From: Peptoniphilus lacrimalis DSM 7455
GTDB lineage: Bacteria; Bacillota; Clostridia; Tissierellales; Peptoniphilaceae
DNA length: 64,000 bases
Reading direction: 5' to 3'
NCBI RefSeq assembly: GCF_000378725.1
Contig: NZ_KB900367.1
Location: 186,001 to 250,000 of the forward strand
The translations under genes were made by a program, and so were the position numbers. Of this stretch, positions 1-64,000 are shown piece after piece; positions within the stretch are counted from its first letter, which is position 1, and the number at the start of each line of letters is the position of its first letter. The notes under the pieces were generated by a model. It did no database searches, had not been told where the DNA came from, and was given only the letters and a program-made list of their open reading frames with translations.

Positions 1-1659
1 TTTCAAAGAGAATTTGAAGATGCCTTTATTTATGAAGAAACTGATGGACAGCTTCTATCGTCTGAAGAAATAAAAAAAGATATGGAAGAAGCCCATCCTA
101 TGGACAGACTTCTTTGTGCAGATGTAGGTTATGGAAAAACAGAAGTAGCTTTAAGAGCAGCCTTTAAGGCAATACTTGATGGCAAGCAAGTAGCATTTTT
201 AGTACCAACAACAATTCTCGCCCAACAGCACTACAATATAATGGTGGAAAGATTTAAAGATTTTCCGGTGGAAGTAGGTATACTCTCTAGGTTCAGAACC
301 AAAAAAGAGCAAAAGGAAACCATTGAAAAATTAAAAGCAGGAATTGTAGATATAGTTGTAGGCACTCACAGATTATTATCTAAAGATGTAGTCTTTAAAG
401 ATTTAGGTTTACTAATTATAGACGAAGAGCAAAGATTTGGAGTGCGTCACAAAGAAAAATTAAAAATGCTAAAGGAAAATATTGACACCCTAACTCTATC
501 AGCAACCCCCATACCTAGAACTTTACAAATGTCTATGATAGGCATAAGAGATATGTCTGTAATTGAAGAACCACCCGAAGAAAGATTTCCTGTAAAAACT
601 TATGTTTTGGAATATAATCCTCTGATGGTGAGGGAAGCAATTTTAAGAGAAGTTGAAAGAGGCGGTCAAGTTTATTTTGTCTATAACAGAGTTGCAAATA
701 TGGAATATAAACTTCAGCAACTAAGAGAACTTGTGCCAGAAGTAAGTTTTGTGATGGCTAACGGTCAGATGAATGAAAAAGATCTTGAAGACACTATGCT
801 TTCATTTTTGAGAGGGGATGTAGATGTCTTATTGTGTTCAACAATAATTGAAACAGGGATGGACGTTCAAAATGCCAACACAATGATTATTACTGATTCA
901 AATAGACTTGGATTATCACAGCTATATCAATTGAGAGGAAGAATAGGAAGGTCTTCAAGAGTTGCCTACGCATATTTTACCTATGAAAAAGATGTATCAA
1001 TTTCAGAAATAGCTCAAAAAAGGTTAAAAACAATTAAAGAATTTACAGAATTTGGCAGTGGATTTAAAATAGCTTTAAGAGATTTGGAAATCAGAGGTAG
1101 CGGTTCTATTTTGGGGTCAAAGCAACATGGTCATATAGATAATATAGGTTATGACCTTTACATGAAATATTTGACACAAGCCGTAAATAAATTGAAGGGA
1201 ATCGAAACTAGAGAAACCATTGAAACTGTAATTGATTTAAAAATCGATTCATATATACCAAAAACTTATATAGAAGATGAGCGTTTAAGACTAGAAATTT
1301 ATAATAAAATTTCTGTTTTAGAATCTGAAAAAGAATACAGCGATTTGATAGATGAATTGATAGATAGATTTTCAGATTTACCTAAAGAAGTTGTAAATCT
1401 TATGGATATATCCCTATTGAGATACAAGGCATCTAAGATAAATGTAATTTCAATAATTGAAAAAGATGGCAAATATACAATTAAATTAAATGAAGAAATC
1501 GGACTAAACTTAATAAAAGAGATGGGAGAAAATTTTAAATATATATCCTATGATTTATCTGAGCATTCAGAAATCATATTGGAAAAGTTAAAATATCCCA
1601 TGGAAGACTTAAAAAAAGCTTTAGTCATAATAAGTTCACAAAAAAATCACAACAAATAA
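1..1659 (+). CDS. mfd: Transcription-repair coupling factor Mfd (5' end outside window)
   Basis: Superfamily 2 DNA translocase that removes RNA polymerase stalled at lesions and recruits UvrA. The frame is open from base 1, so the N-terminal half (UvrB-homology and RNA polymerase-interaction domains) lies upstream. The visible 552 residues hold Walker A GYGKTE (visible residues 43-48), the DEEQ box in LIIDEEQRFG, the LSATPIPRTL motif, and motif VI LRGRIGRSSR, followed by the C-terminal TRCF domain that binds UvrA. The usual glycine before DVGYGKT is alanine here, a minor change. prsA-like lies 53 bp downstream. Identity is near certain from motif order. Confidence 0.97.
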   Translation, partial: FQREFEDAFIYEETDGQLLSSEEIKKDMEEAHPMDRLLCADVGYGKTEVALRAAFKAILDGKQVAFLVPTTILAQQHYNIMVERFKDFPVEVGILSRFRTKKEQKETIEKLKAGIVDIVVGTHRLLSKDVVFKDLGLLIIDEEQRFGVRHKEKLKMLKENIDTLTLSATPIPRTLQMSMIGIRDMSVIEEPPEERFPVKTYVLEYNPLMVREAILREVERGGQVYFVYNRVANMEYKLQQLRELVPEVSFVMANGQMNEKDLEDTMLSFLRGDVDVLLCSTIIETGMDVQNANTMIITDSNRLGLSQLYQLRGRIGRSSRVAYAYFTYEKDVSISEIAQKRLKTIKEFTEFGSGFKIALRDLEIRGSGSILGSKQHGHIDNIGYDLYMKYLTQAVNKLKGIETRETIETVIDLKIDSYIPKTYIEDERLRLEIYNKISVLESEKEYSDLIDELIDRFSDLPKEVVNLMDISLLRYKASKINVISIIEKDGKYTIKLNEEIGLNLIKEMGENFKYISYDLSEHSEIILEKLKYPMEDLKKALVIISSQKNHNK

Positions 1660-1712
1660 GACTTTATAGTGTATAATATAAATGTTTTATAATAAGATTA
1701 AGGAGTAGATGT

Positions 1713-2840
1713 ATGTTTTTAAAAAAATTCACAGTAGCTGTTCTTTCAGGATTAATGCTTGTAAGCTTGAGTGCTTGCGGTAAAGGACCAGAAGGAGTAG
1801 CAGCTAAAGTTAATGATGTTGAAATACCAATGGAAGATTTTTATAAATCTTATGCAATAAGAAGGAACCAATATGTTGCCAATGCTGGTGGAGATGAATC
1901 AGTTTTAGAAGGTCCAATAGACCCAACAGGCAAGCAATCAAAATTGACAGTAGATCAATATTTGAAAGACATTACGATTAAAGATTTAACTGAAACAGAA
2001 ATAATAAAGCAAGATGCAGCTGCTAATAATATAAAAGTAGAAGACAGCGAGATCCAAAAAATTCTTGACCAATATAAAGCTCAACTTGGTGGAGATGAAC
2101 AATTTAAAGCATATCTTGACTCATTAGGAATACCTCTTGACTACTTAAAAGAAGTTTTGAAAAATCAAACTCTTGTAGGAAAATATACTCAAGAAAAATA
2201 TAAAAATATTAAAGTAACAGACGATGATGTTAAGAAATATTATGATGAACATAAAGATGACTTCTTCAAAGCAAAAGCATCTCATATATTAGTTGATGAT
2301 TTAAAAAAAGCAAATGAAATCAAAAATGAAATTGATAAAGGCGCAAAATTTGAAGAAATGGCAAAAAAAGAATCTAAAGACACAGGTTCTGCTACAAACG
2401 GTGGAGATTTAGGAGAATTTACCAACGGTCAAATGGTTCAAAGTTTCAACGATGCAATTAAAAAGATGGAAAAGGGTGAAATTTCTGACCCAATTAAATC
2501 TGATTTTGGTTTCCATATAATAAAGCTAAAAGAAAGAAAACCTAGAACTTTTGATGAAGTTAAAGATGAAATTAAGAGCAAACTAACTCAAGAAAAATAT
2601 GAAAAAGCTATTAAAGAAGTAGTTAGCAAGGCAAAAGTTAAAAAATATGTAAAAGCTGAAGACGAAATTAAAATTCCTGATGAATTTAAAAATTATGGCA
2701 AAGTAAAACAAGATGCCACAAAAGAAAATTCACAAGCCTCTGAAGGTGCAAACAAAGAAACAAATGCACAAGAAAAAAACGCTGAAAAAAATCAAAACAA
2801 GGGAAATAATAAAGCTTCACAAGAAAAGAAAAGTAAATAA
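1713..2840 (+). CDS. prsA: PrsA/SurA-like peptidyl-prolyl isomerase lipoprotein
   Basis: Extracytoplasmic foldase lipoprotein of 375 residues. The N-terminus is a signal peptide with lipobox LSAC, so Cys22 should be lipidated and the protein anchored outside the membrane. Residues about 30-180 resemble a SurA-type chaperone region, and residues about 185-280 are a parvulin (PpiC) rotamase domain with KASHILVDD, GGDLGEF and FGFHIIKL. The last 50 residues are Lys/Asn/Gln-rich and probably unstructured. AAGGAG lies 8 bp before the ATG. It follows mfd and ends in a clear terminator. The symbol is a family name; SurA-like is the alternative label. Confidence 0.9.
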   Translation: MFLKKFTVAVLSGLMLVSLSACGKGPEGVAAKVNDVEIPMEDFYKSYAIRRNQYVANAGGDESVLEGPIDPTGKQSKLTVDQYLKDITIKDLTETEIIKQDAAANNIKVEDSEIQKILDQYKAQLGGDEQFKAYLDSLGIPLDYLKEVLKNQTLVGKYTQEKYKNIKVTDDDVKKYYDEHKDDFFKAKASHILVDDLKKANEIKNEIDKGAKFEEMAKKESKDTGSATNGGDLGEFTNGQMVQSFNDAIKKMEKGEISDPIKSDFGFHIIKLKERKPRTFDEVKDEIKSKLTQEKYEKAIKEVVSKAKVKKYVKAEDEIKIPDEFKNYGKVKQDATKENSQASEGANKETNAQEKNAEKNQNKGNNKASQEKKSK

Positions 2841-2887
2841 TCTTTTCTAAACTTAATAATTGCTGATTAATTTTAATCTGTAATATT

Positions 2888-2917
2888 AATGCTCTGATAA
2901 AATCAGGGCATTTTTTA
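2888..2917 (+). terminator. Intrinsic terminator after the prsA-like gene
   Basis: Stem GCTCTGAT / ATCAGGGC (one G-T pair), extended by three A-T pairs, loop AAA, followed by a run of Ts. Confidence 0.85.
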
Positions 2918-3005
2918 TTGGCAAAGAGAAAATGATAATAGAATTGGAGAAAATACATTTACTTTTGTTTATCTATATATTAACATGTTAAAAAGGAGGG
3001 TGATT

Positions 3006-3722
3006 ATGCTAGAGATTAAAAATTTATATAAATCTTATGGAAATAAAAATATCTTAAAAGGAATTAATTTAGAAGTTCTTGCTGGTGATATTTTTGCTTT
3101 TATCGGCAAGAATGGTGCTGGTAAAACGACTACTATTAAGTGTATTGTTGGGATTAATGATTTTGAAAAAGGTCTGATTAAGATTGATGGTATGGATGTT
3201 GTGAAAAATCCAATTGAATGTAAAAAAATAACGGCTTATATTCCTGACAATCCCGAACTTTATGAGTTTATGACAGGCATTAAGTACTTAAATTTTATTG
3301 CTTCTGTTTATGAGGTTGATATGGAAGAAGTCAAAGAAAAAACAGATTTTTTGATTAAAACTTTTGATCTTACAGATGCTTTATACGAACCTATATCTTC
3401 TTATTCTCATGGTATGAAGCAAAAGTTAAGTATAATTGCTAGTCTTATCCATAAACCCAAACTTCTAATTTTAGACGAGCCTTTTGTGGGTCTTGATCCA
3501 GAAGCGACATTTTATTTGAAAGAAGAGTTTAAAAATATGGTAAAAGAAGGAAGTGCTATTTTCTTTTCTACCCATGTTCTTGAAGTTGCTCAAAATTTAT
3601 GCAATAAACTTGCTATTTTGAAGGATGGGAAAATTGTAATTTCTGGAAACACCAAGGATGTGATTTCAAATTCATCTCTTGAAAATATTTTTATGGAGCT
3701 TGTAAATGCTAAGGATAAATAA
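3006..3722 (+). CDS. ABC transporter ATP-binding protein (ABC-2 type exporter)
   Basis: Cytoplasmic ATPase subunit of 238 residues paired with the membrane protein encoded directly downstream. Walker A is GKNGAGKTTT, Walker B is LLILDEPFVGLDP, the signature is the weak form SHGMKQKL common in ABC-2 exporters, and the switch His sits in STHVLE. An upstream ATG at 2985 is open in frame, but AAAAGGAGGG at 2991-3000 places the start at 3006. The 3' end overlaps the permease gene by 17 bp, so the two are translationally coupled. Substrate cannot be told from sequence. Confidence 0.9.
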   Translation: MLEIKNLYKSYGNKNILKGINLEVLAGDIFAFIGKNGAGKTTTIKCIVGINDFEKGLIKIDGMDVVKNPIECKKITAYIPDNPELYEFMTGIKYLNFIASVYEVDMEEVKEKTDFLIKTFDLTDALYEPISSYSHGMKQKLSIIASLIHKPKLLILDEPFVGLDPEATFYLKEEFKNMVKEGSAIFFSTHVLEVAQNLCNKLAILKDGKIVISGNTKDVISNSSLENIFMELVNAKDK

Positions 3723-5241
3723 AGAAATAATCTTATTAAAACTTGAAATTTTAAGACTTTTAAATAATAATAATCAGGGGAAGAAAAAATTTTTAACTGG
3801 ACTTTCTGCCAATGTTTTTATGGCTTTTATGTTTATTTTTTATTCAGCCAGTTTAACTCGTTCCTTTTATAAGGGAAACCCTCTGAAGGTGATCGTTACT
3901 TCAACAGTTATTGTATTTTTAATGATTTTTTGGGGCAATGTTTTGTATTCAAATAATTCTCTGTTTGAAAAAAGAGAGTTGGAAAATTTGTTGCCTATGC
4001 CTTTTACAAGTCTTGAATTAATTAGTTCAAAAATTTTAGGTATTTATGTTTATAATTTAGGAATTGTTGCATGTATGGTTATTTTTCCTTTTTTATATGT
4101 GACTTATGATAATTGTGGTTTTCCTTTTACTTTGTTTACTATTCTCATGCTTCTTAGCTTTCCTATGATACCTCTTTGCCTGTCTTTACTAGCAACAGCT
4201 TTTTTTGGGAAAATTTTTACTAACAAGATTGTGAAGATAATAGGCGGCATAATATTTTTTTCTATTGTGATATTTTTTTATATAATGCTTTATTTTTCTG
4301 ATAGAAGTTTGAATATTTTGGCAATTATTATCGAAAAACTCTCAAAAATAAGCCTTTTAAAAACATTTGGACAAATTTTTATTGAAGGAAACTATCTCAA
4401 GGGACTTATCTTTATGGGAATTTCAATCTTATTTTTTGGGCTTGTATCAGTATTTTTATCAAAAAATTATCTGGAAATTTTTTATAGAAAAGCTAATAAA
4501 ATTAAGAAGTCGTCCAATAAAGCTTTGAAAATGGTCACAAAAAATAAATCGAGGTCATTATTAGAAAAAGAAATTGGTCTATATTTTTCATATAATAATT
4601 ATATTTTAAATACAATTCTTGGCCCGATTCTTCTTTTGATTTTAGGCGTTGCTCCTCTAGTTACAGGCATGGCCAACTTGCAAAATATGATGGATTTTGA
4701 TGTGGAAAAGTTATTTACAACAAATTCAATTCTTGTTGTTACTGCTTTTGCAGCAATGGGTCAGACGACATATTGTTCACTTTCTATTGAGGGTAGAAAT
4801 TATTATTTGATGCAAACTCTACCTATAAAGGCTTGGGATGTTTTTAAAGCTAAGCTTAAGCTTGGAATCATACTTATATCAATTCCTCTGATATTTACAA
4901 GTCTTGTTTTAAGTCTTAAATTTAATTTAGGATTTTTAGCTTTTCTACTTTTAATAATTGCAGCTTTTTCTTATAGTTTGTTTGCTAATCTATTGGGACT
5001 AATATTTGATATAAATACCCTAAATATAAATTGGATTAATTCTAAAGAAGTTGTTAAAGGAAAGTTTTCGGTACTTCTTATTCAACTTATAATAGGTTTA
5101 ATGGTTTTAATCAGTTTTCTGATTTCAAATATATTATTTAAAAATAATAGGATTCTATCATGGATTATAATTATTATTTTTGTCAACATATTTAATTTTA
5201 TTCAAATATGGTATCTATCATCTAAAAATTTAAAAATGTGA
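3706..5241 (+). CDS. ABC-2 type exporter membrane protein
   Basis: Integral membrane protein of 511 residues with about ten to twelve hydrophobic segments and no soluble domain, consistent with the membrane half of an ABC-2 exporter. GGAG lies 7 bp before the ATG, inside the end of the ATPase gene. The pairing and overlap with that ATPase argue for one transporter. Phe- and Ile-rich segments and the charged loop near residue 265 (NKIKKSSNKA) are visible, but no family-specific motif reveals the substrate. The transcript ends in a strong terminator. Confidence 0.8.
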   Translation: MLRINKEIILLKLEILRLLNNNNQGKKKFLTGLSANVFMAFMFIFYSASLTRSFYKGNPLKVIVTSTVIVFLMIFWGNVLYSNNSLFEKRELENLLPMPFTSLELISSKILGIYVYNLGIVACMVIFPFLYVTYDNCGFPFTLFTILMLLSFPMIPLCLSLLATAFFGKIFTNKIVKIIGGIIFFSIVIFFYIMLYFSDRSLNILAIIIEKLSKISLLKTFGQIFIEGNYLKGLIFMGISILFFGLVSVFLSKNYLEIFYRKANKIKKSSNKALKMVTKNKSRSLLEKEIGLYFSYNNYILNTILGPILLLILGVAPLVTGMANLQNMMDFDVEKLFTTNSILVVTAFAAMGQTTYCSLSIEGRNYYLMQTLPIKAWDVFKAKLKLGIILISIPLIFTSLVLSLKFNLGFLAFLLLIIAAFSYSLFANLLGLIFDINTLNINWINSKEVVKGKFSVLLIQLIIGLMVLISFLISNILFKNNRILSWIIIIIFVNIFNFIQIWYLSSKNLKM

Positions 5242-5246
5242 AAATT

Positions 5247-5276
5247 TCCGCTGATTTTATATCGGCGGATTTTTTT
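5247..5276 (+). terminator. Intrinsic terminator after the ABC exporter pair
   Basis: Nine-base stem TCCGCTGAT / ATCGGCGGA (one G-T pair), loop of five bases, then a T run. Confidence 0.88.
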
Positions 5277-5290
5277 AATAAATTATCTTT

Positions 5291-5315
5291 AATCTATATA
5301 AAAATTGTATAGATT
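5291..5315. promoter_or_regulatory. Inverted repeat upstream of the NADH oxidase gene
   Basis: Perfect 8-bp arms AATCTATA and TATAGATT separated by 9 bases, 45 bp before the NADH oxidase start, in the region where its promoter must lie. Could be a redox- or metal-regulator operator; this is inference from position and symmetry only. Confidence 0.4.
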
Positions 5316-5359
5316 ATATAGGATAATAGTTATGAGATAATTTTTATTGGGAGGATTTT

Positions 5360-6700
5360 ATGAGTAAAATTATAATAGTTGGCGCTAATCACGCGGGTAC
5401 AGCTTGTATAAACACAATACTTGCTGAAAAAGGAAATAATGAAGTAGTAGTTTATGAAGCTAACAATAATCTATCATTCTTAGGTTGTGGTATGGCTCTA
5501 TGGATAGGCAAACAAATTTCAAATGGAGATAAATTATTTTATTGCGATAAGGAAACTTTTGAAAAAAATGGTGCTACAGTTCATATGGAAACTGAAATTT
5601 CTAAGATAGATTTTAAGGCTAAAAAAATTTATGCAAAAGACAAAAGTGGAAAAGAAATTATAGATTCTTATGACAAATTAGTTTTAGCAACAGGATCCCT
5701 ACCTATAATTCCAAAAATTCCTGGAATCGATCTTGAAAATGTTCAAAGAGTAAAAATTTATCAAAATGCCAAGGAAGTTATTGAAAAATTAAAAAATCCA
5801 GAAATTAAAAAAGTTACAGTAGTAGGAGCGGGTTATATTGGTGTAGAACTTGCTGAAGCTTTTGTAAGAAATGGTAGAGAAGTTGATCTTATTGATTTGG
5901 CAGACACTGTACTTTCAAGTTATTATGACGAAGAATTTTCCCAAGCTATGAAGGAAAATTTAAAAGAAAATGGTGTAAATCTTCATTTGGGTCAATCAGT
6001 TATGGAAATCATTGGAGATGAAAATAATAAGGTTAAGGCTGTTAAAACTGATAAGGGTCAATATGAAACAGATATGGTTCTTATGGCTATAGGTTTTAGA
6101 CCAAACACAAGCCTAGGCAAAGATGATTTGGAACTTTTCAGAAATGGAGCATATGTTGTTGATAAGCATCAAAGAACTTCTGTGAAAGATGTTTACGCAA
6201 TTGGTGATTGTGCTACAATTTTTGATAACACAATTGAAAATAAAAATTATATAGCTTTAGCAACAAATGCAGTTAGATCAGGACTTGTTGCAGCCTTTAA
6301 TATTTTAGGAAAAGATGTAGAATCTCTTGGAGTTCAAGGTTCTAATGGAATTTGTATTTTTGATTTAAAAATGGTTTCTACAGGTTTAAGTCTTAAAAAA
6401 GCTAAAAAACTTGGCTTAGATGTAGAATGTACAGATTTTGAAGATTTGCAAAAACCAGAATTTATGGAACATGACAATCCAAAAGTAAAAATAAGAATAG
6501 TTTATGATAAGAAGACAAGAGTAATTTTAGGGGCTCAAATGGCTTCACATTATGATATGTCTATGGGAATTCATATGTTCTCCTTGGCAATTTATAAGAA
6601 AGTAACAATTGATGAGCTAAAACTTCTTGATATTTTCTTCCTACCTCATTTTAATAAGCCATATAATTATATAACAATGGCTGCTTTGGGAGCTAAATAA
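5360..6700 (+). CDS. nox: FAD-dependent NADH oxidase (water-forming, Nox/CoA-disulfide reductase family)
   Basis: Flavoprotein of 446 residues that reduces oxygen with NADH, regenerating NAD+ and detoxifying O2 in an anaerobe. The FAD-binding start is [10 protein letters not shown] with His11; the single redox-active cysteine is Cys43 in [10 protein letters not shown], as in the Nox/Npx peroxidase-oxidase branch. The NAD-binding Rossmann motif [13 protein letters not shown] lies near residue 155, YAIGDCA near 278, and the C-terminus [11 protein letters not shown] is typical of Nox. GGGAGG precedes the ATG. Single-gene unit between two terminators. CoA-disulfide reductase is the main alternative activity. 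Confidence 0.88.
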
Positions 6701-6739
6701 ATTAGTCTAAAATCCTATTTATTAATATATTAAAATTTG

Positions 6740-6784
6740 AATAGCCAAGCCCTCTAATATTTGGGGACTTGGTTATTTTTTTAA
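6740..6784 (+). terminator. Intrinsic terminator after nox
   Basis: Fifteen-base stem starting AATAGCCAAG and closing with ACTTGGTTATT, with two G-T pairs, then a long T run. Confidence 0.9.
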
Positions 6785-6891
6785 AAAACTAAGCTTTTAT
6801 AATTTTACACTAAGTATTCTTTAAATAAATACGTAATTTACTTTTTAATCATATACTTCACCTGTAGGAATATTCTTAGAGGGAGGAGTTT

Positions 6892-9800
6892 ATGAGAAAA
6901 AAATTTTGCTTAAAAAATCTTTTTTTACTCGGCTTTATTGCCTTGTTCCTTGTTTTTGGACCTATTGGCGTATTTGGTCAAGAAGCAAAAGAAGATTTAA
7001 AGGAAGAAATTAAGAATGTTGAAGTTAGTGAGGATGAAAAATTGACTTCTTTAAAAGCTCCAATTGAGCTTGAAAAAGAAAATAAAGAAGTTAAAAATCC
7101 TGAAAAAAATGAAAACACTGAAGCTAAAGAAGCTTTAAAAGATGATAAGGAAAAGGAAGAATTAAAAGAAAATTCTTCTGGTGAAAAATCCAATGAACCT
7201 GAAACTGATACTTCAAATGAAGGTGAAGAAAAATCTTCAGTTAGTGATGATGAGGATTCAAAAAAAGATGAAGAAATAAAGCCAGAATCTGATGAAAAAA
7301 AGTCTGATAATGAAATTAAAAAAAATGAAGATACAAAAAATGATAAGGATTCTGAAAATAAGGAAGCATCTGAAGACACAGTGAAAGTTGATGATGCAAA
7401 AAAAGATAATGGTGAAGTTAAAAATGAAGGGGAAAATAAATTTGATATTTCAATAATCAGTGATACCCACGTACTTCCTGAATCTATGCAAGGTAAAGAA
7501 GACAATAAAGATTTTACAAATGCAAAGAATTCAGATAGAAAGCTTTTTGTTGAAAGTACTGGACTTTTAGATTCAGCAATAAATATTATTGAAGAAAAGG
7601 GAAGTCAAATTTTAATTATCTCTGGAGATTTAACAAAAGATGGAGAAAAGCTCAGTCATGAATATCTTGCGCAAAAATTAAAGGAATGGCAAGAAAAAAA
7701 ACCAGGTAGGTCAGTTATCGTAGTTCCTGGTAATCATGACATTTATAATCACAATGCTTATGATTTTTCTTCAGGTGAGAGAGTAGAAGCAGAAAGAACT
7801 AGCCCTGATGATTTTATTAATATCTATGGAGATTTAGTTTATAAAAACTCAGAAATAATTTCTCAATATAGAGATAGTGATATTTATAAGGCATATCTTG
7901 CAGCAGTGAATGAAAAATATAAAAGAGAAGAAGAATATAAGAATTTTGCCCACGGATATACATCTTATGTAAAAAGATATGACAATAAGTATGAAGATAG
8001 AAATGGCTTAACTATTATTGGTCTTGATACAGCTATTTATACAATAGAATCTACAAAAAATCATAAAGACGGCTATCAAGAAACAGACGGTTCTGTTACT
8101 CTTGAACAAATGAAATGGATGGTAGATGAAGTAAGAAAGGCTCAAGCTAAAAATGATATTGTCGCAGTTGTATGCCACCATGCCTTTTTACCCCATTTCA
8201 AAAATCAAGAAAAATTTTTAAACCCCTACATTGTTCATGAATGGGATACTAAGTTCAAAGATGATGATGAAGCTATAAATGGTAAGACACCATCTGAAAT
8301 TTTAGCTGACTTAGGGGTTAAATTTTTATTTACAGGTCATCTTCATGCTCATGATATAGCTCACACAAAAACTGCAAAAGGAAATGATTTCTTTGACATT
8401 CAAACAGGTTCAACAGTAACATATCCACTTCCAGTTCGCCACGTAACATTTGTAAATAATTTTGACAAAGACCAACCTGGTTTTGATGCCCATATTACTA
8501 GCGAATTAATTAAAAAGTTTGAATATAAAGACCCTGATACAGGTGAAATGGTAACAGTTGATAATGCAACACAATATTCTCACAAAAATTCGTTAACAGC
8601 AGAACTTGTTTCAAACTTAGCTATGTACTATCTCGATGAATATGATTTAAATAACTTTAATTCCAAAAAATTAATATTTGGTCTGTTAAAAGATAAAGGA
8701 ATAGACCTTCCTGAAAATGGTTATGGAGATGCTGTATTAAATATAGTGGCTGGTTTACTTGGAAAGAAAGAAATTGAAACAGGTAATAATATGGTAAGTA
8801 AAGTAACCATAGAAGTTAAGGATATAGAAAACAAAGAAAAATATGGAGAAGGAAGAAAAATTGCTATAGATGTTGAATCAGCATTTGGAAAAGCACCTTT
8901 AATGATAAGACCTGAAAGATTGGAAGGAGCTATTGATTCAATTCTAGAACAAGTTGACACAAAAATTGTTACTAGAGAAAATGTTAGAGGTTGGCTGTAC
9001 AGAATTATTGATAAAATGATGCAAACTCCAGTTGGTCAAGAAAATGGTCAAGTAAAGACTCTTAAAGACCTTGCCAATGATTCTTATAATTCTTATTTAA
9101 GAGGAGATGAAGAACAAGCTCCTTACATTAAAGAAGTTGTAGAAAAATATAGTAAGAAAGAAAATGACCTTACTGCAGATATTTTAAAATATTCTAAAGA
9201 TACAATTGATCAAGTATTTGAAGAAATAACTTCAAAAATTGCTTATAAAATTCCTGATGAAAAATTGCCAGAAGATTTGAGAAAATTAAAAGCAAATGAT
9301 GAAGCTAAATTTGTAAAATATTTAATTGAGAGTGAAGATCCAGATAATGGGGCTGCTAATTTTATTATTGGCTTTGCACCAGCTATTACAGGTAAAAATG
9401 TCAATGATACATTATCAAAAGAAATGGTTGCTGGCTTAATTTATAAAGATAAAAAGAAGCATGAAAAAGTTGAAGGCTCTTTTATAGTAAATAAATTATT
9501 GGGACTTGGACCTGTTAAAGATATGCTTAATTCCTTAGCAAAAAAACTTGGTGGAGACACTATAAACCAAGCAGCAATTAGCGTTGTAAATGGTATGACG
9601 GATGAAAATGCAGCGGGTTATAATTATAAATTTCTACCAGATAGCAAGGGAGAATTTTCTTATATTTATTCTTCAGATGTAAAAGATGGAGCAAGCTTCA
9701 ATGAAAAAGATGGAAAATTTGAATTAAGTGGAGACATTGCAAAAGATTATAAGATTGAAAAAGTTGATATTCTTGTTGATGGAAAAGTAGTAAAGACCTT

Positions 9801-10359
9801 AAAGGGTACTGATAACATAACTGATCAAATTAAAGCTTTAGACCCTAAAGGAGAAGTTCAAGTAAATCTTACCATAACAAATGCTTATGGAAATACTTTC
9901 CTTATGACATCAAAGGCAACTTATAAAAAAGCAAATCCAACAAATCCAGTAAATCCATCAAACCCAGAAGAACCAGAAAACCCAACTGATCCTGTAGAAC
10001 CTGTTAAACCAGGAGAAAATGATAATAAAGTAACTGAAACTTTAAAGGGTGGTTCAAGTTCAAATATTGTCTCACGAGTTTCTGAAAAAGAAATAATTTT
10101 ACAAGCACCTCAAGTTGCTAAAGCTGGGGAAAGCATCTTTGCAAAAGTTAAGAATGCTAAAGCTAATACAACATATGCTTTATATCTTGATGAAAATAAA
10201 ATATCTGATGTTAAAACTGATAACCTTGGACAAGCTAGTGTTTTAGTTAAAATTCCTGAAAATTCAAGTAAAGATAAGTATGTATTATCTTTAAGAGATA
10301 TGAATGGAAATATTCTTGCAAAACAATCTATAAATGTTTTAAGAGCTCAAGCTGCATAA
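6892..10359 (+). CDS. Large secreted calcineurin-like metallophosphoesterase
   Basis: Exported protein of 1155 residues. Residues 1-30 form a signal peptide ending at VFGQ. Residues about 31-180 are a low-complexity Glu/Lys/Asp linker. A calcineurin-type phosphoesterase domain spans about 183-540 with the metal motifs SIISDTH, ISGDLTKDG, VPGNHD, CHHAF and GHLHAHD. The remaining 600 residues include a region of unknown fold, an Ig-like segment near 960-1010, a Pro/Asn repeat (NPTNPVNPSNPEEPENP) and a C-terminal beta-type domain. There is no LPXTG sorting signal or obvious S-layer motif, so attachment is unclear. GGGAGGAG precedes the ATG. Substrate is unknown; nucleotide or phosphodiester hydrolysis is likely. 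Confidence 0.85.
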   Translation: MRKKFCLKNLFLLGFIALFLVFGPIGVFGQEAKEDLKEEIKNVEVSEDEKLTSLKAPIELEKENKEVKNPEKNENTEAKEALKDDKEKEELKENSSGEKSNEPETDTSNEGEEKSSVSDDEDSKKDEEIKPESDEKKSDNEIKKNEDTKNDKDSENKEASEDTVKVDDAKKDNGEVKNEGENKFDISIISDTHVLPESMQGKEDNKDFTNAKNSDRKLFVESTGLLDSAINIIEEKGSQILIISGDLTKDGEKLSHEYLAQKLKEWQEKKPGRSVIVVPGNHDIYNHNAYDFSSGERVEAERTSPDDFINIYGDLVYKNSEIISQYRDSDIYKAYLAAVNEKYKREEEYKNFAHGYTSYVKRYDNKYEDRNGLTIIGLDTAIYTIESTKNHKDGYQETDGSVTLEQMKWMVDEVRKAQAKNDIVAVVCHHAFLPHFKNQEKFLNPYIVHEWDTKFKDDDEAINGKTPSEILADLGVKFLFTGHLHAHDIAHTKTAKGNDFFDIQTGSTVTYPLPVRHVTFVNNFDKDQPGFDAHITSELIKKFEYKDPDTGEMVTVDNATQYSHKNSLTAELVSNLAMYYLDEYDLNNFNSKKLIFGLLKDKGIDLPENGYGDAVLNIVAGLLGKKEIETGNNMVSKVTIEVKDIENKEKYGEGRKIAIDVESAFGKAPLMIRPERLEGAIDSILEQVDTKIVTRENVRGWLYRIIDKMMQTPVGQENGQVKTLKDLANDSYNSYLRGDEEQAPYIKEVVEKYSKKENDLTADILKYSKDTIDQVFEEITSKIAYKIPDEKLPEDLRKLKANDEAKFVKYLIESEDPDNGAANFIIGFAPAITGKNVNDTLSKEMVAGLIYKDKKKHEKVEGSFIVNKLLGLGPVKDMLNSLAKKLGGDTINQAAISVVNGMTDENAAGYNYKFLPDSKGEFSYIYSSDVKDGASFNEKDGKFELSGDIAKDYKIEKVDILVDGKVVKTLKGTDNITDQIKALDPKGEVQVNLTITNAYGNTFLMTSKATYKKANPTNPVNPSNPEEPENPTDPVEPVKPGENDNKVTETLKGGSSSNIVSRVSEKEIILQAPQVAKAGESIFAKVKNAKANTTYALYLDENKISDVKTDNLGQASVLVKIPENSSKDKYVLSLRDMNGNILAKQSINVLRAQAA

Positions 10360-10387
10360 AAATAATTAAATATTCCTATTATAGAAA

Positions 10388-10422
10388 AACAGTTTGCTTA
10401 TTTTTAAGCTTACTGTTTTTTC
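10388..10422 (+). terminator. Intrinsic terminator after the phosphoesterase gene
   Basis: Stem AACAGTTTGCTTA with TAAGCTTACTGTT, having a two-base internal mismatch, then TTTTTT. Confidence 0.8.
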
Positions 10423-10525
10423 TTACATATTTTCTAGTAAAAATGAATAAGATAACTTTAATATATTTCGTGAACTTTATTTTTACATATTTTTATTTTA
10501 TAATATTTATATTGGGTAAAAATCT

Positions 10526-10548
10526 AAGGCAACGTGTGTTGCCTTTTT
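10526..10548 (+). terminator. Hairpin with T run in the uvrB leader (terminator or attenuator)
   Basis: Perfect 8-bp stem AAGGCAAC / GTTGCCTT with loop GTGT followed by TTTTT, ending 25 bp before the uvrB start. A TATAAT at 10499-10504 lies upstream, so the hairpin may sit inside the uvrB transcript and act as an attenuator, or it may be a second terminator. Confidence 0.6.
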
Positions 10549-10573
10549 GTCATATAAGAAAGTAAGTGATACT

Positions 10574-12562
10574 GTGAAATTTAAAATTCATTCAGATTAT
10601 AAACCGACTGGGGACCAACCTCAGGCTATTGATAAATTGGTGGAGGGTTTAAATAAGGGCTATAAGCACCAAACTCTTTTGGGAGTTACAGGTTCTGGTA
10701 AAACTTTTACAATGGCAAATGTCATTGAAAGAGTTCAAAGACCTGCTCTTGTTATAGCTCACAATAAAACTCTTGCCTATCAACTTTGCTCAGAATTAAA
10801 GGAATTTTTTCCGGAAAATGCAGTAGAATATTTTGTGTCTTATTATGATTACTATCAACCGGAAGCCTACGTTCCTATGACTGATACTTTTATAGAAAAA
10901 GATTCGTCAGTAAATGATGAGATAGATAAATTAAGACATTCTGCTACTATGTCTTTATTCGAAAGACGTGATGTTATTATTGTCGCATCAGTTTCTTGCA
11001 TATATGGTTTAGGGGACCCTATAGATTATGAAAATCTAGCGATTTCTTTAAGACCTGGCATGATTAGGGATAGAAATGAAATAATGTCAAAACTTGTAGA
11101 TATTCAGTATGTGAGAAATGATTTTGATTTTTCTAGAGGAACTTTCAGAGTCAGGGGAGATGTGCTTGAGATTTTTCCAGCATCATCTTCTGAAAAATCT
11201 ATAAGAGTGGAATTTTTTGGAGATGAAATAGATAGAATTTCTGAAGTAGATGCTCTTACAGGAAAAGTTTTAAGACTTTTGACTCACGCTTATATCACTC
11301 CAGCATCCCACTATGCAACAACAAAAACTAAAGTCGAAAAGGCTATTGTAACTATAGAGGAAGAATTAGAAGAAAGGCTTAAAGTTTTAAAAGACCAAGA
11401 TAAACTCTTAGAGGCGCAAAGGCTTGAACAGAGAACAAGATATGATTTGGAAATGCTTGAAGAAATGGGATATTGTAATGGAATAGAAAATTATTCAAGA
11501 CATCTTTCTCAAAGACCAGCTGGTTCAAGACCCTATACCTTAATAGATTATTTTCCTGATGATTTTATCACAATTATTGATGAATCTCACCAATCTATTC
11601 CTCAAATAAGAGGTATGTTTAATGGAGATAGGTCAAGAAAAGAAACTTTAGTTGAATATGGTTTTAGACTTCCATCAGCTCTTGATAACAGACCCTTAAG
11701 ATTTTTTGAATTTGAATCAATGATGAAGCAATGTATATATGTTTCTGCGACTCCAGGTCCTTATGAAAGAGAGCATGAAGAAAATTCTGCAGAACAGATT
11801 ATTAGACCTACGGGACTTTTAGATCCTCAAATTTTTGTAAGACCTGTTAAAAATCAAATTGATGATTTGATCAGTGAAATAAATAAAACTGTTGAAAAAA
11901 AAGAAAGAGTTTTAGTTACAACTTTAACTAAAAGAATGGCAGAAGATTTAACTAAGCATTTTAAGGAAATAGGAATTAAGGCAACTTATATGCATTCTGA
12001 TGTTGAAACTTTAGAAAGAATGCAGATAATTAAAGATTTAAGACAGGCAAAAATAGATGTTTTAGTTGGCATAAATCTTTTAAGAGAGGGTTTGGATATG
12101 CCGGAAGTTTCCCTTGTAGCAATTTTAGATGCAGATAAAGAGGGATTTTTGAGGTCTAGAACTTCTCTAATTCAAACCGCTGGACGTGCGGCAAGAAATG
12201 TTTCAGGAAAAGTAATAATGTATGCTGATAATATTACTGAATCTATGAAGGAGACAATAGATGAAACAAATAGGCGTAGAAAAATTCAAGATGCCTATAA
12301 TAAAGTACATGGTATAGTTCCAAAATCCATTATTAAAGATATAAGAGATGTTCTAAATACAACACTTGCTGCCGAATCGGATGTTTCGTATAAAGAAGAA
12401 GATTTTGAAGATGAATTCACAAAGGATGAAATTCAAGCTATGATAGATGCTCTAAAGCCACAAATGTATGAAGCAGCAGAAGCTTTAGATTTTGAAAAAG
12501 CTGCTGAAATTAGAGATAAGATAAAAGAACTCAAAGAGAAGAAAAAAGAAGCGTTAGTTTAG
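10574..12562 (+). CDS. uvrB: Excinuclease ABC subunit UvrB
   Basis: Damage-verifying helicase of nucleotide excision repair that works with UvrA and UvrC. It has 662 residues, the usual family length. Walker A is [10 protein letters not shown], the beta-hairpin that inserts at damage is [12 protein letters not shown], the DEAD-type box is DESH, and the C-terminal UVR motif ([15 protein letters not shown]) contacts UvrC. I chose GTG at 10574 because a TTG at 10547 lies on the T run of a terminator-like hairpin with no ribosome site. uvrA starts 8 bp after the stop, so the two are one operon. Confidence 0.96.
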
Positions 12563-12570
12563 GTGATATA

Positions 12571-15384
12571 TTGACTGAAGAATTTATAAAAATAAAGGGA
12601 GCAAGACAACACAATTTAAAAAATATAGATTTAACTATACCGAGAAATAAATTTATAGTTTTTACTGGACTTTCAGGTTCAGGAAAATCTTCCCTTGCCT
12701 TCGATACAATTTATGCTGAAGGTCAAAGGAGATATGTTGAATCTCTATCTTCCTATGCAAGACAATTTTTGGGACAGATGGATAAGCCGGAAGTTGATTA
12801 TATAGAAGGGATGAGCCCTTCAATTTCTATCGACCAAAAAACCACTTCCAAAAATCCACGTTCAACTGTGGGTACAGTTACAGAAATTTATGATTATTTA
12901 AGACTTCTTTATGCAAGAGTTGGTCATGCTTTTTGTCCCAAGTGTGGTAAGGAAGTAACAGCATTTACAATTGATCAAATGGTAGATAAGCTTATGGGAC
13001 TTGAAGAAAGACAAAAGATTCAGATTCTTTCACCAATTGTGCGTCACAGAAAAGGAACTCATAAAAAAGTTTTAGAAAAAATAAGAAAAGAAGGATTGTT
13101 GAGAATTTTTGTAGATGGACAAGCCCATGATATTTCTGAAGATTTAGAACTTGAAAAAAATAAAAATCACGATATTGATGTTGTAATAGATAGGATTATC
13201 ATAAAAGAAAAGATAGAATCGAGATTATTTGAGTCTTTAGAACTTGCCAGCGGCTTATCTGATGGCATAGTAAAGGTGAATGTAATTGATGGAGAAGATT
13301 TAATTTTTTCTACAAAATTAGCTTGTCCTGAATGTGGTATTGTAATTGAAGAAATCTCCCCACGTTCATTTTCCTTTAATTCACCCCTAGGGGCTTGTGA
13401 TGAATGTAAGGGACTTGGATTTTCCAAAGAAGTTGATGAGGATTTAGTTATTCCCAACAAAGACTTATCTATAGAAGAGGGGGCAATAGCTTGTTATTCT
13501 TCATCTAAGGGAACTTACTATTATGAGATGATAAAGGCTGTGGCAGATAAATTTAATTTTTCTACAAAAAAACCTATTAAAGAAGCACCTAGAGAATTTA
13601 TTGATGCCATTTTTAATGGATATGAAGGAAATCTAAACTTTACTTTTGACTCATATTTTTCCGGTATTAAGGATTATGAAGGCTCTTTTGAAGGAATAAA
13701 GGAAAATTTAAAGAGAAGATATTTAGAAACCTCTTCAAACAAAATGATTGATAAAATAGATGAATTTTTAATTGATTCTCCCTGCCACAAGTGTCATGGC
13801 TCAAGACTTAAGGAAGAATCTCTATCAATAAAAGTTGGAGGATTGAATATTTTTGAACTCACAGAGCTTTCAATTTCAAAAACTCTAGAATTTATTAAAA
13901 ATTTAAAATTATCTGATAAGGAAAAAATTATTGCAAAAGAACTTTTGAAAGAAATAAAAGACAGACTTTCATTTTTATTTACTGTTGGGCTAGAATATTT
14001 AACTCTTTCAAGAATGGCTGGCACTCTATCGGGAGGAGAGGCTCAAAGAATAAGACTTGCAACACAAATCGGTTCTCAATTGGTGGGAGTAATTTATGTT
14101 CTTGATGAACCCTCCATAGGACTTCATCAGAGAGATAATGAAAAACTTTTGGGAGCTTTAAGAAATTTAACAGATATAGGAAATACTTTAATTGTTGTGG
14201 AACATGACGAAGAAACCATGAGATCTTGTGATGAGATTGTTGATATTGGCCCCTTTGCAGGCAGAAATGGTGGGAGAATTGTTGGTCAAGGAAGTGTCTT
14301 AGATATAATTAATTCTAAGGAATCTATAACTGGTGATTTTTTGTCAGGTAGGAAAAAAATTGAAGTGCCTAAAGAAAGAAGACCCTATACAGGAAAGTCT
14401 ATCTTTGTAAAAGGAGCAAGAGAGCATAACCTAAAAAATATTGATGTGGAATTTCCTTTGGGACAATTCATTGCTGTTACAGGAGTTTCAGGTTCAGGTA
14501 AGTCATCTCTTGTAAATGAAATTTTATTTAAAGCTCTTGGGCAAAAAATTAATAAATCAAGAATTAAACCGGGACTTTATAGAGAAATTACAGGGCTTGA
14601 AAATCTTGACAAGGTTGTAGACATTGACCAAAGTCCTATTGGGAGGACCCCTAGGTCTAATCCTGCAACTTATACTGGAACTTTTGATTTAATTAGAGAT
14701 ATTTTTGCTATGACTAACGAAGCAAAGATGCGTGGTTATAAAAAAGGAAGATTTTCTTTTAATGTAAAAGGTGGAAGATGTGAAGCCTGCAAGGGTGATG
14801 GAATAATAAAAGTTGAAATGCACTTTTTGCCTGATGTTTATGTGCCTTGTGAAGTTTGTAAGGGTCAAAGATATAACAGAGAAACTTTACAGGTAAAGTA
14901 CAAGGGTAAAAATATTTCTGAGGTCTTAGATATGACAGTAGAAGAAGCTCTTGAATTTTTTAAGAATCATCCAAGAGTAATAAGAAAATTGGAAACATTA
15001 AAAGATGTTGGTTTATCTTATTTAAAACTTGGACAGCCATCAACTCAGCTCTCTGGCGGTGAAGCACAAAGAATAAAGCTTGCAACAGAACTCTCAAAAA
15101 AAGCTACTGGTTCTACAATTTATATCTTAGATGAGCCTACAACAGGTCTTCATTCTTATGATGTTTTAAAATTGATAAAAGTTTTAAATAGATTAGTAGA
15201 TAAGGGTAATACTGTGGTAGTTATAGAGCATAATTTAGATGTTATAAAGACTGCAGATTATATAATAGATTTAGGACCTGAAGGCGGAGATGGAGGAGGA
15301 GAAGTTTTAGTCACAGGAAGACCTCTTGAAATTTGTCAGTGCGAAAAATCTTATACTGGAAAATTTTTAAAGGACATACTATAA
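12571..15384 (+). CDS. uvrA: Excinuclease ABC subunit UvrA
   Basis: DNA-damage sensor ATPase of 937 residues with two ABC modules. The first Walker A is GLSGSGKSS, followed by [16 protein letters not shown]; the second is GVSGSGKSS. Zinc-binding cysteine pairs are visible as CPKCGK, CPECG...CDECKG and CEACKGDG...CEVCKG. Both ABC signatures are present ([12 protein letters not shown] and [12 protein letters not shown]). Translation starts at TTG with AGGTGA just upstream; the next in-frame starts would remove the conserved [13 protein letters not shown]. It follows uvrB by 8 bp. Confidence 0.97.
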
Positions 15385-15386
15385 TT

Positions 15387-16196
15387 ATGATTATGAAAAA
15401 ATTTATACAAAAAACAGTAATTTTATTTTTATTAATAAGCCTTGTTCCGCAGATGACTTTTGCTCAGTTTGTGAGGGAAAATAATTTTGTAGATAAAAAA
15501 GGTGCAGAAAGAACAGCAAATATAAAAAAATTTCAAGCAACTATGAATATTCCTATTAGCGGAACTTTGGACAATAAAACTAAAGAGGCCTTATATAATA
15601 AGGATTATAAAGTTTGGGATATGGTAACAAATCCACCAAGTAAGGGTTATTGGATCGCTGTAAATAAATCAAGAAGAATTTTGACTATGTATATGGGAGA
15701 TAAGTCTTTAGGAAAATATCCAGTAACTTTAGGAACATCTGCAACACAAACTCCATCGGGCAGGGGTAAAATTGGAAATATGCATAAAAATCCAGCTTGG
15801 GGAGGAATGAACGGGAAATATAAACCAGTAGCTGCTGATGATCCTAAAAATCCTTTGGGAGAAAGATGGATGGGTTTAAGTTTAAAAGGATTTTCTGGCT
15901 ACGGAATTCATGGAAATATAAAGCCGCATCAAATCGGAGGTTATTATTCAAATGGCTGCATAAGAATGTTTAACTACGATATAGAAGAGGCAGTTTTTCC
16001 ACAGATGAAAATTGGCAATCCAGTTTGGATTGGTACAGATACTGAGCTTGAATCTTGGGGGCTATATCAATTTTCAAAAGTAGAAAAGGATAAAGCTGTA
16101 GAAAAACCACAAGTTACACAACAAAATCAAATAAATGATGTAGAAAATGAAGAAAAAATTGAAAATTACCAAGCAGTTGATTTATTTGAATATTAA
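15387..16196 (+). CDS. Secreted L,D-transpeptidase (YkuD) with peptidoglycan-binding domain
   Basis: Exported cell-wall enzyme of 269 residues that forms or edits 3-3 peptidoglycan crosslinks. A signal peptide (KKFIQKTVILFLLISLVP) ends near QMTFAQ. Residues about 35-75 resemble a PG_binding_1 domain (IKKFQATMNIPISGTLDNKT). The YkuD catalytic domain covers about 85-215, with His in GYGIHGN and the nucleophile Cys in SNGCIRM. The C-terminal tail is Gln/Glu-rich. AAGGA lies 12 bp before the ATG chosen, two bases after the uvrA stop, so it may be co-transcribed with uvrBA although functionally unrelated. Confidence 0.88.
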   Translation: MIMKKFIQKTVILFLLISLVPQMTFAQFVRENNFVDKKGAERTANIKKFQATMNIPISGTLDNKTKEALYNKDYKVWDMVTNPPSKGYWIAVNKSRRILTMYMGDKSLGKYPVTLGTSATQTPSGRGKIGNMHKNPAWGGMNGKYKPVAADDPKNPLGERWMGLSLKGFSGYGIHGNIKPHQIGGYYSNGCIRMFNYDIEEAVFPQMKIGNPVWIGTDTELESWGLYQFSKVEKDKAVEKPQVTQQNQINDVENEEKIENYQAVDLFEY

Positions 16197-16199
16197 ATT

Positions 16200-16226
16200 T
16201 AAGGATAGCAAGTCTATCCTTTTTTA
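16200..16226 (+). terminator. Intrinsic terminator after the L,D-transpeptidase gene
   Basis: Perfect stem AAGGATAG / CTATCCTT, loop CAAGT, then T run. A weaker inverted repeat (ATAAGAAA / TTTCTTAT at 16240-16274) follows in the gltX leader. Confidence 0.88.
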
Positions 16227-16365
16227 TTTACTAAAAATTATAAGAAAATTTAAAGCTCTCATGGAGTTTCTTATTAAGTCTTGATTTTTTATTTATTCAG
16301 TTTACAAAATTTCCAATTTTATCTATACTATAATGTAGAATTACATTATTTGGGAGTGTTATTTA

Positions 16366-17844
16366 ATGAAAGAAGTTAGATTAAGATTTGCACCGTCACC
16401 GACAGGTTTTCTTCATATAGGTGGTTTGAGGACTGCCTTATATAACTACTTATTCGCAAGAAATAAGGGTGGAAAATTTATTTTAAGAATTGAAGATACT
16501 GACAGAACAAGATTTGTTCAAGGAGCTATTGAAAATTTAATAGATTCTTTAAAATGGGCAGGAATCACTTATGATGAAGGTGTCTTCGTTGAAGATGGAA
16601 AAATTGTTCAAAAGGGAGAATATGGTCCATATATTCAATCTCAAAGATTAGATATCTATAAAAAATATGTAGATCAACTGATTGAAAATGGCTATGCTTA
16701 CTATTGTTTCTGCAGTAAAGATAGACTTGACCATTTGCGTGAAGAACAAAGAATTAAAGGACAAGTGCCAAAATATGATGGACTTTGCAGAGAAATTCCT
16801 CTAGATGAAGCAAAAAAAAGAATTGCTAGTGGAGAAGAATATGTAGTTAGACTTAAACTTCCTCACAACAAAGATATAACTTTTAATGATTTGGTTCGTG
16901 GTAAGGTTACTATTAATACCAATGAAATTGATGACCAAGTACTTATGAAATCAGATGGATTTCCAACTTATCACATGGCTGTAGTTGTTGATGATCATTT
17001 AATGGGCATTACTCATGTTGTTAGAGGAGAAGAATGGCTTTCTTCAACTCCTAAACATGTTTTCTTATACCAAGCTTTAGGCTGGGAAAGTCCAGAATAT
17101 GTTCACCTTCCTACAGTTTTAAATAAAGATAGAAAAAAACTTTCAAAAAGACAAGGCGATGTTTCTGTTGAAGATTTTAAGGAAAGAGGATATTTGCCAG
17201 AAGGTATTATTAATTATTTAGCTCTTGTTGGCTGGTCACCTGAAGATGGCGATGAAATTATGAATATGGATGAGCTTGTTTCAAAATTTGATTTTGATAG
17301 GGTTGGCAAAAGTGGCGGTATCTTTGATACTGATAAATTAAACTGGGTTAATGCTCACTATATTAAACAATATCCCATAGAAAAATTGGCAGAGCTTTCT
17401 ATTCCTTATGTTGTTGATTCAGGACTTTTGAAAGAAGCTTATATAAGAGAAAATTTTGAATGGTATAAAGTTTTAATAGATACAATTAAAGAAGCGATTG
17501 ATAAATTGGAAGATATTCCTAAACATATAGGATTTTTGTTTGGCGATTTAAAAATAACTGAAGATGCAGCTATGGAAGAAATAAATAAAGAACATGTTCC
17601 TGATTTACTTAAAACTTTTATTGAAGTTGTAAATAGCCATGACGAAATTTCACTTGAAGTTGCAAATGGATTAATGAAAGAAGTTCAAAAGAAATCAGGT
17701 GTAAAGGGCAAAAACTTATATATGCCTGTAAGAGCTGCTATTTCAGGCAATGTTCATGGACCTGAAATGTCAAATATTATATATCTTTTAGGAAAAGATA
17801 AATTAGTCCAAAGGGCTCAAAAAGTTTTAAATAATTTAAAGTAA
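16366..17844 (+). CDS. gltX: Glutamyl-tRNA synthetase
   Basis: Class I aminoacyl-tRNA synthetase of 492 residues charging tRNA-Glu (possibly also tRNA-Gln if the cell uses GatCAB). The HIGH-type motif is PTGFLHIGGLRTA near the N-terminus and the KMSKS-type motif is DRKKLSKRQGD near residue 260. A Cys-containing insertion (YYCFCSKDRL) follows the Rossmann start. GGGAG precedes the ATG; a TATAAT lies at 16329-16334 without a convincing -35. pgk begins 8 bp after the stop, so gltX heads the glycolytic operon, an unusual coupling. Confidence 0.96.
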   Translation: MKEVRLRFAPSPTGFLHIGGLRTALYNYLFARNKGGKFILRIEDTDRTRFVQGAIENLIDSLKWAGITYDEGVFVEDGKIVQKGEYGPYIQSQRLDIYKKYVDQLIENGYAYYCFCSKDRLDHLREEQRIKGQVPKYDGLCREIPLDEAKKRIASGEEYVVRLKLPHNKDITFNDLVRGKVTINTNEIDDQVLMKSDGFPTYHMAVVVDDHLMGITHVVRGEEWLSSTPKHVFLYQALGWESPEYVHLPTVLNKDRKKLSKRQGDVSVEDFKERGYLPEGIINYLALVGWSPEDGDEIMNMDELVSKFDFDRVGKSGGIFDTDKLNWVNAHYIKQYPIEKLAELSIPYVVDSGLLKEAYIRENFEWYKVLIDTIKEAIDKLEDIPKHIGFLFGDLKITEDAAMEEINKEHVPDLLKTFIEVVNSHDEISLEVANGLMKEVQKKSGVKGKNLYMPVRAAISGNVHGPEMSNIIYLLGKDKLVQRAQKVLNNLK

Positions 17845-17852
17845 GGTGGAAA

Positions 17853-19046
17853 ATGATTAAAAAATTAGAAGATTTTAATTTTAATGGCAAAACTGTTCTT
17901 GTAAGAGTTGATTTTAATGTTCCTATTAAAGATGGAAAAGTAAAAGGTGATGATAGAATCAAAAAAAGCCTTCCCACTATCAAATATATAAAAGAACAAG
18001 GTGGAAAAATCATTCTTATGAGCCATTTAGGAAGACCAAAGGGAAAATATAATAAAGATTTATCTCTAAGACCTGTGGCACAAAGACTAAGTGAAATTTT
18101 AGGAGAAGATATTCTTTTTATTGATGAAAAAGAAGTTGTTAATAAAGAGGTTAAGGATAAGGTTAAAAATCTTAAAAACGCAGAGATTGCTCTTTTAGAA
18201 AATTTAAGATTCCGTCCTGAAGAAGAAAAAAATGAAGAATCTTTTTCAAAAGATTTAGCTTCACTTGCAGATATTTATGTAAATGATGCTTTTGGTACTG
18301 CACACAGAGCCCACGCTTCTAATGTAGGTGTAAGCAAATTTTTACCTTCTGCAGCCGGATTTTTGTTAGAAAAAGAAATTAAATATTTAAAAGAAAGCTT
18401 AGAAAATCCAAAAAGACCTTTTGTAGCAATTCTTGGTGGAGCTAAGGTTTCTGATAAAATCAATCTTATTAAAAATCTTTTAGACAAAATTGACTCCATA
18501 GTTATTGTAGGAGCTATGGCTAACACCTTTATAAAATCTATGGGTAAGGAAGTAGGAAAATCCTTAGTTGAAGATGATAAGCTCGACCTTGCTCGTCAAA
18601 TTATTGATCAAGCATCAAAAAAAGGTGTAAATTTAATTTTGCCTGAAGATTTTATTGAAGCGAGAGAAATTTCTGATGATGCAAAGGGTCAAGTGGTAGA
18701 TGCTTCAAGCATAGACAAAGATAAGATGGTTTTAGATATAGGACCAAATAGTTTGAAAAAAATTAAGATGGTTTTAAAAGATGCCAAGACAATTGTTTGG
18801 AATGGACCTGCTGGAGTTTTTGAAGTAGATGAATTTTCAAAGGGTACTGTGGGAATTGCTAAAATCTTGGCTGATTCAGATGCTTTAACTATAGTTGGTG
18901 GTGGAGATTCTGTCGCTGCTGTAGAAAAAGCTGGTGTGGAAGATAAAATAAGCCATATTTCTACAGGTGGTGGAGCAAGCTTAGAACTGCTTGAAGGAAA
19001 AGTTCTTCCTGCAATTAAGGCTTTAGGTGAAGCAAATGAGAACTAA
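17853..19046 (+). CDS. pgk: Phosphoglycerate kinase
   Basis: Glycolytic enzyme of 397 residues converting 1,3-bisphosphoglycerate and ADP to 3-phosphoglycerate and ATP. VRVDFNVPIKDGKV opens the substrate-binding domain, SHLGRPKGK and the nucleotide-binding GGAKVSDK and GGGDSVAA motifs are present, and the length is normal. AAGGTGG lies just upstream of the ATG. It overlaps tpiA by 11 bp. No gap gene precedes it, unlike the common gap-pgk-tpi order. Confidence 0.97.
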   Translation: MIKKLEDFNFNGKTVLVRVDFNVPIKDGKVKGDDRIKKSLPTIKYIKEQGGKIILMSHLGRPKGKYNKDLSLRPVAQRLSEILGEDILFIDEKEVVNKEVKDKVKNLKNAEIALLENLRFRPEEEKNEESFSKDLASLADIYVNDAFGTAHRAHASNVGVSKFLPSAAGFLLEKEIKYLKESLENPKRPFVAILGGAKVSDKINLIKNLLDKIDSIVIVGAMANTFIKSMGKEVGKSLVEDDKLDLARQIIDQASKKGVNLILPEDFIEAREISDDAKGQVVDASSIDKDKMVLDIGPNSLKKIKMVLKDAKTIVWNGPAGVFEVDEFSKGTVGIAKILADSDALTIVGGGDSVAAVEKAGVEDKISHISTGGGASLELLEGKVLPAIKALGEANEN

Positions 19047-19775
19047 GTTTATATGCGGGAACTGGAAGATGAATAAAACCGCAAAAGAAGCAGAAGAATT
19101 TATAAAAGACCTTGTAAAAAATGATTTTAAGGATGTTGATGTTTTAATAGCACCTCCCTTTACTTCTTTAGATGCTGTTAAAAGAAATTCTAATGGCAAA
19201 ATCTATATAGGAAGTCAAAATATATGTAAATTTAATGATGGAGCTTATACTGGTGAAGTTTCAGGGAAAATGCTCAAAGAATTTTGTGATTATGTAATTA
19301 TAGGACACAGCGAAAGACGTACTATTTTCTCCGAAGATTACCAAACAATAAGAGAAAAAATTTTAAGAGCTTTTGAAAATAATTTAAAAGTTATACTTTG
19401 TTTAGGTGAAGAGGCCGAAGTTCGTGAGAATAATAAGCAAAATGATTTTGTAAAAGAAGAAATTCTTGCAGCTTTAGAAAATTTAGATTTTAATAGAGAT
19501 AATTTGACGATAGCTTATGAACCGATTTGGGCAATAGGAACAGGTAAGACTTGCTCTTCTGAAGATGCTCAAGATATGTGTAAATTCATAAGACATACTC
19601 TTTCTAAGTTAAATAAAAATGAAAGTGAATTTATTAGAATCTTATATGGAGGCTCTGTGAAAGGCTCAAATGCTAAAAATTTGCTAGCTTGTCCTGATAT
19701 TGATGGAGCTTTAGTTGGTGGAGCATCTTTAGAAGCTAAAGAGTTTTTGAAGATTATTAATTACAAGGAGAATAT

Positions 19776-19779
<4 letters not shown>
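19036..19779 (+). CDS. tpiA: Triosephosphate isomerase
   Basis: TIM-barrel enzyme of 247 residues interconverting dihydroxyacetone phosphate and glyceraldehyde 3-phosphate. The N-terminus FICGNWKMNK carries the catalytic Asn/Lys, the catalytic His is in IIGHSERR, the catalytic Glu in AYEPIWAIGTG, and the phosphate-gripping loop is YGGSVKGSN. The ATG at 19036 is preferred over a GTG at 19027 because AGGTGA sits 5 bp before it and the product then starts at the conserved position. The stop overlaps the gpmI start (ATGA). Confidence 0.96.
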
Positions 19780-23007
<3,228 letters not shown>

Positions 23008-23010
<3 letters not shown>

Positions 23011-23037
23011 AGAAGGTAGGTTTAATCCTACCTCTTT
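23008..23037 (+). terminator. Terminator of the glycolytic operon
   Basis: Stem AAAGAAGGTAGG / CCTACCTCTTT with one bulged A and loop TTTAAT; a short T run follows. Confidence 0.75.
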
Positions 23038-23158
23038 AATTTTTATCGCCTATAGGTGAAAATTGGAATTTATGAATATTAAAATGTATAAAATATATTT
23101 TATCAGAAGATTATTATAATTTATTTTAGAATAAATTAAATACTTATAAATATAATTT

Positions 23159-23275
23159 GCTCTTGGTACTCGTGAAAAAATTAAAAAATAATACATAATA
23201 GTTAAGGGTTATTTCACTTCTCTATGATGATAATTATTAATTTTTAACATTTAAGCCTGCCAAGAGCTTTTGAAT
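23159..23275 (+). ncRNA. Candidate structured RNA in the gap before the iron operon
   Basis: In a 446-bp AT-rich gap with no gene, GCTCTTGG at 23159-23166 pairs perfectly with CCAAGAGC at 23260-23267 and is followed by TTTTGAATTTT. Inside, GTGAAA at 23172-23177 can pair with TTTCAC at 23212-23217. A TATAAT at 23151-23156 stands just before the 5' arm. The layout resembles a small RNA of about 110 nt with its own end signal, but I recognise no family and the stems are short. Confidence 0.3.
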
Positions 23276-23341
23276 TTTATTAAATATATTTAAAAAATTA
23301 TTGCAAAAATTTAAAAAATCATATATTATAATTGAGAATTC

Positions 23342-23385
23342 TTGTTAAGTGATATCAATTAACAATTTACATTTAATTAATGTAA
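23342..23385. promoter_or_regulatory. Two adjacent palindromes upstream of the iron-uptake operon
   Basis: TTGTTAA (23342-23348) pairs with TTAACAA (23359-23365). One base later, TTACATT (23367-23373) pairs with AATGTAA (23379-23385), giving a 19-bp palindrome of the size bound by Fur-family regulators. They lie 70-115 bp before the first gene. Metal-dependent repression is inferred from the operon's function. Confidence 0.45.
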
Positions 23386-23456
23386 TTTTTAAAAAACATA
23401 AATACCTTTTTATATTACAATATTACTTGTAAAGATAAGTAGAAAGGATGACTAAA

Positions 23457-23852
23457 ATGAGTAGAAAGAAAATTTTTGGATATATTTCTGCTATTATAGG
23501 TCTTTTGTTAGTGCTTGCACCAAAATTTATAACACCTGTTTGTCCTCCTATGGAAAATGGTATGTTTATGAAATGCCATTGGATGGGAAATATGACTATG
23601 GGTATTGGTGCAGTTATTTTAGTGTTAGCAATCATTTTTATTATAGTTAAAGATTCAAAAATATCTTTAGGATTATCTATTTCAAATATAGCAATTGGTA
23701 TTTTAGAGATACTAAATGCTCACGTGCTTATCGGTGGATGTATGAAAGCTGATATGGCATGCAGGGCAAAAACCATTCCATTTTGCACATTGTTGGCAGG
23801 AATATTGGTTTTAGTTAATATTTATTATTGTATGAAAGAAAGAAATTCATAA
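23457..23852 (+). CDS. DUF4418 family membrane protein
   Basis: Small membrane protein of 131 residues with four hydrophobic segments. Cys-containing loops are visible (CPPMENGMFMKCHW and GGCMKADMACRAKTIPFC), so it could hold a metal or disulfide on the outer face. The overall pattern matches DUF4418, found with FtsX-type ABC transporters in clostridia. ATG at 23457 is preferred over 23448 because AGAAAGG then has proper spacing. It starts the iron operon and its stop overlaps the next gene by one base. Function unknown. Confidence 0.7.
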   Translation: MSRKKIFGYISAIIGLLLVLAPKFITPVCPPMENGMFMKCHWMGNMTMGIGAVILVLAIIFIIVKDSKISLGLSISNIAIGILEILNAHVLIGGCMKADMACRAKTIPFCTLLAGILVLVNIYYCMKERNS

Positions 23853-24529
23853 TGGAATCAATAATTAAAACTGAAAATTTAAGTAAGAGTTTTAAAAGAG
23901 GTTCTAATACATTCTTTGCAGTTAAAAATGTAAACTTTACCTTGAATGAGGCAGAGTTTGTCAATATAATTGGCAGAAGTGGTTCCGGAAAGTCAACTTT
24001 TTTAAATCTTTTGTCCGGTTTATTAAAACCTACGGAAGGTAAAATTTTTGCTAAGGGCAAAAATATAGGTGATTTTTCTGATAGAGAAATTAGCAAATAT
24101 AGGAATGAAACCATAGGTTTTGTGCCACAAAGTTTAGGAACACTTCCAAATTTAAATGTTTTAGAGAATGTATCTCTTCCTTATTATCTATTTAAAAGAG
24201 ATGAATCTGCTTATGAAAAAGCAGCTATGCTTCTTGATATGATGGGGATTTTGCATCTGAAAGATGATTTCCCTAGAAATTTATCTGGAGGAGAGTTAAA
24301 AAGAGTGCTTATAGCCAGATCCATGATTAATTCGCCTGAGCTTTTGATTTTAGATGAGCCTACAAGTGATTTGGATAAAAATACCACTGTGGAGATTATG
24401 GATTTATTAAAAAAAATAAATTCTAAGGGTACGGCACTTATTATAGTTACTCATGAACTTGATATATTAAAATATGGTAATATACTTTACCAAATGGAAG
24501 ATGGAAGTTTAATAAAGAAAAGGGGATAG
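23852..24529 (+). CDS. ABC transporter ATP-binding protein (LolD/MacB type)
   Basis: Cytoplasmic ATPase of 225 residues. Walker A is GRSGSGKST, the signature is LSGGELKRV, Walker B is LLILDEPTSDLD and the switch His is in VTHELD. This type serves FtsX-like permeases. No permease is adjacent; the unpaired permease at 31447 at the operon's far end is a likely partner. An upstream TTG at 23828 in frame lies inside DUF4418 and lacks a ribosome site, so ATG at 23852 (TAATG junction) is chosen. Confidence 0.88.
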   Translation: MESIIKTENLSKSFKRGSNTFFAVKNVNFTLNEAEFVNIIGRSGSGKSTFLNLLSGLLKPTEGKIFAKGKNIGDFSDREISKYRNETIGFVPQSLGTLPNLNVLENVSLPYYLFKRDESAYEKAAMLLDMMGILHLKDDFPRNLSGGELKRVLIARSMINSPELLILDEPTSDLDKNTTVEIMDLLKKINSKGTALIIVTHELDILKYGNILYQMEDGSLIKKRG

Positions 24530-24531
24530 AG

Positions 24532-25869
24532 ATGAATTTATTAAAGAAAAGGACTAGCATTTTTGCAATGATAGTAATCATGATTAGCTTAACTTTTATG
24601 TCTGCTTTTGCAGCAGAAACAAAGTATGCTAACTGGGTTGAAGTTGCTGATGCTATGTCAGAACATTTACAAAAAGCTGTGGAAGTTTACAAGCCTGGAG
24701 ATAAGGATGCTAAAAAAGCAGCCACAGATGCAGTTAACGTAGCTTACTTTAAATTCTATGAAAAAATTGGATTTGAAAAAACAACTATGTCTGCAATTTC
24801 AGGTCAAAGGGGTTCAATGGTTGAACATCAATTTTATAGAGCAAAAAATTCTATTAAAGAAGATGCAGACCCAAAAGAAGTTAAAGATGAAATTGATGCA
24901 CTTATAACTTATCTTCATGAAGATGCTCATACTCTTGATGGAACCTCTGGAGATTCTAAGTCCAGCGGTCAAAGTCAAGAAGATGCCAATAGCCTTTCAA
25001 CGGGTCAATTGATGGGAGAGCTGCTAAAAAGATTTGGTACATTTTTTGCAGTTCTTGGACTTACACTTCGTGAAGGACTTGAAGCCATTTTAGTTGTAGC
25101 TGCCATTGCTGCATATTTATCAAAGACTAATAATAGAACTTATTTAAAAGGTGTATATATTGGAGCCTTGCTAGGTGTTGTTTTTTCAGCAGTCCTAGCT
25201 GGAGTATTTAATATTGTCGCCAATACAGTGGGAGAAGTTGAGTCTGGAATGGGACAAGAAATATTCGAAGGAATTGCGATGTTTCTTGCCGTTATCGTAC
25301 TATTTTATGTATCTAATTGGATGCTTTCTAAAGCTGAAGTTGAAGTTTGGAATAGATACATTAAAAACAAAGTTGAACAATCTGTTTCAAAGGGTAATTA
25401 TTTTGCCTTATCTTTCACTTCATTCTTAGCAGTAGCAAGAGAAGGTGCTGAACTTATTTTGTTCTTCCAAGGTATGAGAACAAGCATTTCTGACAATCCA
25501 ATGCATATGTGGGTTGGACTTTTGGTTGCTGCCATAATACTTGCAATTGTATATTATTTAATTGCTAAAGTTTCTGTAAGGCTACCATTAAAACCATTCT
25601 TTACATTTACTTCTTGGTTAATGTTTATACTTTGCTTGTCTTTCTTAGGAAAGGGCATAGGAGAATTACAAGAAGCCGATGTAATTGGCAGAACTGTAGT
25701 TTCTTGGATGAATGGATGGTCTGCTGAAGCTATAGGAATATACGATAGGTATGAAAATCTTATTCCACAAATTATTCTATTAGTAGTAACTATTGTTTCT
25801 GTTATATATCAAAGTAGTAGAAACAAAAAAATCAGAGCTGAGCTTGAAGCCGGCCAAGAAAAAAAATAG
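24532..25869 (+). CDS. FTR1-family iron permease with extracytoplasmic N-terminal domain
   Basis: Iron permease of 445 residues. A signal peptide ends near AFAAE, an external domain fills residues about 30-165, and about seven membrane segments follow. The two iron-binding REXXE motifs are present: REGLE in LTLREGLEAILV and REGAE in VAREGAELILF. Close relatives are the FTR1 proteins of the P19 (Campylobacter), FetMP and FtrABCD iron systems. The P19-like lipoprotein gene follows directly. GGGGA precedes the ATG three bases after the ATPase stop. Confidence 0.92.
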   Translation: MNLLKKRTSIFAMIVIMISLTFMSAFAAETKYANWVEVADAMSEHLQKAVEVYKPGDKDAKKAATDAVNVAYFKFYEKIGFEKTTMSAISGQRGSMVEHQFYRAKNSIKEDADPKEVKDEIDALITYLHEDAHTLDGTSGDSKSSGQSQEDANSLSTGQLMGELLKRFGTFFAVLGLTLREGLEAILVVAAIAAYLSKTNNRTYLKGVYIGALLGVVFSAVLAGVFNIVANTVGEVESGMGQEIFEGIAMFLAVIVLFYVSNWMLSKAEVEVWNRYIKNKVEQSVSKGNYFALSFTSFLAVAREGAELILFFQGMRTSISDNPMHMWVGLLVAAIILAIVYYLIAKVSVRLPLKPFFTFTSWLMFILCLSFLGKGIGELQEADVIGRTVVSWMNGWSAEAIGIYDRYENLIPQIILLVVTIVSVIYQSSRNKKIRAELEAGQEKK

Positions 25870-25878
25870 GAGGGTATT

Positions 25879-26544
25879 ATGTTAAAAAAGAAAAATTTAT
25901 TTCTTATTGCTATGACACTTGTATGTGCATTAACATTTACAGCTTGTGGTAAAAAAGAAGAAGCAAAAGCTAATAACACAGCTAATACTTCTACAGAAGA
26001 AAAAGCACCAGCTGAAGCAAACAAAGAAGAAGCAGGAGATGCTAAAGCTGCAGCTCCAGGAGAAGATGCAGGATTTGAAGAATTCCCAATTGGTGATGAC
26101 CAAACTAAGGGACCTCTAGTAATCTCTGGCGTATATTTCCAACCAGTTGATATGGAACCAGCAGGAAACTCAATTCCAAAAGAAGAAGCTGACTGCCATA
26201 TTGAAGCTGATATTACAGCATCACAAGAAGGTTCAACATTAGGTTACGGTGTTGGTGATTTCGTTCCATGGTTACAAGTAAAAGCTTATTTACAAAAGAA
26301 AGGTTCAGACCATGTTCAAGAAGTTGCTTTCATGCCAATGAACGCATCTGATGGTCCACACTATGGTGCAAATATTAAATTTGACGAAGGTGTTGGCGTT
26401 TATGATGTAAAATTCGAAGTAGCTGCACCAGGCAATGACTACTTACTACACGTAGATAAAGAAACTGGTGTAACAGGTAGATTCTGGACAGAACCAATTG
26501 TTGCAGAATGGACTGATTTCGAATGGAATGGACCACAATGGTAA
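25879..26544 (+). CDS. P19/Tp34 family iron-binding lipoprotein
   Basis: Periplasm-facing iron (or copper) binding protein of 221 residues that feeds the FTR1 permease. The lipobox FTAC gives a lipidated Cys, as expected in a Gram-positive cell that lacks a periplasm. After an Ala/Glu/Lys-rich linker (about 25-60), the P19 domain shows FPIGDDQTKG, VYFQPVDMEPAG and ADCHIEADI, with the Met, Glu and His metal ligands, and ends in TGRFWTEPIVAEW. AGGAGGG precedes the ATG. It sits 9 bp after FTR1. Confidence 0.9.
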   Translation: MLKKKNLFLIAMTLVCALTFTACGKKEEAKANNTANTSTEEKAPAEANKEEAGDAKAAAPGEDAGFEEFPIGDDQTKGPLVISGVYFQPVDMEPAGNSIPKEEADCHIEADITASQEGSTLGYGVGDFVPWLQVKAYLQKKGSDHVQEVAFMPMNASDGPHYGANIKFDEGVGVYDVKFEVAAPGNDYLLHVDKETGVTGRFWTEPIVAEWTDFEWNGPQW

Positions 26545-26569
26545 AATTTTGAAAATTTTTAATATTTTG

Positions 26570-26591
26570 AAGGGGAATTCACGTTCCCCTT
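26570..26591 (+). other. Stable hairpin between P19-like and FtrD-like genes
   Basis: Perfect stem AAGGGGAA / TTCCCCTT with loop TTCACG. No T run follows, so it is more likely an mRNA stability or processing element, perhaps favouring high P19 levels, than a terminator. Confidence 0.55.
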
Positions 26592-26601
26592 ATATGCATT
26601 T

Positions 26602-27864
26602 ATGGGGGGTGAAATTATTTTAAAAATTTTTATTAAAGTTATGGAGGCGGGAATAGCCTTTTCTCTAATGATTTCTTTAATACTTGCCTATTATACAACT
26701 AAAGAGAGCAAATATAAAAAGTATGTTATTATAATTTCTTTAGTTTTAGGGGTAATTGCAGCAATTGTTTCAATAATTATAAGAAATATACCTAATTTTA
26801 TTAATAGAACAGAATTGAATTTCTGGTCTATGGTACCCATTGTTATCTCAGTATTTTTAATATTAATTTTTATGATATTTGAAGATAAGATAAATGCTAA
26901 AATTTATGATAATTTCATTTCAGCATCGGTTGTTGTTTATCTTGTAGGAATTTGTTTTTATTATTTACCATATGTATTTAACCAATCAAACAAATTTGTA
27001 TATTATGGCGAAAGTGCTGTTTCTACTATTGTACTTTTTAGGATTTTAGGCTTTGTTTTTGGGATTATCATGATGATTTTATCAGGACTTGCCATATATA
27101 AGTCTTCAGTTAAACTTGAAGGTAAAAACTTAAAGGTTATTGTTTTTTTGAGCTTGATATGTTCAGGTATCAGCCAATTTAACGTCATAATTCAAAGATT
27201 TTATTCTAAAGGAATCATTCCTAGAAATGTTAACTTTTTTAGAGTTATTGCATTTATAGCTAATCATGAAAATGTGTTTTTATTTGCAACAATGTTAATT
27301 ATGATAGCTATTCCAGTAATTTTATATAAGCAAAATATTAAAGTTAATGAAGAATATAGCAATAGAGCTCAGTTAAGAAAAATAAAGTATATAATGAAGA
27401 ATAAAAGACGTTGGGCAATTTTTTTCCTTGTCATTTTATTTATTAATACTTTTTCATTAACGGCTGGAAAGGCATATGCTAATAAGGAACAGGCTCTTTC
27501 ACCACCAGAAGATTATCAAACTGAAAATGGAATGATTGTTATTCCTTTAAGCAGCTTAGAGGATATGCATTTGCACAGATATTTGTATAAGGCAAAAGAT
27601 GGTGTACAAATGAGATTTTTCTGTATTAAAAAATCAGAAGGTTCTTATGGAGTTGTACTTGATGCCTGCGAGATATGTGGTCCATCAGGATATTTTGAAA
27701 GAGGCGATGATATTATTTGTAAGTTGTGCGACGTTGTAATGAATAGAGGTACAATAGGTTTTAAGGGTGGATGTAACCCAATACCTTTCCCATACATTGT
27801 CCATGATAAAAAGATAAAGATTGCGCCAAAAGATCTTGACGCATTGTCTTATGTATTTAAGTAG
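26602..27864 (+). CDS. FtrD-like (DUF2318) cysteine-rich membrane protein of iron uptake
   Basis: Membrane protein of about 420 residues with some eight hydrophobic segments and a C-terminal external domain. That domain holds paired cysteines CEICGPSGYF and CKLCD and a further Cys in GGCNPIPF, the FtrD/DUF2318 signature thought to carry an Fe-S cluster or other redox centre. Relatives sit in the P19, Fet/Fls and FtrABCD iron operons. The ATG at 26602 overlaps the purine run GGGGGGTGA, which is instead ideally spaced for an in-frame ATT at 26617; the true start is uncertain. permease genes follow. Confidence 0.82.
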   Translation: MGGEIILKIFIKVMEAGIAFSLMISLILAYYTTKESKYKKYVIIISLVLGVIAAIVSIIIRNIPNFINRTELNFWSMVPIVISVFLILIFMIFEDKINAKIYDNFISASVVVYLVGICFYYLPYVFNQSNKFVYYGESAVSTIVLFRILGFVFGIIMMILSGLAIYKSSVKLEGKNLKVIVFLSLICSGISQFNVIIQRFYSKGIIPRNVNFFRVIAFIANHENVFLFATMLIMIAIPVILYKQNIKVNEEYSNRAQLRKIKYIMKNKRRWAIFFLVILFINTFSLTAGKAYANKEQALSPPEDYQTENGMIVIPLSSLEDMHLHRYLYKAKDGVQMRFFCIKKSEGSYGVVLDACEICGPSGYFERGDDIICKLCDVVMNRGTIGFKGGCNPIPFPYIVHDKKIKIAPKDLDALSYVFK

Positions 27865-27872
27865 GAGGGCTT

Positions 27873-29156
27873 ATGTTTTGGAGAATAGTTAAAGGAGCAC
27901 TTTTTAGACAAAAAGGAAAGATGGCTCTTATTGCATTTACAGTTGCCCTTGGAGCTTCTCTTGCCACTTCAATGTTAAACACAATGCTCGGTGTTGGAGA
28001 TAAAGTTAATCAAGAATTAAAGACTTATGGAGCAAATATTAACGTATTGCCTAAGGAAGCTTCCCTTCTTGATGATTTGTATGGCATGCAAGAAAAAGAG
28101 GGGCAGGTTCAAAAATATTTAAAGGAATCAGAACTTCCCAATATTAAAACTATTTTTTGGGCTTACAATATTGTAGATTATACGCCCTATCTTAATACTT
28201 GGGTTTCTTGTAATAATGATTCTAAGCATACTAAGATGGTAGGAACATGGTTTAATAAGCATATGGATTTGCCTACTGGAGAGTCAATTGATACTGGTAT
28301 GATTAGACTAAAAAATTGGTGGGAAGTTCAAGGTGAGTGGTTATCAGAAGATGATAAGGACTCAGTTATGCTTGGAAAGATTTTTGCTGACAGAAATGGA
28401 TTTAAAGTTGGTGATGAAATCCAGCTAAAGAGCAATAATTTAGACAAAAAATTAAAAGTTAAGGGTATTTTCTCATCAGGCTCTGATGAAGATGCATTTA
28501 TATATTCCACTTTAAAAACTGCACAAGATTTTGCTGGAGTTACTGGAGTTGTAAATAAAGTTGAAGTATCAGCTCTTACTACACCAGATAATGATTTAGC
28601 AAGAAAGGCTGCAAAAAATCCACTATCATTAACCGTTAAGGAATGGGAAGTATGGTATTGCACAGCTTATGTTTCAGCTATTTGCTATCAAATAACAGAA
28701 GTAATGACTGATTCTGTAGCTAAGCCGATTCGTCAAGTTGCAGAAAGTGAAGGAGATATTTTAAATAAGACAACTCTTCTTATGGTTTTAATTACAGTAT
28801 TAACTTTGATTGGTTCAGGACTTGGTATTTCTAATCTTATTACAGCATCTGTAATGGAAAGATCAAATGAAATTGGACTTCAAAAAGCTATAGGAGCGTC
28901 AAATGGAAGAATAATCGGTATAATTCTTGTGGAAATTATTTTGACAGCGATATTTGGAACAGTTATAGGTTATGGAGTTGGGTTGCTTCTTACTCAGATT
29001 ATTGGTCTGACAGTTTTTGGTTCAGCAATAGCTCCAACAGCTATGGTAGTTCCAATTGTAGCAATTCTTATTATCCTTGTAACAATATTGGGCTCAATAC
29101 CAGCTATAAGATACCTCTTGAATTTAAATCCAACGGAGGTGCTACATGGCAGGTAA
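27873..29156 (+). CDS. FtsX-type ABC permease of the iron system (first)
   Basis: MacB-like permease of 427 residues. One membrane segment near the N-terminus is followed by a large external domain (about 45-290) and three C-terminal segments of the FtsX fold, with the conserved ERSNEIGLQKAIGAS cytoplasmic loop. Equivalent permease pairs accompany P19/FTR1 in other bacteria. AGGAGGG precedes the ATG. It overlaps the second permease by 11 bp. The transported species is unknown; relatives are thought to help move iron or redox partners across the membrane. Confidence 0.87.
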   Translation: MFWRIVKGALFRQKGKMALIAFTVALGASLATSMLNTMLGVGDKVNQELKTYGANINVLPKEASLLDDLYGMQEKEGQVQKYLKESELPNIKTIFWAYNIVDYTPYLNTWVSCNNDSKHTKMVGTWFNKHMDLPTGESIDTGMIRLKNWWEVQGEWLSEDDKDSVMLGKIFADRNGFKVGDEIQLKSNNLDKKLKVKGIFSSGSDEDAFIYSTLKTAQDFAGVTGVVNKVEVSALTTPDNDLARKAAKNPLSLTVKEWEVWYCTAYVSAICYQITEVMTDSVAKPIRQVAESEGDILNKTTLLMVLITVLTLIGSGLGISNLITASVMERSNEIGLQKAIGASNGRIIGIILVEIILTAIFGTVIGYGVGLLLTQIIGLTVFGSAIAPTAMVVPIVAILIILVTILGSIPAIRYLLNLNPTEVLHGR

Positions 29157-30294
29157 ACAAAGTAAAAATAAATTTTATTTAAAAATGATAATGACTTCCC
29201 TAGCAAGAAGACGTGCAAGAATGTTAACAGCACTGCTTGCTATAGCTATGGGAGCAACAATTCTCTCAGGACTTGTTACTATTTACTATGATATTCCTAG
29301 ACAAATGGGTAAGGAATTCAGGTCCTATGGTGCAAATATGTTGGTAATTCCTACTAATCCTGATAAAAAAATTACCAATGACCAGTTAGATGAAATTAAA
29401 TCTTTAATTCCATCAGGAAAGTTAGTCGGTCAGGCACCCTATATTTATACAAACGCAAAAATTAATGAACAACCTTATATGCTTGCAGGTACAGATTTAA
29501 AGGGAGCGAAAGAAAACTCTCCATACTGGCTAATTGACGGCTCATGGCCTGAAAAATCCAGAGAAGTTTTAATAGGTAATGAAGTTTCAAAGGCTTTGGA
29601 ATTAAAAGAGGGAGATAAAATTATTATAAATACTCCCAAGGTTCATGGGGAAGGTTCTATAGATACTAATTTTGTTGTTTCAGGAGTTGTAACAACAGGT
29701 GGTAAAGAAGAAGATCTAATTTTTATGAGTATTGATGATATTTCACAGCTTGTAAAAGATAAAAATTTTGATGTCGTAGAATATTCAATAGAAGCCGAAC
29801 AAAATGAACTTTCAAAAATAGTATCAAATATTTCACAAAAGGATGCATCTCTAACTCCACAAATGGTAAAAAGAGTTACCGCATCACAAGATATAGTTTT
29901 GAACAAATTACAAGCCCTTGTCTTCATTGTAACGATAATAGTATTATTCATAATGATGATATGTGTATCCACAACAATGATGGCTGTTGTAACTGAAAGG
30001 CGTAAAGAAATAGGTCTTAAGAAAGCTTTGGGTGCCACAAATTCCTCAGTAATTGTTGACTTTTTAGGTGAAGGAGCATTTTTAGGGGTTTTTGGTGGAC
30101 TTTTAGGCGTTGTGTTGGGATATATATTTGCCAATAGAGTAAGTATTTCGGTATTTGCTAGAAAGGTAAGTTTCTTACCTCTTTTGGTACCTATGACAAT
30201 TATTGTCTGTGTAGTAATAACTATAGTTGCATCTTTAATACCGGTATCTAAAACTGTTGATATTGATCCGGCTTTAGTGCTTCGTGGAGAATAG
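29146..30294 (+). CDS. FtsX-type ABC permease of the iron system (second)
   Basis: Paralogous permease of 382 residues with the same topology: N-terminal segment in RRARMLTALLAIAMGATILSG, external domain (about 50-255) and three C-terminal segments with the ERRKEIGLKKALGAT loop. GGAGGTG lies 7 bp before the ATG inside the end of the first permease. It presumably forms a heterodimer with that protein, powered by the ATPase that follows. Confidence 0.87.
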   Translation: MAGKQSKNKFYLKMIMTSLARRRARMLTALLAIAMGATILSGLVTIYYDIPRQMGKEFRSYGANMLVIPTNPDKKITNDQLDEIKSLIPSGKLVGQAPYIYTNAKINEQPYMLAGTDLKGAKENSPYWLIDGSWPEKSREVLIGNEVSKALELKEGDKIIINTPKVHGEGSIDTNFVVSGVVTTGGKEEDLIFMSIDDISQLVKDKNFDVVEYSIEAEQNELSKIVSNISQKDASLTPQMVKRVTASQDIVLNKLQALVFIVTIIVLFIMMICVSTTMMAVVTERRKEIGLKKALGATNSSVIVDFLGEGAFLGVFGGLLGVVLGYIFANRVSISVFARKVSFLPLLVPMTIIVCVVITIVASLIPVSKTVDIDPALVLRGE

Positions 30295-30305
30295 AAAGGA
30301 ATTTT

Positions 30306-31025
30306 ATGGATATATTAAAACTTGTAGATGTTTCAAAAATTTATGGTGAACTTAAAGCCCTTGACAAAATTAATTTAAGTGTAGAAAAGGGTGAATGGAT
30401 TTCTATAATGGGTCCATCAGGTTCTGGTAAAACAACAATGATGAATATTATCGGTGCCATGGATAAACCTTCATTTGGCGAAGTTATTTTGGATGGGGAA
30501 GATATAGCAAAAAAATCACCTAAGGAATTAACAGTTATTAGAAGGGATAAGATAGGACTTATTTTCCAACAATTTCATTTAGTTAATTATTTAAGTGCTT
30601 TGGAAAATGTAATGATGTCACAATACTATCATTCTATGCCAGATGCACAAGAAGCAATGGAAGCTTTGGCTGCAGTAGGTCTTGCTGAAAGAGCCAAGCA
30701 CTTACCCAACCAATTATCAGGTGGGGAACAACAAAGAGTATGTATAGCTAGAGCTCTTATTAATCATCCTGCTATACTTTTAGCTGATGAACCTACGGGA
30801 AATTTGGATGAAAAGAATGAATATATAGTTCTTGACATATTTGAAAAACTTCACAATGCAGGTTCAACAATTATTGTTGTAACTCACGATCCTGAAGTCG
30901 GTGAAGAATCTGAAAGAATGATAACTCTTGAACATGGTAAGATTACAAAAGAAGAAAAAATGAAAAGAAAAAGACCTGTTCTTGATTCTACAATAAAAGA
31001 CGAAAAACTTAAGGAGTTTATATGA
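30306..31025 (+). CDS. ABC transporter ATP-binding protein of the iron system
   Basis: ATPase of 239 residues of the LolD/MacB class. Walker A is GPSGSGKTT, signature LSGGEQQRV, Walker B ILLADEPTGNLD, switch His in VTHDPE. The position after the permease pair marks it as their motor. The last 25 residues are Lys-rich. AAAGGA precedes the ATG; the stop overlaps the next gene by 4 bp (ATGA). Confidence 0.9.
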   Translation: MDILKLVDVSKIYGELKALDKINLSVEKGEWISIMGPSGSGKTTMMNIIGAMDKPSFGEVILDGEDIAKKSPKELTVIRRDKIGLIFQQFHLVNYLSALENVMMSQYYHSMPDAQEAMEALAAVGLAERAKHLPNQLSGGEQQRVCIARALINHPAILLADEPTGNLDEKNEYIVLDIFEKLHNAGSTIIVVTHDPEVGEESERMITLEHGKITKEEKMKRKRPVLDSTIKDEKLKEFI

Positions 31026-31447
31026 GAAAAATTTTAAATGTATTAATAATTTTATCTTTGGGGCTTGTCCTAGTTGCTTGTGGAGGAGATAAAAAAGAAG
31101 AAGCTCCAAGCGTAAGCTATAAAGACGGCACATATCAAGGAGAATCTGCTAAAGATGAAAGAGGCGGACTTGTAAAGGTGGATATAAGTGTTAAAGACAA
31201 TAAGATTGAATCTTGCACAATGCAAAACATTGACGGAGATGGAAAAGAAAAGGATGAATCTTATGGTCAAAGCCAAAATGAAGGACTATATAAGATAGCC
31301 CAACAAGCTATAAATCTTGCAAAGTCATACCCAGATAGATTAGTGGAAAAAGGAAGTCCTGAAGGAGTGGACGTTATTTCGGGGGCAACAGAAACCTACA
31401 AGCAATTTATAGAAGCTTGCAACAATGCCCTTGCTGATGCAAAATAA
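31022..31447 (+). CDS. FMN-binding domain lipoprotein (probably flavinylated)
   Basis: Extracellular lipoprotein of 141 residues with lipobox LVAC (Cys20) and one FMN-binding (RnfG/PF04205-type) domain. The motif SGATET near residue 119 matches the site where ApbE transferases attach FMN to threonine in this family, so a covalent flavin is likely. In Campylobacter the same operon position holds thioredoxin-like proteins; here a flavin carrier replaces them, which suggests electron delivery for ferric-iron reduction or for the FtrD-like protein. AAGGAG precedes the ATG; overlaps the ATPase and touches the next gene. No apbE gene is visible here. Confidence 0.82.
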   Translation: MRKILNVLIILSLGLVLVACGGDKKEEAPSVSYKDGTYQGESAKDERGGLVKVDISVKDNKIESCTMQNIDGDGKEKDESYGQSQNEGLYKIAQQAINLAKSYPDRLVEKGSPEGVDVISGATETYKQFIEACNNALADAK

Positions 31448-32649
31448 TGAAAGATTTATACACAGTTAATTTAGCAAAAAAGAATATAGAAAATAAAAAA
31501 GCAAGGTCAATTACCTTAATTTTTCTTGTAGGAATATTAACTTTTATATTATTCATGTCATCATTTATAATTTTTTCTCTTAAAAACGGCATGAAATCTC
31601 TATCAGATAGGATGGGAGCAGACATTATAGTAGTTCCAGAAGGTTATGATTCCAAAATTACAGGCGCAATATTAAGGGGAGAACCTAATACATTCTTTTT
31701 TGACAAGGATATATTAAATAGAGTAAAAAAAATACAGGGAGTTGAAAAGGCTTGTGGCCAAGTTTATCTAGCTACACTTTCTGCTGGATGCTGCTCTTTT
31801 CCCATTCAAGTTATAGGAATTGACTTTTCTGATGACTTTAGCGTTAAACCATGGCTTGAAAAACAGATCAAATCTCCAATTAAAGCTGGACAAGTTGTTG
31901 TAGGTGCTAATATTGTGGGGACTATTAATCATAAGGTTAAATTTTTCAATCAAGAATTTGAGATAAGAGGTAGGCTAGCAAAAACCGGCATGGGTTTTGA
32001 CAATTCAGTTTTTATGACAATAGAAGAAACTCATAGATTAGCTAAGGAATATGAAAAGATTATTAATCATCCAGTGGCAAAAAAAGATGATATATCTTCT
32101 ATTTTAGTAAAAGTTGAAAAAAATAAAGATCCTAAAAAAATTCAAAAACTTATTAATGAGGAATTTAAAAAAGAAAAAGTTTATCCCTTATTGCCAAGAA
32201 ATATAATGACAGAAGTTTCTGATTCAGCAAAAAATATGCTTGTATATGTATATATATTGATAGCTTTGATTTGGATACTAGCTTTCTTTATTTTAAGTCT
32301 TGTAAATACCTTATCAGTTAAGGAAAGGAAAAGAGAATTTGCAACCATAAGGGTATTAGGAGCAACAAAGAAAAAACTCAGTGAAATAGTTCTTAGTGAA
32401 TCCATACTGATTAATGGAACAGGGGCAGTCATAGGTTCTGTGGTTTCCTTTGTATTAAGTATAACATTTAACAATGCTTTTTCATCACTTTTGAATATGC
32501 CTTTTTTAAGACCAAATATATTCCTTATGCTTTTAATGTTAATAATAGTAATAATTTTAGGCACCTTATTAGGTCCAATATCTTCAATTATTGCTATTAA
32601 TAAAATGAATAAAGAAGAATTATTGTTGATGCAAAGAGATAATGATTAA
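31447..32649 (+). CDS. FtsX-type ABC permease, last gene of the iron operon
   Basis: Permease of 400 residues with an N-terminal membrane segment, an external domain (about 45-265) and three C-terminal segments with ERKREFATIRVLGAT. The external domain has a Cys pair in LSAGCCSFP followed by VIGIDFSDDFSVKPW, distinct from the two earlier permeases. It starts one base inside the FMN-binding gene (TAATG). Its ATPase is not adjacent; the ATPase at 23852 beside DUF4418 is the likely partner, so a second transporter brackets the iron genes. Confidence 0.85.
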   Translation: MKDLYTVNLAKKNIENKKARSITLIFLVGILTFILFMSSFIIFSLKNGMKSLSDRMGADIIVVPEGYDSKITGAILRGEPNTFFFDKDILNRVKKIQGVEKACGQVYLATLSAGCCSFPIQVIGIDFSDDFSVKPWLEKQIKSPIKAGQVVVGANIVGTINHKVKFFNQEFEIRGRLAKTGMGFDNSVFMTIEETHRLAKEYEKIINHPVAKKDDISSILVKVEKNKDPKKIQKLINEEFKKEKVYPLLPRNIMTEVSDSAKNMLVYVYILIALIWILAFFILSLVNTLSVKERKREFATIRVLGATKKKLSEIVLSESILINGTGAVIGSVVSFVLSITFNNAFSSLLNMPFLRPNIFLMLLMLIIVIILGTLLGPISSIIAINKMNKEELLLMQRDND

Positions 32650-32659
32650 AAAATATGTT

Positions 32660-32694
32660 AAATCCTAATTGCTTTAGCCAATTGGGATTTTTTT
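32660..32694 (+). terminator. Terminator of the iron-uptake operon
   Basis: Twelve-base stem AAATCCTAATTG / CAATTGGGATTT with one G-T pair, followed by TTTTTTT. Confidence 0.9.
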
Positions 32695-32756
32695 AACAAA
32701 TTATTTATTTCTTCATTTTATATGATATTTTTGGTAGAATTAATTAGGTGAAAAAA

Positions 32757-34256
32757 ATGAAAACTTCTTATATTTTAATGATAATAACAATACTTGCTAA
32801 GGTTTTCGGTCTTGTTAGAGAACAAACTTTAGCTTATTTCTTTGGAAGGGGAGAGCTTGCTGATATTTTTTTGGTGGCTTTTTCTTTACCTATGATGATT
32901 ACTAATGTAATTTCTGGAGCTGTGGCAAATGGTTATATACCAATGTTTAATAGCATTAAAGCTAAAAGTGGACAAGAAAAGGCGAATGAATTTACGGCAA
33001 ATCTTTCAAATATTTTAGCTATAATTTTTCTTATTATTTCTATTGTGGCAATAATTTTTGCAAGTCCTCTTGTTAAGCTTATGGCTCAAGGTTTTACTGG
33101 TTCAAAACTTAATACAGCAATTCTTGTTACAAGGATTGCACTTTTATCAGTTTCTGCTACTGCTGTATTCTCAATTTATAAGGCTTATTTACAGATTCAT
33201 GATAGATTTGTAGTTTCAGTAATCCATGCAATTATAATGAATCTAATAATTATTTTGTTTTTGGCAATTACCTACAAGTTTGGAATAAAGTTTTTAGGTA
33301 TAGGGATTTTACTTGCCTTTACTTTTCAATATATAATTTTTATTCCGTATGTCAAAAAAACATCTTATAAGCACAAGTGGATAATTGATTTTAAAAATGA
33401 AGATATAAAAAAACTTCTTAGGATAATTTTACCTATATTGATATCTTCTTCAGCTATAGAAATTAATTTTATGATTTCAAAATCTTTGGCATCAGAACTT
33501 TCTCATGGGGGAATTTCTATATTAAATTATGCCTATAAACTTCAATCATTTGTAACGGGAATAGTTGTTACTTCTATAATTACTGCAGTATATCCGCAGA
33601 TGGCTAAGTATGGAAGCCTTAAAGATTTTAAGGGATTAAGAATTTCAACAAGGGATGCTCTCTCAACTATGTCTATTTTAGTAATACCGGCAACTTTTGG
33701 CTTATTTACTTTTGCTCTTCCAATAGTGGAACTTTTATTTATGAGAGGTAGGCTAAATCTTGATGATGCTACAAGCATTGCTAATGTTTTGAGATATTAT
33801 GCATTTGGTGTTTTTGCCATAGGGATTAGGGAAATTTTATCAAGAATTTATTATTCTCTTGATGATACAAAAAGACCTGTCATAAATTCCCTTGTAATTG
33901 TAGGGGTAAATATAGTCTTATCCTTTGTCTTGGCGAAATTTATGGGTATAGTAGGTTTAGGACTTGCCACCACCATATCTTTTGTTGTTGGAGGAGGATT
34001 TTTTGCAATTTCTTCAACAAAACTTATAGGTAAAATTTTCGATAAAAATCTTCTATTAAATTTAGGAAAGATTTTACTTGCGTCTTTAATTATGGCGGCT
34101 GGTTCAAATTTAGTATTTAATATTTTAAAGTTAAAATTAGGGTCAAATCTCTCTCTTTTATTGGCAATAATTTTTGCTGCTTGTATTTATGGCATTATGC
34201 TTATAATTTTAAGGGTTAAAGAAGTTAAGATTTTACTAAAAAAGTTTAATAAATAA
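32757..34256 (+). CDS. murJ: Lipid II flippase MurJ (MviN)
   Basis: Polytopic membrane protein of 499 residues with about fourteen hydrophobic segments, proposed to flip lipid II for peptidoglycan synthesis. The start resembles the family (KVFGLVREQTLAYFFG), followed by ADIFLVAFSLPMM. Polar residues lie within segments, such as LRYYAFGVFAIGIREILSRIYYSLDDTKRP, given here only as positions near residue 345-375. I chose ATG at 32757 because AGGTGA lies 5 bp upstream; a GTG at 32748 lies within that ribosome site. Stands alone after the iron operon terminator. Confidence 0.9.
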   Translation: MKTSYILMIITILAKVFGLVREQTLAYFFGRGELADIFLVAFSLPMMITNVISGAVANGYIPMFNSIKAKSGQEKANEFTANLSNILAIIFLIISIVAIIFASPLVKLMAQGFTGSKLNTAILVTRIALLSVSATAVFSIYKAYLQIHDRFVVSVIHAIIMNLIIILFLAITYKFGIKFLGIGILLAFTFQYIIFIPYVKKTSYKHKWIIDFKNEDIKKLLRIILPILISSSAIEINFMISKSLASELSHGGISILNYAYKLQSFVTGIVVTSIITAVYPQMAKYGSLKDFKGLRISTRDALSTMSILVIPATFGLFTFALPIVELLFMRGRLNLDDATSIANVLRYYAFGVFAIGIREILSRIYYSLDDTKRPVINSLVIVGVNIVLSFVLAKFMGIVGLGLATTISFVVGGGFFAISSTKLIGKIFDKNLLLNLGKILLASLIMAAGSNLVFNILKLKLGSNLSLLLAIIFAACIYGIMLIILRVKEVKILLKKFNK

Positions 34257-34315
34257 GCTTAAGGTGGGTATAAAACATATAAGATAACAAATTAATTTGA
34301 TAAAGAGGTGTTATT

Positions 34316-34639
34316 ATGAAAGTTTTATTCCACGTTGTAGAAGTTGAAAAATGGGAAGATACCTTATCAAATGCTAGGGATATTATAAACGAAATTCCTG
34401 ATGCTCAAGTAGCAATAGTATGCATGTCTAAGGCTGCAGAAATTTTTAAAAAATATTCGGGAATTGATTTTCATGGACTTATAGATAGTCCTAGGGTTAA
34501 ATTTATTATAGGTAAGGCTGCCCTAGAAAATAATAATATCAAGGAAGAAGAGCTTCCAAATTTTGTAAAAGTTGAAAAGCTTGTAATCACAAAAATAGCT
34601 AAGTTAGAAAATGAAGGTTATGCTTATATAAGATTATAA
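34316..34639 (+). CDS. DsrE-like small protein
   Basis: Cytoplasmic protein of 107 residues resembling the DsrE/DsrF-like fold: MKVLFHVVE start, a central VAIVCMSKAAEIF strand-helix and FIIGKAAL before a C-terminal helix. The only cysteine is in VCMSKA, so a sulfur-relay role is possible but not shown. GAGGTG lies 8 bp before the ATG. Monocistronic, closed by a perfect 26-bp palindromic terminator. Confidence 0.7.
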   Translation: MKVLFHVVEVEKWEDTLSNARDIINEIPDAQVAIVCMSKAAEIFKKYSGIDFHGLIDSPRVKFIIGKAALENNNIKEEELPNFVKVEKLVITKIAKLENEGYAYIRL

Positions 34640-34656
34640 TATTTTTAATAATGACT

Positions 34657-34691
34657 GGTGTTCAAAATTAATTTTGAACACCGTATTTTTT
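34657..34691 (+). terminator. Perfect palindromic terminator
   Basis: Thirteen-base arms GGTGTTCAAAATT / AATTTTGAACACC form a 26-bp perfect palindrome, followed by a T run in the plus direction. It separates the DsrE-like gene from the convergent membrane-protein gene and may serve both. Confidence 0.88.
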
Positions 34692-35017
34692 TATTTATCT
34701 TTATAACAATCTCTATATTTTTTTAAATTTTTCTTTGTTTTTCTGCACCATAAAAATATTAAAAATACAAGTAGTAGATATGGTAGTAAGAAGACTTTGT
34801 CAAAATTAGTATATACTTTTATATAAGTATAAAAAGCGGCTGGAATAAGTATTAACATATATGTTATATATTTAGCTCTATAAGTTTTTTTATCTATAAA
34901 CTCATATATATGTTTTTCTGTGCTTAGTGTTATATTTATTAAAACAATGTTTAGAAATTCGATTAAAATATAGGATAATTCAATAGGATGGATATATGCT
35001 GAATAATTTTCTAACAT
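34691..35017 (-). CDS. Small membrane protein, unknown
   Basis: Predicted membrane protein of 108 residues with hydrophobic stretches near 12-30, 50-65 and 72-92 and a basic C-terminal tail (RKTKKNLKKYRD). I do not recognise a family. It begins 8 bp after the stop of the secreted protein gene upstream and has no visible ribosome site, so translation would depend on coupling. The convergent terminator overlaps its end. It could be an accessory or immunity-type partner of the secreted protein, but nothing in the sequence shows this. Confidence 0.55.
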   Translation of the reverse strand: MLENYSAYIHPIELSYILIEFLNIVLINITLSTEKHIYEFIDKKTYRAKYITYMLILIPAAFYTYIKVYTNFDKVFLLPYLLLVFLIFLWCRKTKKNLKKYRDCYKDK

Positions 35018-35025
35018 AATAAAAT

Positions 35026-35529
35026 TTAGTAATAAATAGTATGGGAGTAACTTCTTACATATTCAAGCCCACTACTTGTTCTTCTAAAAAGCTCTAACAA
35101 AATAGTTTGATAGCTTTTGTCATGGATATAAATTTTTTCACTTGTTAATCTATCTACCCTATAAACATTATGCTCTACAGTTGTCACTTTAAGTTCTCCA
35201 TCCATATTAAAATTATAAATTGAATTACCTATATTCATAATAGTTGCAAACACACCTGCTGACCAATAAGCTTTAGAAATTATAATATCTAAAAATATTT
35301 GGATGGTATTAGATAAACTAGGGTCGGAACTAGATAATTCTTTATAATAAGTTTTTGGATAATCTTTTTCTGTAATATAATAGTATCTGTTATTTCTTAA
35401 AACTGTTTCATCCTTGATTTTAGAATTATCAATAACTATGTCTTTCTCAAAAGCATAAATAGGTATTGTAGTTGTAGCTACAATAAGAAAACTTAAAACA
35501 ACAAAAAAAATACTTTTTAATCTTTTCAT
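35026..35529 (-). CDS. Secreted protein of unknown function
   Basis: Exported protein of 167 residues with a clear signal peptide (FFVVLSFLIVATTTIPIYAF) and predicted cleavage near residue 27. The mature part is Tyr- and Ser-rich with a hydrophobic patch (YWSAGVFATIMNIGNSIYNF) and no recognised domain. AAGGA lies 8 bp before the ATG. The promoter is a perfect consensus site, so expression may be strong. The small membrane protein gene follows as a likely second cistron. Confidence 0.65.
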   Translation of the reverse strand: MKRLKSIFFVVLSFLIVATTTIPIYAFEKDIVIDNSKIKDETVLRNNRYYYITEKDYPKTYYKELSSSDPSLSNTIQIFLDIIISKAYWSAGVFATIMNIGNSIYNFNMDGELKVTTVEHNVYRVDRLTSEKIYIHDKSYQTILLELFRRTSSGLEYVRSYSHTIYY

Positions 35530-35551
35530 TTAATCATTCCTTATGAGAGGG

Positions 35552-35580
35552 ATTATATAAGACATGAAATCTTTTGTCAA
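35552..35580 (-). promoter_or_regulatory. Consensus sigma-A promoter of the secreted-protein gene
   Basis: On the minus strand TTGACA (35580-35575), 17-bp spacer, TATAAT (35557-35552). Both hexamers are perfect. Transcription should begin about 16 bases before the start codon. Confidence 0.85.
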
Positions 35581-35724
35581 ACTAGAAGTGAACATTATCA
35601 AATATAAATTTTAAAAATCATATACGACATTTACACAAATAGTTTCTAAGGAATAGGAAATTTTAGTGAAAAACTTTTTTATTTTAAAAATTTTCTGTAT
35701 AATAAAAATAGAAATGAGGTATTT

Positions 35725-36114
35725 ATGGTTTCTTTAGAGAGAATTGACGAAGTAAATGAACTTTTAGATGAAATATGCGAGGAGCTGCCTTCTTATGCCT
35801 TTGAGCATTTGAACGGGGGTATAACTTTGTCTGAAGAGGTGAAATATCATCCCGAATCCCATAATGAAGACCTTCTTATTTTAGGACAATATGAAAGGTC
35901 TATTTTAGGTTTATCTATAACCATATTTTACGGTTCAGTTTATTTAATGTATGGATATTTAGACAGGGAAGATTTAAAAGATAAATTACGTCATGTTCTT
36001 TTTCATGAATTTACTCATCATTTGGAATTTTTGGCTAGAAATTATGATTTAGAGATAGAAGATGAGGAATTTATGGAAGATTATAGGAAAAGGTGGAAAG
36101 ACTATGAAGATTAA
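35725..36114 (+). CDS. Zincin-like metallopeptidase family protein
   Basis: Protein of 129 residues with the zinc-protease motif HEFTHH (His-Glu-x-x-His) in VLFHEFTHHLEF near residue 95. It matches the small metallopeptidase family (DUF1025 type) common in Firmicutes and Actinobacteria; substrates are unknown. No signal peptide. GAGGT precedes the ATG, and a TATAAT at 35698-35703 may be its -10. It overlaps the J-domain gene by 11 bp. Confidence 0.82.
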   Translation: MVSLERIDEVNELLDEICEELPSYAFEHLNGGITLSEEVKYHPESHNEDLLILGQYERSILGLSITIFYGSVYLMYGYLDREDLKDKLRHVLFHEFTHHLEFLARNYDLEIEDEEFMEDYRKRWKDYED

Positions 36115-36940
36115 AGGATATTTTTATAAGGGACTAGGCACTATAATTGACGTATTTTTGAAAATTGTTATAAGCCTAGTGAATTTTCTTGTAGATATAT
36201 TTTCAACTATAAGACATGCCATCGGTCTTCTTATTTCAATGGGTGGTTGTCTATTTTTAGTTTTTATTTTTAATCCTTATTTTTTATATGGGGTAATACT
36301 TAATCCTTTTCTTTTTACTTTAATTGTACTTATAGTTATAGTACCATTTTTAGGTAAAATTTCCCTATCTTATTTAAAATATCTGCATTATGTGGCAACT
36401 GAATATTTTTATGATAGGGCTGATTATTATTTACTTGGAAAAAATTATGGTCATAAGGATTTTTCATCTTACTCAAGAGAATACATTGATAAACTTGAAA
36501 AAGAAAGGTTAAAAAGAGAAGAAGAAAGAAGAAAACAAGAGGAAGAGGAATGGAACAGAAGGTTTGAAAATTTCACTGGAGGATTTACCTGGACAACTTT
36601 TGATGATTTTGAAGACTTTTTTAGAAATGCTCAGTCAGGCTCATATAATTATGGTAATTATGGAGAAAACCAAGGAAATTATAGAGATAATTCTTACGGA
36701 CCGAGTATGGGTCTAAATTTTAAAAAGCAATATGAGGATGCCTGTGACACCTTAGGAGTAAATTACAGTGCAGATAAATATGAAGTTAAGCTTCAATATA
36801 GAAAGATGGCAAAAAAATATCATCCAGATATAAATAAGGAAGAAGGGGCTACTGAAAAATTCCAAAAAATTAATTCAGCCTATGAATTTTTAAATGATTC
36901 AAATATAGAAAGATATAAAAAATTATCAGGAAATAACTAA
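36104..36940 (+). CDS. Membrane-anchored J-domain protein
   Basis: Protein of 278 residues with two N-terminal membrane segments (about 15-85), a charged Glu/Arg helix (about 130-155), a Gly/Asn/Tyr-rich linker and a C-terminal J-domain (about 208-275) with the DnaK-stimulating HPD in KKYHPDINKE. It lacks DnaJ zinc-finger and substrate domains, so it probably recruits DnaK to the membrane. ATG at 36104, with AGGTGGA upstream, is preferred to 36062. Overlaps the metallopeptidase gene. Confidence 0.82.
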   Translation: MKIKGYFYKGLGTIIDVFLKIVISLVNFLVDIFSTIRHAIGLLISMGGCLFLVFIFNPYFLYGVILNPFLFTLIVLIVIVPFLGKISLSYLKYLHYVATEYFYDRADYYLLGKNYGHKDFSSYSREYIDKLEKERLKREEERRKQEEEEWNRRFENFTGGFTWTTFDDFEDFFRNAQSGSYNYGNYGENQGNYRDNSYGPSMGLNFKKQYEDACDTLGVNYSADKYEVKLQYRKMAKKYHPDINKEEGATEKFQKINSAYEFLNDSNIERYKKLSGNN

Positions 36941-36957
36941 ATATATAAATTTTATAA

Positions 36958-37006
36958 TAAAAAAATCTGAGAAGATAAAATTTATCATCCTCTCAGATTT
37001 TTTGTT
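36958..37006. terminator. Bidirectional terminator between convergent genes
   Basis: Outer stem AATCTGAGA / TCTCAGATT with A and T runs outside and inner stem GATAAA / TTTATC; works for the J-domain gene (plus) and the thioredoxin-like gene (minus). Confidence 0.85.
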
Positions 37007-37590
37007 TATTTTTTTAAATGGTCATCAATAATCTTTTGCATAACTTCTTGAGATAAGTTTCCTTCATAAGCATTTAAAATTTTTCCTTGTGAATCCATTA
37101 TTAGGAGTAAAGGAATTTTTTCTACAGTTTTTAAAGCATCTTCTGTTGTTGGATTTGGCAAAAGATTTTTAAAATTCAAATTATTTTCTTTAATTATATT
37201 TTGAGCCTCTTCTATATTTGTTGATGTATCAGCGGAAGTGTCAAGAATAAAAGCCGAAACTTTTAAATCTTTTTCATCATAATTTTTAGAAAGATTATTT
37301 ATACTTACAAGAGTATCCTTACAGTCATTCCCATAAGTAGCCCAAATAATTAAAGCATTTATTTTTGAATCCTTGTAAAAATCACTAGATTTTATTCTAT
37401 TGCCATCAATATCTATAGTATCAAAATTAAATTCATTAAAAGTTAATTTTTTAGATTCAGGAACAGAAATTTGCGTTGATTCCTTTACATTGGTTTTATT
37501 TTTATCGTTTTGATTTTCTGTAGTATTTTGATTTTTGCCACAGGCAACCAGGGTTGAAATGATAATTAAAATAATAAAAAACTTTTTCAT
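37006..37590 (-). CDS. TlpA-like thioredoxin-fold lipoprotein lacking CxxC
   Basis: Lipoprotein of 194 residues with lipobox LVAC (Cys17), an Asn/Lys-rich linker and a redoxin/TlpA-type domain from about residue 60. At the usual active site (WATWCxxC in relatives) the sequence is WATYGNDCKD, so the first cysteine is lost and only the second remains. It is therefore unlikely to be a normal disulfide reductase; peroxiredoxin-like or binding roles are possible. GGAGGAG precedes the ATG. Monocistronic. Confidence 0.8.
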   Translation of the reverse strand: MKKFFIILIIISTLVACGKNQNTTENQNDKNKTNVKESTQISVPESKKLTFNEFNFDTIDIDGNRIKSSDFYKDSKINALIIWATYGNDCKDTLVSINNLSKNYDEKDLKVSAFILDTSADTSTNIEEAQNIIKENNLNFKNLLPNPTTEDALKTVEKIPLLLIMDSQGKILNAYEGNLSQEVMQKIIDDHLKK

Positions 37591-37608
37591 ATGCTCCTCC
37601 TTATTAAT

Positions 37609-37637
37609 ATTATAACCACTTAAATTATAATTGTCTA
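37609..37637 (-). promoter_or_regulatory. Sigma-A promoter of the TlpA-like gene
   Basis: Minus-strand TAGACA (37637-37632), 17-bp spacer, TATAAT (37614-37609); 11 of 12 consensus bases. Confidence 0.75.
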
Positions 37638-37695
37638 ATGTGATTAATAACTAAAAGAAAATTATTGAAAAACACTAAAACTTTATCTAGATTGA

Positions 37696-37725
37696 TGATA
37701 TAATAGATTTATAAAATCTATTATA
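37696..37725 (+). promoter_or_regulatory. Extended -10 promoter overlapped by a 27-bp perfect palindrome, ATP synthase operon
   Basis: TGATATAAT (37696-37704) is an extended -10. Its TATAAT begins a perfect palindrome, 37699-37725, with 12-bp arms TATAATAGATTT and AAATCTATTATA around ATA. The palindrome covers the -10 and the expected start of transcription, an ideal place for a repressor operator. No -35 match is seen at the usual distance. Confidence 0.65.
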
Positions 37726-37742
37726 GATTTGGGGGTGATTTT

Positions 37743-38063
37743 ATGTCAGTTGATGCAATTTCTCAAGTTAAAAAAGCTGAAGAGGAGGCTTCTTTGATTG
37801 TTGAAAAAGCTAAAAAGAATGCTAAAAAAGTTGTTGAAAATGCAGAAATTGAGGCGGAAGAAATCTATAAAACTACAATTGAAAAAGCGAAGGAAGAAGC
37901 TAGTTCAAAAAGACAAGAAGCTTTACAAAAAGGAAAAGAGGACTCAGCCCCTATTGTTGAAAATGCTAAAAAAGAAGCAGAAAAAATAAAAAACGTTGAT
38001 GAGGGCTCTTTGAAAAAAGTTGTGAAATCGATTGTAGAAAAGGTCGTGATAGAATGGCAATAG
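37743..38063 (+). CDS. A/V-type ATP synthase subunit G/H (peripheral stalk)
   Basis: Protein of 106 residues, almost entirely one Lys/Glu/Ala-rich coiled coil (about 5-90), as in the archaeal AhaH / bacterial V-ATPase G subunit that pairs with subunit E in the peripheral stalk. GGGGGTGA precedes the ATG. First gene of the nine-gene ATP synthase operon; overlaps subunit I by 10 bp. Confidence 0.82.
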   Translation: MSVDAISQVKKAEEEASLIVEKAKKNAKKVVENAEIEAEEIYKTTIEKAKEEASSKRQEALQKGKEDSAPIVENAKKEAEKIKNVDEGSLKKVVKSIVEKVVIEWQ

Positions 38064-39994
38064 TTGATATGAGTAAATTTTATCTTCTAGCCTTTAAGGA
38101 GAAAAGGGAAAGCCTTTTAAAGGAATTACAAAAGTTTAAATATGTGCATCTGGTTGATTCGGGAAATGACTTTTCAAAAGAAGATTTAAGTGCAGTTTCA
38201 AGATCAGAGGAGCTTATAGATATAGATGACTATTTAAATAAATCCAAATATGTAATCGAAAGGCTTGAAAAAATAGAAGATAAAAAACCTGCCCTAGAAG
38301 CTTTAAAAGAGGGAAAAAAACATTTTACCTATGAGGAAATTAAAAATAGGGCAAGAAAATTTAACTTTTCGCAAATATATAAGGAAATCTCATCAATAAT
38401 AGATGAGATTGAAAAAAAAGAAGCCGAGAATCAGGAAATTTTAAATAAGGTTAGTGAACTTTTGCCCTATAAGGCAATAGACCTTCCTTTGGAAGATTTA
38501 AAATTAACAAAATTTTCAAAAATTTATTTGGGGACAATTCCTCAAAGATATAAGGAAAATTTTGAAGAGCTTTTAAAGGAAAATGATTCAGTTTATTTTA
38601 ATGTTCTACATACAGATAAGAATTATGCATATTATTTAATTATTTGTCATAAATCTGATGATGAGGATGTTATTGATGCTTTTAGAAAAATGGGCTTTAC
38701 CTTAGTTAATTTCAAGGAAAAAGGCACAATTAATGAAAACATTAATTCTTTACGTGAAAGAAAATCACAAAATTTAGATTCTATAGATACTTTGAATAAA
38801 GAATTAAAAAATTATTTGAAATATCTTGATGATTTTAAAATATATTACGAATATCAGTCCAATGAAAAACTTAAAGTTATTTCATCAGAAAAGTTTTTGA
38901 GAACTAAAAACTTAGACTTGATAGAGGGCTATGTACCAAGTAAATTTTTAAAATCTTTTGAAGAAGCTATACAATTAATTTGCGGTGATGATTACTATTT
39001 ATATAAAAAAGAAGCCGATAGAAATTCCCATGAAGTTCCAATTATGTTAAAAAATAATAAATTTGTTGGTCCTTTTGAGATGCTTACTGAAATGTATTCA
39101 ATGCCAAAATACAATGAAATAGATCCAACACCTTTTTTTGCACCATTTTATTTTATATTTGCAGGAATAATGATTGGTGATTTAGGATATGGACTCTTAG
39201 TATTTATTGGAAGTTTACTAACTCTAAAGTTTTTCAATCTCGATAAAGCTACAAAAAGATTTATGACTTTCTTTAATTATCTAAGTATTTCGGCTATGAT
39301 ATTTGGATTGGTATTTGGTTCATTTTTCGGAGGAATTATTCCTCTACCAACACTTATAAATCCAGCAGAAGATATTATGGAAATGCTTATGTTATCGTTG
39401 CTTTTAGGAGGAGTTCATATATTTTTTGCACTCGGCATAAAAGCATATATGGATATTCGTGATAATAAACCAAAAGATGCTTTTTATGATGTAGGCTTAT
39501 GGTATATGGCACTTATTGGAGCAATTGGATTTGGTCTATCAAAAGCAGTTTCCATGAATCCAATTGTTGTAAAAATTTTGTTTTATGCGATGATTATTGC
39601 AATGGTAGGAATAGTTCTTACAGGAGGTAGGAGCGAAAAAACAACCCTAGCAAAGTTTGGATGGGGAGTTTATGCTCTTTATGGAATAAGCTCTTATATA
39701 GGAGATTTTGTTTCATATTTAAGACTTATGGCACTTGTTTTGAGTGGGTCATTTATAGGTCTTGCAGTAAATATGATTGCCGGTATGCTTTTTGGAAGTT
39801 CTATAATAGGAAAATTATTTGCAATAGTAATATTTTTAGTATTTCAAGCATTTAATTGTTTTTTATGCTACTTATCAGCTTATGTTCATACAGCAAGATT
39901 GACATATGTAGAAATGTTTAACAAATTTTATGAAGGTGGAGGAATCCCCTTCAAAAAAATGGTAGAAGATTCAAAATATTTTAATATAGACTAA
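38054..39994 (+). CDS. ntpI: A/V-type ATP synthase subunit I
   Basis: Membrane subunit of 646 residues, the ion half-channel and stator (a-subunit equivalent). The N-terminal half is a cytoplasmic stalk domain with coiled coils, and the C-terminal half from about residue 345 has seven to eight membrane segments. The conserved PTPFFAPFYFIFAGIMIGD precedes the first segment; the essential channel arginine is probably in VSYLRLMALVLSG. It starts inside the G/H gene. Confidence 0.92.
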   Translation: MAIVDMSKFYLLAFKEKRESLLKELQKFKYVHLVDSGNDFSKEDLSAVSRSEELIDIDDYLNKSKYVIERLEKIEDKKPALEALKEGKKHFTYEEIKNRARKFNFSQIYKEISSIIDEIEKKEAENQEILNKVSELLPYKAIDLPLEDLKLTKFSKIYLGTIPQRYKENFEELLKENDSVYFNVLHTDKNYAYYLIICHKSDDEDVIDAFRKMGFTLVNFKEKGTINENINSLRERKSQNLDSIDTLNKELKNYLKYLDDFKIYYEYQSNEKLKVISSEKFLRTKNLDLIEGYVPSKFLKSFEEAIQLICGDDYYLYKKEADRNSHEVPIMLKNNKFVGPFEMLTEMYSMPKYNEIDPTPFFAPFYFIFAGIMIGDLGYGLLVFIGSLLTLKFFNLDKATKRFMTFFNYLSISAMIFGLVFGSFFGGIIPLPTLINPAEDIMEMLMLSLLLGGVHIFFALGIKAYMDIRDNKPKDAFYDVGLWYMALIGAIGFGLSKAVSMNPIVVKILFYAMIIAMVGIVLTGGRSEKTTLAKFGWGVYALYGISSYIGDFVSYLRLMALVLSGSFIGLAVNMIAGMLFGSSIIGKLFAIVIFLVFQAFNCFLCYLSAYVHTARLTYVEMFNKFYEGGGIPFKKMVEDSKYFNID

Positions 39995-40007
39995 TTAGGA
40001 GGAGAAT

Positions 40008-40475
40008 ATGAAAGAATTATTTACACAATACCCAGGTCTTTGCCTGGCATCTTTGGGAGTTTTTTTGGCAGTAGCATTAGCTGGAGTAGGTTCAGCTATT
40101 GGAGTTGGTCTTGCAGGTGAAGCAGCAGCAGGAATTGTAATTGAAGAACCGGAAAAATTCGGTAAATCTCTTGTACTTCAGTTGTTACCTGGTACTCAAG
40201 GACTTTATGGTTTTGTAATTGGACTTTTTATTCTTTTTAAAATAAGCCCAGACCTTGCAGCACAAAGTGGTTTTATGTATATGGTTTCTGGTGGAGTAAT
40301 TGGTCTTGGAGGACTATGCTCAGCTATAGCTCAAGGTAAAGTTTCAGTTGCAGGTCTTAATATTTTAGCAAAGAATGAAGAACAACAAACAAAAGGTATA
40401 ATTTATGCAGTAATGGTAGAACTTTATGCAATTCTAGCCTTTGCAACTGCATTCTTCATACTATTTAGAGCCTAG
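40008..40475 (+). CDS. ntpK: A/V-type ATP synthase subunit K (rotor ring), Na+-type
   Basis: Rotor proteolipid of 155 residues with four membrane segments, a duplicated hairpin with a single carboxylate. Relative to the E. hirae Na+-ATPase NtpK, the sodium ligands Leu61, Thr64, Gln65, Gln110 and Glu139 are matched by Leu60, Thr63, Gln64 (LLPGTQGLYG), Gln109 (AIAQGK) and Glu138 (MVELYA). This argues for Na+ rather than H+ coupling. AGGAGGAG precedes the ATG. Confidence 0.93.
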   Translation: MKELFTQYPGLCLASLGVFLAVALAGVGSAIGVGLAGEAAAGIVIEEPEKFGKSLVLQLLPGTQGLYGFVIGLFILFKISPDLAAQSGFMYMVSGGVIGLGGLCSAIAQGKVSVAGLNILAKNEEQQTKGIIYAVMVELYAILAFATAFFILFRA

Positions 40476-40484
40476 GAGGTATTT

Positions 40485-41039
40485 ATGCCCGGAATAGATA
40501 ATATTATTAAAAAAATTACTGATGAAGCAAAAGAAAGGGCAAAAAACATAGAAAACCAAGCAGATAAAAAGAAAGAAGCTATTATAGGCGAAAAGACCGA
40601 AGAGGCTTTAGAAATTAAAAAAAGAATTCTTACAAAGTCAGATGAAGAAAGTAAATCAATTATTGAAAAGGCAAATTCTACAGCTAATTTAAAAGCTAGA
40701 GATATTATCCTTCTTGCTAGAGAAGAAATTATTGAGAGAGTTCTTAATTTGGTAAAAGATGAACTTAACGATTTGACTTCTGAAGATTTTATAAAATATT
40801 TAAAGGCTTCGACAAAAAATTTAAATTTGACCTCAAAAGATGAAGTTAAAATTCCAAAAAAATATTATGAAGATATTAAAAAAGCAGATTTGGATTTAAA
40901 TATTTCATCAGAATTTATAGAAAGTGGTTTTCTTGTTAAGAAGGGCAATTTGATTTATAATGGTGATTTTTCCAGCATAGTGGATTCTATGAGAGAGGAC
41001 CTTATGCCTTTGATATCAGATGAACTTTTTAAAAAGTAG
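40485..41039 (+). CDS. ntpE: A/V-type ATP synthase subunit E
   Basis: Peripheral-stalk subunit of 184 residues. The first 85 are a Lys/Glu-rich coiled coil that would pair with subunit G/H; the rest is a globular alpha/beta domain contacting the catalytic head (ARDIILLAREEIIERVL and later strands). AGGAGGT precedes the ATG, 9 bp after subunit K. Confidence 0.86.
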   Translation: MPGIDNIIKKITDEAKERAKNIENQADKKKEAIIGEKTEEALEIKKRILTKSDEESKSIIEKANSTANLKARDIILLAREEIIERVLNLVKDELNDLTSEDFIKYLKASTKNLNLTSKDEVKIPKKYYEDIKKADLDLNISSEFIESGFLVKKGNLIYNGDFSSIVDSMREDLMPLISDELFKK

Positions 41040-41047
41040 GTGAGTAG

Positions 41048-42043
41048 ATGGATAGAAGTAAGTTTATCCAAAGTTCTTCTTGGATTCGTGTTTTAGAAAA
41101 AAGATTACTTAGCCATCAATTTTTCTTGAGATTAGCAGATGCTCCTAGTCTAAAAGATGCTTTGAGGATGCTTAATGACACAATTTATCAAACTTCTATA
41201 TCAAAGTTAGAAAAAGATACTGATTATGAAAAAGCTCTTTCTCAAGAACTTTTAAGGTTTTATAAAGAAATGTATGAGATTAGTCCTTCAAACATACCTA
41301 TAGATTTTACTGTCTTAAAATATTATTACCATAATTTAAAGGTGATGGCAAAAGAATATGTACAAAAAGAAGATTTATCTCATCTTTATATACCTTTGGG
41401 TAATCTTGACATTTTTGGATTGAGAAAACTTTTACAAGAAAACACCTCAGCTAAAAATGAATACTTAAGAGAAGTTAAAGAAACTATAAGACTATATGAA
41501 AAAACAAAAAGGCCATCAGATATTGATATATACCTTGATAGATGTTATTTTAAATCTCTTTTGAAACTTGCAGATGAGGCAGATGAAGACATATTTTATT
41601 CTTATGTAAAAGATACAATAGATTTCAAAAATATAAGGTCTTTAATGAGAGCTAATGCTGAAGGTGCTGACTTGGAGTTTTTGACAGACATTTTAATTGA
41701 TGGTGGAAATATTTATAAGGATAATTTTTATAACTACTTAAATACTAAAATTGAGCCTGATAGTAAACTTTTCAAATATTCAAATATCTATAAATATGTA
41801 AAACAGGGAACTGAATTTTTTGGAAAGGGAAGGTCTTTATCTCGTTTTGAACTTTTAGTAGATAATGAAATGGTCGATTTGATAAAAGATGCAAAAAAAA
41901 TCACCTATGGACCCGAAGTTATTTTTGCTCATGTTATAGCTAAAGAAATTGAACTTAGAAATTTAAGAATAATTTTTGTAGCTAAACAAAATGGCTTGTC
42001 AAGTGAATTTATTAGAGAAAGGTTACGTGATACTTATGTATAA
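41048..42043 (+). CDS. ntpC: A/V-type ATP synthase subunit C
   Basis: Subunit of 331 residues linking the central rotor stalk to the K ring (d-subunit equivalent). It is largely helical with motifs typical of the family such as [10 protein letters not shown]-like [12 protein letters not shown] at the N-terminus and [15 protein letters not shown] at the C-terminus. AGGTGAG precedes the ATG. The end overlaps subunit F by 8 bp. Confidence 0.88.
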
Positions 42044-42344
42044 AATTGCAGTTATAGGAGATAAGGATTCTGTTCTTGCATTTATGGCTTTAGGTATTGA
42101 TGTTTTTATTGCCTATGAAAAAGAAGAAACAAGAGATATTGTGGATAAACTTTCTCGAAAAGATTATGGAGTAATTTTCATTACAGAACAGCTTGCAGCT
42201 AAAATACCAGCTACAATTAAAAGATATGATGAAAAAATTATCCCTGCCATCATTTTAATTCCTTCTAATCAAGGTACTTTAGGTATAGGGATTAATAATC
42301 TTAATAAAAATGTTGAAAAGGCCGTTGGTGCTAATATATTGTAA
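42036..42344 (+). CDS. ntpF: A/V-type ATP synthase subunit F
   Basis: Central-stalk subunit of 102 residues with a CheY-like fold: [20 protein letters not shown] at the N-terminus and [11 protein letters not shown] and PAIILIPS later. The start at 42036 gives the family's normal N-terminus and overlaps subunit C; an open upstream stretch from 41991 would add an unrelated tail. Confidence 0.9.
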
Positions 42345-42353
42345 GGAGGGGCA

Positions 42354-44129
42354 ATGAGAAGTAAAGGTAAAATATTAAAAGTATCTGGTCCACTTGTTGT
42401 AGCAGATGGTATGAAAGATGCCAATGTTTATGACGTAGTGGAAGTTTCTAAAGATAAATTAATTGGTGAAATTATTGAAATGAGAGGAGATAGAGCCTCT
42501 ATTCAAGTTTATGAAGAAACTACAGGAATTGGGCCGGGAGATGAAGTTGTATCAATAGGTTCTCCTTTATCAGTAGAATTAGGCCCCGGACTTTTAGAGC
42601 AGATGTTTGATGGTATTCAAAGACCTCTTGAAGCTTTGAAAAATTCAAATGGTGATTTCTTAGTAAGAGGGGGAACTTTTGAACATCTAGATAGAGAAAA
42701 AAAGTGGGAATTTAAACCTCAAGCTAAAGTTGGAGATATATTAGGTGCTGGCGATATCTTGGGTACAGTTGAGGAAACTTCAGTAATAACCCACAAAATC
42801 ATGGTTCCTTATGGAGTAAAAGGTAAGGTAAAAGAAATTAAATCAGGCATTTTCACAGTTGCTGATACTATAGCAATTTTAGAAACTGAAAATGGAGATA
42901 AAGAATTAAATATGATTCAACGCTGGCCAGTAAGAAGAGGCAGACCTTACAAAGAAAAAATTGATCCTAGGGCTCCTTTAATTACAGGACAAAGAGTAAT
43001 AGATACATTTTTCCCGATTACAAAGGGAGGAACTGCAGCTATACCAGGTCCCTTTGGAAGTGGTAAAACTGTAGTACAACATCAACTTGCAAAATGGGCA
43101 GATGCTCAAGTTGTAGTTTATGTAGGATGTGGCGAACGTGGTAATGAAATGACAGATGTACTTATGGAATTTCCTGAATTGATTGACCAAAAAACAGGGG
43201 AATCTATAATGAAAAGAACAGTTTTAATCGCCAACACATCAAATATGCCTGTTGCAGCCCGTGAAGCAAGTATTTATACGGGAATAACAATTTCTGAATA
43301 TTTCAGAGATATGGGATATTCAGTAGCAATGATGGCAGATTCTACATCACGTTGGGCAGAAGCTCTTCGTGAAATGAGTGGACGTTTGGAAGAAATGCCT
43401 GGTGATGAAGGTTATCCAGCCTATTTATCATCAAGAATTGCACAATTTTATGAAAGGGCAGGACGTGTAATGTGTTTAGGAACTGATGAAAGGGAAGGAG
43501 CCTTATCAGTTATAGGTGCAGTATCACCTCCTGGAGGAGATATTTCAGAACCAGTAACTCAAAACACTTTGCGTATTGTAAAAATATTCTGGAAACTTGA
43601 TTATGACCTTTCATATCAACGTCACTTCCCAGCGATAAATTGGATTGATTCTTACTCCTTATATCAAGATAAGGTAGATAAATATTTAGATGAAAACATA
43701 GATAAGAATTTTTCAAAGCATAGGAGAAGAGCAATAGGACTTTTGCAAGAAGAATCATCACTTCTTGAAATAGTAAGATTAGTTGGTAGAGATACCTTAT
43801 CAGATGGGGACCAACTAAAGCTCGACATCACAAAATCTTTGCGTGAAGACTTTTTGCAACAAAATGCCTTCAATGACATTGATACCTACTGCTCATTAAA
43901 TAAACAATATAAAATGCTTGATACTATATTAAAATTCTATGATGCAGGATTAAAAGCTTTAGAAAAAGGAGCTTATCTAAAAGAGATTGAACAATCTCCT
44001 GTCATTGATAAGATAGCAAGAATGAAATATATAGCTGAAGAAAATATTTCAAATATAGATTCTTTGCAAGAGGAAATAGCAAAAGAAATGAAATCATTAG
44101 AAAGAGGAGGTACCGAAGAAGATGCTTAA
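42354..44129 (+). CDS. ntpA: A/V-type ATP synthase catalytic subunit A
   Basis: Catalytic ATPase subunit of 591 residues. Walker A is GPFGSGKTV near residue 233, the catalytic Glu region is GCGERGNEM, and the Walker B region and [20 protein letters not shown] are present. The A-type insertion between about residues 115 and 185 is present. AGGAGGGG precedes the ATG. It overlaps subunit B by 8 bp. Confidence 0.97.
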
Positions 44130-45516
44130 GGAATATAACTCAATAGCTGAAGTTGTGGGACCTCTAATGGTTGTTGAAGGCGTTGGGGGAGTTAACTACG
44201 AAGAATTAGTAGATATAGAATTACAAACTGGAGAAAAAAGACGTGGCCGTGTAATTGAAATTGATGAGGACAAGGCAATGGTACAAATTTTTGAAGGCTC
44301 CAGCGGAATAAATCTTACAAGAACCAAAGTTAGATTTTTAGGAAAACCACTTGAGCTTGGCGTAAGCCCTGATATGATAGGGCGTGTTTTTGATGGTCTA
44401 GGAAATCCTATAGATAACGGTCCAAAAATTATAGCTAAGAAAAAAATAGATATAAATGGAACTCCAATAAATCCTGTAAGCCGTGATTATCCGGAAGAAT
44501 TTATTCAAACAGGAATTTCATCTATTGATGGGTTAAATACCCTAGTGCGTGGACAAAAACTTCCTATATTTTCACTAGCAGGTCTTCCCCACAACCAACT
44601 TGCAGCTCAGATTGCAAGACAAGCAAAAGTATTAAGTGGTGGTAATTTTGCTGTAGTATTTACAGCTATGGGAATAACTTTTGAAGAAGCTCAATATTTT
44701 ATTGATGACTTGACAAAAACAGGAGCAATAGATAGGTCTGTATTATTTATGAACCTAGCTGATGACCCCGCAATTGAAAGATTAGCCACTCCAAAAATGG
44801 CTCTAACCTGTGCTGAATATTTGGCATTTGAATTAGATATGCACGTTTTAGTTCTTATGACTGATATGACTAATTATGCAGAAGCTTTAAGAGAAGTTTC
44901 TGCAGCAAGAAAAGAAGTACCAGGTCGACGTGGATATCCAGGATATTTATACACCGATTTGGCAGGACTTTATGAAAGAGCTGGAAGAATTAAGGGTCGC
45001 AAAGGCTCAATAACACAAATTCCAATCTTAACAATGCCTGAGGGAGATATAACTCATCCAATACCAGACTTAACGGGATATATAACAGAAGGTCAAATTA
45101 TTTTATCTCAAGAATTATATAAACAAGGTTTAGAACCTCCTATAAATGTAATTCCATCCCTATCAAGACTTAAGGACAAGGGAATAGGTCAAGGAAAAAC
45201 AAGAGAAGACCATGCAGATACGATGAATCAAATTTATGCAGCATACACTTCAGGTAAATCTGCTAAGGAACTTTCTGCAATTTTAGGAGAAACTGCCCTT
45301 ACAAAATCAGACAAGGCTTTTGCAAAATTTGCAGATGAATTTGAAAAAAATTATGTATCTCAAGGCTTTGAAACAAACAGAAATATAGAAGAAACCCTAG
45401 ACCTAGGTTGGAAATTATTAGATATAATTCCGAGAGGAGAACTAAAGAGAATTGACGATAAGTTAATTGAAAAATATTTAGGTGAAAAAGAAGAGGACTT
45501 AAAAGAAGAAGAATAA
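44122..45516 (+). CDS. ntpB: A/V-type ATP synthase regulatory subunit B
   Basis: Nucleotide-binding non-catalytic subunit of 464 residues alternating with A in the head. It has the family motifs [20 protein letters not shown] and SGLPHNQLA-like AGLPHNQLA where the P-loop is degenerate, plus [20 protein letters not shown]-type text near residue 270. The ribosome site lies in the end of subunit A. A 78-bp gap follows before subunit D. Confidence 0.96.
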
Positions 45517-45594
45517 GAATAAAGAAAAAACAAGAGTCCATGTGATTTGCAATAATCAAATGACGAGGAAAAAAGAAAAAAGTAGGCGGATAAT

Positions 45595-46287
45595 ATGACT
45601 ATATTAAAAGTTAATCCCACAAGAATGACTCAAACAACTCTTAAAAAAAGACTCTTAACAGCAACAAGAGGCCATAAACTTTTAAAAGATAAACAAGATG
45701 AGCTTATGAGACAGTTTATTGATTTAATAAAAGAAAATAAAAAATTAAGAGTTGAGGTGGAAAAAGAACTACACGATTGTTTTTCAGATTTTCTTATGGC
45801 TTCAGCCCTTATGAGTCCAGAAATGCTTGAGGAATCCATAGTATTACCCTCAATAAAAACTATGGTAAAAATCTCAAAAGAAAATGTTATGAGTGTAGAG
45901 ATTCCTAAGATGGAATTCATTGTGGAGAAAACCTCACAACATGCTAGAAAATATCCATATGGTTATATAATGACAACATCAGACCTTGATAGTGCCATAG
46001 ATAAATTAAAAACAGTAATGGATAGGCTCCTTTTACTCGCCCAAAAAGAAAAAGCCTCACAACTTATGGCTGATGAAATTGAAAAAACAAGGCGTAGAGT
46101 AAATGCACTAGAATATAAAACTATACCTGATCTAAAAGACACTATAAAATATATAAGAGCTAAACTTGATGAAAGTGAAAGAGCTAATATAACAAGATTG
46201 ATGAAGGTAAAAGACATTATTTCTAAGGAAGAAGAAAAGGAACCAGTAAAGTATGATAAGGTTGATTTTAATTTTGATACTTTATGA
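45595..46287 (+). CDS. ntpD: A/V-type ATP synthase subunit D
   Basis: Central rotor shaft (gamma equivalent) of 230 residues. Two long helices are visible, with LKVNPTRMTQTTLKKRLLTA at the start and RRRVNALEYKTIPDLKDTIK-type text near residue 165, both typical. AGGCGGA precedes the ATG. Last gene of the operon; the 78-bp spacer before it holds a short inverted repeat (ATTTG / CAAAT). Confidence 0.94.
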   Translation: MTILKVNPTRMTQTTLKKRLLTATRGHKLLKDKQDELMRQFIDLIKENKKLRVEVEKELHDCFSDFLMASALMSPEMLEESIVLPSIKTMVKISKENVMSVEIPKMEFIVEKTSQHARKYPYGYIMTTSDLDSAIDKLKTVMDRLLLLAQKEKASQLMADEIEKTRRRVNALEYKTIPDLKDTIKYIRAKLDESERANITRLMKVKDIISKEEEKEPVKYDKVDFNFDTL

Positions 46288-46306
46288 TAAATAAATAACT
46301 CAATTA

Positions 46307-46338
46307 TTAGGGAAGTTTATAGCTTCCCTAAATTTTTT
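46307..46338 (+). terminator. Terminator of the ATP synthase operon
   Basis: Nine-base perfect stem TTAGGGAAG / CTTCCCTAA, seven-base loop, then ATTTTTT. Confidence 0.9.
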
Positions 46339-46409
46339 GCTAAATACAGTAGTGGTAATTTTAAGAGATTTATTATAAAATAAAATAAATAATTTGGGAG
46401 GGAATGTAC

Positions 46410-47924
46410 ATGATTTTAGTAGTTGACTTTGGAGGTCAATATAAAGAACTTATTGCAAGAAGAGTACGTGAATTAAATATATATTGCGAAGTAATTTCCT
46501 ACAAAAATGCATTAGAAAAAGCAAAAGATGAAAAAGTAAAAGGAATAATATTCACAGGAGGGCCTTCATCAGTATATGAAGAAAATTCCCCTCAAATAGA
46601 AAAAGAAATTTTCGAATTAAATAAACCCATACTTGGACTTTGCTATGGAATGCAGCTAATGGCACATACCTTAGGCGGAAAGGTAATAGGAACAAGCCAA
46701 AGAGAATTTGGAAAGACAAAAATAATTACAAAAGAATCTGTAATTTTTGAAAACTTAAATGAAGAAGAATCAGTTTGGATGAGCCACAATGACAGAGTAG
46801 AAAAACTACCTGAAGGATTTGAAATAATAGCAGAATCAAAAAATTGTCCAGTGGCAGCAATGGAAAACACAAGTAAAAACCTATACGGATTTCAATTTCA
46901 TCCAGAAGTAAATCATACAATACATGGAAAAGAAATGCTTAAAAATTTCCTATTAAACATATGCCACGAAGAACAAAATTGGACTATGAAAAATTATGCC
47001 AAAATAGCAATAGAAGACATAAGAAAAAAAGTAGGGAAAGGTAAAGTCCTTCTAGCTCTATCAGGAGGAGTAGACTCATCAGTAACAGCAGCCTTAGTAT
47101 CAAAAGCAATAGGAGAAAATCTGACATGTATCTTTGTAGATCATGGACTTATGAGAAAAAATGAAGGGGACGAAGTAGAAGAAGCCTTTAAAAACTCAGG
47201 CATGAAATTTATAAGAATAGATGCAGAAGAAAGATTTTTAAATAGATTAAAGAAAGTAACAGACCCAGAAAGAAAAAGAAAAATAATTGGGGAAGAATTT
47301 ATAAGAGTCTTTGAAGAAGAAGGAAGAAAAATAAAATCTGTAGACTACTTGGCACAAGGAACAATTTATCCTGACGTAATAGAATCAGGACTTGGAGGAG
47401 CAGTAATAAAATCTCATCATAATGTGGGAGGACTACCTGATGTAGTAGACTTTAAAGAACTAATAGAACCACTTAGAATGCTTTTCAAAGACGAAGTAAG
47501 AAAACTAGGAAGAGAACTAGGACTTGCAGATTATTTAGTAGATAGACAACCATTCCCAGGACCAGGACTAGCCATAAGAATAATGGGAGAAATAACAAAA
47601 GAAAAATTAGATATCCTAAGAGATGCAGATAAGATCTTTAGAGAAGAATTAGAAAAATCCATGGATAGAGAAGAAATAAGCCAATACTTTGCAGTTCTAA
47701 CAGATAATAAATCAGTAGGAGTAATGGGAGATTACAGAACCTATGACTATACCCTAGCCCTAAGAGCAGTGAAAACATCAGACTTTATGACAGCAGACTG
47801 GGTAAGAATCCCCTATGAAGTATTAGATAAAATTTCAGTAAGAATAGTAAACGAAGTAGACCATATAAATAGAATAGTTTATGATATAACAACAAAACCC
47901 CCAGCTACAATCGAATGGGAATAA
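46410..47924 (+). CDS. guaA: GMP synthase (glutamine-hydrolysing)
   Basis: Converts XMP to GMP with glutamine and ATP; 504 residues. The N-terminal class I amidotransferase has the nucleophile in LGLCYGMQL and the His in FQFHPEV; the ATP pyrophosphatase P-loop is LSGGVDSSV; the C-terminal dimerisation domain ends in [12 protein letters not shown] at 46410 fits GGGAGGG with 7-bp spacing; the ATG at 46404 is too close. Third codon positions favour A more than in neighbouring genes. The 3' end contains the att site of the adjoining island. Confidence 0.97.
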
Positions 47925-47932
47925 TCGCAAAA
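47913..47932. other. Left attachment site (attL) at the guaA 3' end
   Basis: GAATGGGAATAATCGCAAAA spans the last guaA codons and stop. The same sequence with two A-to-G changes lies at 63346-63365. The 3' end of guaA is a known integration site for tyrosine-recombinase elements, and such a recombinase is encoded at 51091. Confidence 0.78.
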
Positions 47933-47970
47933 TTTTCTAAAATGGCTTGATTACAAGCTATATAGAGAAT

Positions 47971-48097
47971 AAAAAATGGCTACTGGTACTCAAATGGTAC
48001 TGGAAGCTAAAAAGAATAAACTAAATAATAGTTCCAAGTGGTTTACATTTGGACAAAAAATTAGATCATAACTTAAGTGTTATGGTCTTTTTTATTT
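47971..48097 (+). repeat. Terminator-bearing repeat, copy 1
   Basis: Contains GGTACT twice at 11-bp spacing (GGTACTCAAATGGTACT), then ATAGTTCCAAGTGGTTTAC and CATTTGGACAAAAA, which can fold as a TCCAAGTG / CATTTGGA hairpin, and an intrinsic terminator (GATCATAAC / GTTATGGTC plus T run, 48064-48093). Copies 2 and 3 lie at 50071 and 63441. The terminator stem differs between copies but stays paired. Confidence 0.8.
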
Positions 48098-48168
48098 GAT
48101 AGGTTGTACAATTAAAAGCGACATCTAGTATAAAATAAATTTAAAAAATCAACTAAAAATATACTCAA
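48091..48168. repeat. Module upstream of mobC, copy 1
   Basis: About 78 bp beginning TTTTATTTGATAGGTTGTAC, including TTAAAAGCGACAT and TAGTATAAAATAAATTT, nearly identical to 57344-57420. In both places it follows a terminator and runs into a mobC-like frame. It may hold a promoter or transfer origin. Confidence 0.7.
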
Positions 48169-48386
48169 CATATGAAGAAAAAGAAATTTATATTATAGAC
48201 CTAGAACAATTTAGAGATTTACAATGGTCACTTTCAAATGCAACAAATAATATAAACCAGACCGTAAAAGCAACTAATACAACGGGAGTCATTTATAAGA
48301 AAGATATAGATTATATGAGAGAAAAAATAGAGAAAATATCCAAGGAGTTGTGGGATGTGCATTCACTATTATTAAGGAGGGAATGA
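48148..48386 (+). pseudogene. Decayed mobC copy with internal deletion
   Basis: The reading frame matches the MobC at 54507 from EIYIIDLEQFRDLQWSLSNA to HSLLLRRE and its stop. It lacks a start codon and an in-frame block of 26 codons. The intact copy has GAAAAAGAAATTT at both edges of that block (54558-54570 and 54636-54648) and this copy has it once, so the deletion is explained by recombination between the short repeats. Confidence 0.82.
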
Positions 48387-48714
48387 AAAAATGTAGAAAT
48401 TATGATAATATTTAAACTTCTAGTTCAATAATTAAAGTTTTATAATACTACGATATGCTCTATTTCTATAGGAGTGTATAGATATTTAAATGCAAAAAAT
48501 GTATCAACCCTTACCCTTATGTCAGGATTTAGGTTGATACACAAAATTATTTACAGCCCCAGTTAAATATAGACAATCAAGATTAACTAGTAATTATCAT
48601 TTAATCTTAAATTAGTGCGTTCGATTTTAAATTGTACAAATAAGTGTTGACAATCCAAGGTGTAAAAGTTCGAGGCAAGTTGACCCGATGTGTAGAGGGG
48701 CAATAAATTAAAAC
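48387..48714. other. Gene-free stretch after the mobC relic
   Basis: AT-rich, no supported gene. Weakly T-rich plus-strand sequence ends in a short GC-rich patch near 48655-48705 (AAGTTGACCCGATGTGTAGA) that I cannot assign. It follows the mobC relic and precedes the end of the MarR gene. Confidence 0.5.
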
Positions 48715-49140
48715 TTATTTATTATCAATCTCAAATTTTTTTTGTAGCATTTCCAGACTTTGATAAACGATTTTATATTGTTCATCTGTCCATTCTGATG
48801 TTAACTTCTGATTAAATTCTTTTAATGCTCTACTTAAAGGTTCATATTTTAATCGTCCCCTTTCTGTAAGATATATTTTTTTGTTTCTCTTATCTTTAGG
48901 GTCTGTTTCTCGTGTGATATATCCCTTTTGCTCTAATGATTTAACCATTCGAGTCGTAGCAGCCTTATCTACTTTCACAAGTTTTGTTAATTCATCCTGA
49001 GTCAATCCATCCTGTTTTGTAAGTGCCATGTAATAAGGCTCTTCTCCGACACTTATATCAAATGGAACAACTACATTTTTTAATTCTTGCTGAATACATC
49101 TTGATAAATAAGTTATAAGTTTTCCAATGCTTTTGTTCAC
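48715..49140 (-). CDS. MarR family transcriptional regulator
   Basis: Winged-helix regulator of 141 residues. The DNA-binding region (about 50-110) includes LTQDELTKLVKVDKAATTRM and the wing KGYITRETDPKDKRNKKIYL, both typical of MarR. Translation starts at GTG with AAGAGG upstream. It is the second gene after a four-helix membrane protein and very likely represses that pair through the palindrome at 49600-49629. Ligand unknown. Confidence 0.9.
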   Translation of the reverse strand: MNKSIGKLITYLSRCIQQELKNVVVPFDISVGEEPYYMALTKQDGLTQDELTKLVKVDKAATTRMVKSLEQKGYITRETDPKDKRNKKIYLTERGRLKYEPLSRALKEFNQKLTSEWTDEQYKIVYQSLEMLQKKFEIDNK

Positions 49141-49141
49141 T

Positions 49142-49561
49142 TTATGCCTCTTTTCTTCTTAAAAATTTGTCCAATATCACATTCCAAAAAATACTAGAAA
49201 AATATCCAAATACAACATTAATAGGAAATGAGGAAAAATATATTTTCCAGAAATTCTCATCATATCCCTTCATTCTTAACAATCCGCTTATAGACATAAT
49301 TGCAGTAAAATATATCGCTGGAATTATTGATGAAAAAACTAAAAAAACAATATATGATTTTCCAGTATATAGTTTCTCTGTTACTTTTGCACCTATAAGT
49401 CCAGCCGGAAAAATCAAAGATGCTATACTTGCAACTATAGATTGTAATAACATCATTGCAAGTATAGACGGAAAAACAATTTTTCCAGTATTCATCTGAG
49501 ACATAATACAACTCATTGTACTCCCCATCAATATAGGGAAAATATAACGTTTATATTTCAT
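49142..49561 (-). CDS. Small four-helix membrane protein (DUF2798-like)
   Basis: Membrane protein of 139 residues with four hydrophobic segments arranged as two similar halves, the first with MGSTMSCIMSQMNTG, resembling DUF2798. Genes of this kind often sit beside MarR or TetR regulators; the function is unknown and a role in export or stress is only a guess. GAGGT precedes the ATG. Its stop is one base from the MarR start. Confidence 0.68.
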   Translation of the reverse strand: MKYKRYIFPILMGSTMSCIMSQMNTGKIVFPSILAMMLLQSIVASIASLIFPAGLIGAKVTEKLYTGKSYIVFLVFSSIIPAIYFTAIMSISGLLRMKGYDENFWKIYFSSFPINVVFGYFSSIFWNVILDKFLRRKEA

Positions 49562-49591
49562 TACTCTTACCTCACTTTTAAGAATAACTGA

Positions 49592-49629
49592 AGTATATCA
49601 CAAATTAGTTGATGCGTCAACTAATTTGT
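49592..49629 (-). promoter_or_regulatory. Promoter and MarR-type operator
   Basis: Minus-strand TTGACG (49620-49615), 17-bp spacer, TATACT (49597-49592). A 30-bp palindrome, 49600-49629, with perfect 13-bp arms ACAAATTAGTTGA / TCAACTAATTTGT around TGCG, covers the -35 and spacer. ATTAGTTGA/TCAACTAAT is the style of site MarR proteins bind, so autoregulation is likely. Confidence 0.8.
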
Positions 49630-50070
49630 TTTTAAGTTTATATCTCTTAAAATAATATTTTAGTGGTGAATTTCGTAGTAAATACTGTTTCTATAAATTT
49701 TTCCTTTCAAAGGGTAGCTGGCGGCAGCCAGTGCAGGGGAAGCGTAGCGTCCTCTTTTTGATTTGGAACAGACCATGACTGCGGAAAATCACAGCCCTCT
49801 GGCGAGGAGCCTTCGGAGAACACAATGCACCAACCTCTGGGTGGTGTATAATTACGCTCTTAGTAAACTAAGGGATTTCAGGCTTCTCCCTTTACAGCTG
49901 TTTTTTCAATAGTTCCTGCGTGTCCTGCCTGTGAAAAATGAGTTTCAACAACAGCATGACATCATCATCATCTGTCAGGCGATCTGGTATGGATACAATA
50001 AATTGTGCTATTTATTGTATCCATACCAATTAAGCGAGAAAACCAGAATGGTTTTCGAGAGGAAAGTTGT
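49630..50070. other. GC-richer non-coding remnant
   Basis: No gene is supported. Bases about 49705-49980 are near half GC, far above the surroundings, and contain text such as GGCGGCAGCCAGTGCAGGGG and CCAACCTCTGGGTGGTGT. It looks like a scrap of a different mobile element. It ends in the long hairpin at 49985-50028 and a smaller one (GAAAACCA / TGGTTTTC, 50037-50055). Confidence 0.6.
49985..50028. repeat. Nineteen-bp perfect inverted repeat
   Basis: Arms TGGTATGGATACAATAAAT and ATTTATTGTATCCATACCA around loop TGTGCT. No T run on either side, so not a standard terminator; perhaps a transposon end, a transfer-origin hairpin or a processed RNA. Confidence 0.75.
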
Positions 50071-50188
50071 AAAAAATAGCTACTGGTACTCAAATGGTAC
50101 TGGGAGTAAAAAAAATAATTAAAATAATAGTTCCAAGTGGTTTACATTTGGACAAAAATTAGACCGTAGTTTCAAGCTACGGTCTTTT
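50071..50188 (+). repeat. Terminator-bearing repeat, copy 2
   Basis: Same order as copy 1: CTACTGGTACTCAAATGGTA, the TCCAAGTG / CATTTGGA hairpin and terminator GACCGTAG / CTACGGTC with TTTT (50162-50188). It lies just downstream of the convergent repressor gene, so the terminator may also serve that gene on the minus strand. Confidence 0.8.
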
Positions 50189-50200
50189 GAGTACATATTT

Positions 50201-50632
50201 TTATTTTAAAAATCTTGATTTTTTAGGATAAGATAACTTCCAATCTTCAAATTCCTCGTCTGTTATCTCATCGTTGTAATGCTTTTTTCTCATCTCATTC
50301 CATTCTATAAGAAAATTATTGAAGTCTACATCATTTGATAAAAGTCCATTAATTTCTCCTTCTCCTGTTAATGGTCTAAACTTCATGTCTTTTTCATAAT
50401 CAAAAATTATATGCATTATTTCAAAAATAGAATTAGGTTCATGATTAATTAATGCTGATATATCACAATCAAGTGCTTTAGATATTTTTTGTAATTGTTC
50501 TTTACTTGGAGATCTATTTCCAAGTTCGTAATTTCTTATAGCAGCATCTGTCAAACCAGACTTAATGGCAAGTTCTTTTTGAGTTAAGTTTCGCATAAGT
50601 CTTAACTTTTTTAATTTTTCTCCAGAAATCAA
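50201..50632 (-). CDS. XRE/cI-like repressor of the mobile element
   Basis: Protein of 143 residues with an N-terminal helix-turn-helix (LTQKELAIKSGLTDAAIRNYE, about residues 17-37, quoted here at the limit) and a C-terminal acidic region without a recognised peptidase site. Starts at TTG, 5 bp after AAGGAGGAG. It is divergent from the excisionase-integrase genes and probably represses their promoter, as in Tn916- and phage-like modules. Confidence 0.85.
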   Translation of the reverse strand: MISGEKLKKLRLMRNLTQKELAIKSGLTDAAIRNYELGNRSPSKEQLQKISKALDCDISALINHEPNSIFEIMHIIFDYEKDMKFRPLTGEGEINGLLSNDVDFNNFLIEWNEMRKKHYNDEITDEEFEDWKLSYPKKSRFLK

Positions 50633-50666
50633 ACTAACTCCTCCTTATTTAACAATAACTATAAAT

Positions 50667-50722
50667 ATTTTATCACAAAACGAACAAAAGCTCAACAAAA
50701 CTGTTCTGTTGCAAATATTTGC
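50667..50722 (-). promoter_or_regulatory. Repressor promoter and part of the switch region
   Basis: Minus-strand TTGAGC (50695-50690), 17-bp spacer, TAAAAT (50672-50667). Next to it are AACAGAACAG on the minus strand (about 50700-50709) and the perfect palindrome GCAAATATTTGC (50711-50722), candidate operators. Confidence 0.6.
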
Positions 50723-50762
50723 AAGTATCTGAATATTTTAGAAAAAAATAAATAGAAAAAAC

Positions 50763-50791
50763 TTGACAGAACAAATATGAACTGTTATTAT
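50763..50791 (+). promoter_or_regulatory. Excisionase-integrase promoter
   Basis: TTGACA (50763-50768), 17-bp spacer, TATTAT (50786-50791). The near-palindrome ACAGAAC...GAACTGT (50766-50785) covers the spacer and repeats the ACAGAAC word of the repressor promoter. A second palindrome CCGTTC / GAACGG lies at 50801-50818 in the leader. Confidence 0.75.
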
Positions 50792-50821
50792 ATATACATA
50801 CCGTTCGATATTGAACGGAAA

Positions 50822-50875
50822 TTGTAAGACATATAAATTAATGCTCGCCTTTTTTGAGGATGTAGAACCTTACAA
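50822..50875 (+). promoter_or_regulatory. Paired leader of the excisionase gene
   Basis: TTGTAAG (50822-50828) pairs with CTTACAA (50869-50875), enclosing ATGCTCGCCTTTTTTGAGGA. The 3' arm ends 20 bp before the excisionase start, beside its ribosome site. Could influence translation; low support. Confidence 0.35.
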
Positions 50876-50894
50876 ACTATAAAAGGAGGACATT

Positions 50895-51089
50895 ATGAAA
50901 GGTATTTTTATGAATGCAAGAGATGTACAAGAATTTCTTGATGTAAGTAGGACAACAGCATATCAGATAATAAACGATATGAATCAAGATCTACTTAAAT
51001 TAGGCTATCGTGTGCAAAGAGGAAAGGTAAATAGAGAATACTTTATGGAAAAGTATTGCTATAAACCAACAAATACAAAGGAGGTTTAG
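50895..51089 (+). CDS. Small DNA-binding excisionase-like protein
   Basis: Protein of 64 residues with a helix-turn-helix (MNARDVQEFLDVSRTTAYQI) and a wing-like basic end (RVQRGKVNREYF). The size and the position directly before the integrase match Xis-type recombination directionality factors. AAAGGAGGACATT precedes the ATG. The integrase begins two bases after the stop. Confidence 0.78.
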   Translation: MKGIFMNARDVQEFLDVSRTTAYQIINDMNQDLLKLGYRVQRGKVNREYFMEKYCYKPTNTKEV

Positions 51090-51090
51090 A

Positions 51091-52215
51091 GTGCCAGCAT
51101 TTAGAGATGAAAGTGGAAACAAGACTTGGTTTTGTAAATTTAATTATACCAACTGGAAAGGTGAAAAATTAACTAAGAAAAAACGCGGATTTTCAAGAAA
51201 AAAAGAAGCATTAAAATGGGAACAAGAATTTTTAAATCAACATTCTGAATCAATTGAGATGAGCTTTAGGGAGTTTTTTGAACTTTACAAGAGGGATAGA
51301 AAACCAAGAATAAGAGAAAATACTTGGAGGACAAAAGAAGCAATTGTAAATCAAAAAATACTTCCATATATTGGTGATTTAATGCTTAATGAGATTAATA
51401 ATGTAACCATCATTCAATGGCAAAATGAGCTTATGAAGATTAAGGATAAGAATGGGAAGAACTACTCTCCTACTTATTTGAGAACTATTCATGCCCAGTT
51501 ATCTAGTATCTTAAATCATGCTTGTAGGTACTACAATTTAAAAACTAATGTTGCTCGTGATGTCGGTTCTATGGGTGAAAAAGAAGCTGATGAAATGCTC
51601 TTTTGGACTCAAGACGAATACGAAAGATTTATAGAAGCTATAAAAGATAAACCTGAATCATTCTATGCTTTTGAACTTTTATATTGGTGTGGTCTTAGAA
51701 TGGGAGAATTATTAGCCTTAACAAAAGAGAAATTTGATTTTGAAAGGCATACATTAAAAATTGATGAATCTTTACAAAGAATCGATGGGAAAAATGTAAT
51801 AACTGCTCCTAAGACTAAAAAGAGTATAAGGACAGTAGTTATGCCTGAATTTTTAACTGAAGAGATTAAAGAATATATAGACAGTTTTTATAAGTTAAAA
51901 GCAAAAGACTTAATATTTAATTTCTCTAAGAGCTACCTACACCATGAAATGGATAGAGGATCTAAGAAATCTCAAGTAAAAAGAATTCGAATACACGATT
52001 TAAGGCATTCACATGTTTCGCTTCTAATTGAATTAGGATTTTCAGCAACGGCAATAGCTGATAGGGTTGGACATGAATCAATTGACATCACCTATAGGTA
52101 TGCTCATCTCTTCCCTAGTAAGCAAAAAGAAATGGCTCTGTCTTTAACACAAGTGAGAAATAATAAGGCAAATGATTGGAAAGATTTATTAGAAGAGGAT
52201 GATAAAGATGTTTAG
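51091..52215 (+). CDS. int: Tyrosine recombinase / integrase (Tn916-type)
   Basis: Site-specific recombinase of 374 residues. The N-terminus (FRDESGNKTWFCKFNYTNWK) is an arm-binding AP2-like domain, followed by a core-binding domain (about 60-165) and the catalytic domain with Arg in WCGLRMGELLAL, HxxR in IHDLRHSH, His in VGHESI and the nucleophile Tyr in TYRYAHLFP. Starts at GTG after AAAGGAGG. It presumably recombines at the guaA-end att sites reported here. Overlaps nothing; the MobC-like gene starts 8 bp before its stop. Confidence 0.95.
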   Translation: MPAFRDESGNKTWFCKFNYTNWKGEKLTKKKRGFSRKKEALKWEQEFLNQHSESIEMSFREFFELYKRDRKPRIRENTWRTKEAIVNQKILPYIGDLMLNEINNVTIIQWQNELMKIKDKNGKNYSPTYLRTIHAQLSSILNHACRYYNLKTNVARDVGSMGEKEADEMLFWTQDEYERFIEAIKDKPESFYAFELLYWCGLRMGELLALTKEKFDFERHTLKIDESLQRIDGKNVITAPKTKKSIRTVVMPEFLTEEIKEYIDSFYKLKAKDLIFNFSKSYLHHEMDRGSKKSQVKRIRIHDLRHSHVSLLIELGFSATAIADRVGHESIDITYRYAHLFPSKQKEMALSLTQVRNNKANDWKDLLEEDDKDV

Positions 52216-52570
52216 AAGACATTCATTAGATGAAATTTCACAAAAAACTAGAAATAAAGAGAAAAATAGAAAAAGAAATCGCATTTTAAATTTTAGAGTA
52301 TCTGAAGAAGAATATGACCTAATAAACAAAAAGATTGCAATAAGCGGACTTAAAAAACAAGATTATTTTCTACAAATGTTATTAAATCACGAGGTTAAGT
52401 TAGTAAGTGATTACAGACTTTCTGATAATATAGCCAAGGAGATATTTCAACTAGCAAAAGTTATTAAAAAGTTTGGAAAACTAAATGACGATGAAGTTGA
52501 TATTTTAATTTATATTTTAGAAATATATGAAGAAATCAAAAAAGAAAAAAGCCCCTACTACAAAAAGTAA
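52208..52570 (+). CDS. MobC-like relaxosome protein (first)
   Basis: Protein of 120 residues with an N-terminal basic stretch and the ribbon-helix-helix-like pattern ILNFRVSEEEYDLINKKI then LKKQDYFLQMLLNHEV, typical of the MobC/auxiliary relaxosome family. Acidic helical C-terminus. GAGGA 9 bp upstream favours the ATG at 52208 over 52199. It overlaps the integrase end by 8 bp. It differs clearly from the second MobC at 54507. Confidence 0.72.
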   Translation: MFRRHSLDEISQKTRNKEKNRKRNRILNFRVSEEEYDLINKKIAISGLKKQDYFLQMLLNHEVKLVSDYRLSDNIAKEIFQLAKVIKKFGKLNDDEVDILIYILEIYEEIKKEKSPYYKK

Positions 52571-52578
52571 AGGCATAC

Positions 52579-52626
52579 ACTCCTGTGAGAAGTGTTCTCT
52601 AGACAAGTTCATTTTACCACAGGAGT
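52579..52626 (+). ncRNA. Structured leader before the replication gene
   Basis: Outer stem ACTCCTGTG / CACAGGAGT (perfect, 9 bp) encloses a hairpin GAGAA / TTCTC and an unpaired stretch. It lies 28 bp before a 25-codon frame and 92 bp before the VapE-like gene. It may be a regulatory leader or a weak terminator (CTTATTTAT follows). Confidence 0.45.
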
Positions 52627-52653
52627 CTTATTTATACCAGACAGGAGGATAAA

Positions 52654-52731
52654 ATGGAAAACAAATATAAAACAAAAAAGAGATTAAATGGTTATAAAAA
52701 GAAAAGGAGTAAGCCTTATGACAGATTTTAA
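52654..52731 (+). CDS. Very small basic protein (25 residues)
   Basis: Frame MENKYKTKKRLNGYKKKRSK followed by PYDRF, with ACAGGAGGATAAA directly before the ATG, a stronger ribosome site than most in the island. It overlaps the start of the VapE-like gene by 14 bp, so it may be a leader cistron for coupled translation or a basic DNA/RNA-binding peptide. No family recognised. Confidence 0.45.
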   Translation: MENKYKTKKRLNGYKKKRSKPYDRF

Positions 52732-54178
52732 ATTAAAATTCCCGGAAATAGATCAGACTTATGCCTTTTTAGATTTACAAACTACAGATAAGGGGATGGT
52801 TAGACAAATTACTGGGAATATTGTAACAGCGATTTTAAATCCCAAATATTGTCAAAACCAAAAAATCATTGATGGACAAATATTCTTTGATAAATTTACC
52901 AATGAAATAAAATTCCAGGGGAAAATTATTGGAGAAAGAAATATAAAGGAAAATCAAATACGACTTTGGGATGATTCTTTAAATAATAGACTAGGCTTAG
53001 AGATAGAAAAACATTTTGGAATTAATTATAACACCAACAAAATGTGGGAAGCTATTCGATTTGTAGCTCATCAATATGAAGTGAGTCCGCCAAAGCAATA
53101 TCTTCAAAATTTAAAATGGAATGGAGATAAAAATGCCATTAGAAAACTTTTACCAAGGTATTTGGGAGCGGATGATACAGAACTTAACAATTGGATAATG
53201 GAACATATGATATTAGGTATGATAAAAAGAATTTTCAATCCAGGATCTAAGTTTGATGAGATGATTGTTTTAGTTGGGGGACAAGGTATAGGCAAATCGA
53301 CTTTTGCAAGATACTTGTCCATAACAGATGATTGGTTTTGTACAATTGAAAACATTCAAGGTAAGGATGCCGTCATGAACCTTATGGGTAAAACTGTCGT
53401 TGAAATTGAAGAATTTGTTGCTTTAAGAAATGCAAAATCGGCTAATGAAGCTAAATCTTTTTTATCAAAATTAAGCGATAGGATAAGAATACCCTACGAA
53501 AAATATGCAACAGATGTGCCTAGGACATGTATATTCATAGGCACATTAAATGAAAGAACTTTTCTTAATGACCATACTGGAGAAAGAAGATATTTGCCTG
53601 TTGAATGTAACCCGAATCAAAGAATAAGGACTATATATCCAGATAAAAATCACAATGAAAAACTTTCAGACAAAGAATATATGTCACGCATAAGAGAAGA
53701 TTTTAATCAGGCTCTAGCCTTGGGATATGAAATCTTTAAAAACAAGACTTATGCATGGACTATACCAAAAAATCTTTTAAAAGACTTGTATAAAGAACAA
53801 GAAAAGTTTAAATATCTAAACCCAGATGTGGAAGACATTAGGTATTTCTTAGAAGAATATAAGCCGAAAAGTGCAGATCCAAATATAACTTGTTTCAAAG
53901 AACTAACCATGCAAGGCTACCAAATAAAATCAAAATCTTTTTCAGAGATTATGGATAATTATTTCCAAGACTGGATTCCAATTAGGTCATCAAAGACCCA
54001 GAGAATTTCACCAAGTGGAGTCTCAATTCCAGTAAAACTATATTATGAAAAGAAAACAGAAAACAAAAATGACTTTATAGAAGTTGATAAGAATTTGTTG
54101 CCAGAAGAATGGCAAAAAGAAAATCAGTTAGAAATAGATACAGCAAAACAAGTGAAAGATACAAATGTAACTTTGTAA
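52718..54178 (+). CDS. VapE-family P-loop protein, probable replication initiator/helicase
   Basis: Protein of 486 residues of the virulence-associated E family, found in satellites and integrative elements as a primase-helicase-like replication protein. Walker A is VGGQGIGKST near residue 195, Walker B-like EIEEF, the sensor region GTLNERTFLND and the arginine finger-like GERRYLPVE follow. An upstream frame from 52688 exists, but AAAAGGAG places the start at 52718. It suggests the element replicates after excision. Confidence 0.85.
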   Translation: MTDFKLKFPEIDQTYAFLDLQTTDKGMVRQITGNIVTAILNPKYCQNQKIIDGQIFFDKFTNEIKFQGKIIGERNIKENQIRLWDDSLNNRLGLEIEKHFGINYNTNKMWEAIRFVAHQYEVSPPKQYLQNLKWNGDKNAIRKLLPRYLGADDTELNNWIMEHMILGMIKRIFNPGSKFDEMIVLVGGQGIGKSTFARYLSITDDWFCTIENIQGKDAVMNLMGKTVVEIEEFVALRNAKSANEAKSFLSKLSDRIRIPYEKYATDVPRTCIFIGTLNERTFLNDHTGERRYLPVECNPNQRIRTIYPDKNHNEKLSDKEYMSRIREDFNQALALGYEIFKNKTYAWTIPKNLLKDLYKEQEKFKYLNPDVEDIRYFLEEYKPKSADPNITCFKELTMQGYQIKSKSFSEIMDNYFQDWIPIRSSKTQRISPSGVSIPVKLYYEKKTENKNDFIEVDKNLLPEEWQKENQLEIDTAKQVKDTNVTL

Positions 54179-54506
54179 CCTGTAACCAATCGTTATAAAT
54201 CTTCTTAAATTAGGATTACATAAATTAATGGCTTGATAATAAGGGGCAAACACAGACTCTTAAAACAAGCTTGCCTAATTTTTGAAGTTTTTATTTTATA
54301 AGTTACAGTTACACTTATTAATTTCTATTTGGAAAATTATGGGGAATTAGATTAAAGACTTGTTATTAATAGCAAGCACAGTAAGTGAGTACCCACTTAC
54401 GAAAAAATCAAAAAATCAATAGTTTTTAAGGCTATATAATTTTATGATTTTTTCCTTGTTAGGGAGAACCCTAAGACCCCAAAAGATAAGTGAAAAGGAG
54501 AAATAT
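54179..54506. other. Intergenic region with candidate transfer origin
   Basis: No gene. GTAAGTG (54381-54387) pairs with CACTTAC (54394-54400), and TTAGGG (54459-54464) pairs with CCCTAA (54469-54474), just before mobC. The GTAAGTG-x-CCC arrangement recalls nick regions of mobilisable elements of the RSF1010/pIP501 type. A third imperfect repeat (GGCAA...TTGCC) lies near 54243-54271. Confidence 0.5.
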
Positions 54507-54869
54507 ATGGATAATAGAAAAAGAAATAATCAACTAAAAATATATTTAACAGATGAAGAAAAAGAAATTTTTGAAAAGAAAATGAAACTTGCAAACTTCA
54601 AAACAATGTCCCACTTTCTTAGAAAATGTGTATTAGAAAAAGAAATTTATATTGTAGACCTAGAACCATTTAGAGATCTTCAATGGTTACTTTCAAATGT
54701 AACAAATAATATAAACCAGATTGCAAAAGCTACTAATATGACTGGTGTTATTTACAAAAATGACATACAGGCTATCAGGCAAGACGTAGACAAGTTATCC
54801 AAAGAAATCTGGGATATTCACAGCTTATTATTAAAAAGAATTCAAAAAATACAAGAATATCAGGAGTAA
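54507..54869 (+). CDS. mobC: MobC relaxosome protein (intact)
   Basis: Protein of 120 residues with the MobC pattern: basic start NRKRNNQLKIYLTDEEKEIF, then FKTMSHFLRKC and EPFRDLQWLLSNVTNNINQIA. MobC proteins bind the transfer origin and help the relaxase nick DNA. AAGGAG precedes the ATG at 54507; an upstream frame from 54444 runs through the likely transfer origin. No relaxase follows, unusual for mobC. Three decayed copies of this gene lie at 48148, 57387 and 63558. Confidence 0.87.
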   Translation: MDNRKRNNQLKIYLTDEEKEIFEKKMKLANFKTMSHFLRKCVLEKEIYIVDLEPFRDLQWLLSNVTNNINQIAKATNMTGVIYKNDIQAIRQDVDKLSKEIWDIHSLLLKRIQKIQEYQE

Positions 54870-54875
54870 GAAAGA

Positions 54876-55124
54876 ATGAAAATTTATATGAATGAACAAG
54901 GATTATTGGAAAAAGAAAGAGAATTATGTTTAGGTTTAGGAGGCATTGAGGATTTTATTAAGGAACTAGACGCCATGAGAGATACCTTCCAGGAAGTACA
55001 AGATCGTTACGAGAATTTTGAGAAAGTTTATCACTCAGATATGAAAAATATGTTAGAGGAACTATTCAAGTTTAATCAAAGTTTTGTTAGAAATAATGAA
55101 ACTTTGATTGATAAAATCGAATAA
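54876..55124 (+). CDS. Small helical protein, unknown
   Basis: Acidic protein of 82 residues, mostly helical and probably coiled coil from residue 25 to the end (FIKELDAMRDTFQEVQDRYE). No family recognised. It follows mobC by 6 bp and shares its terminator, so it may belong to the relaxosome. The ribosome site is AGGAG about 10 bp upstream. Confidence 0.55.
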   Translation: MKIYMNEQGLLEKERELCLGLGGIEDFIKELDAMRDTFQEVQDRYENFEKVYHSDMKNMLEELFKFNQSFVRNNETLIDKIE

Positions 55125-55132
55125 ATAAACCG

Positions 55133-55160
55133 AGGTGTCGTAGAAACACGGCACCTTTTT
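55133..55160 (+). terminator. Terminator after the mobC pair
   Basis: Nine-base stem AGGTGTCGT / ACGGCACCT (one G-T pair), loop AGAAAC, then TTTTT. Confidence 0.88.
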
Positions 55161-55182
55161 AAATGAGAAATTTGATTTTATC

Positions 55183-55191
55183 TGGTATAAT
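55183..55191 (+). promoter_or_regulatory. Extended -10 promoter of the DUF4275-ApeA operon
   Basis: TGGTATAAT, a perfect extended -10, 44 bp before the DUF4275 start and directly after a terminator. No -35 match. It gives the defence pair its own transcript. Confidence 0.6.
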
Positions 55192-55234
55192 AATCTTTAG
55201 TAAGTTGAAGATGAAAACGCTACGGAGAATCTCT

Positions 55235-55606
55235 ATGAATTTTGAGAAAGAATGGATAAAACATTTTACAAAAGATGTCTCTAAAAAAGATTTAGATTTT
55301 AGAGTTAGAGATTCAGGTAATTTTATATGGCATGCTTTTTTGGATTTAATTGATAAGGGAAGTTACTTGGTCGGAAATGAAGCGAGAAAAACTTTTGACA
55401 AGGTAAATAAAGTAGGTCCAATTTATTTTTTCCCTTGGGATGAAAATAAAGTTTTTGAAAATAACATTGAAGAAATTACTGCAGACATGCTCGATAGATA
55501 TGACGAGGTATATCTTGTCGCTTCCGATTGGTCATGGACAAATATAAAAACGCATGAAGAAGAATTAGGACCTTATTTTTGCTCTAATGCAGAGAATCAT
55601 ATTTAG
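55235..55606 (+). CDS. DUF4275 family protein
   Basis: Protein of 123 residues with DUF4275 features in order: a start with EKEWIKHFTKDVSK, the FIWHAF motif near residue 30, GNEARKTFDKV, a YFFPWDE strand, ITADMLDRYDEVYLVASDWS and the C-terminal THEEELGPYF. The family is of unknown function. The start at 55235 has GGAGA 7 bp upstream. It precedes the ApeA-like gene by 9 bp on one transcript, which suggests a shared job in defence or its control; this is inference. Confidence 0.72.
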   Translation: MNFEKEWIKHFTKDVSKKDLDFRVRDSGNFIWHAFLDLIDKGSYLVGNEARKTFDKVNKVGPIYFFPWDENKVFENNIEEITADMLDRYDEVYLVASDWSWTNIKTHEEELGPYFCSNAENHI

Positions 55607-55615
55607 GAGGCTTAG

Positions 55616-57058
55616 ATGAGAAATATACAAAAATATGGCGGAACATGGAAATTTTTTGATAGTGAGAAAACTTTTCAAGGAGAACTGCATATTGATTCGG
55701 ATAAAAATTTTATTGTTCTTGAATTAATTATTCCAGCCAGTGATAGTAATCCAATGCCTAGACCACCTTATAAAGGAAAGATTCCATATATATGTGGCAC
55801 TTTATTTTCTGGAGCAAAAGTTTTGTTATATAAATGTGAAACGGGTAAAGAGCACACATATCTATTATCATATACACAACAAATTATTTACTCTGATTTT
55901 GCTTTCTGGGGGCTAGAAATAAAGTCTGAAGATGAGGTAATGTTTTCAAATGTTACCGTTGACTTTGGGGAGATAATAAATTGGTCTAGATTGTGCAAAT
56001 ATAACTGGGACTATTCCTCAAATTATGGTGTGAATTTGATTTGGGAACATGAAGATCCTGTTAATTTTAAATTTGGAGATGGTTTACTTATAAAATTTTA
56101 TCCTGTACAGGGAAGTATGGAAAGCAATTCATATAGTAAGGAGATTATTGCACGTCAAAGTGTTCTTGTAGACTTTGTTTATAATCAACCTAAAGAGATT
56201 GATGAAATACTAGATGATATTTTATCTATTCAGTATCTTATAGGCCTTGGTATTGATAATGAGGTAGTTATTGAGAATATTAAATATCAACACCCAACAA
56301 TATATTCAGAATTTGAAAACAAAGATGGATCTGTTACTAAACATTTTTTAAAAGCTGATTTGTTGTTTGGAAAGGGAGAGAAAAAATCTACTGCAAGTAT
56401 TAGACCGTTCAAATTTATCTTTACTTTAAGAGATATAAATGATCAAAATATTTTTTTAAATTGGAATAATAGATATTCTAAACTTAAACCAGTCTTGGAT
56501 CTTTACTTTACTGTTTTTTCTAATAAAATTACAGCACCAGAAGTCTTGTTTTTAAACTTGGTTCAAGCTTTAGAGACTTTTCATGCAAGATTTATCACTG
56601 ATGATGTAAAAGATTACATTACTAGAGTTGAAAAAATTACTTATAATTTTTGTAGGGGTAATGAGAATCAGAATCAATGGCACGATTTTTTACTTGATGA
56701 GCATCAGCAAAATAGTAAAAAGATACATCTAAGAAGTCGCTTGGCTGATTTAATTTTTGCTGAAGGAATATTACCCTTCTGGCCTAGTTCTTACAATAAA
56801 GTAGAATATATCAGTAAGGTAGTAGATACGAGAAATTACTATACTCATTATAATATCGAAAAAGAAGAGAAGGCACTTTCAAGAGAAGAATTGCCTTTAG
56901 TAAATGCTGAACTAAGGATATTACTACAGTTCCATATTCTAAAGATTCTAGGTTTTTCTACTGACGAATTAAGGAAGAAAACAGTAGAAGAGATGAACAG
57001 GCTTAATGATATTAAATTTTTACAAGAAGGAACTCATGAGATAAAAGAGAGACTGTGA
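55616..57058 (+). CDS. ApeA-type HEPN anti-phage protein
   Basis: Protein of 480 residues. The N-terminal half is beta-rich (GGTWKFFDSEKTFQGELHI) like the ApeA N-terminal domain, and the C-terminal part from about 300 is a HEPN domain with the RNase motif R-x4-H in TRNYYTHYN (Arg406, His411). ApeA proteins are single-gene anti-phage systems thought to cut RNA after infection. AGGAGG precedes the ATG. No signal peptide or membrane segment. It is preceded by DUF4275 and followed by a broken regulator. Assignment rests on domain order and motif; no search was possible. Confidence 0.75.
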   Translation: MRNIQKYGGTWKFFDSEKTFQGELHIDSDKNFIVLELIIPASDSNPMPRPPYKGKIPYICGTLFSGAKVLLYKCETGKEHTYLLSYTQQIIYSDFAFWGLEIKSEDEVMFSNVTVDFGEIINWSRLCKYNWDYSSNYGVNLIWEHEDPVNFKFGDGLLIKFYPVQGSMESNSYSKEIIARQSVLVDFVYNQPKEIDEILDDILSIQYLIGLGIDNEVVIENIKYQHPTIYSEFENKDGSVTKHFLKADLLFGKGEKKSTASIRPFKFIFTLRDINDQNIFLNWNNRYSKLKPVLDLYFTVFSNKITAPEVLFLNLVQALETFHARFITDDVKDYITRVEKITYNFCRGNENQNQWHDFLLDEHQQNSKKIHLRSRLADLIFAEGILPFWPSSYNKVEYISKVVDTRNYYTHYNIEKEEKALSREELPLVNAELRILLQFHILKILGFSTDELRKKTVEEMNRLNDIKFLQEGTHEIKERL

Positions 57059-57101
57059 GTTAAAAAGCGTGAATAATAATATAGCAATGAAAGAGAAAAA
57101 T

Positions 57102-57320
57102 ATGGCATTTTATTACAGCAAACTTTGAAAGTTGCTTGACGAGAAGAAAATGTATAAAGAAGACTTAAGACTAGATACAGGGATGTCCTCAGCAACTCTT
57201 CATAAGTTAGGTAAGAATGAGATTGTTAGCATGGATGTTTTAGCAAGAATTTGTGAAAGTCTTAAATGTGATGAGGGAGATATTGTTAGCTATATAAATG
57301 AAGAGGGTGTGTCAGAATGA
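57102..57320 (+). pseudogene. XRE-type regulator with in-frame stop
   Basis: The frame reads MAFYYSKL, then TGA (57126-57128), then KLLDEKKMYKEDLRLDTGMS and a complete Cro/C1-type helix-turn-helix ending INEEGVSE. Relatives, including the one at 62883 (KLWKKLIDEKMNK), have Trp at the stop, so TGG became TGA. Restart at TTG 57132 is possible and would lose the first nine residues only. The product would be a small DNA-binding protein downstream of the ApeA operon. Confidence 0.75.
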
Positions 57321-57346
57321 TTAAATTCTGATACACTCTCTTTTTT
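57303..57346 (+). terminator. Strong terminator overlapping the XRE stop codon
   Basis: Sixteen-base stem starting GAGGGTGTGTCAGAAT and closing ATTCTGATACACTCTC, loop GATTAA, then TTTTTT. Likely also ends the DUF4275-ApeA transcript. Confidence 0.9.
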
Positions 57347-57420
57347 ATTTGATAGGTTGTACACTTAAAAGCGACATATAGTATAAAATAAATTTAAAAA
57401 TCAACTAAAAATATATTTAA
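57344..57420. repeat. Module upstream of mobC, copy 2
   Basis: Near-identical to 48091-48168: TTTTATTTGATAGGTTGTAC, TTAAAAGCGACAT and TAGTATAAAATAAATTT, again directly after a terminator and before a mobC frame. Confidence 0.7.
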
Positions 57421-57734
57421 CAGATGAAGAAAAAGAAATTTTTGAAAAGAAAATGAAACTTGCAAATTGCAAAACCATGTCCCACTTTCTTAGGAAATGT
57501 GTATTAGAAAAAGAAATTTATATTGTAGACCTAGAACCATTTAGAAATCTCCAATGGCTACTTTCTAATGCAACAAACAATATTAATCAGATTGTAAAAG
57601 CAACTAATGCAACTGGTGTTATTTACAAAAATGAAATTGAATCTATGAATAATCAGATAGAAAAATTATCAAAAGAAATATGGCAGATCCATTCCCTACT
57701 TCTTAATAAATCAAAAGAAAGTTCTGGTGATTAG
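57387..57734 (+). pseudogene. mobC copy without a start codon
   Basis: The frame matches the intact MobC from NQLKIYLTDEEKEIFEKKMK through FLRKC and HSLLLNKSKESS to the stop, but the first residues are replaced by NKF from the repeated module and no ATG, GTG or TTG occurs before residue 23 (57453). Translation from 57453 would give 93 residues lacking the first helix. A truncated relaxase follows two bases later, the normal mobC-mobA order. Confidence 0.72.
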
Positions 57735-57735
57735 T

Positions 57736-57975
57736 ATGGCAATTATAAAAACACATCCAATAAAATCAACTTTAAATTTGGCAATAGATTACATTACCGA
57801 GGGTGAAAAAACTGATGAAAAAATTTTAGTATCTTCATTCAAATGTCATACATATATTGACCATATTCAGTTTATGAAAACACGAGAAGATAATGATATT
57901 AATGGTTCAGTTTTGTCTGGGATTCTAATACAATCTTTTATTTTAGGGTGGTTTTGTGCTATAGAAATGCTGTGA
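57736..57975 (+). pseudogene. Relaxase (MobA/VirD2-type) N-terminal fragment
   Basis: The first 55 residues read like a relaxase start: MAIIKTHPIKSTLNLAIDYI, then GEKTDEKILVSSFKC and HIQFMKTREDND. After LIQSF the sequence turns to unrelated FILGWFCAIEML and stops at residue 79, without the active-site histidine triad expected further on. The rest of the gene is absent; the ABC/two-component cassette begins at this point. No other relaxase is visible, so the island cannot mobilise itself. Confidence 0.82.
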
Positions 57976-57996
57976 GTTTAATGCTCACAGCATTTC
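57964..57996. terminator. Stem-loop between the relaxase fragment and the ABC permease
   Basis: Thirteen-base perfect arms GAAATGCTGTGAG / CTCACAGCATTTC with a 7-base loop, directly after the permease stop on the minus strand. T runs are poor on both sides, so terminator function is probable but not certain. Confidence 0.55.
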
Positions 57997-57998
57997 TC

Positions 57999-60497
57999 TT
58001 ATATACTCTTAAAAGTATTATCTGAGTTTTCATTTATTGTTTTAAGACCACTTTTTATTGCAAGTAAGACACCTGCAATTATACAGACAAATACTATTAA
58101 TATAGGAGTATAATTCATATTTATTAGCAGTTCTTTTATTCCAAAGCCTAATTCATAGTTACTCCTATAGGCTCTTAACACAATGCCTATAGAAAACATA
58201 AAGATATATACTAAGAAAATATTTTTAAATAATATTTTTACTTCAGAAAATACCATCTTTTCAATCTGTTTTTCTGTCATGCCAGTAGTTGATAGAAGTT
58301 TAAAGTCATTTGATCTCGCTCGTAGATTTCCCTTAAAGCTATTATAGGCATTGGAAAGAGCGATTGTTATTAGAATGATTTGAATAGCTAGGTTTAAAAG
58401 TCTTTCATTCCTTGTTTGCTCTTTACTTGTTGCTTCTCTTAAAATTTCTGTAGCTGTTCCATGGTCAGACTTTGGTACATAATTTGAAATTACTTTTTCG
58501 GCATCTTCAAATACTTTTTTCTTGTTTTTTTCAGCCTTTATTTTTACAAAATAATAGTAAACAGGATCTGATTTATCTATTCCATATTCATCAATAAATT
58601 TTTTCATGGTACTTTCACTTGTAAAGATAGATATTTGATTGTCATTATAAGCTTCTAAGTCATAAGGCATTTCATCAATACTTGCGTCAATTTTTATATT
58701 TATTGGTTTGCCCTGTGCATTATATTTTAAAGTTACTTTTCCTGTATCCTTATCAGAAATTTTTATATACTCACTAAAAGCATACGGAGTTTTATTATCT
58801 TTTCTTATCTTATTAAGTAATAAATAAGATGCATTAGGGATGTTATTTTCTTTTAAAATTTTTTCAAAATCTTCATCTGTTAAAGCATATAAACTTGCAT
58901 ATAGACTATCTTTTGCTATTTCCCCACTATCAAGAGAATTTTTTAAGTCTTTAGAAATAAGGTCTTTATTATCGTCAAGGTAAAACTTAGTGTCATTTCT
59001 TTGATATAGGTGAAGCTCTTTTATTCCGTCAACTTTTTCTAAATCAGCTAATAAGTTTTCATCTAAATTCTTATCAGTGTAAATACTTGAATTAAAATTG
59101 TAAGGACTTTTATAAGAGTTATATTTTTCGTTCAAAGTTCTATATGATTGGCTAACTAAGACTGTGGTCAGTACAAATGCAGAAAGAGCCATTGAAATTA
59201 CAATAATTCGATAGGTTGAGCGATAAGACCTGTAATAATCTTTTGCTAAAGTCTTTTCTATAGGTCCATTTATTTTTGATTTTCCTAATTTTATATTTTT
59301 TTCTGTAATCCCATTTAAACCTTCTATTATCTTTAATTTTGCACTTTTCCTAGCAGGGATTGTCGCAGATAAATATACTGTCAAAAGCGATAATAAAATA
59401 ATTATTAAAATAGAAGTAGGATCTAAATAAACTAGGTGAAAATCTGGTGCCTTAAAACTTTCTCCAATTATCTCAGACATATTCTTATAGGATACTGAGT
59501 TATTAAGCCACATTAAATACATTAATAAGTTTGCGAAAACCCAGGATAGAAGTGTACCTAAGGCTACTGGCAATGCAGATAGCTTAAAGGCTTTCTTTTT
59601 TATCATTTTTTTAACTTGTTTTGCAGTCATACCTGTGCTTTTTAATAGGGCAATTTCTTTTAAATCCCTATTGTTCCATACGTTAAATGCACCATAGATA
59701 ATAAAAGCAAATAGAAGAACTAGAAAAAAATACGCACTATACTCTTCTACAGCAGATTTTATCACTGACTTAGGCGGAAATATTCCTTGAGGATAAATCA
59801 ACTTATACTCTAAAATATCTGTATTATAAGATAGTCTTCCTATGTCTATTGAAGACTTCTCGTCTATATTCATAGTAGATAAAATTTCCCTAGTCTTTGT
59901 ATAAGTATCTCTTGGATGCTTATACCAAATTAAGGCTTCTAAACCTCCATTGTTTTTTAATAAGTCTATCTTTTTATCACTATCAGCCAAAGTAAGAAAC
60001 ATAGACTTTTCAAAAGAATATCCATAATCATCATAGACTCCAACTATAATATAAGTTTTATCACTTGCAGTAATTTTAGAGCCTATATCATAATTTTTAT
60101 TCTTTGTTAAAAATCTTTCTGGCACTAATAGTTCGCTTGAGTTATTAGGTTTTCTTCCTTTTTTAATTTCATAGCCAGTTAATAGGTTGCTATATTTTCC
60201 ATTTTCATAAATATTTGCATTTAAATCTGTCTCTATGATTTTATTAAAAGAAATTTTTTCTATATCCGTATCATTTATTAATTTATCATATAGTTTTTCA
60301 TCAACTTCAGTAATTGCTACATGGTAGTCTCCAATAGTTTTTCTTACGTAGTTATACTTGTCATATTTTAAGGATCCTACAATAAATACAACTGTACCTA
60401 GTAATATAACTGCTAAAAGTATGGAAATTTTAATAGCAAAACTGTCTTTCTTATTATCTTTTACAGCTCCATCAGCTAGATCATTAATAATTTTCAT
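57999..60497 (-). CDS. FtsX-type ABC permease (antimicrobial-peptide or lipid type)
   Basis: Large permease of 832 residues with two FtsX-like modules. Membrane segments lie near the N-terminus (KISILLAVILLGTVVFIVGS), three near 240-370, one near 425, and three at the C-terminus; external domains lie between. Both cytoplasmic loops show the typical LLKSTGMTAKQVKKM and LLSTTGMTEKQIEKM. AGGAG fits the ATG at 60497 better than the one at 60506. Genes overlap the ATPase by 14 bp. Regulation by the adjacent two-component system points to peptide-antibiotic sensing or resistance. Confidence 0.85.
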   Translation of the reverse strand: MKIINDLADGAVKDNKKDSFAIKISILLAVILLGTVVFIVGSLKYDKYNYVRKTIGDYHVAITEVDEKLYDKLINDTDIEKISFNKIIETDLNANIYENGKYSNLLTGYEIKKGRKPNNSSELLVPERFLTKNKNYDIGSKITASDKTYIIVGVYDDYGYSFEKSMFLTLADSDKKIDLLKNNGGLEALIWYKHPRDTYTKTREILSTMNIDEKSSIDIGRLSYNTDILEYKLIYPQGIFPPKSVIKSAVEEYSAYFFLVLLFAFIIYGAFNVWNNRDLKEIALLKSTGMTAKQVKKMIKKKAFKLSALPVALGTLLSWVFANLLMYLMWLNNSVSYKNMSEIIGESFKAPDFHLVYLDPTSILIIILLSLLTVYLSATIPARKSAKLKIIEGLNGITEKNIKLGKSKINGPIEKTLAKDYYRSYRSTYRIIVISMALSAFVLTTVLVSQSYRTLNEKYNSYKSPYNFNSSIYTDKNLDENLLADLEKVDGIKELHLYQRNDTKFYLDDNKDLISKDLKNSLDSGEIAKDSLYASLYALTDEDFEKILKENNIPNASYLLLNKIRKDNKTPYAFSEYIKISDKDTGKVTLKYNAQGKPINIKIDASIDEMPYDLEAYNDNQISIFTSESTMKKFIDEYGIDKSDPVYYYFVKIKAEKNKKKVFEDAEKVISNYVPKSDHGTATEILREATSKEQTRNERLLNLAIQIILITIALSNAYNSFKGNLRARSNDFKLLSTTGMTEKQIEKMVFSEVKILFKNIFLVYIFMFSIGIVLRAYRSNYELGFGIKELLINMNYTPILIVFVCIIAGVLLAIKSGLKTINENSDNTFKSI

Positions 60498-61173
60498 AAG
60501 TTTCATCTCCTAAGAAATTTAACCTACCATCTACCATTCTATAGACCTTATCACAAGAATTTGCTACTTTTTCATCATGAGTTATTATCATAATTGTAGA
60601 ATTTAATCTCTTATTTACGAGTCTAAAAAGTCCTGTGATTTCTTCAGAATTTTTTCTATCGAGATTTCCTGTAGGCTCATCTGCTAAGATTATGGCAGGT
60701 CTTGTAATCAAACTTCTGGCAATGGCAACTCTTTGTTGCTCGCCACCTGATAATTGTTTTGGATACCTATCAAGCTTTCCTTCTATTCCTAGTATCGATA
60801 AAATTTCCTTTAAATATTCTTCATCTGCCTTTTTATTGTCTAACAAAAGAGGAAGTAAAATATTTTTTCGAACGTTGATGTTTGGAATCAAATTAAAAAA
60901 TTGGTAGACAACGCCAATATTTCTTCTGCGAAAGATTGTCATTTCATCTTTGTTAAACTTGGTAATATTTTTATCTTGAATAAATATATCACCACTTGTT
61001 GGTGTATCTACTCCTGCAAGTAAATGAAGTAGTGTAGATTTGCCAGATCCACTGTCTCCAATGATGGCAACTAGGTCTCCTTTTTCTAGTTCAAAGTTTA
61101 CATTTGAAAGGGCATTTACTTCTACTCCGCCCTTATATGTTTTTGTTAAATCAACTGTTTTTACTATATTCAT
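60484..61173 (-). CDS. ABC transporter ATP-binding protein
   Basis: ATPase of 229 residues serving the overlapping permease. Walker A is GDSGSGKST, signature LSGGEQQRVA, Walker B IILADEPTGNLD and switch His ITHDEKV, of the LolD/BceA class. AAGGAGG precedes the ATG. The promoter region just upstream holds a directly repeated operator. Confidence 0.92.
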   Translation of the reverse strand: MNIVKTVDLTKTYKGGVEVNALSNVNFELEKGDLVAIIGDSGSGKSTLLHLLAGVDTPTSGDIFIQDKNITKFNKDEMTIFRRRNIGVVYQFFNLIPNINVRKNILLPLLLDNKKADEEYLKEILSILGIEGKLDRYPKQLSGGEQQRVAIARSLITRPAIILADEPTGNLDRKNSEEITGLFRLVNKRLNSTIMIITHDEKVANSCDKVYRMVDGRLNFLGDETYENY

Positions 61174-61212
61174 ATTGTATCCTCCTTAACTTGTCTATAT
61201 AATATTAGGCTT

Positions 61213-61231
61213 AAGTGACTGGAAAGTGACT
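61213..61231 (-). promoter_or_regulatory. Direct-repeat operator upstream of the ABC genes
   Basis: On the minus strand AGTCACTT occurs twice with starts 11 bp apart (61231-61224 and 61220-61213), one helical turn, followed by a TAATATTATA -10-like stretch. OmpR-type regulators bind such tandem sites; the response regulator encoded at 62243 is the natural candidate. Confidence 0.75.
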
Positions 61232-61233
61232 AG

Positions 61234-61264
61234 AAAAAAACTGTGTCTTATTTTTAGACACAGT
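61234..61264 (-). terminator. Terminator after the sensor kinase gene
   Basis: Minus-strand stem ACTGTGTCT / AGACACAGT followed by a run of Ts. It separates the regulator operon from the transporter operon. Confidence 0.9.
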
Positions 61265-61272
61265 CTTAAAAT

Positions 61273-62250
61273 TTAATTATAAAATCTCAGTTCAAAGGCA
61301 TTTGATTTCTTCCCCTTATGATATAAAAGCTCTCCATTTTGTCTTTCCATAACAGATTTTGCCATAGGAAGTCCAATACCATAGCCTTTTGAATTTGGAT
61401 TCGCTTTATAAAAACGTCTAAAAACTTTTTCTAACATTTCTCGATCTAAGCCATCTGAGAAATCTTCTACTAATATGCTCTTATATAAGTTCGTTTCTTT
61501 TAAGTGAATTTCTATATGCCTATCTTCTGTTGCTTCTAGACCATTTTTCATAACATTAAATGCTGCTTCATAGGTCCATTTCTTATCACATATAAGATTA
61601 AAATCATCTCCATAAAAAGGAATTTCAATATTATCGTTGATAAAATAATCTTTTAGCTTTTGTGCGATGTCTTCAATTAATTCTTGAGCAGATATCCTGT
61701 CTTTTGTCATTTCTATTGTGCCAGAATCAAGGGCGGCAAGTTTTAATAAAATATCAGATAAGTTGTGTAGTCTAATCAAATTATCTCTAAGTCTTTCTAT
61801 ATATTCTTCGGAAAAGTTGTCATCTTCGTCCTCTAATAAGTCTAACAATAATAGTGATCCAGTCAACGGAGTTTTTATTTGATGGGCAATGTCTTCAGTA
61901 TATTTTTTTAAAGTTTCCTTATTGTTCTCTGCATTTTCAGCTATTTTCTTGTTTTCTATAATAATTTTAATAATCTCATCTCTGAGTTTGCCAAATTCAT
62001 CGTCTATAATTTCGTAATTATCAGAGTTTATATCAAGTGAATGGAGGAGGCTAAATATATTATTAATCTTATCCTCTAGATCTATTTCTTTTTTCTTTTC
62101 AAATTTTCTAATAATTAGAAACAGAATTATATTTATAAGTAAAAAACCTATAAGTGTTAGAATATCAAATCTTGGATTGAGATAAACTACAAACAAAGAC
62201 ATTAATATATTTAAAATTAAGGCAAATAAAATATTTTTGCTTTTATTCAT
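61273..62250 (-). CDS. Sensor histidine kinase
   Basis: Membrane kinase of 325 residues with two N-terminal membrane segments (about 7-25 and 31-49) separated by a very short loop, like intramembrane-sensing kinases such as BceS. The phosphoacceptor His is in DIAHQIKTPLTG, the N box in NVMKNGLEA, the G box in GYGIGLPMAKSV. AGGTGGG precedes the ATG; the gene overlaps the regulator by 8 bp. The signal is probably received through the partner ABC transporter. Confidence 0.92.
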   Translation of the reverse strand: MNKSKNILFALILNILMSLFVVYLNPRFDILTLIGFLLINIILFLIIRKFEKKKEIDLEDKINNIFSLLHSLDINSDNYEIIDDEFGKLRDEIIKIIIENKKIAENAENNKETLKKYTEDIAHQIKTPLTGSLLLLDLLEDEDDNFSEEYIERLRDNLIRLHNLSDILLKLAALDSGTIEMTKDRISAQELIEDIAQKLKDYFINDNIEIPFYGDDFNLICDKKWTYEAAFNVMKNGLEATEDRHIEIHLKETNLYKSILVEDFSDGLDREMLEKVFRRFYKANPNSKGYGIGLPMAKSVMERQNGELLYHKGKKSNAFELRFYN

Positions 62251-62902
62251 TGTCCCACCTATATCCTATCCCTCTAAGAGTTTTTATATGACTGCCATAA
62301 TCTCCAAGTTTAGATCTGAGTCTTTTTATGGTGACAGTTAGGGTATTGTCATTTACTTCATAAAAATCATAACCCCAAACATAATCTAAAATTCGCTCTC
62401 TTAGTAGATTTATATTTTGGTTTTCTAAAAGCATTTCCAATATAGCAAACTCTTTTAAGTTAAGGTCTAAATCTTTTCCATCTATTGAAGCTTGTTTTGA
62501 TATAAGATCTAAAGATAAATTTTCAAAAGTCAGCTCATTCACTTTTTTAATTTTTCTACTAAAAACATTGTCTATTCTCGCCTTTAGGACAGGAAGAGAA
62601 AAAGGTTTTGTAATATAATCATCTGCTCCTTGAGAAAGACCTTTTATTACATACTCATCTTCGTCTTTTACAGTAAGCATTATTATAGGAAGGTCAGAAA
62701 ATCCCCTCAGCCACTTTAAAAAATTAAAGCCTGATCCATCTGGAAGATTGGCATCAAGTAGAATTAAATTAAAATCATTGAAATTAAGATTCTCTGTCTG
62801 AGAAAGATTGTTATAAATAATAGTTTCAATATTATGTTTGTTTAGGTAAGTTTTAACAGCAAAAGCAATTGTGCTGTCATCTTCAATTATTAGTATTTTC
62901 AA
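62243..62902 (-). CDS. OmpR-family response regulator
   Basis: Two-domain regulator of 219 residues. The receiver has acidic residues in LIIEDDS, phosphoacceptor Asp in LILLDANLPDGSG and Lys in YITKPFS; the winged helix ends in IKTLRGIGYRW. The start is TTG at 62902, with GGAG 8 bp before it, because this gives the family's normal start KILIIEDD; a longer frame to 62959 runs inside the XRE gene. Overlaps the XRE gene by 20 bp. Confidence 0.93.
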   Translation of the reverse strand: MKILIIEDDSTIAFAVKTYLNKHNIETIIYNNLSQTENLNFNDFNLILLDANLPDGSGFNFLKWLRGFSDLPIIMLTVKDEDEYVIKGLSQGADDYITKPFSLPVLKARIDNVFSRKIKKVNELTFENLSLDLISKQASIDGKDLDLNLKEFAILEMLLENQNINLLRERILDYVWGYDFYEVNDNTLTVTIKRLRSKLGDYGSHIKTLRGIGYRWDNE

Positions 62903-63098
62903 TTCTATACTCCAATATATCTGATATATCACATTTAAAATATCTACATATCCTACCAAGTATTTCCATACTCACATTCTCATCTCGTCCCATTTTAGCT
63001 ATGGTATGAGGAGTTGTGTTTATGGCTTTTTGTAGATCTAGTTTATTCATCTTTTCATCAATTAATTTTTTCCATAATTTATCATAGGAAAATCCCAT
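62883..63098 (-). CDS. Small XRE-type regulator, first gene of the two-component operon
   Basis: Cro/C1-type DNA-binding protein of 71 residues: SYDKLWKKLIDEKMNKLDLQ, helix-turn-helix NTTPHTIAKMGRDENVSMEI and CRYFKCDISDILEY. AGGTGAA precedes the ATG. It overlaps the response regulator start, which is rare, so the three regulators are translated together. It resembles the broken regulator at 57102. Confidence 0.82.
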   Translation of the reverse strand: MGFSYDKLWKKLIDEKMNKLDLQKAINTTPHTIAKMGRDENVSMEILGRICRYFKCDISDILEYRIENTNN

Positions 63099-63144
63099 AA
63101 TTCACCTCAATCTAATCTTCTATTTTGTGCAGTATTTCTATAGT

Positions 63145-63153
63145 ATTATACCA
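63145..63153 (-). promoter_or_regulatory. Extended -10 promoter of the XRE-RR-HK operon
   Basis: Minus-strand TGGTATAAT, 47 bp before the XRE start; no -35 match at 17 bp. Confidence 0.6.
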
Positions 63154-63251
63154 TGTTTATAAGTGATTTAATCTAAGTACATTAAATAAGTCGATTCTTA
63201 TAATATATTATATTCTCCGGTACTGGGACTGGGACGGGACTAAAAATTTGA

Positions 63252-63336
63252 AAACGTCCTATAATTAAGTGGATTTAGTAATACTAGAAAAAATAAAATC
63301 TAGTATTTTGAATGGTTTGGGATATATTGGACGTTT
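63252..63336. repeat. Nested inverted repeats left of attR
   Basis: Outer arms AAACGTCC (63252-63259) and GGACGTTT (63329-63336); inner perfect arms AATACTAGA (63280-63288) and TCTAGTATT (63299-63307). Ten bases separate it from attR. Upstream, at 63223-63241, GGTACT, GGGACT and GGGACT words resemble those of the repeats. Possibly recombinase-binding sites. Confidence 0.55.
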
Positions 63337-63345
63337 GGAAAAGAA

Positions 63346-63365
63346 GAATGGGAGTAGTCGCAAAA
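63346..63365. other. Right attachment site (attR)
   Basis: GAATGGGAGTAGTCGCAAAA, 18 of 20 bases identical to the guaA-end site at 47913-47932 and in the same orientation. The distance between them is 15.4 kb. Confidence 0.75.
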
Positions 63366-63440
63366 AAATTAAAAACTTTGTAAAATCAACGGTTGCAGAA
63401 GATAAAAAACTGTAACTGGGATTAAAATGGGAACATTTAT

Positions 63441-63525
63441 AAAAAAGAATAAATTGAATAATAGTTCCAAGTGGTTTACATTTGGACAAAAAATTAGACC
63501 GTAGTTTCAAGCTGCGGTCTTTTTG
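63441..63525 (+). repeat. Terminator-bearing repeat, copy 3
   Basis: From AAAAAGAATAAATTGAATAA through the TCCAAGTG / CATTTGGA hairpin to the terminator GACCGTAG / CTGCGGTC with TTTTT (63497-63524). One stem pair differs from copy 2 but remains a T-G pair. It lies 75 bp right of attR, as copy 1 lies 40 bp right of attL. Confidence 0.8.
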
Positions 63526-63557
63526 CCTACATATTACGAGGATTAATTTATTTTGAC

Positions 63558-63621
63558 ATCTCCAATGGTTACTTTCAAATGCTACGAATAATATAAACCA
63601 GATCGCAAAAGCAACTAATAC
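63558..63621 (+). pseudogene. mobC scrap
   Basis: About 64 bp matching the middle of mobC (CTCCAATGGTTACTTTCAAA, then AATATAAACCAGATCGCAAA and AGCAACTAATAC). Both ends are cut; it runs straight into the macro-domain fragment. Confidence 0.75.
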
Positions 63622-63624
63622 AAA

Positions 63625-63864
63625 ATGTACAAGGAAGCTTGCGAAAAAATTTTATCAGATGCTTATAGAAATTCTCTAAAGCTTTCAAAGGAAAAGGGAA
63701 TAAAATCTATAGCCTTTCCTTTAATTTCTGCAGGTATTTATGGATTTCCAGAAAAAGATGCGTTTTTTGTAGCAAAAAGAACAATCGATGAATTTTTAAA
63801 AGATAATGAAATGGAAGTTTATCTTTCTACTTTTGGAAAAGATATCCTGTCTTTAATTATGTGA
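63625..63864 (+). pseudogene. Macro-domain protein, C-terminal fragment
   Basis: Seventy-nine residues matching the second half of a macro domain (ADP-ribose/O-acetyl-ADP-ribose hydrolase type): EACEKILSDAYRNSLKL, then SIAFPLISAGIYGFP and a final TFGKDILSLIM. The N-terminal half with the ADP-ribose-binding Asn/Asp loop is missing and no ribosome site precedes the ATG. It abuts the mobC scrap, so the gene was probably cut when an element inserted or decayed. Confidence 0.75.
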
Positions 63865-63886
63865 TAGGAAAAAGGGAGATAAAAAA

Positions 63887-63915
63887 TTGAAAAAATAATT
63901 TTTTTCTGGTATAAT
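63887..63915 (+). promoter_or_regulatory. Strong promoter of the gene at the right edge
   Basis: TTGAAA (63887-63892), 17-bp spacer ending TGG, TATAAT (63910-63915): near-consensus -35 with a perfect extended -10. Confidence 0.8.
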
Positions 63916-63959
63916 ATTATTTTAGAAAATTTACAAATAATTACCCGAGGAGGTAAAAT

Positions 63960-64000
63960 ATGAAAATCTTTGAATCAATAAAAAATAGATGGAAAAAATT
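63960..64000 (+). CDS. Start of an unidentified gene (3' end outside window)
   Basis: ATG with GAGGAGGT 7 bp upstream and a strong promoter; only MKIFESIKNRWKK is visible. Too short to identify. Confidence 0.6.
   Translation, partial: MKIFESIKNRWKK

What the first reader, a model, noticed from the sequence alone, without database searches (positions are those of the whole stretch)
55183..57346. DUF4275-ApeA pair as a possible two-gene anti-phage system
An ApeA-type HEPN protein (R-x4-H at Arg406/His411) sits 9 bp after a DUF4275 gene, with its own extended -10 promoter, terminators on both sides, and mobile-element genes around it. ApeA is described as a single-gene system; a tightly coupled DUF4275 partner could be an activator, sensor or antitoxin. 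I do not know of a described function for DUF4275.
Basis: partly seen in the sequence, partly recalled or inferred. Interest (0 to 1): 0.75.

Follow-up and report, generated by a model that had tools for sequence, protein, structure and literature searches.

The report
Mobile ApeA defence gene with partner
A bacterium related to Anaerococcus carries, on a small mobile element, a probable RNA-cutting anti-virus gene (ApeA family) with a small uncharacterised gene in front of it; the two have spread together between species, but elsewhere each was found without the other, so a true two-gene system is unproven.

Summary
In detail: 55235-55606 is DUF4275, and 9 bp later 55616-57058 is an ApeA-family HEPN protein (Pfam ApeA_NTD1 + HEPN_Apea; PADLOC PDC-S58) with an intact R406-N-x3-H411 motif. 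The terminators and a promoter-like site are there. The adjacency is not confined to this strain: it occurs in 7 of 249 genomes of the order. But six of the 7 are one recently spread cassette (99.6-99.9% identical over the pair); the seventh copy (92.5%) has both genes broken. No other pair was found: the 13 other ApeA genomes of the order have no DUF4275 match, and 0 of 26 other DUF4275 genomes have HEPN_Apea. One cassette copy has a frameshifted DUF4275 beside an intact ApeA (possibly a sequencing error). DUF4275 elsewhere is fused to tRNA methyltransferases TrmB and TrmD and to a 2'-5' RNA-ligase-like phosphoesterase, and sits beside RtcB in a few genomes; no held paper contains the word DUF4275. 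Best reading: a mobile, autonomous ApeA defence gene with a co-transcribed, non-essential DUF4275 modulator. A new two-gene variant of a known kind; the partner's function is unproven.

The parts
51091..52215 (+). tyrosine integrase of the mobile element
   Evidence: PF00589 E 3e-21
52730..54178 (+). VapE-like protein of the element
   Evidence: PF05272 E 6e-56
54507..54869 (+). NikA/MobC-like gene, copy 1, left edge of the shared cassette
   Evidence: PF21983 E 1e-13; 84% identical to copy 2 over 346 columns; identity to other genomes rises to about 100% within it
54876..55124 (+). 82-aa ORF of unknown function inside the cassette, before the terminator
   Evidence: ORF; no family over a curated cut-off; no PADLOC match
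55132..55160 (+). intrinsic terminator that separates the pair from the upstream gene
   Evidence: fold -14.6 kcal/mol, z -4.7; stem readable in L055
55163..55191 (+). promoter-like site with extended -10
   Evidence: TGnTATAAT kept in 5 of 5 cassette copies and in L055
55235..55606 (+). DUF4275 protein, 123 aa, acidic (pI 4.8)
   Evidence: PF14101; all five invariant family positions kept, but T53, W99 and N103 depart from the common A, F and Y; pI
55616..57058 (+). ApeA-family HEPN protein, 480 aa (PDC-S58 type)
   Evidence: PF18862, PF18739; PADLOC PDC-S58 E 4e-63, Cas13-ApeA E 6e-30
56831..56848 (+). HEPN catalytic motif R406-N-Y-Y-T-H411
   Evidence: R406, N407 and H411 invariant in 15 ApeA proteins; motif printed
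57132..57320 (+). Cro/C1-type HTH ORF after ApeA; the frame upstream of it is interrupted by TGA at 57126-57128
   Evidence: PF13443 E 2e-15; interrupted in the window and 5 of 5 cassette copies, open in L055
57300..57343 (+). intrinsic terminator after the operon
57402..57734 (+). MobC-like gene, copy 2 (5' part missing), right edge of the shared cassette in 3 of 5 copies
   Evidence: weak NikA-like/MobC matches below cut-off; 84% identical to copy 1
57727..57975 (+). relaxase N-terminal fragment
   Evidence: no Pfam match itself; 76% identical over 74 residues to the relaxase of L179, which is PF03432 E 6e-38

Best explanation
A mobile anti-phage cargo cassette. ApeA is an autonomous HEPN RNase effector: its beta-rich N-terminal domain would sense an infection signal and its HEPN domain, as a dimer, would then cut cellular RNA, probably tRNA, and stop growth. 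DUF4275 is made from the same mRNA just before it and acts as an accessory, non-essential modulator. Most likely it is a protein-binding, immunity-like domain that tempers the RNase or couples it to tRNA enzymes, not an obligate antitoxin or activator. Shown here: gene identities, intact HEPN motif, operon anatomy, spread of the two genes together, no pair outside this lineage in the samples searched, DUF4275's links to tRNA and RNA-repair enzymes. Inferred: common mRNA, RNase activity, target, trigger, and every function of DUF4275.
For: Both ApeA domains and the invariant R406/N407/H411. ApeA genes without DUF4275 are the rule: 13 of 20 ApeA genomes of the order have no DUF4275 match, and PADLOC's best model is a PDC-S type, which by recall means a one-gene candidate. 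The pair is 99.6-99.9% identical in 5 other genomes, while the left flank drops to 89-98% in most bins. Two of three related MobC-relaxase elements in the same genome have other defence-type genes beside them: a full-length PDC-S53 match next to MobC and a DrmMII-type methyltransferase; the third was not scanned. DUF4275 varies more than ApeA between cassette copies: 6 variable sites in 372 nt (5 amino-acid-changing, 1 silent) against 3 in 1443 (2 and 1), Fisher p 0.003. Besides the window, ApeA is open in 5 of 5 cassette copies, DUF4275 in 4 of 5. Immunity-like fold hint: AlphaFold model pLDDT 91; the best match in the second look is 5t86 chain I, from a CDI complex, Z 6.4, rmsd 3.5, 96 residues aligned, next row Z 3.7; that chain I is the immunity protein is my reading of its letter. 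Mostly acidic family: 80% of 59 members with pI under 6.
Against: The pair is kept together in 7 of 7 genomes that have this ApeA lineage, which an idle passenger would not require. The frameshift in one DUF4275 copy may be a sequencing error. The fold match is weak (Foldseek best E 0.08; Z under 8 can be chance). The substitution counts are tiny, and the six copies are not independent. No activity was measured here.
Confidence: 0.5

Rival explanations
1. DUF4275 is an obligate partner (antitoxin or activator) and the cassette is a true two-gene system.
For: Upstream small gene, 9 bp gap, one promoter-like site, AGGAGG overlapping the stop codon; gene order kept in the 92%-identical copy; pair kept in 7 of 7 genomes of this ApeA lineage; weak immunity-like fold hint.
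Against: No pair outside one lineage: 4 of 97 DUF4275 loci have an ApeA-like ORF, and these four are cassette copies; 0 of 26 other DUF4275 genomes have HEPN_Apea (positive control 10 of 10). Intact ApeA beside a frameshifted DUF4275 in one genome. Faster change in DUF4275.
Confidence: 0.2
2. DUF4275 is an unrelated passenger caught between terminator and ApeA; it has its own job, for example in tRNA upkeep or as an orphan immunity gene.
For: DUF4275 is mostly found without ApeA among mixed genes. Between cassette copies its changes are 5 amino-acid-changing to 1 silent, close to the ratio of sites 303:66 expected without selection. One frameshifted copy. It departs from the family at three well-conserved positions (T53, W99, N103).
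Against: It shares a promoter-like site with ApeA, has stayed adjacent since the split from the 92% copy, and keeps all five invariant family positions.
Confidence: 0.25
3. The whole cassette is decaying cargo without current function.
For: The downstream HTH frame is interrupted in the window and 5 of 5 cassette copies, the relaxase is a fragment, and the seventh copy has both genes broken.
Against: ApeA is intact and nearly invariant in 6 genomes (3 variable sites in 1443 nt), though recent spread alone could explain that.
Confidence: 0.05

Closest known systems
ApeA anti-phage system (Gao et al. 2020, recalled; family named in PMC3710099, passages seen; also mentioned in PMC10952713 and PMC7699616, passages seen)
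   Same: ApeA N-terminal domain 1 plus Apea-type HEPN with the R-N-x3-H motif
   Different: Described as one gene (recalled); here a DUF4275 gene precedes it in the same apparent operon. Activity and trigger untested.
PDC-S58 (PADLOC candidate; listed for Streptococcus thermophilus ST55 in a table of PMC11514479, one passage seen)
   Same: Best PADLOC match, residues 6-469 of 480, E 4e-63
   Different: One-gene candidate by its name (recalled); no PADLOC model matched DUF4275
Type IX retron, a HEPN RNase held inactive by partners (PMC13405049, abstract and passages seen)
   Same: HEPN RNase effector encoded with accessory proteins
   Different: No reverse transcriptase or winged-helix match among the ten proteins scanned here; the type IX HEPN lacks the canonical motif that is present here
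HEPN toxin-antitoxin pairs such as RnlA-RnlB (PMC3710099, passages seen)
   Same: HEPN protein with a small gene in the same operon
   Different: RnlA-RnlB was not compared by sequence here; antitoxin action of DUF4275 is unproven and the pair is not general
CDI complex of E. coli A0 34/86, PDB 5t86 chain I (taken to be the CdiI immunity protein; the row does not say)
   Same: Similar predicted fold, Z 6.4 over 96 residues
   Different: 8% identity in that alignment; not among the sequence matches; the longest ORF in 48-64 kb is 835 aa, so no CdiA-size gene is near

Membership tests
ApeA | ApeA N-terminal domain (PF18862) above cut-off | tested here: met
   159.8 bits against 25.5
ApeA | Apea-like HEPN domain (PF18739) above cut-off | tested here: met
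   74.3 bits against 24.4
ApeA | HEPN catalytic R-x4-6-H motif | tested here: met
   R406, N407, H411 invariant in 15 ApeA proteins
ApeA | protects against phage through HEPN-dependent RNA cleavage | not testable with these tools
   needs a plaque assay and RNA analysis
ApeA | activation by deoxydinucleotides (title of a 2026 preprint, seen only as a reference in PMC13405049) | not testable with these tools
   preprint not held
DUF4275 (PF14101) | profile score above cut-off and invariant positions | tested here: met
   49.4 bits against 27; W32, F35, A50, W101, T102, invariant in 59 members, are kept; T53, W99 and N103 depart from residues held by 54, 54 and 57 of 59
Type II toxin-antitoxin pair | small gene first, second gene close behind on the same strand | tested here: met
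   gene order and 9 bp gap, promoter-like site and terminators outside; ApeA at 480 aa is longer than usual toxins (recalled)
Type II toxin-antitoxin pair | toxin does not persist without its antitoxin | tested here: inconclusive
   one copy has intact ApeA with frameshifted DUF4275, possibly a sequencing error; other ApeA genes live without DUF4275
Conserved DUF4275-ApeA two-gene system | adjacency in independent lineages | tested here: not met
   only one cassette lineage plus a 92%-identical decayed copy in the samples searched
CDI immunity (CdiI) fold | same fold as a CdiI protein | tested here: inconclusive
   Z 6.4, 96 of 123 residues; Foldseek nothing at E 0.001 or below

The most novel reading that the evidence does not exclude
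DUF4275 is a shared module of tRNA surveillance and repair: it is fused to TrmB, TrmD and a 2'-5' RNA-ligase-like phosphoesterase and lies beside RtcB in some genomes. In this cassette it has been recruited to an ApeA HEPN RNase, so that the pair forms a two-gene variant in which a tRNA-linked, immunity-like protein sets the threshold or target of the RNase.
Probability: 0.17. Interest if true: 0.7.

Novelty: new variant of a known kind. Interest (0 to 1): 0.42.

Why it matters
If DUF4275 tunes ApeA, a defence gene thought to work alone has a partner, and a first function for DUF4275 becomes testable. Apart from ApeA, the fusion of DUF4275 to two different tRNA methyltransferases and an RNA-ligase-like phosphoesterase, and its place beside RtcB in a few genomes, give the first lead I know of on what this uncharacterised domain does. 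The natural set of copies (intact pair, frameshifted DUF4275 with intact ApeA, decayed pair) makes the dispensability question directly testable.

Tried and rejected
Rejected: start at ATG 55163 (inside the promoter-like site; frame closed in L055). Pair in phages or plasmids: tblastn of each protein against phages gave nothing. Plasmids gave 9 distant ApeA records and one DUF4275 record, which is a TrmB fusion. Viral contigs: none for either single protein; two DUF4275 loci from alignment A1, neither with an ApeA-like ORF. Direct tRNA binding by DUF4275: weakened, because window DUF4275 is acidic (pI 4.8, net -9) and most of the family is. RtcB as helper in the pair's hosts: no match in 7 of 7 pair genomes (the search rings in 9 of 14 control genomes). 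PDB by sequence: no ApeA match; only weak, unconvincing ones for DUF4275, among them the acidic protein MsyB at E 0.81, not pursued beyond one paper search. ApeA fold: model pLDDT 76; no Foldseek match at E 0.001 or below; the VIA rows were mostly tail-tube, Hcp and PilZ-like beta barrels over part of the N-terminal region, too generic to use. DUF4275 against viral structures: nothing at E 0.001 or below.

Limits. Neighbour clustering and neighbour lists use a crude gene caller; 19 of 82 loci dropped out of the clustering because it did not keep their DUF4275 frame, so only neighbours checked by profile or BLAST are named. RtcB enrichment (5 loci against 0.38 expected) assumes 2.5-Mb genomes with one copy and treats loci as independent; three of the five are near relatives; the BLAST behind it also covered 15 further loci. 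The 97 loci are not all distinct genomes (L074 and L110 come from contigs of the same length). Five of the 26 genomes have only a DUF4275 match below the family cut-off, as have 2 of the 15 DUF4275 genomes; 2 of the 20 ApeA genomes are below theirs. The substitution comparison rests on 9 sites. Papers: no held paper contains DUF4275; one search lists five papers with ApeA, HEPN and phage; searches added no paper on ApeA's mechanism; 5T86 is in no held paper together with CdiA.
Full report
Observation. The two genes are as described. DUF4275 is at 55235-55606 (PF14101, E 7e-13) and ApeA at 55616-57058 (PF18862 E 1e-46, PF18739 E 2e-20). PADLOC's best match for ApeA is PDC-S58 over residues 6-469 (E 4e-63), with Cas13-ApeA the other name (E 6e-30); DUF4275 has no PADLOC match, and neither protein has an NCBIfam match. 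The start of DUF4275 is most likely ATG 55235: a GGAG lies 7 nt before it, the longer frame from 55163 begins inside the promoter-like site, and that frame is closed by a stop in copy L055. ApeA follows after 9 bp, and its AGGAGG overlaps the DUF4275 stop codon. The upstream terminator (z -4.7) and the downstream one (z -7.7) fold well. The promoter is a consensus match only, of a kind no commoner here than in shuffles, but its -10 region is kept in 5 of 5 cassette copies and in L055.

Is the HEPN site real? In an alignment of 15 divergent ApeA proteins (16-25% identity to the window protein), R406, N407, H411 and W283 are invariant. So the catalytic motif is intact and conserved across the family.

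How far does the pair reach? In an even sample of 398 genomes of the phylum, DUF4275 occurs in 8 and ApeA_NTD1 in 5 (E 0.001 or better); only the own genome has both. In 249 genomes of the order, ApeA_NTD1 occurs in 20 and DUF4275 in 15. Both occur in 7, always adjacent; 13 ApeA genomes have no DUF4275 match and 8 DUF4275 genomes have no ApeA_NTD1 match. One pair genome (G460) has a second ApeA gene elsewhere without DUF4275. In 391 genomes of the class, DUF4275 occurs in 13. Of the 26 genomes across these three samples that have a DUF4275 match but no pair, 0 have HEPN_Apea (five of the 26 have only a sub-cut-off DUF4275 match); the same search rings in 10 of 10 ApeA genomes given as control. 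A one-pattern scan of genome contigs found 253 DUF4275 relatives and kept the best 80; four of these are named Anaerococcus genomes that carry the pair: A. obesiensis ph10, A. lactolyticus ATCC 51172, A. vaginimassiliensis and A. vaginalis PH9. Of 97 DUF4275 loci examined with an ApeA profile (82), only those four have an ApeA-like ORF. In 18 other ApeA loci, not all with an intact gene, I saw no common upstream partner by eye.

A mobile cassette. The pair region is 99.6-99.9% identical in five other genomes of the family, from two genera other than the window's (numbers them g269, which holds the Anaerococcus genomes, and g271), and 92.5% identical in a sixth genome of a further genus. In 200-bp bins, identity to these five is 96-100% in the bin at 54.6 kb and 98-100% from 54.8 to 57.4 kb. 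Left of it (49.6-54.6 kb) it is 89-99.5%, mostly 91-98%. Right of it three copies (L051, L052, L053) drop to 82-98% within 57.4-58.2 kb, but L050 stays near 100% to about 60.2 kb and L054 to about 58.4 kb. So the left boundary, in MobC copy 1, is shared by all five, and the right boundary, at MobC copy 2, is seen in three of five. The two MobC-like copies are 84% identical direct repeats, so recombination in MobC may have moved the unit (inference). The own genome has three further MobC-relaxase elements (relaxase PF03432, E 1e-34 or better) and no second DUF4275 or ApeA match. One has a 908-aa PDC-S53-type gene directly upstream of MobC (1227.7 bits); another has a DrmMII-type methyltransferase downstream of the relaxase; the cargo of the third was not scanned. 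Defence-type cargo thus recurs on these elements.

State of the copies. Besides the window, ApeA is open in all five near-identical copies and DUF4275 in four. In A. vaginalis PH9 it is frameshifted by one missing base in a T run, which may be a sequencing error. In the 92% copy (L055) DUF4275 ends early and ApeA is interrupted. Against the window, the five copies show 6 variable sites in DUF4275 in 372 nt (5 amino-acid-changing, 1 silent) and 3 in ApeA in 1443 (2 and 1); Fisher p 0.003. Against L055 the counts are 27 changing and 10 silent for DUF4275, and 43 and 52 for ApeA; per site this is a ratio of about 0.6 against 0.2, my arithmetic. DUF4275 is thus less constrained than ApeA, but the numbers are small and L055 is decayed.

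What is DUF4275? No paper in the library contains the word. The window protein keeps the five positions invariant in 59 members but departs at three well-conserved ones (T53, W99, N103). Of 80 open DUF4275 ORFs, 19 are C-terminal extensions of TrmB (by BLAST; two checked by Pfam, and a plasmid case). Others are fused to TrmD (L163), to a 2'-5' RNA-ligase-like phosphoesterase (L126, L149), to a metallo-beta-lactamase domain (L164) and to DMP19 (L108). Most of the rest look stand-alone. Three lie between a Band_7 gene and RtcB (L106, L109, L116), and two more have RtcB within 0.9 kb (L141, L154), all five RtcB confirmed by Pfam, against about 0.4 expected under a simple assumption. One overlaps a HisS gene by 4 bp (L117). 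These links point to tRNA upkeep; not all fusions do (metallo-beta-lactamase, DMP19), and the pair's own seven genomes have no RtcB match. The AlphaFold model is confident (pLDDT 91). Its best PDB row in a second look is chain I of a CDI complex (5t86, Z 6.4, rmsd 3.5, 96 residues; next Z 3.7), which I take to be the immunity protein; Foldseek itself has nothing at E 0.001 or below. This is a weak hint of an immunity-protein fold. The family is mostly acidic, which fits protein binding better than RNA binding.

How it probably works. ApeA is most simply an autonomous HEPN RNase effector; a 2026 preprint title says that deoxydinucleotides activate ApeA (seen only as a reference in PMC13405049; the preprint is not held). 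DUF4275, presumably on the same mRNA, is best read as an accessory that tempers the RNase or links it to tRNA. The obligate-partner reading remains possible but loses support from the lack of independent pairs, the frameshifted copy and its faster change. Only a plaque and toxicity assay with each gene alone can decide.

Novelty. The ApeA gene is a new member of a known family. The DUF4275-ApeA operon is a two-gene arrangement that my searches did not find in print (open-licence papers only). The tRNA-enzyme links of DUF4275 may be the more interesting lead.

Noticed in passing
L114, L142, L163, L126, L149, L035: DUF4275 is a C-terminal extension of TrmB (19 of 80 open ORFs, plus a Pusillibacter plasmid), TrmD and a 2'-5' RNA-ligase-like phosphoesterase: a lead to the function of an uncharacterised domain.
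   Followed up: partly
L106, L109, L116 (also L141, L154): DUF4275 sits between a Band_7/SPFH gene and the RNA ligase RtcB in three Clostridia MAGs from goat colon, and RtcB is within 0.9 kb of it in two more genomes.
   Followed up: partly
L179 (own genome contig 17) and L178 (contig 2): Other MobC-relaxase elements of the same genome have defence-type genes beside them: a 908-aa PDC-S53 match and a DrmMII-type methyltransferase.
   Followed up: partly
L085:5144-5806, L084:6540-7022, L056:4734-5699: Genes directly upstream of other ApeA genes match Csx27, RexB and Mrr-type REase models weakly; different ApeA genes may have different accessory genes.
   Followed up: no
window 57126-57320: The Cro/C1-type HTH frame after ApeA is interrupted by TGA in the window and all five cassette copies but open in the older copy L055.
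   Followed up: partly
window 48176-48375, 54494-54835, 57399-57740, 63402-63620: Repeated fragments related to the MobC region around this locus suggest a mosaic of several mobilizable elements.
   Followed up: no
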